The notes under the pieces: model-generated
The model's input: the letters and a program-made list of their open reading frames with translations, nothing else
Database searches by the model: none
Told to the model about the DNA's origin: nothing
Source of the DNA: Chytriomyces cf. hyalinus JEL632
Taxonomy: Eukaryota > Chytridiomycota > Chytridiomycetes > Chytridiales > Chytriomycetaceae
Length of the DNA stretch: 49,778 bases
Assembly (NCBI GenBank): GCA_025435555.1
Contig: JAIWWG010000156.1
Span: forward strand, 1-49,778
Direction of reading: 5' to 3'
Position numbers and translations under genes: made by a program
In this document: piece after piece, positions 1 through 49,778 of the stretch
Position numbering within the stretch: the stretch's first letter is position 1
How the letters are laid out: every line of letters starts with the position of its first letter

Positions 1-985
1 TGTTCCACCACATTCCAAAGCTCCGCATGCCGCAGGTTGAACAGCTCCTTTGCATCAACAGGTCTGAGAAGTAAATCATTCATAATCAATGACAAACAAT
101 TCAAAGCAAATCATTCAATAAAGAATCATACTCTAGGTTGCCTTGGCACCACTCCTTCAGATGATACCTCACTCCGCGGTAGGGAACAAGAACACACATA
201 ACCTGCATCTGCAACATAGCATCTCCCTTCTGGAATGACAAATCCATTTTCATATGCATCTGCAAGCACTTTGCCCTCATGAGCAGAACCCTCCCAGCCT
301 GCATGAATGAACTGAAACTTCATGTCAAAGCCACAAACACCAAGCACATTCTACATCAGCAATCCACCTTTACGACATCGGTATGGGTTGCTTTCAGTTT
401 CACCTACAATGGCACTGTTGTGCGTCCCGTCAAATGCTCCAACACAGCCGTCGAAGAATGGGGAGAATTTGGGATTGAATGCAATTTCAGGGGGGTTTGG
501 ACTATCTGCTTGCGGCAGGCACATGAATTTCGGTTGCAGCTTAAGGAGGGCATTCAGTACCCCTTGAAAAGATCAACTGACAGTATCCGCAGAGCATTGA
601 AATTGCTCTTGCATTGCAGGGTTGGAGTTATTCCCTCCCACAACATACAGGAAAATGGCGACTTGCTCAGATGGCTGCATGAACCGAGTTGTTGGAAGTG
701 CTCCAGTCAACACTAGCAGGTGCACCAAGCCACTGAAAAGAAAAGCCTCAATAAAAGAACAACAGCAAAAAAATGAAAGCCACTTACTCAAAGGTTTTAG
801 TGTTCATCCGAAGGGCATTGAGGATTCGAGTAGGATGTCTGCAGTGGATTTCTTGCAGCCACATGCTTCCTCTCAGAATGGAAGTGTGCCGCAGGACTCA
901 GATCCGCCTGTGGAGGTTCTTGTCAATGAGCGAGATAGTTATGCAAAGAATCATCATTAACAAGGCTTTCTTGATGATGCGTTCA
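1..985 (-). pseudogene. PIF/Harbinger transposase, decayed and cut by the window edge
   Basis: Reading the minus strand from about 985 down to 1 gives successive blocks typical of PIF/Harbinger (DDE_Tnp_4, HARBI1-like) transposases. They are an N-terminal SILRGSMW block (about 870-895), an ...QVAIFLYVVGGNNSNPAMQ helix block (about 620-690), FDGCVGAFDGTH containing the first catalytic Asp (about 420-465), GWEGSAHEGKVL and YVADAGY with the second Asp (about 190-300), LVPYRGVRYHLKEW (about 135-190), and ELFNLRHAELWNVVE at the very edge (1-55). The reading frame changes between VADAGY and LVPYRG, and there is an in-frame TGA at 898-900, so it is not functional. The element continues to the left of the window. 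The family call is firm; exact ends and introns are not. Confidence 0.85.
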
Positions 986-1246
986 AGCTCCTGCCAAAGG
1001 AGGCATGGTCATTTTGGTAACAGTTTGACTGTTCGGTGTGAGTTGATTAGCTGTCGTGAGAATATGTTAGGGCTCTTCAAACATACCAAATGCCCTGGGT
1101 GCAGGTTGACTGTGACCAAGCCTGAGTGATTGCAAGGTTTATGATGGGAACAGCAGTGGATGCCTTTTGTAGTGACTGTGCTGTTTGTGGGGACTATGGG
1201 TGGCTAGAAACAGCAGTACCTGCGTTGGTGCTGGGCCAAAGTGTTG

Positions 1247-1357
1247 GTGCTGGAGGTGCAGTGCTGGAGGTGCAGTGCTGGAGGTGCAGTGCTGGAGGTG
1301 CAGTGCTGGAGGTGCAGTGCTGGAGGTGCAGTGCTGGAGGTGGAGTGCTGGAGGTGG
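1247..1357. repeat. 14-bp minisatellite, 8 units
   Basis: Eight head-to-tail copies of the 14-base unit gtgctggaggtgca, the last two slightly diverged or clipped. Because 14 is not a multiple of three, each frame reads the same 14-residue cycle. This is why long Cys/Trp/Gly-rich or Pro/Thr/Ser-rich open frames appear on both strands here; I do not regard them as genes. The rest of 990-1555 shows no recognisable gene. Confidence 0.9.
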
Positions 1358-1554
1358 TAGTGGGAGAGTAGCTCTGGGCAGAGGAGGCAGCAGGTTGCTG
1401 TTGGTAATGTTGTGGCAGTGTGTTGGCAGCTGTACAGTTCTTGCACTTTTTTCTCCTCCACTTGAGGGGAAACACTGTGACTCATATCCCCTCATTGCAA
1501 GGACGCAATAAGGGGAATGGGTGGCACCATTTTTGCGTTTTTTTTTCCAAGAAC

Positions 1555-2120
1555 TGTTGAATATCAGTCTCAAGTGATGGAGCACTGTTTACTTCAATAA
1601 AGGTTAATTCTCCCCAATTCATCTCTTATTCTCTACTGCAGATAAAGAAGAGTCACGCACCTCACCATTCCACTAACCTCAATACATATGGGCATGAATT
1701 ATGACATTGAGTAGGGTAAACATCTAGTAGATAACAAGGAATGAATATACGAATCCTCATGTTCTATAAAGGGTGCAGACTTGTAGATGACGATAGCTTA
1801 TTCTACAACATGATTTCAACTATTCTTGCTCTGATCAAGCATAAACATGGTTGGAAAGCAAATGTATGGAATTTATATGATTCTGGCATAGCTGTTAAGG
1901 TTTGCGACTACAGACCTGCAGGTCACTAGTTCAACCCACACTGCTGCGAACTTCATGCAGCTATCTTCTGATCTTTATAGGGAAATAAGCAGAAGAAGAG
2001 GAAATAGAAATCAACTTGGACAAGTATTCTATTACCACTTTTGTATGACTAATCTGTCAAGCCAGTCAAGCAATTAATCAATAACCTTACCCACTGTGGG
2101 GATATTGATTATAATTGACA
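1555..2120 (+). repeat. Dispersed repeat with tRNA-like promoter, copy 1
   Basis: Positions 1555-2110 match 49221-49778 almost base for base, in the same orientation. The first ~45 bases encode the same peptide end (EYQSQVMEHCLLQ) as the copia-like pol remnant at the right edge, followed by an AATAAA. The middle holds an RNA polymerase III-type promoter: A box beginning at 1884 (TGGCATAGCTGTTAAGG) and B box at 1928 (AGTTCAACCC), 44 bases apart as in a tRNA. The unit could be a tRNA-derived SINE transduced with copia sequence. It could also be a copia LTR: it starts TGTTGAATAT and a TG...CA unit could end at 2120. No target-site duplication is visible around 1555-2120. Confidence 0.8.
1884..1938 (+). 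promoter_or_regulatory. tRNA-like internal Pol III promoter (A and B boxes), copy 1
   Basis: A box TGGCATAGCTGTTAAGG and B box AGTTCAACCC are separated by the canonical 44 bases, with an AGGTC variable-loop-like string just before the B box. The T-arm does not pair properly, so this is not a functional tRNA gene. Confidence 0.6.
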
Positions 2121-2350
2121 AGCCTTTGCTGTCAGCCCAGTTCTGATTAATGAATCAGCCTGAAAACTGATTTGTGAGCAATGACTCACTTTTTCAGCAA
2201 TTTCAAACTGGAAAATGACAAATAAGTGATTTCACCTCCATAATGACTTTTCTGACTGAAAATCTTAATTATGACAAATGAAATGGAAAAAAAGGTGGCT
2301 GAGAAGTGAAATTGAAGAAAGCCTAATTAGATTTTATGGGAGACAAAAAT

Positions 2351-2359
2351 GTATATAAG
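2351..2359 (+). promoter_or_regulatory. TATA-like box upstream of the Myb/SANT remnant
   Basis: The string tatataagg lies about 90 bases before the ATG at 2447, in an otherwise gene-free stretch (2121-2446). It is a plausible ancestral promoter of the broken Myb/SANT-like gene. Confidence 0.4.
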
Positions 2360-2446
2360 GAGAGCTGTTTTGATGTGTTGTGATTCACCCTTAAGATAAT
2401 AAATACTTATCAGCCCAAGTTCAAAACCAAACAAGAACAAGATGCA

Positions 2447-3950
2447 ATGACACCACGATCAGCACCACAGACGTCACCCTGCCAGAACGCTCAGCTGTAC
2501 CAGATACCACCCCACCCTCCAATCCACGCGTATGCCCAGCCTCTGGCCCACACACATGCCCAGCCTCAAGCATACATTCCAACCCAGACCCCTCCAACAC
2601 AGACCGCTCCAGCCCAGACCACTCCAGTACGGCAACCGCACTCTTGGGCAAAGGAGGAAGTCTACTACATGCTGCATTTGCTGTTGATTGAAGCCAATCG
2701 TGGCAAATGAGCTGCTGGAACGTTCAAGCCAGAATCATGGCAGGTGGTGCTTGACAAGCTGAACTGAGAGTTCAACATCCAGTTGGACCTCACCCAAATC
2801 AAATCCAAGGTCAACATCCTCAAGCTCAAGCTTGGCACTGCTTTGAAGATGTGAGACCTCAGCAGTTGGGGTTGGAATTTCTCCATTCATGCACCAACCA
2901 ATGAAAAAGATGTTGTGAGGGCATACATTGCGTTAAGCTTGCTTTTATGTGTGTACGTGCGTGCCTTGCTGACCATTTTGTTCAGGCTCTACCTAAAGAC
3001 AAGCAGGTATTGGCGCACAAGCTGACAACTTCTGGTCTCGCTGACTTTGAATGTCTGAACTCGTTGTTTACGGAGAGCATGGCCACGGGAAGGCTTGCCA
3101 GAAGCTCTGTGAACACTGAAGCCCCAGCCCCACCTGCTCCAACCCCACTTGCTTCTCCTGCCACCAATACATCTATACCAGCAAGCCAACACCCAGTTAC
3201 TGCGGGGACCCTCTGACAATTCTCAAGACCTTGTCAACAACGATGACCTGTTCTCCTTTGCACCACTCCCGCTTTCTCTTGCCTGCCCTAACAGTGGTCC
3301 CTCAGGTTTGAGTGTGGTGCCACAAAGCTTAGCCTCACATGCAGCTACTCTGATCATTGGTCACTGGGATTCACCTATTCTGTCATCTACTGTATCAACC
3401 CCAAATCCTTTCTTAGCAACACCTTCTGCTGCCTTCAGTGAGTTTTCACCTGTTGCTGAATCTTTTTGCCTCTGCTGACACTGTTTTATGAACAGCCACT
3501 CAACAAAAGAAAGTATCTGCTCTTCTCAGCTCCGGTGAAAGTGTAAGGGAATGTCCAAAGCGCTCCCACACTCTGGCGGCACCTCCATCTGAACTTGCTG
3601 TCTTTGCTGAAGGCCTGAAGTCCATTGTTGTTGTCCTGAATACACCACCAGCACCACCACACCACCACCACCACCTCCAGTTGCACTTCCCCCAGCTTAT
3701 GAACTTGCCATCCTGTCTCCTGCTATCCAACTGTCCATCTTTGTCACCAAAAAAGTGAACAGGGTACTCACCTGGTTCAATGGAGAGCTGAATGGAGAAA
3801 AGCTTGATTGGCTGGACATGTCACTCACAGGCAGGTACTGTGAATTGTTTGAAAACTCTCACCGAGCTGCGACTTTTTTGGGGACTCTGACAGACGAGGC
3901 GTCTGTTGAATTTCTGCGTCACTTGTGGAAGACAATTATTTCTGTGGAAG
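2447..3950 (+). pseudogene. Myb/SANT-like DNA-binding protein of a Harbinger-type element, broken
   Basis: A Pro/Gln/Thr-rich leader is followed by a Myb/SANT-like domain (Myb_DNA-bind_3 type): SWAKEEVYYMLHLLL, then FKPESWQVVLDKLN, then IQLDLTQIKSKVNILK and WGWNF. The frame stays open from 2447 to about 2940 except for three stops, all TGA, at 2708, 2765 and 2852. Each falls where Arg would fit the domain. An intron probably ends at the cag near 2986, after which ...LAHKLTTSGLADFECLNSLF and SMATGRL resemble the segment following the Myb domain in Harbinger partner proteins. A frame near 3755-3925 (FNGELNGEKLDWLD, AATFLGTL) looks like the C-terminal helical part. PIF/Harbinger elements normally encode a transposase plus a Myb-like protein, so this is probably the partner of the transposase at 1-985, oriented divergently. 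Confidence 0.7.
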
Positions 3951-4361
3951 GGCCGAAATGTGAGTGCAGGGGTTTTCTTTTTGCGGAAGGTTTCCTTTTT
4001 CTTGGGTGTTCATTTGTATTCAAATTAAAGTGAGTGTCTTGTGTAACCACTTTTCCCATCAAATACTGTATATTGAGCTTGGAAAACAGCTCCTGGCTGT
4101 TTCTCCAATGTGGACCTGAAGTGGGCCAAGTTGTACATTTGGGCTTGGAAATAGGATCTGCAAAATAACTCCATCTCGCAAATACTGTTTTGGTGTCTTT
4201 GGTGGTCAGATTGTATATTTTCATCAGTTGATATCTGTGATGTTGTGTTTGACGAAAAAATACAACTTTGACCCCCCATAAGCAGTATTTTAACCCTTGC
4301 CGAATGCAGCTTTATTCATCTCCAACCAGCTTCAACTCCCGCAGATAAATAGCGCATGTAC
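3951..4361. other. Intergenic tail between transposon remnant and the first cellular gene
   Basis: No domain, repeat or RNA gene recognised. Short frames on both strands look random. The right end of the Harbinger-type element may lie here, but I could not identify a terminal inverted repeat because the left end is outside the window. Confidence 0.4.
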
Positions 4362-6827
4362 CTACTCGCTTTGAGGCTCTGCAGACGTTAACCTCGAATG
4401 CAACGAGCCCATGCTCGCAATCATGGACTGATTTGACGCAAGCGATCTTGTTGAAGCAGCCCTCGCTCGCACGACATCCAATGTGTCGGATCCCATCAGT
4501 GGACCCTTGTGGATGTTATTCGCGTTTGATTCCCTTTTTTTGCTTCCAGTTCTTTTCCTGCGAGTTGCTGGGGACCCAGACACAGGTGCCAGCGACTTGG
4601 CAATAGGGTACCCGTCCATATATCGACCAATTGCGGATGCTGACGTTTGAAAATGAGAGGCATTCCATCCCATCTTACTCAGAGTGCCAGACAGGGAGGC
4701 AGTTTCGGCATTGTCTGCCAGCTTCTGGTTTTGCGCGTTCACCGCTTCGAGGCTCGAGTAATATCGACTCAGCGCCAGTTTAGATGTCATCTTGGCTTCC
4801 TCCAATCGAGCATTGGTTCGGTTTTTTGGTCCTGAGTTTGGCCCATCCTCGCTGTTTTCTGTGCATGTTTCATCACTCCCGTTGCAGCTGCATCCCGTTA
4901 CGGATCCCCTCCCGCATGATGACTCCGAAATTGATCCTGGTTTAAACGCGTTGCGGATGCCAGGCGCAAGTCTAAATGTTAAGGCATTTGGGGGCTTGTT
5001 CTGCGGTTGCGAAAGATCCAAACGATGACTCTTAATCCCTGTAGTGGGTGTATTTAAAGCGACTTTTGTTCCGGTGTCGGTATTCTGATCCATAGCCGGT
5101 GAATGGCGGCATTTGACACTGCATAATCCGAAACGCGCAAGCCCATCCTTCAGTTGTACCGAAAGCAGCTGAGCAGCGAGTTGTTTTTCCCTCTCAGAAT
5201 CTTTGAGGAATGGCATCAGAACTCTGAAGATATTGGCTGAGATGTTTTGAATTGGATCTGCATCAACCAAAGAGTTGCCACCGTCATTGTGAAGCATATT
5301 CGGGGGTTCCTTGTTTGACGAATGATGGACCGCTTCTTGGGTTGGCAGCTGTGGTTTCGTGTCCAAATGGCTCGGGTGTGAGGAAGGTTGCGAGACTGTC
5401 GGATGCACAAGTTCCCTGCGCTTCTCATTTCGAGCATCTTCTGCACCACACTCAAAGTCTTCACTGGACACTAGTAGCATTGCATTACCAGCCCCAGATG
5501 CGTCTGATTCTAAACCATTTGCAAGTTGCGAGTCCGATTCGAGTTTTTTGTCTGATGGTCGTTCCAAAGACTGCGAATGTGAGAGAACAGGTTGCACTGG
5601 AGAAGGGAGTTTCTGCATTGCAGTGAAACTGGCGATTTTGTCCATGGCAAATCGGCTTGTTCTGGTCAGTGTTGTGCGCGTACTCACAGGAAGCCTCGAA
5701 TGGCTCCCGCATAAACTAACGAGCGATGCGCTTTTTGAAGATGGCTGTCTGGAGTTGGAGACTTGCGAACTTGGTGTTTGAGATGCTGATTTTGCCGAAT
5801 GCAGTGGAACTGGGATTCGTGATGACGGCCAACTGTGATGCACGCCTGACGCATTTGTCATTGTGTGGAGACACTTCGGCGACAGTTGAAGATCTGGAGC
5901 AGACTGAGACGCTACAGTCTGCGGAAGATTGGTCGCGTTAGCTGTACTTGTTCTTCTTGAAGCGGGATCGTTTGTCCTGGTTACAGCAAGCGTGTGAGCT
6001 GATTCTGCAGAGTTGTCCCTTTTCGAGTCGCAATCAATCTCGAATGAAACCTTGGCGTGACTGACTCGACCATATTTGGAGTCATGCTCCGATCTCTGAT
6101 TTCGGATCGCGCTTTTGTGCACCGACAGTTGCTCAGTGCTGCGTTGCGTGGTCAGCTTGGACCTTAGTGGGAACCGATTCAGAGATTTTGTTGTAGTATT
6201 GTTCAGCTTGAGAGCCGAGTTCAGACTATTGCGTTTTGAAAGCAGTTTTGAAGGGTGCATTATGTTTTCTTGACCAGAGGAAGCCATGTCGCCGAATTTG
6301 CTCGCAATACTCAAAGCATCGCCAACAGCACAACTCAACGCAGCGGGCTCTGGAATAATGGTTGCTTCATCTTCTGCTCTGGAATACGCGCGGGCGGCGA
6401 GCGCTGGGCGTTCTTCCTGTTTCAAATGACAATAAAATTCAGCGCTACCAAAATCCAGCAACAGAAACTGACTTACTCTGGGCATCATCTTTGGTTTGGT
6501 CTTAACGAGATCTTTTACCAAATCATTCACGTGATGAACATCGTCGGTTTCAAGCTGGGAAATCATTTCCTGGCTCTTTTTGCCCAGACTAACGTTGGAT
6601 CCCCACTTTGAAATGCTTTCGCTGGCGCTTCTTTTCCGTTCTCCGAATCCATCCTCTGAAAGTGTCTCTTGAGACGCGTTTTGTTTCGATGCTGGTGCGA
6701 CAAGGTCTTTGATTCTGTCGGACCAACTCCTGGGTGCGCGACTGCTGCTCTCTCGCATGATGATATTGTTGTCTCTTAGTTGGGCATTGCCAGCGTGATC
6801 GCAGCTCCGGGCCAGAGTGGACGCCAT
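4362..6827 (-). CDS. Ser-rich disordered protein with an SxIP motif, function unknown
   Basis: A single open frame of 821 residues starts at ATG 6827. It very probably contains one intron, 6476 down to 6417 (60 bases, GTAAGT...CAG), whose removal keeps the frame and leaves 801 residues. The exon ends read ...KPKMMPR|EERPALAARAYS. The protein is almost entirely low complexity (Ser, Thr, Pro, Lys, Asn) with no recognised enzyme fold. One notable motif is SSRIPVP in a basic Ser-rich stretch, followed by HSRLPVST; S-x-I-P in such context is the EB1-binding signature of microtubule plus-end proteins. That role is inference from a short motif. The gene is divergent from the PHD-finger gene at 7458. 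Confidence 0.65.
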   Translation of the reverse strand: MASTLARSCDHAGNAQLRDNNIIMRESSSRAPRSWSDRIKDLVAPASKQNASQETLSEDGFGERKRSASESISKWGSNVSLGKKSQEMISQLETDDVHHVNDLVKDLVKTKPKMMPRVSQFLLLDFGSAEFYCHLKQEERPALAARAYSRAEDEATIIPEPAALSCAVGDALSIASKFGDMASSGQENIMHPSKLLSKRNSLNSALKLNNTTTKSLNRFPLRSKLTTQRSTEQLSVHKSAIRNQRSEHDSKYGRVSHAKVSFEIDCDSKRDNSAESAHTLAVTRTNDPASRRTSTANATNLPQTVASQSAPDLQLSPKCLHTMTNASGVHHSWPSSRIPVPLHSAKSASQTPSSQVSNSRQPSSKSASLVSLCGSHSRLPVSTRTTLTRTSRFAMDKIASFTAMQKLPSPVQPVLSHSQSLERPSDKKLESDSQLANGLESDASGAGNAMLLVSSEDFECGAEDARNEKRRELVHPTVSQPSSHPSHLDTKPQLPTQEAVHHSSNKEPPNMLHNDGGNSLVDADPIQNISANIFRVLMPFLKDSEREKQLAAQLLSVQLKDGLARFGLCSVKCRHSPAMDQNTDTGTKVALNTPTTGIKSHRLDLSQPQNKPPNALTFRLAPGIRNAFKPGSISESSCGRGSVTGCSCNGSDETCTENSEDGPNSGPKNRTNARLEEAKMTSKLALSRYYSSLEAVNAQNQKLADNAETASLSGTLSKMGWNASHFQTSASAIGRYMDGYPIAKSLAPVSGSPATRRKRTGSKKRESNANNIHKGPLMGSDTLDVVRARAASTRSLASNQSMIASMGSLHSRLTSAEPQSE

Positions 6828-7457
6828 GCGGGGTGGAGGGGTCGCAGTGTTGGATGTTTGAGCGTAAATTCCAACTCTTCCATTCGTTCCATCAAAACAC
6901 CACTGCCATTGCTTTTAGATATTCAACTGCTTGAACCAACTCGTCTCTGGCAAATGATAACACAGTGTGTTCAAAGTAAAATAAACACACGACAAGAAAG
7001 CAAGACTTGGCAGCTTTCCAGCTTTCCTGGTCCCCCCCTGCTCGCCGCAAACATCCCAGGCGCGCCCAGACCCTGCCTCACCTGTACCGCCACTGGCCTT
7101 CGAGCATTTGGCGAATACCGCCGTTACTGGGTGGCTCTTGCGTGAGAGTATCTTCAGCCTCACCCCGATACACACCGGACGAACCTCACTCGCATCATAT
7201 CGTATCCATTGCGCTGGCATCAAATCTTGAATCGAAGGCTACGTTATTGTTTGAGCTTGGACGGCAGCTTTGAGGTTCTGCAGCCACTGCATCTTGTCTT
7301 CGCAAAAACTACTTTGTGTACAATCAAAACAAAACCAAGGCCTCCGCCAATCTTCTCTTTCAACGAATCGATGGTGATCAGTTTTGTCCCTATCGTGTTG
7401 CGTATGCACCATCAATAACTATATATCACCCAAAATTACCACCTCCCGCAGCTCAGC
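6828..7457. other. Divergent intergenic region
   Basis: About 630 bases between two outward-facing start codons, presumably carrying both promoters. Translations in this stretch show no domain, and no repeat was found. An AT-rich patch near 7415-7435 (aactatatatcaccc) precedes the ATG at 7458. Confidence 0.4.
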
Positions 7458-9867
7458 ATGAATAACACCTCCACGACTCGGATCAAAACAAAGTCTCTTT
7501 CAAAGTGCCCGCCAACAATTCTCGGTTCCTCCGCCACGGACGGGCTTCCCTTCTTGGACTCCTCGCTTTTGCCCTTGTCACAACTATCCCCTCTCAAACA
7601 GACACCATACTCGGTAGCCTTCGATTCGCTTCAATCTCCGGCAAATGATTCTTTGAACCGGCCTCAGAGCTCATCTGCTCTCTCCATGCATAGCAATACG
7701 TCCATGTCAATTGCGCCAGCACGACGAAACAGTCCCCGGCGGAGCACAGCTTTAACAAGCGACCCGTCATCCATCTCAATATCCTCTCTTAAAAGAAGAA
7801 GCTCCACGAATGGGGCCACTCCCGCAGCACCTCTGGATTTTATCGGCGCAGCGTCTGTTGGAAATCAGCACTCGGAACTATTCTATTTTGACCACAATCA
7901 AATGATTACGGAGGATTCGATATTTCCTGGCATTGGTGCGCTGGATTTTGAATCCATGTTTGCGAACGACCGGGCCGAACAAGCGTATCACCCCTTTGAC
8001 GTGCGAGTTTCGGCGCCATCGAAACCACCAATGGTTGATGTGTTTGGGGGTGCAAACGTGGATGAAACGTCGGGACAGCTGGATCTTATGACTTTTTCCT
8101 TTGACTCGTCTGTGAGTGTTGCCGTTCCTTTTGCGTTTTTTTCAACTCCCGATGCAGTCCTCATTGCCTTTTTCTCGCAGCATGACTTTGACTACCCCAT
8201 CACTGCCGGATCCTCCGCTGCCCTTACCCAAGGGCGCATCAGCAACGCGCCCTCCATTTCAAATACCCTCAATGCCCGAAGCAATCTATACCAAACAGAA
8301 AACGGCCGAAATGCAATCCTTCCACCCACCCAACAACCAGATATCCTTCCACCAATTGTATCTATCCACGAGGATCGAAGAACGAATACCAATTCAGCGA
8401 GTCTAGCAGCAGGAGCAGGATTGCACAATGGGTCTTCAGCCACCGTTTCTAAAAGTCAACGGCATCGGATCGACGAATCCAAAACCCCCATTTCAAATCT
8501 ATCGGAATCAGTTATTGCAGCACCGGATGTGAAACAGTCGGAAAAGATTCTTGCTTTTCGAGTTGCTCCCTTGTCACCACCGACTTTACCAAAACTGAAG
8601 CTGCGGTTAAGGACAGGAAAAGCAGTCGTCAGTTCAAGTTCTGAAATTCTTACTAAAGAGAAGAAGACGGATGATCAAAAGGCCGCAGCAGCTGGGATTC
8701 AAAGCGTCACAGTTGCAAATCAGAAAGAGATTATTGGCTCGAATGCGATCGCGCTGAATACACATGAGTCAAGAATCCTGCAACCGAATCCAACCATACA
8801 GTCCGTGCAGGAGAATGCGGGTGCATTGCCTGAAAAGCATTTTGTAGCATCCCAAGCAGCCACTGCAATGGCGACTATCATAACGCCCGGTGCTGCGACC
8901 GTCCATGAAAGCGCTCCTATACACCACCTTGCTGTGATGCCATCAATTATACCAGCGGGAATAACGCAGAAACCCATCATTGCTTCAGAATCAACAACAA
9001 CCAAGCATGATCCACACCCAACCCATGTATCACAAGACTTGAAGAAAGCTGAATCTTCACCTGCAAATTTACCAATCGAACCCAAACCCTCTGAAAAGGC
9101 TCAGCCAATCCCCGCCAAGGAACCAATCCCCACTCCTCCTCTTGTTGCAGATGTAACGGCTGTTGTACCACAAAATGAATCTCAGGGGAAACGCGCAAAG
9201 CGCGAAAAGAGGCAGATTTGGGCGTGGGTTCCTGTGATTCCTGCGGAGGTTAAACCGGTTGACTTGTCTGCAGGGCGGTCACTGCGGACAAGAACAAGCG
9301 ATGCACATGAGCGTGCATCTGCGCGAACGGAGGGTGATGGAATTGAGGCGGGGCGAAAAGCGAAGCGGCGAAAGTCAGAGCTTCCTGTTGTTAGCGAAGT
9401 TCGGGTCGCTGAAGTGAAAGTCGAAAGCGCCATCATGGGTAAAATTGAGCCATCACCGGTTTCCATCATTCCTGATGTGCAGTTACCTCAAGTTTCAATC
9501 GCTGCTGTCGCTCAGTTGCCAAAAGCAGTTTCGTTAAGCATGAGTGAAGGTCAAAACACTCTCACTCCTTCAGAAGTGAAACAAAATGAAATGCCCACTC
9601 CAATTGCAGTGGACACAGTGCCGAACGCCCCAGTGAAACCTGTAGAAATTGCTGCGAAATCAATTCTTGTCATCGACCCACCTGCTGCTATTCCAGCAGA
9701 AGCTCCGAAGCGCAGCGGGGTTTGCCATTCATGTAAAACACCTGGAAAACTATTGGACTGCACAGCATGTCTCCTGTCATACCATTTCACGTGCGTCGAA
9801 GAAGGACTCGAAAAAAACTTGGAAGCGCAAAAGAAATACATTTGCAATCGCTGTCAGTTTATGCAAG

Positions 9868-9927
<60 letters not shown>

Positions 9928-10513
9928 ATTTTTTTGGCATTGTTTAACGTTTCTAAATCGTAATATTTTTGCGCAGGACGACATTATACCAGAACAACCG
10001 CCTCATACTCAGTTACCGCAATCAAATCATATCCTAGCTGGAATTTCAGCTGCCATGGCGCAACTGAAAGACTCGGGTGCATTACGCGCAGCACATCGAC
10101 CCAAGGGAAGACTTGGTCGGCCTCCGAAATCGCAGAAACTCAAACTCCCGAAACCAGTCGCGCCCACCGCATTATCAGCCATCCCAACTGCCATTGCTCC
10201 TCTAATTGCAACCAACAAGGATCCCTCCTCACTACCAGTCGTTGCTCCACCGATCCCGAAACTGAGAGTGCGATTGACCGTGAGACCCGCCGGCTCATTC
10301 AACCTGTCAAACGCGTTTGAATCTGAACCGCGGCCGGAGCCGGGGTCTCTGCCTGTGAACACTGTGTACCGAATCACAGAGTCGAAAATCAAACGTGACT
10401 TTTTTGCCAAAGTTCGGGCAAACAATAGCAGCAATGTATCAGTCAAGGCAATGTCTTTGGAACGGTACAAAATGCTTCTTGAATTGGAGAGGAACGCGCA
10501 TAAAAGCGCGTAA
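7458..10513 (+). CDS. PHD-finger and AT-hook protein, probable chromatin factor
   Basis: Exons 7458-8111, 8181-9869 and 9977-10513 give about 959 residues. Intron 1 (8112-8180, GTGAGT...CAG, 69 bases) keeps the frame and can be read through. Intron 2 (9870-9976) is certain, because its removal joins two coding blocks. Most of the protein is disordered and rich in Pro, Ala and Lys. Near residues 732-781 is a C4HC3 PHD finger: CHSC, DCTAC, YHFTC, ICNRC. Exon 3 adds KGRLGRPPK, an AT-hook (the GRP core binds the minor groove of AT-rich DNA). A conserved-looking C-terminal helix ends the protein. PHD fingers read histone H3 tails, so a nuclear chromatin role is likely; the specific complex is not identifiable. 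The 5' splice site of intron 2 is the first GT of a (GT)28 microsatellite. Confidence 0.8.
9870..9925 (+). repeat. (GT)28 microsatellite forming a 5' splice site
   Basis: An uninterrupted GT tract begins exactly at the exon boundary gag|gtgtgt of the PHD-finger gene and fills half of the 107-base intron, which ends gcgcag|gacgac at 9976/9977. Confidence 0.9.
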
Positions 10514-11135
10514 AGATGTTGGCGTTCTTATTATTGTGCTGTCAATTTTTTTTATTCATGTGATTACGAACTTACTTTGGGATTATTCGTAATCGCATTT
10601 ACCAAAAAGGATTTACGATATTCTGTTATTATTATTCTGGGTTGCAACTTGGGTGAAACACTTTGGCACTCTTTTTGTTGCCTTCTTTCCTTGTTTGTTT
10701 GTCATCTTGCACTAATTTACTGCAAGCGGGTTGTGCTGCTTGCGGATCTGTAATTTATGGAAAATTAAACGGAATACCAGGAAGTCGCCTTTATCACTCG
10801 CAATGCTGCTTTCAAAATATGTTTATTCTCAGGCAGAAAGAAAGCATCCTGCCCTCCCACACTGCCCCCTTACTCTGTATCCCGGAATCCATATTACCAA
10901 AACAAAATAAGAAAAAATATGCTCTTGAAATATTTTTAAAGACGTGCAAACGCCTCTGAAAAAAAATGAGGAAAATGAAGCAAGAACGCATCGGAGCAAA
11001 AAGAAAGACCAAATCACAGTCATGTTCTGAAAGATTCCAATTTTTCCCCCTCGCCCCGTCAGTTTCATAGATGTCTTCCAACACAAAATTCATACACGCG
11101 CTTTTCCCCTCTTTTTTTGCCTCTCTTTCTCTCTT
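10514..11135. other. Convergent intergenic region
   Basis: About 620 bases between the 3' ends of the PHD-finger gene and the ankyrin gene. It is AT-rich and contains aattaaa and aaaataaga strings that could serve 3' end formation. No domain or repeat was recognised. Confidence 0.4.
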
Positions 11136-14100
11136 TCAAGGGGTTGCACCAGTGACATCGTTATCCGACTTGGCAGGCCTCAACTCATTCCCACTCGCAT
11201 TCGACGCAGCCGCAGCTGCCACCAACGCTGCAGCAGCTTTACTCGTCAAAGCCGTAGTTGCAAGCGACGGCACAGATCCCGTGTTTTTTGATTCCCCGGG
11301 CAGTTTCTGTTTGATTTTGTCGAGCAAGTTGAGTCGACCGAGTGATCCAGACTTTTCTGGAGGTGCCGCTTTTGTCGGTGATGCGGGTAATGAATTGGTA
11401 TCGGGGCTTCCTGTTGTATTGGATTCTTGGAATGAGCTGGCGGTCGTGGGGCTTGTTGCTACTGCATGGTTTTTAATTTGAACGTTAAGCGTACGAAATG
11501 GGCATATTTTGAATTTAATATGGGAGAGCGCTTACAAAAGGCTTCGTCGAGTTCTAATTTGGGTATTCCGAGTTTGACCCCAAGAGCCCTTGGGGTTTCA
11601 CCCAGTTTATTCACGACTTCCATGCTTGCGCCGGCTTTTACAAGATACCGAGAAACTTCGTACCGCCTCAAACCAACAGCTTCGTGAAGTGGCGTCCTGT
11701 AATAGATGAGCAGAGAAAGCGGTTTTGATGAGAATACAGGGGAAATCGCGCGAAACTGCAGAAAAAGAAAAATCAAAAACCATTCATTTTGGCCTTTTGA
11801 GTTGATATCAAACTTTCCAGATTCAATGTAAGCTGTGACAAGCTCCAAATCTCCAGCGCGGCATGCAAGATGCAGAGAATTTGAACCGTACGCGTCGTGT
11901 TGGGTTATTGGCACTCCCGTTCGAATAAATAATAATGATAGGTCTACATCACGTTGCACCAGCAGTCCAAAAGAAGACTTGGCCAAAAGCTTCGAGTCCA
12001 TTCTGCATATGGCCACAGATAAGAAAAGGATACAGCGGATAAAACTGACACACAAAAACTCACCGCGTCAGAAGCAATCGCGCCAAATCATAGTTCCCAC
12101 ACGCCGCAGCAAGTTCTACGGGGTAAATGACTTTGTCTCTCATGAAATCCGTTTGCCACATGTGAAAGACACTACTCCGCCGTTTTCCGTCTTCATTTGA
12201 TACACTCGTCAGCCCCTTTTCGCCTTCACACCCTGGTTGGCTAAAAAATATGCATCCAGTCAGCCGCGCATTAATCGGGCGGTTTATGGTCCCTTGAGGG
12301 TTGCTTTTGATGCTGGCTCCGCTGCTGATTAAATTCCGTTTGATGGAGGAAGACGGACCAACGAAACTAACGCCGGCCGCTGCGCTTAATGAGGAGGCTC
12401 TCGATCGATCAAGAGCACTCGCACTTCGATTTGACGATGACGGAGAGGGATTTCGAAGTTGAGGTTTGGGGGGTAAGGTGGATGAAGTTGTGTTGGATAT
12501 TGCAAGACTTGTTTTTGGAGAAGATGTGTCATCTTTTGTTGAAGTTAAAGGGAGTGATCCTGTTAGAGGGCTCATAAGCGCGTGTGATGGCAACATGACG
12601 GTTGCATCGATTCCAAGGTTGAGGTTGTTTGGTTCACGGGGAAACGAAGCCATCATATTTGAATCAATCATTGAAACTGGGCGCGACGGTTGCAGAATAA
12701 AGACCGCAGGACCCGTGTTGGGCGTGTCTACTGTAGGAGTTTGAGATTGCGACTGAGAATTCCCAACGATTGGCATGCTTGTTCTGATATCCGGGTATGA
12801 CGATATGGATTTCAATTTTCGCAGCAGCGCGTACTGAGATACAAGAATCCCAATTGTAGGATCTGCACCGTTATCTAGCAGGAATTGGGTTATTCCGACC
12901 AAATTTTTACTCGCAGCAATATGCAGAGGAGTAAGACCATGCCAATTCTGATTCACATCGGCCCGCTAATCAGATTCGATTTAGAGTGTGGGGGGGGTAA
13001 ATTCCGAGAAGCGAACAAAAAATATTCACACCTTAACCATGGCACGAACTACATTGTCCAACCCTAGACTAACTGCAGACATGAAATACGAAGGCAACTG
13101 AATCGATGGCATCATATCCCCAGCTCCCAACGCACCACCCACTTTAGCATCGCCTGATGAAACTTTGCCACCCACCGCCATGCTACTATTTCTTCCTCCA
13201 CCATTTCGATCCGGGGCTGCCGTGGTACTGATTCTTTTGAATTTGCTGACGACTTTGCCTGTTGGTGTTTCCCGCGGAACATATTTCCATAGATTCGTGC
13301 TTGCTTTGATAATGATTGGAGAGTTGACGCTCAAGGGAAAACCCTTTTCAAACATGGCAATGCATATTGGTTCGAATCCTTGGCCCATTGCGCTGTAAAA
13401 CGCTCGATTCGCATGAAGCGGAAACTTTTTGCGAAGCGCGCCGCTGCTGAGATCGTCAAGAAGATTGAGTGCGTAGGGTATGCTTTGATCCGTGATTGCG
13501 AGGTTGATCAAGTGAAACACCTCTGTTGGTTGCGTTATGAGAAATCGCCGCTAATCCATGTCAAAACTTGAGATGACAAACCTGTACGCGACCGTCTTCT
13601 CCGTTTCTTTTGCAGTAGGTTGCTCAGTTTCCCGAGGCCGAGCCGCTTGTCGTCCTTAAATTTGGGTTCTATTTATTTTTTTCAAGGTTCAAGGGGATTA
13701 AAAAAGCGCGTTTCACGTTGATTGGGACATTACACAAAACAAGCACCTTTGTACGGCTTCTTGACGGAGCCTGGCGCTGCGGCGCTGGAGACGCCGAGAG
13801 AGACGCCATCGGCCTTGCAGCGGGCCTCGAGCTTTTGCAGCGCATACAAGCACCGACGCTGCCGCTGCTGGCGCGTGTCGGCGAGTCGGAATTCCGCGAA
13901 AGAAATGGTCCGCGCAAATCCAGACCCGCTTCCAACCGTGACAACAGGCGGCGTGGGTGAGTTTGCGAATCGTTTGGCCGCTGAGGTTGGCGACGCTGTT
14001 TGCGAGTTGACTGACGACGATGCTGAAGTTGCGACAGAGAGTTGTTTCGAGAAGAGTCCCTTAATTGCTGTCGACCCGGCTGAGTTGGATGTGTTGTTGG

Positions 14101-14317
14101 ACTGTACCGACGGCGTTTGCGATTTCGACATTCTCTTCCTGATATTGAGGAAGCTGAGGGAGCCCAAGGCTGAGCCTGTGCTTGCACTGCTGGATACGCT
14201 TGCGAAGCTGGCACCGGATGAGGCGGAGGCAATGCTGACGTTGTCCAAGTCCCTGTCCTTGTCCTTTGCGGCGTCCTTCTCCCGCTCTCTCTCCTTCGCA
14301 GTACTTCGCCCTTTCAT
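11136..14317 (-). CDS. Ankyrin-repeat protein
   Basis: Seven exons on the minus strand: 14317-13747, 13668-13582, 13522-13032, 12965-12064, 12002-11781, 11696-11536, 11461-11136. Together they make 2760 bases, or 919 residues. Introns are 78, 59, 66, 61, 84 and 74 bases. The N-terminal 190 residues are Ser/Ala/Arg-rich with a KEREREKDAAKDKDRDLD charged stretch. Ankyrin repeats then appear across exon joints: ADVNQNWHGLTPLHIAASKN, YPVELAAACGNYDLARLLLT, GSNSLHLACRAGDLELVTAY and WTPLHEAVGLRRYEVSRYLV. A Ser-rich insert separates the first and later repeats, and the C-terminus is Ala-rich. Ankyrin repeats mediate protein binding; no catalytic domain is present, and partners cannot be inferred. Two repeats are completed only by splicing, which supports the joints. 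Confidence 0.85.
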
Positions 14318-14632
14318 TGCGTGTCTCTTTGAAATGGGAGTTAGGGGTTGGTGTTCGTTGTTGGCAACAATGGGTTCTCAGTGGTGTCTGAAATTCGTAA
14401 ACTTATTCTTTGATAAAGTCATTGGATGGAACAAATGGAACACTGCAAGCACACACACACAAGCAAGCAGCATGCGGGGTCTGGATGCGCGCGTCTAATG
14501 CAAGCATCGGTATGCTTACTAGTCCAACAATATCACGTTCTTTGTTCGCAATAATCGCTTCAATGTTCCCGCAAATATTCCTGTCGCAAAATGCGGTTGA
14601 TGGTAAATCTGTTCGCAAATCTTTATTTAAAA
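14318..14632. other. Divergent promoter region of the ankyrin gene and UBE2S
   Basis: 315 bases separate the two start codons. Short CA-rich tracts (cacacacacac near 14451) are present; I see no further gene or repeat. Confidence 0.4.
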
Positions 14633-15684
14633 ATGTCACAGTCTGTGAAGGCAGTTATGCGCGGTAAGCTGCCCATCAAACACTGCCCCTCTCACACACC
14701 CACTCGACCCGCAGAACTCGTCCAGTTGAATGCAAAACCGCCTGCTGAGGGTATTCGCATGATCGATACTGTCGATGTCCTCGACATCCAGGCTTGGATG
14801 GCCGGCCCAGGTACAGCAACCCAACTGCTCCTTCTTTCGCCCGATGTCACATTCATCCTCATTGTCGGCAGAGGGAACGCCCTACGCGGGAGGCTGCTTC
14901 AAGATTCGTCTAGTTCCCGGTCCGCAATTCCCATCTGCCCCGCCAAAGGGTATGTGCTTATCGCCGATTCTCTCCACCGAATAACTTGGCCAACACACTG
15001 CTTCATTTTTCAGGGTTCTTTGAAACCAAAATATTCCATCCAAACGTATCTCCTTCAACTGGGGAAATCTGCGTCAACGCCCTCAAAAAGGACTGGTCTC
15101 CGGCCCTTGGAATAGCGCATATTCTTCTTGTATGTCACGCTACGGACTTCTCTTGACCACCAGCTGATCATATCTTATGCCAGACAATCCGGTGTCTTCT
15201 GATTGCCCCAAACCCAGAAAGCGCTCTCAATAGCGACGCTGGCCGACTACTTCTCGAAAATTATGAATCGTACGCCAGACATGCGAAACTATTCACGTCG
15301 TTGCACGCTCGAATCCCAACTGGCGTTGCGAATCCGTTTCCTGGACAATCCATCTCACTACTACCTCCTTCAACAACCAACAACTCAGCAAATACGGGCT
15401 TTTCAAACGCTTCAAAAATCTCCTCATCGAGAATGACCGACGGCGTGGCAGCTGTTTCACTGCGGGGATCCATGTTTGGGAGGGCCATAGAAACAGTGCA
15501 AGCTGCTTCGTGCGCTGAAGATGTAGTATCTGAAAGTTCGGGTAAGAGACGGGCCATTGACACTGCCGGAAACGTAACTGCACTGCCCTTGTTTGAGAAC
15601 GCGACCAATGACAAGGAGCGAAAGAGTGTCGGCAACGAGAGTCTTATGAAGGGAAATTCCAGGAAAAGCCTGCGCCGGTTGTGA
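14633..15684 (+). CDS. UBE2S: Ubiquitin-conjugating enzyme E2 S (APC/C chain-elongating E2)
   Basis: Exons 14633-14663, 14715-14810, 14872-14949, 15014-15129, 15184-15684 total 822 bases, or 273 residues; introns are 51, 61, 64 and 54 bases. The UBC fold is clear: [43 protein letters not shown] with the active-site Cys at residue 88, [18 protein letters not shown] and [13 protein letters not shown]. This matches E2S rather than generic E2s. UBE2S extends Lys11-linked chains on substrates primed by the anaphase-promoting complex. After the fold comes a Ser/Asn-rich tail of about 130 residues ending RKSLRRL. In animal UBE2S the C-terminal LRRL peptide docks on the APC2/APC4 side of APC/C. Tail conservation argues for the same role here. 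It lies 119 bases before the next gene, on the same strand. Confidence 0.93.
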
Positions 15685-15803
15685 GCAGCAGCAGTGTAGA
15701 AATATTCCAGCGCGTCAGCCATAACCAAAGTATGTAAAAGTAAAATATATCGCTGAAGGAGGAAACAATTTAAAAGGCCCATCGCTTCCTTTGTCCGTCC
15801 CTC

Positions 15804-18800
15804 ATGGCACATATAGACTTTTTTCAGTCGTTCCGCAGCCGTCTTACCAATACGTTCGGGGCTGGGACGCCTCTGGGCACAACCTCGATCGGGCTCAAGA
15901 CGCGGCCATCGTCGGTGTATCTGCAGCCGGGTCTCCTTCAGCACCGGTTCCAGCGGGGTAAGTTTCGCAAAGACAGACTGGCTGCTCTTAAAAGGCGGGT
16001 TCTGACCCTGATTTGTGTGTTGCAATCATAAAAACAGCATGGGACTCGATCGTGCTGGACTATGAGACCGAAAGCAACTGGAGCAGGCACGTCGGCGACA
16101 CGGAAATTGTGCGCAATCTAAACGTCATGGTTGACATCTTGGTCAAGGAGCATGCCGTCGTGGATGGTATGTTGCGAAATATATTGACCTTCATCAAAAA
16201 TCACGATCCCGAATCTACGGCGCCTCTCTCGAATTATGAACCATGATTTCGCGATGTTTACTCGGCTTCAATTATCCAGGAGGTGTCGATCCAGGTGGAT
16301 GCACTGAGAAATTCTTGGGCGAAGACATGATGAACAGACTTGTGCGATTCAGCGAGGCGGATGTGCCAGTGGGTTTCCGTGGCGCCGTCATCACATTTCT
16401 GACCAATCTGCTGCTTGTGCTGGATCCGAAAATCCTCATCCACAATGCCATCCACCGACCCTTGCTGATTATCATTGAGCAGTGTCTCCAATCTCAAAAG
16501 TATGACAAGGAGCTTCTCATGCTGGAACTTGACATTTGCGGCAAAATCTACGACTATCCTCAATTGTTGTACATTTTCTTTTCCAAGAGCGCCGTTTTGG
16601 GCACATCTAACGGAGGCGGAATCATGTTTGAGATTGGTTCGCCGGCCCTGATCACCGGGTACGAATGTCTGATCTTTGACCACATACTGCAGCACTTGCA
16701 CAGCGAAAGCATTACCGGCGACTATGCACGCGAGGCGGCACTTTTCCTCGTCGAGCTCGCAGCAGGCGACCTCGCAACGTATATCCACGTGTCCGAGTTC
16801 AGCGCAGTTGCAACTGCAGGTCTCGGGGGTGTCTTTTCGCAGCTTCCACCGCGCATTCCGCCGGGCATTTCGTGGGGCGAGCAGTTCAGGCACAGGTCCA
16901 TTGGCAATACTGTACGGTCCAGTCGTCCGGCAGAATCTTTCCGGGCAGACGTAGAAGCTTTTATTCGCGTGATTCATTTTGTGCAAGCAATTGTATTGCG
17001 GTGTCCCAATTCGGAGATTACGGTTGCGATTTTGGAGGACTTTCAAGGGACATTTTTGGACAATATTGTGCAGAGTACTTTGACGAGTGCCAGTGACTTT
17101 GATGGAACTACTGTCTCGACGCTGTTTTATCTGCAGAAAATGTCGGAAACGTTGAAGGAGGAGAGCATGGTTTCCATGGTCATCCAGTTCTTATTGAGCA
17201 GCGATGTGGATGAAGATGTGGAAGATGAAGCGAAAAAGAAAGCTCTGCGAAAATCAATGCATCGAAGAAGTCTCAGGCCGTCATCTATCATGTCGCGAGG
17301 GGCGCTTCTCGGGAAAGGTGCCGTTCCAACCTCAGCTGCCAGTTTCGGAGATGCAAAAGAAATGCGATTGCATGTCCGCGACATTTTGATTTCCAAATTG
17401 GGTTCCTTGTCGGAGGAAGTAGTGATTGCGACGTTGAATCTGTTTCGAGTCATTATTTCGAACCATTCGGATCGTGCGATTCATATGGTCATTGAAAAGA
17501 TGCCGCAGCCTGAAGCCATCAACCGCGCGATTGATGCTCAGAATGGAGTTATTTTAGAGGAGCCTGAGGAGGCGCTCGCGGCTGCGGGGGAGCAGGAGAA
17601 CCTTGCGGACGAGCAGGAGAACCTTGCGGACGAGCTTTCTCCTTCTAGGATGGCATCTACTCCACTGCCTATCCCGACTACATCAAAGAGCGCGCCCTTT
17701 GTGATCAAAATCAGTATTCACACGCATTTATGGATGGTTGCTCGATACTTTGCGCTCGTTCCAGCAGACTCTCCAAACCAGCAAGTCACTGCACAACCGC
17801 AGACTAAACTGCAACCCGCATCGTCTTCGGGGCCATTTGACTTATTTTCAATGATGGATTCACTTGTTGGAAGTAGTTTGGACAATTCAAGTCAAGCGTT
17901 TGGATCCCTCGTTGCAAAGTCAAATGGTCTTGTTCCCATTGAAACGACGCTTGCGACCTATGTGGCGGCAGCCGAACGCATCATTGATAACCATACACTC
18001 AAGAACCTCAATTCGCGTGCTCAGATTGATTTGGAAGAGTTGCTGTTGCTTGGGGCAGCTGGAAGTTCGAAAGGATATGATGCGGAGCGAAGGAAGCGAA
18101 AAAAGGCCAAGACGAATATCGCGTTGAATGCAATGCTGGGTGATGGTGAAGAGATTGGGATTTTGAAACGAGGAAGTCTCGAACGGAATGCCATGATGGA
18201 ATTGACCAAGGACACGACGTTGAAAAAGTTTATGGACAAGCTGTCTGAATTCTTTAGTCATTCGTATTCAATCAACCTGGTTGGTTTTTATTCTATTTTT
18301 TGATGTCAGGCGTCAACAACTACTGATACTTTTTTTATAATCTTGAATCACGCCGTGCAGGCTTTGACTGGAGTCCTTTCCCAACTGGCATCAGCACCAA
18401 AACCGCTGTTGTACATGTACATGTTCTCATCCGATTTACTGCTGGGACAGCGCGGCGTGATCGCCCCCCTCGTGCCCACACAATCGCTCTACACAACCAT
18501 CATTCGATTACGAAAAGAAGTCGAAGAGCGGCGAAACGCGATGCCCAATTTCGACGTTGATTTGAGTGTAGCACGTGAAGAACTGTTTGGTCTGCGCAGG
18601 AAAGCACCGGAAGCGGTGACTCAGTTTTTTGGCGGGATGGACGAGTTTGATCATGAGTTTTACAAAAATGTGGTGCTGCTTGAAGAGTTTACGAAGGAGA
18701 TGTTGTCGATTCTTGTTATGCATGGTATGTGTTTGTTTTGTTGGTTGTTTGCGACGCGTTTGTAGCTGACTTGTCTTTACAGGGAACCGAGATTACGACG

Positions 18801-18820
18801 AGGTTTCTTACATTGTTTGA
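15804..18820 (+). CDS. FHIP / RAI16-like family protein
   Basis: Exons 15804-15957, 16038-16166, 16280-18279, 18361-18724, 18783-18820 total 2685 bases, or 894 residues. The acceptor of intron 2 may instead be at 16294, giving 889 residues. Family features are AWDSIVLDYETESNW near residue 52, a long helical block (AVITFLTNLLLVLDPKILIH, RPLLIIIEQC, DICGKIYDYPQLLYIFF) and, across the last long intron, INLALTGVLSQLASAPKPLL, which matches the NLxLTGVLSxLA block near the end of RAI16-like proteins. In animals and filamentous fungi FHIP proteins join FTS and Hook to link dynein to early endosomes. The fungal partner genes are not in this window. A 21-base tandem duplication (EQENLAD twice) sits at 17591-17632. 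Confidence 0.8.
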
Positions 18821-20566
18821 TACTGCTCTAACCATGAACACCTGCGGCGTGCGCCTTTCAGTCATTTCACTAATAAAAAAACACACCACGCGCGTTAAAC
18901 TTGAAGAGATTTTCGTCATTTTCGAAGAAAGAGAACAAAGAAGTAGCTTGTAAAATAACTATCAAATAAAATGATTGGATGAAAAGACAAAGCCTAAAAA
19001 ACATCCAGAAGAAAGATGAGTGATAGTAAAGATATAATTAAGATTGGCAATGTGCAAATAAAGAATTACGCGTCATACGACAGAATTCAACAGAGATTTT
19101 AAGCGCTCCATGCGCGTATTTTTGAATGGAAAATCCGAAGTTGGGGAAACTAGCATGGATTGGTATGCATTACAAAATATGGAAGCGGCAGTTGGAGGAC
19201 CTGCGACTTTCACGAGCCAGTTGTGAAAATCCATGTGCCATTCATGTGAATTCACGAATCAGCGTCAGCCTTGCGTAAGATTTGATTTCATATTGTTTGT
19301 AAATTCGTGCACATTCTGATGTTGTGTAAACCCGCCACCAGATTGTCGAGACACCGAAGTCAGCAATGTCAGTAAAGTGCTGATCCATGGCGACCTCCAT
19401 TCATGTCATCACGGACATTCCCGCAAGCACTTTTTGAGGAAGAGATGGTCCACCGGGGAGTGTTGAAACGAAATGAAGAATTTGAGGTTTGTCCGAATTT
19501 TTTTATTTTTGTTTCTTGTTCGGACGTCAACTGAATTGGTTTAGATTCTTGGTCAAAGAGACAATTAAATCAAGCTGAATGGACAGCGAAGAACGCCTCT
19601 TTTCATGCCATTCCCGCACAACCTGCCCAAGTCTGCGAAACCATCGGCAAACAAGTAAATTAAGCAAGAAGTTCCCCTCTCTAGAACTACTGTCGACTCT
19701 ATTCAAGACTCTCAGTGCATCGTTGTTAGATGTGTAAGCAAAAGGGAAAAGAGACCAAAGTAAATAAGCATTAAGCAATTAAGATACCAAAAGAGCGATT
19801 GGCAACCCAGATTCTGTTGCCCCAGCAGTTACGGCATCAGAAAAGCTCATTCGGTTTACAAAACTATGTCGGAAGTGTCCATGTCAATGTAATTTGCAAT
19901 CTGATGATAGATATTGCTCCTGGACCACTCAGCGCCGGATTCAACCAATTTGACAAATGTATCGTTGCTTGGAGGGCCTGCAAGAAGTGGACAGCTGGCG
20001 AGGAGTGGATGGACTGCTTGCTAGCACTCAGATAGTAGTAAATAAATTGCCTGTGTGCTTCATCGATGGTGTCGCATGCTTGATGGCTGCGGTTGGGGTG
20101 TGATGTCAGGGTGGACGTTCGTCAAACTTCATAAGGCGGGGCACTTGTTGGTTATTGTTCGCTCCGTCTCCAATTATTTGTCTTGAAGTTGTTTGAGGGA
20201 GTCTTCTTCTTTTGTGTCTCCATATATACTGTCTGCGCTGCTGCGTTGCAGTGTTCAACCATGGATTTCAGAAATCCCAAATTTTTGCCATGGTCCTGGT
20301 CCAGCCCAAAGCGGGATCAGCCGGACAAAAGGATGCAACTTGTTGAACAAGAATCTCTGGTGGCATGGATTTGAGAGACCTTGCGGAAAGGAAAGCAAGA
20401 CCTGGTCTGAGGTTGGCAAGAAGGAGTCTTCAATGCTTCCAACCAAGTGCAGAAGCTTCCGGGAAAGGTTGATGTCCCTGAGCAGACAGACCTCTATTTG
20501 CGTTGCGGATATCAGACAGAGAGTGTACAAAATCAATGCAACTGACTTCTTTATTAGGACCCTGCG
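18821..20566. other. Gene-poor stretch, content unassigned
   Basis: About 1.7 kb between FHIP and NUP54 with several short frames (for example 19527-19778 minus and 20255-20536 minus). None shows a domain I can name, and they do not join across plausible introns. Low-level transposon decay is possible but unsupported. Confidence 0.4.
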
Positions 20567-22001
20567 TCAATTTCTTCTGTAAATACTCTCAGAGTAACCG
20601 CGACTCATGACTTCAACAACTTTTCCATCCTCTTCCACCAACTCAGTCAGATTTTTCAGCCCTTGCTGAGCAGTTCCGAGGGCCTTGAGCGCGGACAAAG
20701 AATCGAGTCAGGTACGCGATAATGAAGGGAAAAACAGACTCACCTCCGCAACATGTCCAATTTGGTCTTCAGTAAAGTCAATTCCTTGTGATCCATCTCC
20801 ACCCACATACGCACCACCACCTCCAACTGACGCAATTGAATCAATGCGTCGCGCGTCTTTGAGCATTCGCAGAGACGCTTCGAGCTCCTGCACCCGTCCA
20901 CGAAAATGCGCTGGTTTCTTAAGTTGCATGCTCATGGCTTCCAAGCGTCCGCGCAGTGACTCTTCTTCGCCGCGAATTGGGTATCCCTTATTTCTGAGGA
21001 CTTCGACCGTTTTCATAATCTGTGATTTTGTTTGTGTGTGTGTGGGATGAATATCGCACGGGTTTACGTTCCCTTTTCATCCAATCTACACTCAACGGAT
21101 AAAACTCGCTGAGAAAGCTCCACATGTCTACGCCGGTATTCGTCCAGCTTGATAGTTGTTTCGAGGTAGTGTTTTCGTTCAATCGCGTTCAATCGCTCTG
21201 CGAGTTCCTGCAAAAGCATGATGTGGGACATGCATTCAGCCTCGACACTGTCATAAAAAATTGCGCCAAATAAAATATGCCCATCATACCTCGAGTTTCG
21301 CTTCATGTTGATCACTCATGCCGTCTTGCTCGGCAATACGCATTTTCAAGTGTTCGAATCCCACTGCAAGAACTGGAACCATGCTGCAACATGAAGGAGT
21401 TAGATAAAACCGTCCCGTTGCTTATCCGTTCATGAGGATGTCAGTAATGCAGTACCAGGTTGGATCTGGGTTATCCTGCACAGCCTGATTATACAGCGTT
21501 GGATCATGGTTCGGGCCGCATCCATACTTGTGCACTTCATTTGGATGCACCATGTTGTAGAAATAGTGCTGGCGAGAACGGAACCATGAGATGACGCACA
21601 AACCAAAAGAATAAAAAAGAAACCAAACCCGAAACTGGCATGTGGGACTGTTTGGGTCCCAGAATGCCTGAATTTCCCGAATCTTGTCCAGCACAGTCAC
21701 GACTCGTTGTTGCTGCTGTTGTTGTTGTTGCTGTTGTTGCTGCTGCGTATTCATTCCGCCAAAGCCCATGCTTGCGTTGTTGTTGATAGTTTGCGCGTTG
21801 TTTGCCGACTGGCCGGACCCGCCAAACAGCGAAGAGGAAGCATTCGCTTGCGGTGTTTGCGCACCAAATAGACTGGTTTGCGGCTGTGCTTGTGTCTGTT
21901 GTCCGAAGAAGGAGGACCCTGTTTATTGGTTGGATGTGAGCAATGCGCATGCATGGATTCGGTAAGTCCAGTTCACCCGTCGCCACTGCCTGTCCAAACA
22001 T
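20567..22001 (-). CDS. NUP54: Nucleoporin NUP54 (yeast Nup57 counterpart)
   Basis: Seven minus-strand exons: 22001-21977, 21918-21629, 21568-21456, 21383-21290, 21207-21097, 21019-20744, 20683-20567. They total 1026 bases, or 341 residues; introns are 58, 60, 72, 82, 77 and 60 bases. The N-terminus has a handful of FG motifs (SFFGQQ, SLFGAQ, SLFGGSG) and a 13-Gln run. Then come the conserved domain (VLDKIREIQAFWDPNSPTCQ, HYFYNMVHPNEV, DNPDPTCMVPVLAVGFEHL) and the coiled-coil C-terminus (VEVLRNKGYPIRGEEESLRG, QLKKPAHFRGRVQELEA). NUP54 forms the central channel NUP62-NUP58-NUP54 trimer of the nuclear pore. It is short for the family because FG repeats are few. Its start codon is 28 bases from that of a divergent gene. 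Confidence 0.93.
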
Positions 22002-22029
22002 TAGAGCTTGATTTTAAGAAATATTTCCA

Positions 22030-23713
22030 ATGCGTAAATATTTATTGAAAAATGGACTTCACTTCAAGCGTGGCTCTTGTGCGCATCCTCCTTCCATCAC
22101 GCACTCAGTCCACCCAATAACCACGACACACACGAACAACCAACAGGCCCTTGCTGTTCTCTCCTCTCGACGCGTCTCCACGCCCTCGGACCCAGCCACC
22201 CAACCAGCCTCGATCCAAGACCCTTCCCCTGCCTCACAGCAGACGCAACAAGTGCATGAGCAGAATGCGCTTCATGTTACCCGAATATCTTTTCTCGAGA
22301 AAACCATTTCGGAAATGAATAGTACCACCGACGCAAGTACGCAACTTTTTTTCTGTGTCTTTGTTCATGTCCGAAATACTGACGTTGGTGTGTATAGGTG
22401 GCGCCTCTGTCAAGAAAAAACCGCGTCCGAAAAAGTCGCCACTTTCTCGCTTTGACAAGGCTGCTCAAGCTGCGGCGGAAAAGGGTGCGTGCTTGTGCGT
22501 GCACCGAGTCCCATTGCTTGAACCCCCTGTCGTTTTTGCATGTCCTGTCAATTAACTCGAATCTCTTGTTCGCAATATGCACTGCAGCCTGCGCGTTACT
22601 CAAAAGCAAAGCGCGTGATGACTCACTCTTGAACGACATTAAATTCATGGAAACGTTCAAGGCACTTCTGGATGCAACCAACCACCCAGCTTCGTTAAAC
22701 TTGGCTCCACATTCACAAACAATCGCAAATGTGGCGACGCGTTTGCTTGACTCGATCTTGGCTCGGCTCGAGCCGTCCGTCACACTTGATCAAACGGATG
22801 TATGTCTGCAAGTCATCCAAGTCTCGCATTCGATTATTCAGAAAGTTTACGGTAAACTTGCTATATTTGCTTTTTTAGTGCACTATGACTCGATGAATTC
22901 CTGCCACCCCCGCAGCTTTGCTCTCCTGCAACATCTCCCTTGACCAAGAAACGCGAAACGATTTTATCTTGATTATTCACGGTTCCATGATGAAAGTGCT
23001 ACAGTTAATTCCAACAATGACGGCTGCGATTGCGGAAAATACCAACATCCTTCATGCAAGCGTTTCAATTCGCGATACCCCGACTTCAACTCCCACGGCG
23101 GAATTGGATGCACTGCTTAAAGACCCACGCGAGCAAGTATCGAGGATTGTTTCCTGCGCAGGGGGCATCGCGAACGCGGCTTTGTGCCATGTGTCCGTGT
23201 TTTCGATTCTCAAAACGATTCATTCGAATTTGGCTGTCGCGGTATCTGGAGTTGTCGAAGAAAATGGCAAGCAGCTGAGTCAGTCACGATTGAATGAGGA
23301 GACTTTGTGGTTCTATCTTGAGGCTCTCCAAGAAGCAACAAAGCAAGCCACGAGGGAAATCCCGGCGAGATTGAATGCGAGCATTATGAAGGAAATACAG
23401 GACTTGGAACTGATATGTTTGTATTCCGCTTTGCTTCCTTTTTCGCGAATCTAATGCTTTTCTTTATTCTTTGAAAGCGGTTATCCAAGCAATGGCGGTC
23501 TCCATGGTTCAAGTATTGTTGGAAGCTCGGCGGGGAATATTTTCAGACGAATTGATTCACAAGGTTTCTGGGGCAGCAATGAGTGTGCAGTTGATGCTGG
23601 ACCATGAAGCTGTGTGGCGGAAAACGGCTTCGATTCATTGTTTCAACATGGGAAGAGTTGACGCGGCGGCGATTGAGAGTGTTGTTTGGAATTCAGCAAG
23701 TCAGATACTATAA
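22030..23713 (+). CDS. Helical protein of unknown function
   Basis: Exons 22030-22336, 22398-22484, 22588-22851, 22916-23416, 23478-23713 total 1395 bases, or 464 residues; introns are 61, 103, 64 and 61 bases and all phases agree. The start is uncertain. An alternative begins at ATG 22054 with a further intron 22081-22148. The first ~100 residues are Ser/Thr/Gln-rich, followed by a basic patch (SVKKKPRPKKSPLSRFDKAA) that could be a nuclear localisation signal. The remaining 330 residues are predicted by eye to be nearly all alpha-helical (FMETFKALLDATNH, VIQAMAVSMVQVLLEARRG), like an alpha-solenoid or long helical bundle. I do not recognise the family. It is head-to-head with NUP54 and convergent with the seven-TM gene. 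Confidence 0.7.
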
Positions 23714-23794
23714 ATTTCTTATCTGCGTATTTGCGTTTTGCGTGACAAAGTTGCCGCAGTGAACAACTCGTGTGAGTGGATCCAAAATGCAATA

Positions 23795-24877
23795 TCAACC
23801 AGCCACGGAAACCGACAATTCTTTTGGAAACTTTGCATCGTCAGAATGCGGCTGACGCTTCTTCTGAGACTGTCCTTGGCTTTGGACACGAATAAGAGTG
23901 ACAACCTCAGGTCCGAGCACCCGATGCAACATTTCCTTCTGGTTTGTTTTCTTGCGCCGACTCTCGTTAAACAGAGCCACTTTCATGGCAAACAGAGTGA
24001 TAAAGCACAGCTGCATCAGGATCGTAATAGTGACAAACATGGCGTGGGACAGCACATAGTCGGTGACAAGCGTGCAACTCACGACGTATGTTGTAAAAGT
24101 CCCGATCGTAAACACAGTCGCCGGGATTCCGTATCGAGATATAATCAGGAAGCGCGGGTCGAGCTCTTTCTGGTACTTTGTAGATGCCGTGAACACTGTG
24201 AACGTGATAAGCATCGTCAAGTCGTAGATTACGATTGTGATGCCAGGCAGAAATATGAATGCAGCCCAAAGCGTGTCAATTGGTACGTTTTGGCCGTCCA
24301 CAATCAAGTAGGTCTTGTACATATCGACCGATATGGTGGCTGCAAACAACACTGGTGCGACAACCAAGATGGCCCCAAAGTACGTCGCATACTGTGGGAA
24401 CATATGGCGCAGCACTGCAGCACCGCGATGCCAGGAGTAGAGCATGTATCCATACTGGGTCATTTATGTGAAGGTGTTGAGGAGACAATACACGACCAGA
24501 AAGCTGACTGTGTGAAGATGGAGTGTGATCTCTGTATACAGCGAACTCGCAATCTGCAGAATCGCGAGCGAACATCCCATCAGCAGGAGTGACGCATTAA
24601 AAGGGTTGAACACGCTTCGAAAAGTGATGGACGCGTTTGCAGCTCGCAACTCGAAATGAATCGTAGCAATCAACGCTACCAGCAGCGCTGCACTGACACC
24701 CGCGCCCACAACTTCAATGTCCCTCAGTGCCGACAGTTGAGCGTCAATGTCGTCGAACGCGGCACTTGCATTTCCTACCGAATTCTGACAATCCAATATT
24801 TGCCTGCAAGTCTTAGCCTGTTGTCGCGGATGGACAATGGATTGAAGGTCTTGCCCGCATTCTGGTTTGACGGGCAT
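23795..24877 (-). pseudogene. Seven-TM receptor-like protein interrupted by one in-frame TAA
   Basis: One continuous frame from ATG 24877 to the stop at 23795 contains a single TAA at 24466-24464, immediately followed by ATG. Removing that stop, about 359 residues would hold seven hydrophobic helices: VVGAGVSAALLVALIATI, SLLLMGCSLAILQIASSLY, VSFLVVYCLLNTFT/YMLYSW, FGAILVVAPVLFAATI, LWAAFIFLPGITIVIY, PATVFTIGTFTTYVVSCTLV and FVTITILMQLCFITLFAM. The Cys-bearing N-terminus lies outside, and a basic tail ends the protein. The stop falls inside helix 3. A 226-bp solo LTR ends 34 bases upstream of the ATG, so the promoter or a first exon may have been lost. It could be a pseudogene, a readthrough gene, or hold a very short (42-base) intron gtcgtg...cccag. 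The receptor class is not recognised. Confidence 0.6.
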
Positions 24878-24911
24878 TAGTTCATCGTATTGCGAACAGT
24901 CAAGTTGCAAA

Positions 24912-25137
24912 TGTCAGATGTAGACATGCTCTCTCGTGTTTAAGTTCAATAAAAACAGTATAAAGTCAAACGTAAATGGACTTTATTCTGGGTCGATTAA
25001 TTTCGATCAAAACGGCACGTGTTTCAGATTGAAACAACGTTCGTGCAACGTCCCGCTTCCCTGAGCATTCATAGGCTATTGCTTAGTAGAGTTACCGAAG
25101 GTCTATCTTCGACGAGCTTGGTCCCTGGATCATGACA
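24912..25137 (+). repeat. Solo LTR (family D), copy 1
   Basis: 226 bases beginning TGTCAGATG and ending GGATCATGACA, matching the 226-base unit at 32787-33012 along its whole length. Terminal TGTCA/TGACA inverted ends identify it as an LTR. The flanks gcaaa and gtaaa may be a diverged 5-bp target duplication. It lies between the seven-TM gene start and tRNA-Leu(UAG), ending 122 bases upstream of the tRNA. Confidence 0.85.
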
Positions 25138-25259
25138 GTAAACTGCTGAAAGAATGCATACCGACTTTGAATTACGCTGAGAATCATCTTTCATACTTGC
25201 TGTTCCCAGATGCAAGTCAATAAATAATTTAAATTGGTTAAAACGTTTTACTCCCCATC

Positions 25260-25341
25260 GGGCAAATGGCCGAGTGGTCTAAGGCGCCAGGTTTAGGCCC
25301 TGGTATCTCCGGATGCGTGGGTTCAAACCCCACTTTGCTCA
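25260..25341 (+). tRNA. tRNA-Leu (anticodon UAG)
   Basis: 82 bases. The acceptor stem GGGCAAA pairs with TTTGCTC. The D-arm starts TGGCCGAGTGG, the anticodon stem CCAGG/CCTGG encloses TTTAGGC (anticodon TAG), there is a long variable arm, and the T-arm GTGGGTTCAAACCCCAC pairs perfectly. A Pol III terminator (cttttaat) follows. No intron. Confidence 0.95.
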
Positions 25342-26624
25342 CGCCCTCTTTTAATATCATTTACATTATGCGGCACACATTTTGCGCATCACCAATCCAT
25401 GAAAGGCTAATCTCCTGGGATTTTATTTCCAAACCCAACAAGATGACCTGTTCAAAATGAATGTCATGGGCCTGCGCAGTATGACGATACGTTTATCTTA
25501 TGCCTTAGAAACTTGCAAACAATGCGCGCTTTAATTCGTCCCAAAATCGTCTTGACGTATTTAGTATCTGCAAAGACCCTTGACTTCACACAGTGGCTTT
25601 TTACACGCGCATTCAGGTTTTAATTTGTTACCTTTTTTTCCCGCGCAAGTTTGTCGTAACAGTTGCGTGGTACCCTGAACAACCATGCATTCTCAAGGTA
25701 GGCACAATGCAACGTCCCAGAGATTCATTGGTGTCCCTAATACCCTTTAGATTCCATCCCAACCCAACTGCCGACATAATCGCCCCCAAAATCACCATAT
25801 ATGCAACGTGTTGCGTGCGATATGCCTGTTGAATCCTAAGCATGGACTCGTTTGCCGTCGCTGGACTGTGGTGAAGCAACGTAAAAACTGCGCATGATCT
25901 GGCAATCCGACCTGCTGAGCCACCAAATTCACAAAAAAAAGGGTATAAAAAACAGGGGAGCGCACTTGAGTTGAAAAGCACATTCCTCTCAAGCCTATAT
26001 TGGCTAAGATCAAGTGTAGTATCTGTTCTATTTAGTGTGATAACTAAATCCATTATCATAATATTTTTTGGACCACTGTTTTCGGTCATCTGTGCTTGCA
26101 CAGACCCTGGAAAATGCGTGTGGCTGGTCTTTCACTGCCACCAGCTGACGCCGAGCATCCTGCTCTATTTTTACAAACGAAATGATGAAAGCCCAACTCC
26201 TCCCATTCCAATGTCTCTGATTCTGCGAACACTGACATCCTCTGCCTGCCCTTCTCCTGCTGTATGATTCTGTACTGCTCCTGAGCGCTTGATGGAAATA
26301 CTATCGACATTTTCTGAGATGATGCACAGCAAGTGAGTGAAGTAAGAAACTTCACCAGCATGAGAGAATGCTTTCATAAAGAGGCCCAACAAATAAACTA
26401 CATTCATCCCCTTGACGCTTCATCTCGAAGGTGTTTTAACAGCGCTGTACAGAAGAACAAGCAGACAGACATATCATCAGGATCTGCAGGGCAGAGAGAG
26501 TTGGAGAGTGTTTTACCATCACCCCAAAGGGAAGTGGAAGGGTGTTTGGGAACGGGTTGCAAAAATTGACTGCTCTTTTGTACGACAAAAGTGAACAGAG
26601 AACAGGTGAAGGAGGAAAAGAGGG
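25342..26624. other. Region between two tRNA genes; possible membrane-protein remnant
   Basis: No confident gene. On the minus strand, 26101-25628 contains one convincing hydrophobic helix (HVAYMVILGAIMSAVGLGWN). An overlapping frame at about 25850-25960 reads FYTLFFVNLVAQQVGLPDHAQFLR. The two could be pieces of a frame-broken membrane protein, but no intron model joined them. The remainder (26110-26620) shows nothing recognisable. Confidence 0.3.
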
Positions 26625-26707
26625 TGAACAGAGTGGGATTCGAACCCACGCCTATTACTAGACCACAACTTGAGTGTGGCGCCTTAGACCAACTCGGCCA
26701 TCTGTCC
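26625..26707 (-). tRNA. tRNA-Leu (anticodon CAA), copy 1
   Basis: 83 bases. The acceptor stem GGACAGA pairs with TCTGTTC. The D-arm is TGGCCGAGTTGG. The anticodon stem CCACA/TGTGG encloses CTCAAGT (anticodon CAA), there is a long variable arm, and the T-arm GTGGGTTCGAATCCCAC pairs. It is identical to 48141-48223. An LTR begins 8 bases upstream of its mature 5' end. Confidence 0.95.
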
Positions 26708-26715
26708 ATGCGAAA

Positions 26716-26907
26716 TGTTGCGTAATAACGCCATTTCCTCCATTGTGTCCATTTTACTTGACTTAAATTTTTCCTTCAAAATTCCCGAGATAGAAACTTC
26801 TCGAAAACAACAAAGTTCAAATCACCCTCACCACAGCAGTATAAAAGCCAGTGTCCTTCTACCAATAAAGATCATCTATCAACCAACATTGCTTTATTTC
26901 CGTAACA
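26716..26907 (+). repeat. LTR (family B), proximal copy
   Basis: 192 bases, TGTTGCGTAA...CCGTAACA, flanked on both sides by CGAAA (26711-26715 and 26908-26912). It contains a TATAAAA box and AATAAA in plus orientation, as expected of an LTR. About nine differences from the copy at 32484-32675, all within the first ~90 bases. No internal region of this family is present. Confidence 0.9.
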
Positions 26908-26912
26908 CGAAA

Positions 26913-27240
26913 TGATAGGGAATTGACCAAGAGCTGCGGCATGGCTACGTGATCAATTAAGGAGTTTGGATTGAGTTGGAGAGTGCTAAGAACAGAGAGA
27001 AGATTGAGAGGAGACTGATCTTTATTGAAGTGATAACGTGCGCTTTAAATAGCGTTACTGAATAAAGAGGAAAGAAACGATTGGTGATGAGGCGTTGTGG
27101 AGGTGATGTCATTGTGTACAGTCAAGAAACGATTGGTGATGAGGCATTGTGGAGGTGATGTCATTGTGTACGGTCAAGAAAAAGAGTGTCCATTGTTCTC
27201 AATTAGAGACGCGTGACGGAATCGAGTTGATTACGTAACA
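26913..27240 (-). repeat. 3' LTR (family A) of the Ty3/gypsy element
   Basis: Starts TGTTACGTAATC on the minus strand and ends CCCTATCA. Contains a 52-base tandem duplication (27072-27123 and 27124-27175), a CTATTTAAAG TATA-like element and AATAAAGATCAG for polyadenylation, all on the minus strand. Confidence 0.95.
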
Positions 27241-27984
27241 CCCGCCTCCAAGAGCGAACGCGATGAAAAAGGCAGTGAACTGGGTGGAGGTTTATCTTGT
27301 TGGATTCGACGGAGTAATTCTGGCGTAGCATTCAACCAACAGTTGAACACTGGATGATGATCCTTCCATTGCACAAGTACTTGTTGTTGACCTTCAAGAG
27401 TGCGGGAAGAAAGGACCTTGTCGATAGCCCGAACGGCAATAGACTGATGTTCAAGAGGATGCTTAGCGGCGTCAAAGAAGTAAGGTTTGAGTTTTTCAGG
27501 ATGGAAGACAGGGTGAATTCCCCAATCTCGTGGTAAGTCAAGCTTGCATGACAGGGCTGCTCCGACTAGTTCGATGATTCGGTAAGGTCCGGAGTATTGT
27601 TCTGAAAGTTTGTTGGTTTGGCGGTAACGAAGGTTGGGAGGTTTGAATTCCTTGGCGGATATAAGAACGAGGTCTCCGACTTGGAATGGTGAACGAAGGC
27701 GTTTTCGGTTTGCAATTGCAGCGTACTTGTCTTGTGAATCGCGAATTCGATCCTTGACGACTTGGTACTCAGCCCGAACGTCCTTGATGGTTAACGGGGC
27801 AGAGAAGGGTATGTCAATATTGATCATAGAGCGAGGATGTCGTCCGTATTCGAGGTAGAAAGGTGTGTAGCCAGTACTTGAGTTGACAGTGTCGTTGATA
27901 CCAAACTCAATCTTGGGCAAATGCTCGTCCCAGTCGTCTTGGTAAGGGGCGACAAAATGTCGGAGGGCTTGGAGGACCCAGTCG
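27231..27984 (-). CDS. Integrase C-terminus with GPY/F motif and chromodomain-like module (shifted frame)
   Basis: Continuation of Pol after the A8 frame break at 27985-27992. It opens with the end of the integrase core (...HLPKIEFGINDTVNSSTGYT, FYLEYGRHP) and then an SH3-like GPY/F segment, EQYSGPYRIIELVG. The tail has a chromodomain-like stretch (VLSSRTLEGQQQVLVQWKDH, FNCWL). Chromodomains in this clade bind methylated histones and guide insertion. One-base shift relative to the upstream Pol frame: either a mutation, an assembly slip in the homopolymer, or rarely a programmed shift. Confidence 0.85.
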
Positions 27985-30960
27985 TTTTTTTTGTTCAGTT
28001 TGGCCGTCAGTTTGTGGATGCGAGGAGGTAGAGATGGTGAGCTTTATCTTGAGGGAGTTGCAGAGTTCTTGCCAGAAGTTGGAGGTGAACTTGACGTCGC
28101 GGTCAGAGATGAAGTGGACTGGAATGCCGTGGTGAGGGAAGATGTGTAACTCAAACAGGTTGGCAATGTCGCGTGCAGTAGAGGTGGTGTGGCATGGGAT
28201 GAGTCTTGTGCGTTTAGTTCCAGAGTCGACGACTACCATAAGAGAATTGTATCCAGACTTGGTGAGTGGGAGCTTGGTCATGAAGTCCATTGAGCAGGTG
28301 TGCCATGGATAAGGTGGGACATCGTGAGGCTGGAGGAGTCCGTATGGAGCGTGACGAGCTACCTTGAGGCGTTGGCAGTTGTCACAGTTTTGGCAAAGGC
28401 GCTGGACGTCGCTGTGAAGCTTGGGCCAGTGGAAGTAGCGAGTGAGTCGTTCTGAGGTACGTTCCCAGTTGTTGTGGATGGCTGGACCGTAAGAGTGAGC
28501 TTTTTCAAGAAGTGAGTGACGGAGAGGGGCTGGGACGTAGAGACGGGCGTGAGTCTTGTCAACGTAGTGGAGGAGTCCATCTCGTAGGCGGTAACGTGCT
28601 ATCTGAGAGACTAGGTGCTTGGGAGCTTTGGATGGGTCGTTATCGAATGTGTCTGGATTCAGTGGATCAACAAGGTATTGTGCAATTTCTAGGAACTGAG
28701 GGTCGGTAGTGTTCATGTCCTTGATGTCGGCCGTGAGGTCATCAGTGATTGTCAAGGAGGTTGTATTGAGGAGAAGGTATGATTCTGGTACTTGGAGGAT
28801 GGTGTGGACAGAGTTCTTGTAGGTGTTGACTTGAACAGATGCATCTGTAGCGAAGCGGCGCCTTGACAGTGCGTCAGCAATGGTATTCCACTCCCCCGGT
28901 GTCCACTGAATCTGGAAATCGTAGGCGAGAAGGTCAGCGAGCCAACGGTGATGGACGGGGCGGAGCTTGGGTTGCGTGAGAATGTGGCGGAGGGACTGGT
29001 GGTCTGTGAAGGCGAGGACGTTGTTTCCGAGGAGGTACTGACGGTAGTATCTGAGACATTCGACGAGGGCGAGGATTTCACCCATGCAGGGATGATAACG
29101 AGTTTCTTCTGGCTTGAGTTTGCGGGAGTAGTAGGCGATGGGCTGATCGATGCCATTGGAGTCAGGCTGAGCAATGTATCCCCCAACAGCGCGGGCGGAC
29201 CAGTCAGTGTACAGGTGGACAGGAAGTTCTGGATTGAAGATGGCGAGCATGGCTGGGGATGAGAGGAGGGTCTTGATTTCGCGGAAGTGATGACGCGCTG
29301 TGTCATTCCATTTGTCGGTAAAGGAGGTTGTCTTGTGGTCTCGTAGGAGGTCAGAGAGAGGCGCGACAAGTGAGGCGTGACTTTTGATGAAGCGATGGAC
29401 AGTATTGGCAAGGCCGAGGAAGGAGCGGAGTTCTGAGAAAGAGGTAGGTTCCTCAAAATCTCTGATGGACTGAGTTCTGGAAGGAAGGACAGAGACTGAT
29501 CCTCTATTGATTTGATAACCGAGATATTCGAGTTGTGTCTGGAAGAAGGAACACTTGGAGAGGCGTAGGTGGAGTTTGTGGTTTTGGAGTCGCTGGAGTA
29601 CCATGTCGACATGGCGGAGATGGTCTTGTTCATTGTCAGAGAAGATGAGGATGTCGTCGATGTAGACTATGACAAAGACGTCAATGAAGTCTTGGAAGAT
29701 TGTGCTGAGTGTGGTCTGGAAAACACCTGGAGCGTTGGCGAGGCCAAAGGGCATAACAACCCATTCGTAGTGGCCGTATTTAGTGCGGAAGGCAGTTTTG
29801 GGGATGTCAGATTCTACAATCCTGATTTGATGGAAACCGGACTTGCAGTCGGCTTTGGTAAAGAATTTGGCCTTGGAGAGGCGGTCGAGGGATTCTAGGA
29901 TGTTGGGAAGGGCGGCGCGGTTCTTGACGGTCAGTCTGTTGATGGCGCGGTAGTCAAATACAAGGCGGAGTTTGTCTTTCTGTTTGACAAAGAAGACAGG
30001 AGCGCCAAAGGGCGAGGTGGAAGGTCTGATGCGGTGATGCTTGAGGAGGTAGGTAAGTTCTTCTTGAAGAGCCTTCAGTTCTGGAGCGCTCATGGGATAG
30101 ATGGGTCGGTAGGGAGGTTCAGCACTTGCTGTTGGATCGAGGTCAATTTTCATGTCAGTAGGTCGGGACGGAGGAAGGCCTTCAAAAGGCGCGAAGACAT
30201 CTGGGTACTTGGAGACCAGTTCTTGGACGTTAGGAGGGAGGGACTTGTGGACAGCTTCATCTTTTTCGTCGATCTCGGCTGAGGTAGTGGTGGTTGATAC
30301 TTCTTGTTCTTCAGGTATTATGGCACCAAGGAAGTCATCAGGCTGTAGGGTTTCAAGGAGGTTCAGAAATTGGTTGGCAGTAAGGATCTCCGGCGTGGAG
30401 CGTGGGGAGCGGCATTTCCAGCTGTGTGGACCAATGCGGACTTGGTTTGTCGGCCAGTCGATAGAGGGATTGTGGGCGTCAAGCCAGTCCTTTCCGAGGA
30501 TCAGGTCATACGCGAGTTCAGGAACGGTAGTGAAAGAGCGAGAGTCGCTAAAGGTAGTGTCATTTATTTTCAGTTTAAGGGTTTCGGTACGCTGGCCCTT
30601 AACTATGGATCCATCAGCTAGCTTGATCTTGCAGGCCTGAGGAATGAGAGATTTATCTTGGAGGAATGGTAGGTTGGAACGGATGAAACTGGGGTTGGCA
30701 CCAGAGTCAATGAGGATGGAAACATGATGATCGTTGATGGTTCCTTGGCAGATGAGGAGGCCAGGAGTGTCAGAATATGGGGCATAGTGTTCAGACTTGA
30801 CGTGGTACAGGGGGCGCTTGGGACGTGGGACTTGGACAGGAAAAACAGGGACAGTAACGGCAGTTAGATTGTCAGGTGGATTATCAAAGGGCAAGGCGGA
30901 GAAACGATTAGAGTTTGTGATCGCTATCTTCTTCTTCATCTTGGGCTTGAGTTGCGGCAT
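27907..30960 (-). CDS. Ty3/gypsy Pol polyprotein (protease, RT, RNase H, integrase)
   Basis: The frame is open from 31452 to 27907, but the domain-bearing part begins near the end of gag. Protease active site ILIDSGANPSF lies near 30706. RT contains LRLVFDYRAINRLT, FTKADCKSGFHQIR, MPFGLANAPGVFQ and the catalytic VYIDDILIFS near 29660. RNase H contains LYTDWSARAVGGYI and AFTDHQSLRHIL. Integrase has an HHCC zinc motif ending CQNCDNCQRLK, then MDFMTKL, ISDRDVKFTSNFW and QTDGQTEQ for the D,D,E triad. The frame is one base downstream of gag, so expression would need a +1 shift (or an unseen splice) in the gag-pol overlap. The call is firm; the start is inferred. Confidence 0.92.
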   Translation of the reverse strand: MPQLKPKMKKKIAITNSNRFSALPFDNPPDNLTAVTVPVFPVQVPRPKRPLYHVKSEHYAPYSDTPGLLICQGTINDHHVSILIDSGANPSFIRSNLPFLQDKSLIPQACKIKLADGSIVKGQRTETLKLKINDTTFSDSRSFTTVPELAYDLILGKDWLDAHNPSIDWPTNQVRIGPHSWKCRSPRSTPEILTANQFLNLLETLQPDDFLGAIIPEEQEVSTTTTSAEIDEKDEAVHKSLPPNVQELVSKYPDVFAPFEGLPPSRPTDMKIDLDPTASAEPPYRPIYPMSAPELKALQEELTYLLKHHRIRPSTSPFGAPVFFVKQKDKLRLVFDYRAINRLTVKNRAALPNILESLDRLSKAKFFTKADCKSGFHQIRIVESDIPKTAFRTKYGHYEWVVMPFGLANAPGVFQTTLSTIFQDFIDVFVIVYIDDILIFSDNEQDHLRHVDMVLQRLQNHKLHLRLSKCSFFQTQLEYLGYQINRGSVSVLPSRTQSIRDFEEPTSFSELRSFLGLANTVHRFIKSHASLVAPLSDLLRDHKTTSFTDKWNDTARHHFREIKTLLSSPAMLAIFNPELPVHLYTDWSARAVGGYIAQPDSNGIDQPIAYYSRKLKPEETRYHPCMGEILALVECLRYYRQYLLGNNVLAFTDHQSLRHILTQPKLRPVHHRWLADLLAYDFQIQWTPGEWNTIADALSRRRFATDASVQVNTYKNSVHTILQVPESYLLLNTTSLTITDDLTADIKDMNTTDPQFLEIAQYLVDPLNPDTFDNDPSKAPKHLVSQIARYRLRDGLLHYVDKTHARLYVPAPLRHSLLEKAHSYGPAIHNNWERTSERLTRYFHWPKLHSDVQRLCQNCDNCQRLKVARHAPYGLLQPHDVPPYPWHTCSMDFMTKLPLTKSGYNSLMVVVDSGTKRTRLIPCHTTSTARDIANLFELHIFPHHGIPVHFISDRDVKFTSNFWQELCNSLKIKLTISTSSHPQTDGQTEQKKRLGPPSPPTFCRPLPRRLGRAFAQD

Positions 30961-32062
30961 TGTTAATTCTGGAAGTGGATGGCTTGGCGGAGAGCTGGGC
31001 TTGACGGGCACGGAGCTTGGGGCAGTGGTCGGTGTCGTGGTCCTTGGCTTGGCAGTAGACGCACCAACCTCTGGAGCGGAAGTGGGCTTTCTGTTCTGGG
31101 GTGAGACGTGGGTAGGGAGATGTTTGCTGAGTGTTTCCAAGGTCCATAGGGTCGGATGAGTCGGGGATGGAGTTCTTGAGTGTATGGCCTTGGGCTGGTC
31201 GAAAGGACTGTGTGCGTGTGGTGGAGGAAGTTGCGGTATTTTTACGAGTGTCGGCGGCGGTACGTTTATTGTGGCGGTAGGTGAGATCATCAAGTTTCTC
31301 AGCTTCATACTGAAGGTGGTCAAGATTGTCTTCAATAGCAAAAATGGCAGGATTACTACGGATGTGGAACTTGAGACCTTGGAGGTATTTGACGCAGAGA
31401 TGCCTGGCTGGGTAATCGATTCCTGAGGCGGCAATGGCAGAGACAAGTTCATTGAATTTGCAGGAGTAGGTTACTGCTGAGCTGGTTTGTTGGAGGTCCT
31501 CCATGGCTTCGATAGCTTGTTTCAAGCTCAGATGAGAACCGAAAGTTCTCTTGATCCAGGCGGCGTATTCGTTCCAGGACATATAGAATCGTTCTGTTTC
31601 GGACAGGCGGCGCCAGTATATGCGTGCGTTACTGCATAGGCCTTCGGAGACAAAATGTACGTATGTTGGTTGGTCTTGTTTAGTAATGTGGTCAGTAGAT
31701 AGAGCGAAACCATGGAGTCTGCAGGTTGAGGATGAGCGATCGAGGTAATCGTCGAGGTAGTTTTGTATTTCATGGGCTGGCCTATTTCGATGGTTCCCAG
31801 AGAATTCGAGAGGTTTGATTGATGGCATTCTGAAGATAGGTAGTCGACGTTGAGCTGGGACTGGGGCATTAGATTCGTCCAGGATGGCCTGGTTGATAGT
31901 TGGGGCTGGTACTGGTACTGGAGGGTTGAGAGGTTCGCGTTCACGTAGGGTAGTTACTTCAGCAAACAGTCTTTGGACAGCTTCAGTCAGTTGGGCCAAC
32001 TGAGTTTCGTACTGCTGGATGATGTGGTCTTGATTACGGTCATTTGGGGTTTCTGGGTTCAT
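30908..32062 (-). CDS. Ty3/gypsy Gag protein
   Basis: 384 residues from the first ATG at 32062. The N-terminal coiled coil is IIQQYETQLAQLTEAVQRLF. The retrotransposon gag core follows (EIQNYLDDYLDR, YWRRLSETERFYMSWNEYA, KYLQGLKFHIRSNP). One CCHC zinc knuckle, CVYCQAKDHDTDHCP, lies near the C-terminus, and an acidic tail ends the protein. It would assemble the virus-like particle and package element RNA. The frame is intact. Confidence 0.92.
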   Translation of the reverse strand: MNPETPNDRNQDHIIQQYETQLAQLTEAVQRLFAEVTTLREREPLNPPVPVPAPTINQAILDESNAPVPAQRRLPIFRMPSIKPLEFSGNHRNRPAHEIQNYLDDYLDRSSSTCRLHGFALSTDHITKQDQPTYVHFVSEGLCSNARIYWRRLSETERFYMSWNEYAAWIKRTFGSHLSLKQAIEAMEDLQQTSSAVTYSCKFNELVSAIAASGIDYPARHLCVKYLQGLKFHIRSNPAIFAIEDNLDHLQYEAEKLDDLTYRHNKRTAADTRKNTATSSTTRTQSFRPAQGHTLKNSIPDSSDPMDLGNTQQTSPYPRLTPEQKAHFRSRGWCVYCQAKDHDTDHCPKLRARQAQLSAKPSTSRINNAATQAQDEEEDSDHKL

Positions 32063-32150
32063 TATGGACGGCTGGAAGGCAAGTATTTCTTTGGGACTTA
32101 GACGGTTGGTTGGAGGTTTCTTGGATGGAGGGATTTCCGATGCTACCAAT

Positions 32151-32478
32151 TGATAGGGAATTGACCAAGAGCTGCGGCGTGGCTACGTGATCAATTAAGG
32201 AGTTTGGATTGAGTTGGAGAGTGCTAAGAACAGAGAGAAGATTGAGAGGAGACTGATCTTTATTGAAGTGATAACGTGCGCTTTAAATAGCGTTACTGAA
32301 TAAAGAGGAAAGAAACGATTGGTGATGAGGCGTTGTGGAGGTGATGTCATTGTGTACAGTCAAGAAACGATTGGTGATGAGGCATTGTGGAGGTGATGTC
32401 ATTGTGTACGGTTAAGAAAAAGAGTGTCCATTGTTCTCAATTAGAGACGCGTGACGGAATCGAGTTGATTACGTAACA
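32151..32478 (-). repeat. 5' LTR (family A) of the Ty3/gypsy element
   Basis: 328 bases, two differences from the 3' LTR. It is followed on its distal side by CGAAA (32479-32483) and then directly by an LTR of family B. Confidence 0.95.
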
Positions 32479-32483
32479 CGAAA

Positions 32484-32675
32484 TGTTGCGTAACAGCGCC
32501 ACTTGATCCATTGTGTCCATTTTACTTGACTTTAATTTTTCCTTCAAAAATCCGGAGATAGAAACTTCTCGAAAACAACAAAGTTCAAATCACCCTCACC
32601 ACAGCAGTATAAAAGCCAGTGTCCTTCTACCAATAAAGATCATCTATCAACCAACATTGCTTTATTTCCGTAACA
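32484..32675 (+). repeat. LTR (family B), distal copy
   Basis: 192 bases with TATAAAA and AATAAA, flanked by CGAAA at 32479-32483 and 32676-32680. Same orientation as the proximal copy at 26716-26907. Confidence 0.9.
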
Positions 32676-32680
32676 CGAAA

Positions 32681-33188
32681 TCTCCGAGAATAGGTTAATT
32701 AGTACTTAGAGAATAGTTCAACTCCTGAAACTGGGTTCTTGACTATTCAGAGGCTGGACTTGGACTGCTTTCGTACAGGAGAGAGATGTCAGAGTTTGAC
32801 GCAGTCTCTCGTGTTTATGTTCGATAAAGGAAGTATAAAGTCAGGTGTTCACAGACTTTTTTCTTGGTCGATTAATTTCGATCAAATGGCATCAGTTTCA
32901 GATTGAAACAACGATGGTGCAACGCCCTGCTTCCCTGAGCTTTCATAGGCTGTAGCTTAGATGAAGTCACCGAAGGTGTATCTACAACGAAATTGATCCA
33001 TGAATCATGACAAGAGATAGAGAGTAGTAAGGGAGTTATGGAGAGACTGATCTTTGTTGGAGAAAAAGGGCAGGCTTAAATAGGAGTTTCTGGAACTAAT
33101 CACAAAGTGAAACAGTTGGAAAATAGTTTGGAGATTAGAAGGGAGAGGTTTGGGTGTGTTGGAATTGGTTCAAAATAATTACGTAACA
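32681..33188 (+). repeat. LTR (family C), copy 1, interrupted by a solo LTR
   Basis: Shares actggg/cttcttgactattcagaggctgg and the block from agagagtagt to ggttcaaaata with 48233-48474. It ends ATTACGTAACA like LTR family A. Its interior is split by a 226-base LTR of family D. The left boundary is unclear because sequence right after CGAAA (tctccgag) does not begin TG. Confidence 0.75.
32787..33012 (+). repeat. Solo LTR (family D), copy 2, nested in LTR C
   Basis: 226 bases, TGTCAGAGTTTG...AATCATGACA, with AGAGA duplicated on each side (32782-32786 and 33013-33017). Deleting the unit and one AGAGA restores the continuous sequence seen in the uninterrupted copy near 48310. Confidence 0.92.
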
Positions 33189-33301
33189 GTAGTAATAAAA
33201 CATGTGTACATAACAAATTTATTTAAAACATTTCGACATCATGCAGGATCGTTGCCTGCAGCCCCTCTCCTTCGTGCAGCGTGGCATGCAAAAGATTTAT
33301 T

Positions 33302-35056
33302 TCAAAGAAACTCCTCATCATCGTCATCGCTGATTTCCCATTGCAAACCCAATGCGAATGATCCATTTTCATGTTCGGCAGTTGGTGTATCTTTTTGGTT
33401 CTGAACAGCCGCCTTCCCACTCCCAGCAACAACAACAAGTTTCATGACAGGTTTCTCTGCCGCGTTGGGCCCATGCCGGATTTTGTTTTTGCCGCTAAGC
33501 GTGGCGCGAGAGAGGCTTGAATCCGCAGTTGCTGGTTTGTGAATGTCGTCAGAAACGGTGGGTAGCATTCCGTCTCGTTTCAAGCTCGGATATTTAGTGC
33601 CCAACTTTTTGAACACTTCTTTTTTGGCGGAAATAACTCGATCCTTTTTTTGCAATGCAGCCTTCTTTTCGCGTAACTGAGCCTCGGAGACACGTTGAAT
33701 TCGCATTCGCAGCAAGTCTTCTCGAACAGCTTGATCCCGTTCCAGCGCTTTATTTTCCTGTTCAATCAAGTCCTTTTTCTTGAGTAGATCTTGCGTGTTT
33801 GTTATGCAAAAGCGAAGCTCGCCCTCCAAACGCGTGTTTTCGAGTTCGAGCGCGGCAGTGTGCTCGGCTAAATACTTCGTTGCCTTTTCGTGCGCCGCGT
33901 TTTCCATTTGCTGGATCTTTAAATCGGCGTCACGTTGCAATTTGATGCGTGTTTCGAGGAGCGATCGTTCGAGTGCGGAAACGCGGTCGTTGTGGGCACG
34001 GTCTGCGTCTTGCATGTCTTGTTTGATTTTGACAATTTCGGCCTCGTGTTTCGAACGTTTGGAAATGATGTCTGAGAGTGACATCATCTCTTGTTGTTTT
34101 GATTCCAGTTTTAGCTCGAGCTCAATGATATATTTCTTGAGTTCTGTTGGATATTGCTTTTAGGTCACTCTGACGGGTAAATCTGTGGTGGACAGCACCT
34201 TCAAGCTTGACGTTATTGTATGCTTCGCGCTCCCGTCGTTTCTGCGCAAATAGCTCCATATCTTTCCTTTTGCCTCCTTGCAGACAATCAATGGTGGCTT
34301 GCTTTTCTTCCTTCTTTGAAATGAGGTACTTGATATAATCGGTCTGGACGGAAAAGAGAAGACGGGAGATGGGTTATTTATGTATTCAATGGGCCACTGC
34401 GCGATGATTGAACGGGGCTCTGCTGAGTTACCGTGTCTTTTTCGCATGACTCGATTTCGTCGCGGTACCATTCGTTTTCATTCTTGCTGTCAAGAATCAA
34501 CAACCGCATGAGACCAGTTTTTCAAACTATGGAGTTCAGCGCGAAAAAAAAATGTATCTTACTATCGCGTGCATTTTTCTTTGTATGTGGCAAGATCCTT
34601 GTCCAGTGCCGCCAGTCTTTTTAGGAGCAAGTTATCAGTGAGAGTTGAACAAACAAAAACGATTCCGTTCACAAAACACGCCCATGCTCACCTCTGTTTG
34701 AGCACCACCTCATCCAGCTCCTCCAACTTGATTTCAGAGGTTGCTGGGTTCGCGGATGCTTTCGGCGCCGTCCCCAGCAACTGCTTCACCAGCACATGTC
34801 CAGCCAGTCCCGCCCCATGCAGTTTCTTCTTCTTGGGTTTACTTGTGGCGGCGGGAGTAGTCGTTCTTGCTTCAGCGAGTTTCGCCGCGACAGCTTCGTC
34901 GTAATTTTCGTCCTTTTCTGGTGGGTCTGGGATTGGAATTGGGGCAAAGAGGCCCTTTGGCGTTGCTGTGGCTGCTGGAAGATCGGGTTTGGTTGGCGAA
35001 ACTACTTTTTTCACAGCCGGTGCTGCTTTCGCTGCCTTCTTTGACTTTGTGACCAT
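33302..35056 (-). CDS. Coiled-coil protein of the BBOF1/DUF4515 type, probable basal-body or ciliary protein
   Basis: Exons 35056-34692, 34616-34563, 34486-34432, 34343-34199, 34143-33302 total 1461 bases, or 486 residues; introns are 75, 76, 87 and 55 bases. The N-terminus (residues 1-90) is Lys/Ala/Pro-rich. From about residue 100 to 380 it is continuous coiled coil: RLAALDKDLATYKEK, WYRDEIESCEKDTTDYIKYL, EELKKYIIELELKLESKQQE, IVKIKQDMQDADRAHND and RLEGELRFCITNTQDLLKKK. The order and spacing resemble basal body-orientation factor 1 and related DUF4515 proteins. A flagellated fungus would use such a protein in zoospores. The C-terminus is acidic (ISDDDDEEFL). Other ciliary coiled-coil families remain possible. 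Confidence 0.6.
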
Positions 35057-35249
35057 CGTTGCAGATCCGCGCTATATTTTGAAGGAAATTCATCAACTGA
35101 AGAGCGAATAATTTATTTATTGTGATAACCACTTGCTGCTTATGCTTGAGCAAAACAGGACCTTTCCATCAGACCAACTCCCAAGCGAGTGTCCCTACCC
35201 GATATGAACTGCGGATTTTGAAGGAGTCTCCATCCTCCTCGCTTTCATT

Positions 35250-36631
35250 TCAAGCCAACTTCCCACTCTTGCCCTCTTCACAACTTTCGACAAGGTTTAA
35301 AGCTTGGTTCAATCGACATTTTGTATCGACTGCCAAGAATGCTTTGACTCGGTCTACGCGATTGATGGTTTCAGTGTCCAGTGTTCCCGTCTCTCGCGAC
35401 AACAAAAAATCGCTCTCATTTTCGTACTGTTTTCTGGAGTTCGATAAGCTAATGTAGTTTGCTTGGTATTGCAGCAGCGCTGGCAGCATGTGCCAAAATG
35501 TAAAATCGGGCCACATAATCTTTAGGAAATGGATCTGACATGACTTTGAAGCCTATTTCAAAGAAGTGCGTGAGTGCATTAGCGAAGAATTCGATTACGA
35601 CAGTGATGGAATGTACCTGCCACATCATGAAATCACTGAGTCGAACCTCCCCACTCGTTCGCACCAAGATATCCAGTGGGCCCGACACTCCACCCGTCCA
35701 AAATATGGCTTCTAGAACTTCTTCGCTAATGTCATCTTCATTCAACACGCCATCTTCGACAGCTGCGACGAGCCTTTGAATTGCATCGGTAATTTCCTCG
35801 CGCGACGTGTAAGGCATGCATACGTTCAAGGTGGCGTTCGTGTTGTTTTGCGTCATCTTTGTTGCAAGCGCGGCTGCGTTTTGAACGCTTCGAGGAAGAA
35901 GATGAAGTTTTCCGTAAACTCGCACTGCAATGTTGTGTTTTTCGATCAACTCACTGCGAAAGGAAAGAAAGAAATGAAATGGTTATTCTCGGGACAGTCG
36001 CCAGGATCCATCCTTTCACTTAAACGCCATGACATACCTGTGCGATGCGAATTTTTTGAATTTATCTGTGCAGAGCTGCATGATGGGGTCGACTTCGCGC
36101 TCCTTGTTTCTACTGAAGTTTTCTGTACTGAAAGCAAACACAGTGACTGTCTTGACACCAAGGTTGAGGCACCAATCGAGGGTCTGGTTTTATTGAGTGA
36201 TACGTGGAAATCAGACAAGAAGGCAATGACTTGACGGGTTTCGAAAGCCAAAACCAGAACAGACCTGCTCCAGAGTATCGGCACCCTCGGCGTGGCCCTT
36301 GCTGACATCCAATCCGAATCGGCGTGCGTATCGTCGGTTTCCGTCCATCACGAATGCCACGTGGGATGGGATGGGACCAACTCTAAGTCGCGCAAAATAG
36401 TTCAGGTCGTAAGCGTACATACCATATAAGGGACATGCAGAGCAGCAGAATAGGTCCAAATCGACAGGCCCACCTGATGACGGCTACCATGAACCTCGTG
36501 AATGCATCGACGATCCACGCCCAGACAGCAGACACAAGCTCAAGCATTGTCCTCAGCGGATGTATCCTCTGCAGCGCTGCCTCTGCCGGCCTCTCTGCCT
36601 TGGCCGGACTTTGAACCGACAAGGCTTTCAT
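35250..36631 (-). CDS. DHDDS: Dehydrodolichyl diphosphate synthase (cis-prenyltransferase)
   Basis: Exons 36631-36474, 36382-36265, 36183-36038, 35953-35617, 35552-35250 total 1062 bases, or 353 residues; introns are 91, 81, 84 and 64 bases. Cis-prenyltransferase motifs appear in order: [20 protein letters not shown] with catalytic Asp66, [24 protein letters not shown], and [15 protein letters not shown] at residues 239-253 followed by [17 protein letters not shown]. The enzyme adds isopentenyl units to farnesyl diphosphate in the ER to make dolichol precursors for N-glycosylation. A hydrophobic N-terminal helix ([20 protein letters not shown]) fits membrane attachment. It corresponds to yeast Rer2/Srt1; the NgBR-type partner is not here. 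The start codon is 40 bases from that of ELP2, on the opposite strand. Confidence 0.95.
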
Positions 36632-36671
36632 GCCTTGTGATATATTTCAGTTAAAATCGATTGTGAAGCAA

Positions 36672-39600
36672 ATGCCCTCAGCTGCCCACACATTCACAAG
36701 CAGCAACCGCGCGACCCAGATTACTGACGTTGCATGCGGTTCAGGGCGTCTTGGCATTCCGCATGGGCTCGTGGCCATGGCCGCGCACAACTCAGTCGGT
36801 GTGTACGAGCCGCACGGCCAAGGGACCAAGTCACGAGTGCGCACCCTCAAGGTGAGTTATTGGAAGTGATCGACTGAGCCATAATGCGGTAATAACCTCG
36901 CCTGTTCAGGCGCATACCGACTCGGTCATTGCTGTGGCCTTTATTCGGCGACAGATGAGTAATCAGGGTGCCACGCCAGAAGAGGCAGCGATCGTGTCTG
37001 CGTCTGCGGACAAGACGTTGCGGGTGTGGAAGCTGGTGTCGAGAAAGGTGTCGACGGATGCGGCAAAAAAGAAGGAATCGACAAACAGCGGATGGATTTG
37101 CTCTGCCATGCTCGAAGGCCACACTGCTCCTGTCAATGCTCTTGCAGTCATGAAAGGGAGGCGCATGCCTTCTCTCGGCGGAAAGGATCTCATCGTCAGT
37201 GCAGCTACAGATGGAACCGCGCGGATTTGGGAGCGCAGAGAGTTGGATACTGAAAACGACGAAGGTATTTATCCTCCATTAACGCGATCTCGAAGAATGC
37301 TCACCAATGTGGAATCAACTCAGTGACGTGCATGCAGGTCATTAAAACTGGTCCGAGATATGCACTTGCGGCGGCCCTTGGAGTGTTGCCCAACACAGAT
37401 ATCCCGATTCTCTTCCTTGGAGGTTGCGATAACATGATCTCAGTCTATATTCGCTCCGATTCACAATTTACGAAAATGCTTTCGCTGCAAGGACACACGG
37501 ATTGGGTTCGAAACTTGGATGTGGCCACATTTACTGCTGGGAAAAACGCATCAGCTATTCCCGGCTTACTGGATGGCGATTTAATGATTGCAAGTGCTTC
37601 GCAGGATAAGTATGTTCGGCTGTGGAAAGTGAGTGAAGGTGGGCTTGGGGCAGCCGCCGAATCTGCAGCTGTGGATCGGGTCGGAGGGCTGGTTAGCGCG
37701 AAAGATGAAACCAAAGTGGATGCAGATATCAGCGAGTTTAATGATGCCATCGAAATGTTGGAGGCTCTTGTCGGCGATGAAGGGTGAAAGATTTCTGCAA
37801 TTTCTTTCGAAACCTACGTGGGGTGAATAATCTTCCTCTGACGCGTAATTCCGGTGAACAGTGAGGGTGGCCGCCAGCTGAGTACAAAGGCGCACATCAT
37901 CGAAGTTGTAGTCGACAACATGTTGGTCAAATCTTTTTTCGAATTCTTATCAAAGTCTCACTCTCGTTCAAATCCAGCAAAAGGAAATATACGGTCATGT
38001 TCGATGCGCTTCTGATTGGGCATGAAGATTGGGTACACAGCATTGCATGGGCGCCTCCCATCATCAAAGACGGCAGTTTGTATCTTTCTTGTTGTTTCTT
38101 TCATCTATGGAACTGACAGCAAGTATCATCATTCATTGTGACTAGTGTACCATCAAAAATTGGAAATCGTCTCTGCCTCTGCTGACAAGTGCGTGACTGT
38201 TTGGCGGCCAGACTCGGGTCATGTTTGGTCTCCAGATGTGAGCATTTCGAAAATGAAATCGTGTACCATCGCTTCGAACTTACATCGAAATCATTCTTTT
38301 TACATTTCAAAGGTGCGGTTGGGTGAAGTCGGAGGACAAAACTCGTTTGGTTTTTATGGGGCGCGTTTCGGTCCCAACAGCGACTGGATTCTGGCCCACG
38401 GATACCATGGTGCAGTTCAATTTTGGGGACGCCATATGACAGAAGGTTCTTCCTTCTCTTTTTCACGCAGTGTAAAGTCGACCTAACTCATTTTAAAAAC
38501 CAGAATCTGGAGAAACGTGGAAACCAATTCCCGGTCTTTCAGGGCACTATTCGTCAGTCGAAGATATCGCATGGAATGAAACGGGTGATTTCCTGATTTC
38601 GTCCAGCCTCGATCAAACTTCGCGGTTATGGGGTGAATGGAGGCAATCGGGCAAAAGTGAGGTTTCATGGCATGAAATTGCGCGTCCTCAAATTCATGGG
38701 TATGACTTGCATTGCTTGGCGATGGTGCACAAGTATGGATTTGTCAGTGGCGCTGATGAAAAGGTTTGGTTCTCTTTTTTTTTTTTCCACTTCTGTGGGC
38801 TTCATCAGGGGCACTTAGGTTGAATGTATTGCATTTATATATTGCAGGTTATTCGCGTGTTTGAGGCATCCAAAACGTTTTTGGAGTCGTTGCAAAATAT
38901 TTCTGGAATTGTTGAGTCACAAGAAGTTTATGTGGGAAGTTTGTGTTAAACGTTTGAGGGCTGCAGGTTATCTTACAATTCATTTGTCAACTAGAAAGAG
39001 CGCCCGATTGGAGCAAGTGTGCCCGCACTAGGTCTCTCAAACAAGGCCATTTTACCAGGTGAGAGCAGAAATTTGAAGACGACTGAAAAGTACTGGGTAT
39101 TAAACAAACCATGATCAGGCGCTGCCATTGATACAAACGCGCAGCTCATCTTTGAACCGATGGCGCCTGATGTCGTGCAAGGCCCTCCATTAGAGCAATA
39201 TCTGATTCAACATACACTGTGGCCAGAAGTGAACAAGCTGTGAGTCAACTGCTCAGCAAAGAAACAAACTTGAAATAACCTTGACTATGCATTGCAGTTA
39301 TGGGCACGGATATGAACTTATTAGCATTGCAGCAAGTCATGATGGGAAGTTTGTCGCGTCTTCATCAAAGGTGATTAAGTTATCGAATTTTAGCTTGTTA
39401 CGTACTCAAACCAGAACAATATTCAGGCCGCCGTTTATGATCACGCTGTGATCCGTGTGTGGTCCACGTCCAATTGGAAGGAGTCCCAAATTCCGCTCTC
39501 TTCGCATTCATCGACCGTGACTTCGATTCAGTTCTCGCATAACGACAAGTACATTTTAAGTTGTGGACGTGACCGAATGTGGTCCCTATTCGAAGCGGCC

Positions 39601-40206
39601 GAAGGTGTGTTGAATTCACTTGTCGTCAGTGAACGAATACTGATTGTCGGGGTTTTGTCAGATGGTACTTTCAAGTTGACTGTGGCCAATGCGGCACATG
39701 CTCGTATTATCTGGGGATGTTCTTGGAGCCACGATGACAAGTATTTTGGAACTGCATCACGAGACAAGACTGTATGTCTCACATTTTGATTTCAGTGGAA
39801 TCAGCAGGCTAAAACATGTGTTAACCAAAAAGTTCGTTTTTGTAAACAGGTTAAAATCTGGAATCGCGAACTTGCAACCACCAACGCAGATGCAGCTCTT
39901 ACCATTAAACTGGAATGCAGTGTAACAAGCATCGCATTTTCCCCACGATTCCATCAACACAGCAACGGTTCCAACGTCTACCTTGTCGCTGTAGGTCACG
40001 AAGACGGCAGTATCCAGATTATGTCAGTCCGAGAAACAGGAACAGGTCTCATTTCAACGGTCGCTGAAGTGGGTGACATGTTATACTTGCCAGTGGAGGA
40101 CTGTCCAGGGGCGGCTGTCAAGAAACTTGCGTGGCGGCCAAGGGATGGGGAGTGGGTTTTGGCGAGTGCAAGTGAAGATCATTCTGTGAGAATTTACTCG
40201 TTTTGA
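36672..40206 (+). CDS. ELP2: Elongator complex subunit 2 (WD40)
   Basis: Fifteen exons: 36672-36851, 36910-37264, 37324-37783, 37862-37921, 37978-38075, 38146-38237, 38313-38445, 38504-38763, 38848-38925, 38995-39058, 39119-39239, 39298-39370, 39427-39604, 39662-39771, 39850-40206. They total 2619 bases, or 872 residues; introns are 56-84 bases. At least eight WD repeats: AAIVSASADKTLRVW, DLIVSAATDGTARIWE, DLMIASASQDKYVRLWK, LEIVSASADKCVTVWRPD, DFLISSSLDQTSRLWGEW, YFGTASRDKTVKIWNRE and LASASEDHSVRIYSF. ELP2-specific blocks include FDALLIGHEDWVHSIAW and NSFGFYGARFGPNSDWILAH. ELP2 forms two beta-propellers that scaffold Elongator, which modifies wobble uridines of tRNAs. An upstream in-frame ATG at 36630 would overlap the divergent gene's start. 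Confidence 0.95.
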
Positions 40207-40438
40207 GTTTTGGGGTGTTGGACTTTTTGCTCTTGCCTCCTCTCTTAATGTCTGTGGCGACAAATAAAGCTCGTGATTATTTTAACCTTTGATGGATTCG
40301 GTTTCGATTGCAAGGTGGCTTAACGCAGGACTTTAATGCCAAACAGTTTCAGCTGCAGAATTGAGCAACAAAAGGGCACACGAAAATAACAGGGCCACCA
40401 TTCCAAGAAATCGAGATCAGACTTGCGCGAGTCACATT

Positions 40439-41466
40439 TCAACGCCTGGGAGGTGGTGGAGGTGGCGGCCTCTTCACTGATCCGCCATTACTATTCCCTC
40501 CCGAATGCGAAGACATAGAACCCGACCGCGACCCTGAGTTCGAAACTACATCCCCATTCGGCCAGCTTCGAATGGGCGGCAAATCAACACGAAACCGCCA
40601 GCGACCATCCATCTCATATCCATCATTCGAATTCGAACTCGAAAAGCCAGAAGACCCTGGCTTTGCAGGCGTTGGGGGTGGCCGGGGAGGGGCTGCAGGC
40701 GCTGAGTAGGAGGTTGTTGGAACAGATGGACGCGGGGGAGGTGCCGGCTGCTGTGCAAATGATGGACGAGAAGGGGGTTGTGGTGGGCCGGACGAAGTGA
40801 AACCGGACGATGCAGTTGATGGTCTCGGTGGTGGAAGCGGAGTTGGGATTGGACGATCGTTTTGCTGGTTGGCGCCGACGGATGGCCGTTTCGGCGGAGC
40901 TGGTGGAGGTGCGGCAGCGCTGGATGGAACAGGGTTTCGAGGTGGCGCTGGAGGTGGAATATTCGCGCGTGAAGGTGGCGGTGGAGCCGCATTGGAAGAT
41001 GACTGGGGAGGCTTAAATGGAAGGGATGGAGATGGACGGGTATCCGAACCTGTTTGCGAGAAATGAAGCCCTTCAGAATTGCGATCCCTTGATACTGCGG
41101 TTACTCTCACCTGGGTTGGACCCCGCAGATTTAAGTTTGGGCATTCCGCCAGCAAAGAGTCCCCCAAGTTGCGGTGCACCAGATGACCCTGACCCGCTTG
41201 ACACCGAAGCACCAGGTGGCCGCGGGACTGGCATAGACCCTCCACCGCCGCCGCCCTTCGGAGCTTGAAGGAGAGAGAGTTAGTCGCCCAATCCATATTG
41301 TTTCTCTCTCTTGCTCACCTTCGATAATGGCTGCACTCCGGTCATTTGTCACTGCTTTCTTGAGCTTGGCGCCTTTCTGGATTGACTTAAGCAGTGCGTT
41401 CGGTGCAGCTGCGGGAGCAGGGCCCGTAGAAGCAGATGGCGGTGGAGGCGGGGGCGGCGCGGGCAT
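40439..41466 (-). CDS. Verprolin/WIP-type actin regulator
   Basis: Exons 41466-41319, 41263-41111, 41049-40439 total 912 bases, or 303 residues; introns are 55 and 61 bases. It begins with a Pro run and a WH2 actin-binding motif, ALLKSIQKGAKLKKAVTNDRS (residues 24-44). GLFAGGMPKLKS, characteristic of WIP/verprolin, follows. The centre is Pro/Ser-rich SH3-ligand sequence. Near the C-terminus, GRWRFRVDLPPIRSWPN resembles the WASP WH1-binding peptide of WIP, and the protein ends in a Pro-rich tail. It would hold Las17/WASP and monomeric actin at endocytic sites. It is shorter than yeast Vrp1. Convergent with ELP2, 232 bases apart. Confidence 0.85.
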
Positions 41467-41767
41467 TTATTCAACAATATTTTACGCCTTGTTCAAATTC
41501 TAACCGTGCTCGCCATCGTCTCATAAATATTATTTACTCGTTAATTTATTTTTGGTGTTTTGGTATGGAGTCATCATATGACGTACATTCAGGCTCCCAT
41601 TAAGCTCTAGTAAAAGTAAAAGGGGAAAAACCGGGAAACAAAAAACATCCAGAAACTGAAATAAAAACAACCGACCCAAGACAGAAGACGGCGCCTTGAG
41701 AAGCGTGAAATCCTGTGCATGCTGGGAGAAGACGAGGCAATGGTCGCGACTCGATGCAATCGGGCGC

Positions 41768-42182
41768 CTATTTCGTCTGGTCTGATTCTGACAACGGGTG
41801 CTGCTCCTCATACTTTCCTGTGTCTGCCTGTGTGGCAGTCAACTTCATCTCTTCAAACGGCTCCAGCTGCTTTAAATCGCCAGAACTTTGCAGTGTGATT
41901 AAATCACCCGCTGAATCGTTTTGATGCTGTATCTCCTGCCCTATTCGCTCCTTGACAATATTCTCTTCAAGATTCGCAGCTGCATCCTCCTCACTGTTTG
42001 ATTCGCGAGCGGGCGAAGAGAGTTGTGGACGTGGCGGGAGTGTGTGCATTGGCAGTCGCGGTCCACGCTGATGATACTGCGAGGAATCCTCCCAGTTAGC
42101 TGGCGTCGCCCAGGACGATCTTCGCTTGACTTCTCTGTTACCATTCCCCTGAGATTGCTGAAACTGGTTATTTCGTTGGTAC

Positions 42183-42233
<51 letters not shown>

Positions 42234-45200
42234 AGTTGTTGCTGCTGCTGTTGTTTGTCCATAGTCGCGTGAAAGGAATGCATGCGATACGGCCTTGTGC
42301 CATTCTTTGGTGTGGTCACTTTGCCGTCTTTTGCGTCCGGACGGTACATGGAAGATGGTCCGGATGTGGGCCACATTCCAGAACCAGGATGCACATGTTG
42401 CGGCGAAATGTATCCCGGTGGCCAGAACGCATACGCTTGGTACATTGGCTGACCCATCGGGGGCGCGGTACTGGTAGTTGGCGACGTGGCCGCGGAGACA
42501 CCATCTTCATCGCCACTTGATCGTGGCTTCATGTTAAACTGGGGTGCCGATGCTTGTGCGGGTATACTTGGGTAGAAAGGAACGAGCTGCACATAGCCAG
42601 GCACCATCCCGTTTGCGACGGTGGGCCACCAGTAGTGAGATGGTGCCATTTGCAGCGAATGCTGCTGCTGCTTTTGTTGTTGCTGTTGTTGATGGGGCAA
42701 ACTGCGCGAAATCTTATTTGGCATATTGGTATTTTTGAGATGTTTGTCTCGCGTTCCTTGAGAACTTTTTGAACTTGAAACTAAGGTCTCTTCTTGTTCG
42801 GAAGCCTCAACGACCTCGACAGTATCGCTGAGAGTCGAAGATTCATCGGCACTACCATTCGAGCTTGTTTCACCGTTCACAACACTTGGTGCAGCCACTG
42901 CTGGATTTGTCGACGCACTGACACTTACAGTATTCATGGTGCACGTTTCGGCTTCCAATGACGTTCCGTCTTCATCGTCACTGATCTGAGTCGCTTTCTG
43001 GTCAGTTGGAGATGGCGTTGCAGCTGCCAATGGAAGCGGCTGAAACGAGTAGTATCCTAGCGCAGGAGACCCCACAAACTGAGGATATTGTCCTGATGGT
43101 GAAGGTATTTCCTGTCGTGGCTTTGGTGCTCTCTCCTGAGTCCCATTAGCGGCATCCGGTGCCATCCCACCTGACGTCACTGTTGGGGAAATGACTGTGG
43201 GGGCAGATGGATATCCCATCATTGGCAGAGTCATTGGTTGCATCACCCCCGGCATCATCGTTCCTAATCCACCTGAAACCGGTGCTGAAGCAATTGGTGA
43301 TGTCACTGGCTGAGCATTGCCATTATCCCATCGGCCAGTCGCGGCAGAAGAAGTGTCCAAAGCACCAGAGTAACGACTACGCCCTGCTCCGCCATTGGCC
43401 CAGCCTCCATTATTTCCATATTTACCATCTCCATTTGCAAACTTTTGCCGCCCGTTGCTGCCACCACCACCACTTCGCTGCTGCTGCGTATATGACTGAT
43501 TCTGTCGCTGATTCGGCTGGCGCAGCGATTCTGACCAAGAGTTCGAACCCCAATGCCCATTAGTCACAACACCCTCTGCTGGGTCAACAACAAAAACCTC
43601 GCATGCAGTTGGAAATCTCAACATCCCCTCCCGACATCCTTCGCCATCACATAGAATCTCTGCAGCCCTCCGGAATTCCCCCCGCAAACCAAGTACTGCG
43701 ATTTCATCTGCACTGTTGGCTAGATTCCTGTCAGTTGTGAAGGGTTCTTCGACGCAGAGGTATCGACACAGGCGACTAATGTCTGTGTCCCACATTTTGC
43801 TTCGCTTTGTGAGAATGGCTCCGTGACGCAGACTCATGACTGATCGTGTGTATTGGAATTCGTAGCCAAAGAAGTGGAAAAAGGAGACAACGAGATGGGC
43901 CAAGGAGGACTTGTTGCGTGCGCACATGAGCTTTAAAGGTTCCGTGTCTTGTTCGAAAGAACAGTCCACACCTTCAATGATTGTTTTCACAGGTGGTGGG
44001 GGTAGGGTTGGCGGTGGTGTTGAGCTTTGTGGGCCTTCAGTAGTTGGTGAGGATGCAGATGAAGCGGGTGCTGAGCTCGGCAGACTGGCTGAAAGCTTTT
44101 CAAGATAGATTTGTTGCAATGATGGAAGAACCGGTGGAGATCGAGTTTGAAGAAAGTTGATAGCCTGAAAACGGTGTTAAAAACCTGGTGCCCTTGACAA
44201 GTCCACTGTCGCTGCTCACCATAATCACCCAACAGTAACTACTAAGAGTTCCCCCCTTGGCAGCTAAATATGCGGAAAGACCCAATCGATGTTAAAATTG
44301 AAGCTGTGAAATTTTTCCTGCACAATCATACCGTCATTGAGAGCCCTCTGCTTCGCCCAGTATTTGATCATTGTCACAAAAGGACGAACGCGCGAATCCA
44401 GATCCACATATGCTTTCATGAGTTCGGTGTTTCGAAGCGCCAGAATATTGTTCACATTTATATCACATGATACCTCGCTGCATTTTGAACTGGGGTCAGA
44501 CAGCTGTTTTTCAACAGTCGAAAGCAAATTTGAACTCAACTATTCGGGATCGTAGAATTTACAAATCGGTACTTTGGCTTTGCTGACAGTGAAAACTTTG
44601 ACCATTCCATCTGAGAATGATAAAACGGTTGAGAACGTCGCAAAAAATGGAGTCGAGATTTCAAGTGGACACGTTACGTTTCTTGAAGAAGTTGGCCAGC
44701 ACAAACATGTTTGAAATCCCACGTTTGTGATCTTTCCACGGCGTCGTTAAGCATAAATCAACATCACTTGACTGAGAACCAAGGCCATTGACTGTCGATC
44801 TGCAATGACCCACCCACAATCCGGTAACATTAGCGGCATAACATGGAGTGGTACGGCGAGATTTTTTTACCCAAATGGATGCACTTCGATATCCTTGTCT
44901 GGCCATTCTAGGTTCACCAAATGCTGAATTTTTGCAATGAACTCCTCCCTTTTGCGGACATCAACCTCGCTAGGTATTAAAGTCTAAAAGAAAGTTGATC
45001 AATCCCAAATGACCTTCATCTTGATATCAGAGATGGTATCACCTCATAGACCTCATACATTTGCGCATTCAAACCAGCCTCAACATTTTCTGTCAGTTGC
45101 ACAGCAGAGCCACATTTATCTTCCAAATGAACTTCGAGATCCAGCCCGGCAACAAATTCATATCGAAATCGCAACTGTCCAGTCGGCTTAAACTTTAAGC

Positions 45201-46571
45201 TCACATCTTTTGCATGGACAATTTTTATCGGCTGCTGGCCCTGCCGGTCGGAATTATTATTCCCAGAACGAGAAGCTCCTCCTTTATATCCGTTACTGTT
45301 GGGGCGATTCTGCTCCTTCTCCTTTGACAAATTCGTATTTCGCCAGGAATCTTCATTCGAGTTGAAGCGTTGCGCATTAGTCCGAGATTTGCTGTTACTT
45401 CGGTTGAGTTGTTGGTATTCGTTCGATTGGACATGAGACGGGGGGTAACGAGTTTTGCCGCAAGTATTTGTTGTTATTTGAGCGTTTGCTGTTTGCTGTG
45501 GATGAGGTTGTTGAAGAAGCACCGGGGCTTGAACATCGTGGTGGTGTGCTTTGTAGCGTATTGCGCTGCGATTCAAAGACTCCGAAGGTCGAATGCACAT
45601 CCAGTACACTGCTGATGGTATTTTTGTTGTTGTTGAATTCGGCAATTTTGGTATTAGCAGTTGAATTCGCCAGTGCCGTGGAGGTGGATGAGGAAGAAGC
45701 AAACATCGGGGCAGAGGTTGCCCTTGTTGGAGGGTTGAGTTTGGTTTGATGATTGGCGACGGGTTGAGACATCAAATTGGCCTGGAGAATACCAGAATAT
45801 GATATTGGCGCACCTGGGGTGGGCGCAGCTGCTACTAATGAACCGGTATCATTAGCCTTTAGGTGCGAGGGGGGCTGTCGATTTGAAGCGGCGAGAGAGG
45901 AGTTGATCTGAGCAACGGAAGGGGAGACCATTTTCGATTCGTTCTTCAGATTGGATCGTGGTTTCGACGAAGCTCTACTTTCAGATGAGGATTGCGCAGT
46001 TGAATTTGCGATGCTGCTGGCGCTGCTGCTTCTGCTCGTTCGTTTGTGCATTTTCTGCCGCCTTCGATGCGTCTGCGACCTCGTCCGGCCAGAATGGATA
46101 CTTGATGAACTAAGATGGCATTGAGAGAAGGTGTTGAGAGAGAAGGCATGGGCTGAGCACGAATGTGACGCTGCGAGCGAAAGAAAGAAGAAACCTTTTG
46201 ACGGACAGTGTGTCGTCACACACAACTTCGGCAGCAGCGTCAGCACCAGAATCGGACGAAATAGCAGGGTCGATTTCAGTGTCGGAAGGGTCCAGGAGGA
46301 GGGCCATTGGACCCGCACCGACTTGTTTGGCATGAAGGTTGTTGAGACTGAGGGCCACGGCCGCTGAGTAGGAGAGGACCGGAGTAGCAACCCGTGGCGG
46401 ATTCGATGCAGTCGAAGGACCGGGCGAATCACATTCAACAGGTGGTTCCTGATCCGGTTCAAGTTGGGTCTCTGTCTCCGTGGGTTCATCGCCGAGAGCA
46501 TCATGGTAGACATCGTCGTCCACGTCGTTGCCCGCATCGTCCAAGCCTCTCGCTTCCTTGTTGGTGTCCAT
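41768..46571 (-). CDS. Non-canonical poly(A)/uridylyl transferase, Cid1/GLD-2 type, with polyglutamine
   Basis: Nine exons: 46571-46195, 46109-45450, 45391-45043, 44983-44871, 44799-44678, 44610-44541, 44489-44332, 44263-44220, 44164-41768. They total 4290 bases, or 1429 residues; introns are 51-84 bases. After 440 disordered residues come LNAQMYEVYETLIPSEVDV and the nucleotidyltransferase core, GSTVNGLGSQSSDVDLCL, with Asp512 and Asp514, and the third Asp573 in CDINVNN. PAP-associated motifs follow: RVRPFVTMIKYWAKQRALND, GTLSSYCWVIMAINFLQ and CRYLCVEEPF. The enzyme adds A or U tails to RNA 3' ends. The last ~500 residues are Gln/Gly/Pro-rich with two Gln tracts, suggesting ribonucleoprotein-granule association. 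Tail specificity (A versus U) cannot be told from the sequence. Confidence 0.88.
42182..42250 (-). repeat. CAA/CAG trinucleotide tract encoding polyglutamine
   Basis: About 17 near-pure CAA codons, one CTA (Leu) and then about six mixed CAA/CAG codons in the nucleotidyltransferase gene. Pure CAA runs are prone to length change. Confidence 0.85.
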
Positions 46572-46761
46572 GTTCGAAACGCCCCTTTTTTCTTCACTTG
46601 TCTTCTCTGATTGGTCCTCGTCTTTTTAGTCGCCGATTACTTCAATATTTTATTAATATTTAGTTTTCATGGATAGGACTCAGCAGCATTCATGCAAGTT
46701 GTATTCTCGCGTTTCGCAACGTTCAAGATTCAGATTCAGACAACACTGCGTTAGTGTATCA

Positions 46762-47989
46762 TCACCCAGACATGTCCATCTGGTTCCCTCCCGTCTTCTT
46801 GCTGCTGCTCTCGCTCATGTTTGCTGACCCACCATTGATATTGCTGCTCATATTCGGTGCTGCTTTGTCCTCTTTCAGTTGAGGTGGATTTCGCCCGTCG
46901 TTCAATTGCATCGATTCGGTCACAAAATCTGATTTCGGAATCGTGGCTTGTGCGGCGTCTTCACCATCCGACTCGTCTTCATAGTCTGAACAGAAGAGTT
47001 ATTCAGTGAACTCTCCGACGCTCGACAGCGAAGTTACCATCATCATCGTCACCGTCACTGCCTACTTCTAGATTCCCATCGTCATTATCGCCGTCTTCAC
47101 CGCTTTCTTCGTCTTGAATCTGTTTCCGCGCAGCAGCAAGCTTGAGCTTCATGTCGTAATGCTGACTCCGCATCCTTTCAAACTTTTCATGCTTTTCCCG
47201 CTCTGCTCGCAAACAAGAACAAGTCAATGAACACTCAATAACAAAACAAAAACGCATTTCCGCACCTTCTGTCGTCATCTCTTTCATCCCAGAGTCATCT
47301 TCATCATCATCCCAATCTCCGCTTGCACCGCCACCACCACCACCACCACCACCAGAGAAGCTTCCCGTAAAATGAGGACCGCTTGTCGACCTGGTTCCAC
47401 CTCCGCTCCCAACACTCTCTGTATCGCTCGTCAGCATAAACGAACTTGCACTTCCACCCGCAGACAACTTTTGTTGCGCATCCTTAACGTCATCTAACGC
47501 ACTGCTGAGTTCCATAGGCGGAATCGCACCTTAAAAAAAACACCGTTTTTTGTTAGATCCCAGGGGAGAAAACAGTTGCCCCCATCAGTCTTTCAGCCAG
47601 TCACCTGAATGACCGACAATTTCGTCCGTTAATGCATTGTAGTGGATATACGGCGTCTTCGGCTCGTCAATTTTCATGGTGCTGTCTTTTTGCGCCTCCG
47701 TCATCATTAGGTTGTCCTCTGCGGTAACCACAGAGTTGTCGCAATAAGAATTCCGCAGGAACAGACGGGAGCATGCGATTGCAAATAAAAACGACTCACC
47801 ATCCCACTTGAGTCTGGGTTGCGCAAAAAAAAACGGTGCAATGTCAGTCTCAAGAGAAAAGGAAATCAATCGGGATTCATACTTGTTGGCAGACGAATCG
47901 GCGGCATAGTCAGAGAGGCCGTGAGAGCGGCTTTTCAGGATGCCTCGCACTGGTTGTTTTTTCAAGGCGCTTATGCCATCTGCACTCAT
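46762..47989 (-). CDS. Protein phosphatase inhibitor 2 (Glc8/IPP-2)
   Basis: Exons 47989-47883, 47813-47800, 47718-47605, 47529-47266, 47205-47038, 46985-46762 total 891 bases, or 296 residues; introns are 69, 81, 75, 60 and 52 bases. Exon 2 is only 14 bases. Motifs follow human inhibitor 2 in order: VRGILKSRS (residues 14-22), KLKWDEDNL (36-44), [10 protein letters not shown] with the regulatory Thr before Pro, and the helical [20 protein letters not shown]. It binds and modulates PP1 catalytic subunit; phosphorylation of the TPY threonine reverses inhibition in known members. A nine-Gly run and acidic stretches ([18 protein letters not shown]) lie between motifs, making it longer than the animal protein. 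Confidence 0.92.
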
Positions 47990-48140
47990 TTTGGCTGTGT
48001 TTATGAAAATGGCAATGTCAAATCTTTCACTTTCACAGACAGCGCTGATCAACAATACGCTCGCGTAGAGTACTCGGTCCCGGTCAAAATGAACAGACAG
48101 GCAGCTCGTCCAGCAAACAATCGTCGAGTGATAAAACGGG

Positions 48141-48223
48141 TGAACAGAGTGGGATTCGAACCCACGCCTATTACTAGACCACAACTTGAGTGTGGCGCCT
48201 TAGACCAACTCGGCCATCTGTCC
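48141..48223 (-). tRNA. tRNA-Leu (anticodon CAA), copy 2
   Basis: Identical over all 83 bases to the gene at 26625-26707. Lies 151 bases upstream of the inhibitor-2 start codon. An LTR of family C begins 9 bases upstream of its mature 5' end. Confidence 0.95.
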
Positions 48224-48232
48224 TGATCGACA

Positions 48233-48474
48233 TGATTGGGAATTGCTTACCTCTTTCAACTGGCTTCTTGACTATTCAGAGGCTGGATTTGGACTGCTTT
48301 CAAGCAGAAGAGAGATAGAGAGTAGTAATTGAGTTATGGAGAGACTGATCTTTATTGGAGAAAATGGGTAGGCTTAAATAGGAGTTTCTGGAACTAATCA
48401 CAAAGTGAAGCTGTTGGAAAATAGTTTGGAGATTAGAAGGGAGAGATTTTGGTGTGTTGGAATTGGTTCAAAAT
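48233..48474 (+). repeat. LTR (family C), copy 2, 3'-truncated
   Basis: Begins TGATTGGGAATTG, like LTR family A (TGATAGGGAATTG), and runs to ggttcaaaata at 48474. It stops about 14 bases short of the ATTACGTAACA end seen in copy 1. Copy 2 lacks the nested family D insertion and shows the empty target (agagatagagag). Confidence 0.85.
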
Positions 48475-48579
48475 ACAAGCGGATTTCTGAAACGTGGGAA
48501 ATTTTGTTGTTGAGAAGCTTTTGCTGCGCATTCTTGAAGTACGTCAACGTAATCCATTTGCGTCAAAGTCAAGTCCCTG

Positions 48580-49263
48580 AGCAGTGAAAGGTTGATACAT
48601 TGGTCATTCAAACTATCCATGGCAACCCAAGCGTGAAAAGCCAGGCTACTGTATTCTCACTCAAGATGATGATCCCTACTCTATTGTGGTCAGCCAAGAT
48701 GTGGCATTCATCGAGGATCAGTTTGATCCAAGTAATGTGAATCCTCTCCAAAATCCAGTCAAGACTCTCTCCTGGGACAATTTTTGGCAAGATGATGGGG
48801 CTCCCCATGTTCCGGAGGCCATTTCAGTGAATCTCAAAAACGTCGAAACTGGGGTCTTCTTCGAAATAATCCGGATTCTCAGTCTCTCACATTTGAGCAC
48901 CACTCAACAGGAAATGTGGATAACAATACTCAATCCCCTCCACAAGAGCAGACCTCACCTAAAGGGCAGATCTCACCTGAATCCAAGTGCCATACTGCAT
49001 TCGGGTCAGAGCATGGGCAAATTGAGGGTCCAGTAACACCATTCAATGAGCTGTTCACAGATGAAGAGCAGGAGTTCGAAACTGAATCTGAAGGAAGTGC
49101 CCCAGCAACTCCGATGCCAGCACCCCGTGCAACCCGGTCTCGCACAGGACCACTGCCGGCATGGAGCCATACACTTGGCAATGACAGGTTCTCAGATGGA
49201 GATGCAGAGGCACTTCTATCTGTTGAATATCAGTCTCAAGTGATGGAGCACTGTTTACTTCAA
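48580..49263 (+). pseudogene. Copia-like Pol remnant (integrase-RT linker region)
   Basis: Overlapping frames give GYCILTQDDDPYSIVVSQDVAFIEDQFDP (about 48640-48730), typical of the strand pairs ending the copia integrase region. A second frame, 48916-49263, has ATRSRTGPLPAW followed by ALLSVEYQSQVMEHCLLQ and a stop. Copia RT would normally follow; none is seen. Frame changes mark it as decayed. The family assignment is moderate. Confidence 0.55.
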
Positions 49264-49778
49264 TAAAGGTTAAGTCTCCCTGATTCATCTCTTATTCTCT
49301 ACTGCAGATAAAGAAGAGTCACGCACCTCACCATTCCACCAACCTCAATACATATGGGCATGAATTATGACATTGAGTAGGGTAAACGTCTAGTAGATAC
49401 TATAACAAGGAATGAATACACGAATACACGTGTTCTATGAAGGGTGTGGACTTGTAGATGATGATAGCTTATTTCACTACATGACTTCAACTATTCTTGC
49501 TCTGATCAAGCATAAAGATGGTTGAAAGTAATTGTCTGGAATATATATGATGCTGGCCTAGTTGTTAAGGTTCACGACTACAGACCAACAGGTCCCTGGT
49601 TCAACCCACACTGCTGCCAACTTCATGCAGCTATCTTCTGATCTTTATAGAGAAATAAGCAGAAGAAGAAGAAATAGAAATCAACTTGGAAAAGTATTCT
49701 ATTACTACTTTTGTATGACTAATATGTCAAGCCAGTCAAGCAATTAATCAATAACTTACCCAGTGTGGGGATATTAAT
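49221..49778 (+). repeat. Dispersed repeat with tRNA-like promoter, copy 2
   Basis: Matches 1555-2110 closely, in the same orientation, and runs off the right edge. A box TGGCCTAGTTGTTAAGG at 49554 and B box GGTTCAACCC at 49598 are 44 bases apart and nearer the tRNA consensus than in copy 1. Confidence 0.85.
49554..49608 (+). promoter_or_regulatory. tRNA-like internal Pol III promoter, copy 2
   Basis: A box, a D-loop/anticodon-like middle, an AGGTCCCT segment and B box are in tRNA order and spacing. The T-stem does not pair, so it is a tRNA-derived head rather than a tRNA gene. Confidence 0.65.

Follow-up and report, generated by a model that had tools for sequence, protein, structure and literature searches.

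Computational analysis of a 49,778-nucleotide stretch of Chytriomyces cf. hyalinus JEL632 DNA (hereafter the window; C64 in our numbering of contigs) uncovered a Pol III gene fronted by a layered pile of LTR retrotransposons. With a probability of roughly 85%, we attribute the pile to serial, Pol III-guided, Ty3-like integration, in which the newest element comes to lie nearest the tRNA gene. Read outward from tRNA-Leu(CAA), the pile consists of ATG, CGAAA, the solo LTR B1, CGAAA, the element A, CGAAA, the solo LTR B2 and a last CGAAA (Table 1). A runs in the direction of the tRNA gene, and B1 and B2 run against it. A preliminary description of this DNA had reported the same pentamer at all four junctions, a complete Ty3/gypsy element flanked by the two LTR-B copies, and 2 differences in 328 positions between the LTRs of A, all of which the coordinates and alignments bear out. 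Two of its details needed correction: the 8 bases that it placed between the tRNA gene and the first CGAAA already include that pentamer (ATG plus CGAAA), and the alignment of B1 with B2 has 8 mismatches in 192 positions (95.833% identity), not about 9. The 5' end of the tRNA gene was placed at 26708 by ARAGORN, and Rfam (RF00005, 57.7 bits) gave 26625-26707. CGAAA occurs at 164 sites in the window, counting both strands, against 140 expected, and this general abundance is no explanation for four copies situated exactly at four LTR edges.

Table 1. Features of the window, with positions numbered from its first nucleotide
Feature	Position	Strand	Source or remark
Second LTR of family D (80%)	24912..25137	+	122 bp upstream of tRNA-Leu(TAG)
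tRNA-Leu(TAG)	25260..25342	+	ARAGORN, Rfam
U2 spliceosomal RNA gene	25982-26160		Rfam; between the neighbouring tRNA-Leu genes
tRNA-Leu(CAA), target gene	26622..26708	-	ARAGORN; 5' end towards the stack
CGAAA, target duplication on tRNA side	26711..26715	.	sequence
B1, solo LTR of family B, 192 bp	26716..26907	+	young subfamily; 3 private changes
CGAAA, B1/A junction	26908..26912	.
Element A, Ty3/gypsy, 5566 bp	26913..32478	-	in the tRNA's direction
LTRs of A, 328 bp each	26913-27240 and 32151-32478	-
Remaining integrase of A, other frame	27231-28043	-
Polypurine tract adjoining 3' LTR of A	27241..27252	-	sequence
pol ORF of A	27907-31452	-	protease, RT, RNase H, first part of integrase
gag ORF of A	30908-32062	-
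Putative primer-binding region of A	32139..32150	-	sequence
CGAAA, A/B2 junction	32479..32483	.
B2, solo LTR of family B, 192 bp	32484..32675	+	older subfamily; nearest copy C218:145623 (1 difference)
CGAAA, outer duplication of B2	32676..32680	.
Old degraded LTR of family C	32681..33188	+	near edge placed by eye
Solo LTR of Ty1/copia family D	32787..33012	+	inside the family C LTR, splitting it; 5-bp duplication AGAGA
Second tRNA-Leu(CAA)	48139..48223	-	ARAGORN
Repeat with B-box-like stretch	49546-49640

Element A is an LTR retrotransposon of the Ty3/gypsy group (Metaviridae), with protease, reverse transcriptase (RT), RNase H and integrase in that order in its pol, LTRs of the form TG...CA and a 5-bp target duplication, CGAAA, on both sides. 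In its 1181-residue ORF, Pfam placed gag-asp_proteas at 236-324, RVT_1 at 490-648, RT_RNaseH at 741-844, H2C2 at 973-1030 and rve at 1051-1145, the first and the last of these with scores slightly below the cut-off. The remainder of the integrase lies in another frame, so that the pol of this copy is interrupted within the integrase. The best PDB match of the A pol was Ty3 Gag-Pol in the intasome entry 7q5b (E = 4.6e-107, strongest over the RT-RNase H stretch), which was also the best match of the C-terminal integrase piece of A and of the B integrase. Both integrases end in an SH3_Tf2-1 domain, and the signal for a C-terminal chromodomain is weak (Pfam Chromo E = 0.013 for A and 0.023 for B, both below the cut-off); an AlphaFold model of a 270-residue integrase fragment had a mean pLDDT of 32.1, too low for use. 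The integrase of a B element on C232 is 64% (161/250) and 60% (140/234) identical to the two integrase pieces of A. The polypurine tract motif of A also precedes the 3' LTRs of B, and the putative primer-binding region after the 5' LTR of A (TGGTAGCATC) is nearly identical in B elements. A and B are hence sister families with different LTRs, and the integrase identity rules out that they are unrelated, as they had at first been called.

Searches of the organism's own genome returned at least 41 matches to B and at least 47 to A, these being lower bounds since 40 candidates each, of 56, 75 and 88, were scored. In a table compiled by hand, with rows chosen for an adjacent tRNA gene, 37 insertions (20 of A, 16 of B and one of a further family, E) at genes of 22 isoacceptor types have their LTR edge 6-11 bp upstream of the mature tRNA 5' end, at a mean distance of 8.35 bp (sd 1.12). 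Both ends could be read in 32 of them, and 27 of the 32 carry perfect 5-bp duplications, with 26 different sequences; the five imperfect cases are C111a and C176 (4-bp match), C184 (an array) and two A elements on C207. The target is therefore a position relative to the tRNA gene and not a sequence: A and B insert at a nearly fixed few base pairs upstream of many different tRNA genes, and CGAAA is rejected as a target motif; the earlier statement that both integrases had chosen the same pentamer is not supported. The chance of a random point falling in a 6-bp zone of this kind is about 6e-5 with 400 tRNA genes and 3e-4 with 1887. Viewed from the side of the tRNA genes, 7 of 40, examined from the best 63 by Rfam score among 1887 first-look candidates, are preceded, at about 7-11 bp, by the edge of a known LTR.

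The alternative that both integrases prefer CGAAA-like pentamers, with tRNA proximity being secondary, could draw on the duplication CTTCG at C65, which reads CGAAG outward from the tRNA and so comes near CGAAA, and on the somewhat uneven base counts of the 27 duplications. Against it stand the 26 different pentamers, a tRNA distance that varies by only about 1 bp, and the many CGAAA sites in the window, where the listed A and B matches nevertheless fall only within the stack; we regard it as very improbable.

The preliminary description had proposed examining other copies for random target duplications and for a lack of tRNA proximity. The duplications do vary by site, but the proximity is pronounced: in a hand count of about 61 A and B units, 36 lie beside a tRNA gene at 6-11 bp and 11 lie deeper in stacks fronted by one. 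Three others precede repeats that are tRNA-like to the eye, two have no tRNA gene within 1.5 kb (C59, and C173 near 260 kb), and nine were set aside because of a contig end, an unseen end or an LTR common to two elements. At C59 an E LTR lies beside B and there is no tRNA, and at C173 near 260 kb there is a weak B-box-like stretch. Rfam searches (E up to 0.5) of 20 loci lacking an ARAGORN tRNA recovered no Pol III gene, and their single match, MIR4371 in L039, is taken as a chance hit on LTR sequence. The tRNA-like repeats, on C25, C226 and C219, have A- and B-box-like stretches to the eye, with no tRNA found by Rfam in L024, L032, L005 and L015. On C25 (25463; L024) and C226 (122233; L032) there are copies of one repeat in which the same AACTC holds an insertion of B in one case and of A in the other, and SINE-like repeats of this kind may be further targets. 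The repeat at the far end of the window recurs on C219 near 69000 (L015), one copy adjoining a B element; judged by eye, with no Rfam match, it may be a SINE family derived from a tRNA.

Relative to the tRNA gene, 14 A insertions are in the same and 6 in the opposite orientation, as against 3 and 13 for B (Fisher P = 0.003). That A and B prefer opposite orientations in one slot is a reading which, taken jointly with the view of tRNA genes as recorders given at the end, we consider somewhat better than an even bet.

The architecture seen in the window recurs elsewhere in the genome with other pentamers. Stacks with a single shared pentamer include: 1) C65 at tRNA-Thr (CTTCG; B, A). 2) C213 at tRNA-Asn (GCTCA; B, A2). 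3) C188 at tRNA-Arg (ATGTG; A2, A1). 4) C224 at tRNA-Val (TCAAC; A4, B). In others the targets are shifted by 1 bp (C166, C57, and C188 near 252 kb) or by 2 bp (C63, C223 and C156), the shifts at C63 and C223 being less sure because the far side of the older element at C63 lies beyond the contig end and the older duplication at C223 has one mismatch. Altogether, 12 adjacent pairs in 11 stacks, compiled by hand with C184, C59, C2 and all C-layer junctions left out, have targets that are identical in 6 cases, 1 bp apart in 3 and 2 bp apart in 3. Independent draws from the observed scatter would give an identical target with a frequency of 0.25 per pair (P = 0.056 for 6 of 12), and a target within 2 bp, as in 12 of 12 pairs, with one of 0.89. 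The pentamer is thus not fixed, and precise spacing can bring about its exact reuse as a side effect. With every insertion a copy of the target pentamer stays next to the tRNA gene, which regenerates the slot. The proposal that elements integrated serially, each at a target restored by the one before it, is supported.

Recombination has also left its mark at such loci. At C184 (80639-86870; L046, L060), which was left out of the pairs as possibly a product of recombination, A and two more A LTRs precede tRNA-Pro, the three LTRs being set apart by the 4-bp AAGT. On C65 (27932-33410; L040, L004), the two LTRs of an A element are of different subtypes and lengths (328 and 276 bp), with CTTCG flanking the element on both sides; it is a recombinant, perhaps of two elements once stacked there. 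Two opposite A elements on C207 (72910-78476 and 116644-122209; L042, L048, L035, L047) have mismatched duplications of their own and flanks that correspond crosswise (AAGCA; TAACT/AGTTA), a hallmark of recombination between the two elements that has inverted about 40 kb. The exchanged duplications on C207 and the hybrid element on C65, along with the general difficulty of assembling repeats, lend something to the notion that the junctions in the window reflect an assembly artefact or gene conversion between tRNA loci. Yet the same architecture exists with other pentamers on other contigs, and the duplications at C166, C156 and C188 are shifted just as insertion predicts, so that we consider this explanation no more credible than a preference for CGAAA-like pentamers.

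These three shifted stacks also bear on the order of insertion. At C166 the duplication of B includes the first base of the A2 LTR, a base unlike that at the original site beyond A2; at C156 the duplication of A3 includes the first two bases of the E LTR; and at C188 near 252 kb the duplication of F includes the first base of B. A newcomer whose duplication includes the first base or bases of the older LTR would have landed on the tRNA side of it, and entry of the newcomer on that side is strongly indicated in all three stacks (3/3), two of which rest on one base. Stacks C63, C223 and C57 have a similar look, with an order left undecided by their duplications. Across ten stacks, from a list compiled by hand, the layers run outward from the tRNA gene as A together with young B, then E, old B and C, with 0 conflicts in 19 pairs. 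Random reorderings gave no conflict in 2 of 200000 cases for this fixed order and in 52 of 200000 for any order, the classes having been set after seeing the data. The list leaves out stacks with one class only (C188 near 618 kb, C63, C166, C213, C223 and C184), the stack of F over B (C188 near 252 kb), C1 and C59, and it puts the B of C187 in the young class, though 3 and 5 changes separate its LTRs from the young copies. B of the old type forms the deeper layer in C224 and C57 too.

Within the window, B1 falls in the young B clade, in which many copies are identical, and B2 in an older subfamily with variants in common with C7, C57, C224 and C232. They are therefore independent insertions, and their subfamilies rule out both that they are the two LTRs of one element and that they are copies of one B. 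The pentamers at the four junctions of the stack are identical and cannot by themselves show the order of insertion; under the tRNA-side rule, we infer that family C came first, then B2, A and B1. The private changes, 3 in the 192 bp of B1 as against 2 in the 656 bp of the A LTRs (binomial P = 0.08), speak mildly against B1 as the youngest layer. The family C LTR adjoins the outer CGAAA, and its far side is GTAGT instead of CGAAA, which counts against the serial history. At the second tRNA-Leu(CAA) of the window, an old C-type LTR starts about 12 bp upstream (edge placed by eye).

The private changes speak mildly for the alternative history raised in the preliminary description, namely that a tandem B-CGAAA-B array was later split by A at its middle CGAAA. 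Such an array would have arisen first, by insertion or B-B recombination; that LTR-pentamer-LTR arrays of one family do exist, as at C184, is in keeping with it. The placement of B1 and B2 in different subfamilies disfavours such an array. Moreover, its middle CGAAA would have lain about 205 bp from the tRNA gene, and no A or B copy examined that has a tRNA in its flank lies that far away unless another element intervenes, while the order at C166, C156 and C188 is the opposite one. We therefore think it unlikely, though less so than the pentamer-preference and artefact explanations, and retain serial entry from the tRNA side as the preferred history.

A second address upstream of tRNA genes is occupied by family D, a Ty1/copia family, as its element on C232 (L084) encodes a copia-type reverse transcriptase (RVT_2, E = 5.3e-42). 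Among 20 D copies with a tRNA gene, 18 lie 90-139 bp upstream of it and the median of all is about 118 bp; these distances were compiled by hand, those of the second D copy of the window, L045, L051 and C65 after subtracting later insertions. The two outliers lie at 215 bp (C65, hand-derived) and 262 bp (C13, with a B-like LTR between). The D loci near tRNA genes include the two in the window, L084-L087, L100-L103, L105, L108 and L110-L114, and two further weak D matches (77-80%), outside the 20 counted, precede tRNA genes by about 93 and 106 bp. No tRNA was found in the sequence stretches examined around the D copies in L083, L088, L104, L106, L107, L109 and L116.

By analogy with yeast Ty3, the A and B integrases would find their target through the Pol III initiation complex, with TFIIIB as the most likely guide; contacts with TFIIIB and a chromodomain 'ruler' have been described for Ty3 (PMC8632968). 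The integrase would cut the two strands 5 bp apart at an almost constant spacing from the tRNA gene, the duplication would keep the same pentamer beside it and regenerate the slot, and the next element would enter between the tRNA gene and the resident. Both B copies of the window would later have become solo LTRs through LTR-LTR recombination. Repeated insertion further suggests that an LTR adjoining the coding region does not keep Pol III factors from assembling there.

Targeting of the Ty3 type is well known. A and B share with Ty3 of Saccharomyces cerevisiae the RT-RNase H-integrase order of the Ty3/gypsy group and insertion at the Pol III start region, and differ in distance, which is given as about 15-17 bp for Ty3 (PMC5006619, PMC5014426) as against 6-11 bp here, measured from the mature tRNA end. 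Tj1 of Schizosaccharomyces japonicus, a genomic copy of which is flanked by a 5-bp duplication, inserts at almost the same distance as A and B, 5-11 bp upstream of the 5' end of the mature tRNA; its insertions at Pol III genes are all reported in the orientation of the gene (PMC4600332), whereas those of A and B are mixed. DGLT-A, among the tRNA-targeting elements of dictyostelids, is placed 13-33 bp upstream, and the excerpts consulted describe no pentamer-level order for it. Family D resembles Ty1/copia of S. cerevisiae in being a copia-type element upstream of Pol III genes and outside the Ty3-type slot, but Ty1 is described as using a window of about 1 kb (PMC5911963), in contrast to the narrow band of D. 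The separate addresses of D and of A and B resemble the division between Ty1 and Ty3 in yeast (PMC5911963, PMC8632968). Several elements at one tRNA gene are already mentioned in a footnote of PMC5006619, and the titles and abstract openings returned by a literature search describe no pentamer-level ordering of stacked tRNA-targeted elements.

In a broader sense, we lean slightly towards regarding these tRNA genes as stratigraphic recorders, in which the slot is regenerated to within 0-2 bp, entry is from the tRNA side, Pol III competence is kept, a copia address exists at about 118 bp and the activity of families can be read from the layers. The stacks offer a view, at the level of base pairs, of the way in which integration guided by Pol III can restore the target that it uses, with the insertions sorting by age. 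If so, they would provide a clock-free relative chronology of retrotransposon families, as well as natural evidence that a tRNA gene goes on recruiting its factors after repeated adjacent insertions. The division between a Ty3-type slot at about 8 bp and a copia-type address at about 118 bp parallels that of budding yeast.
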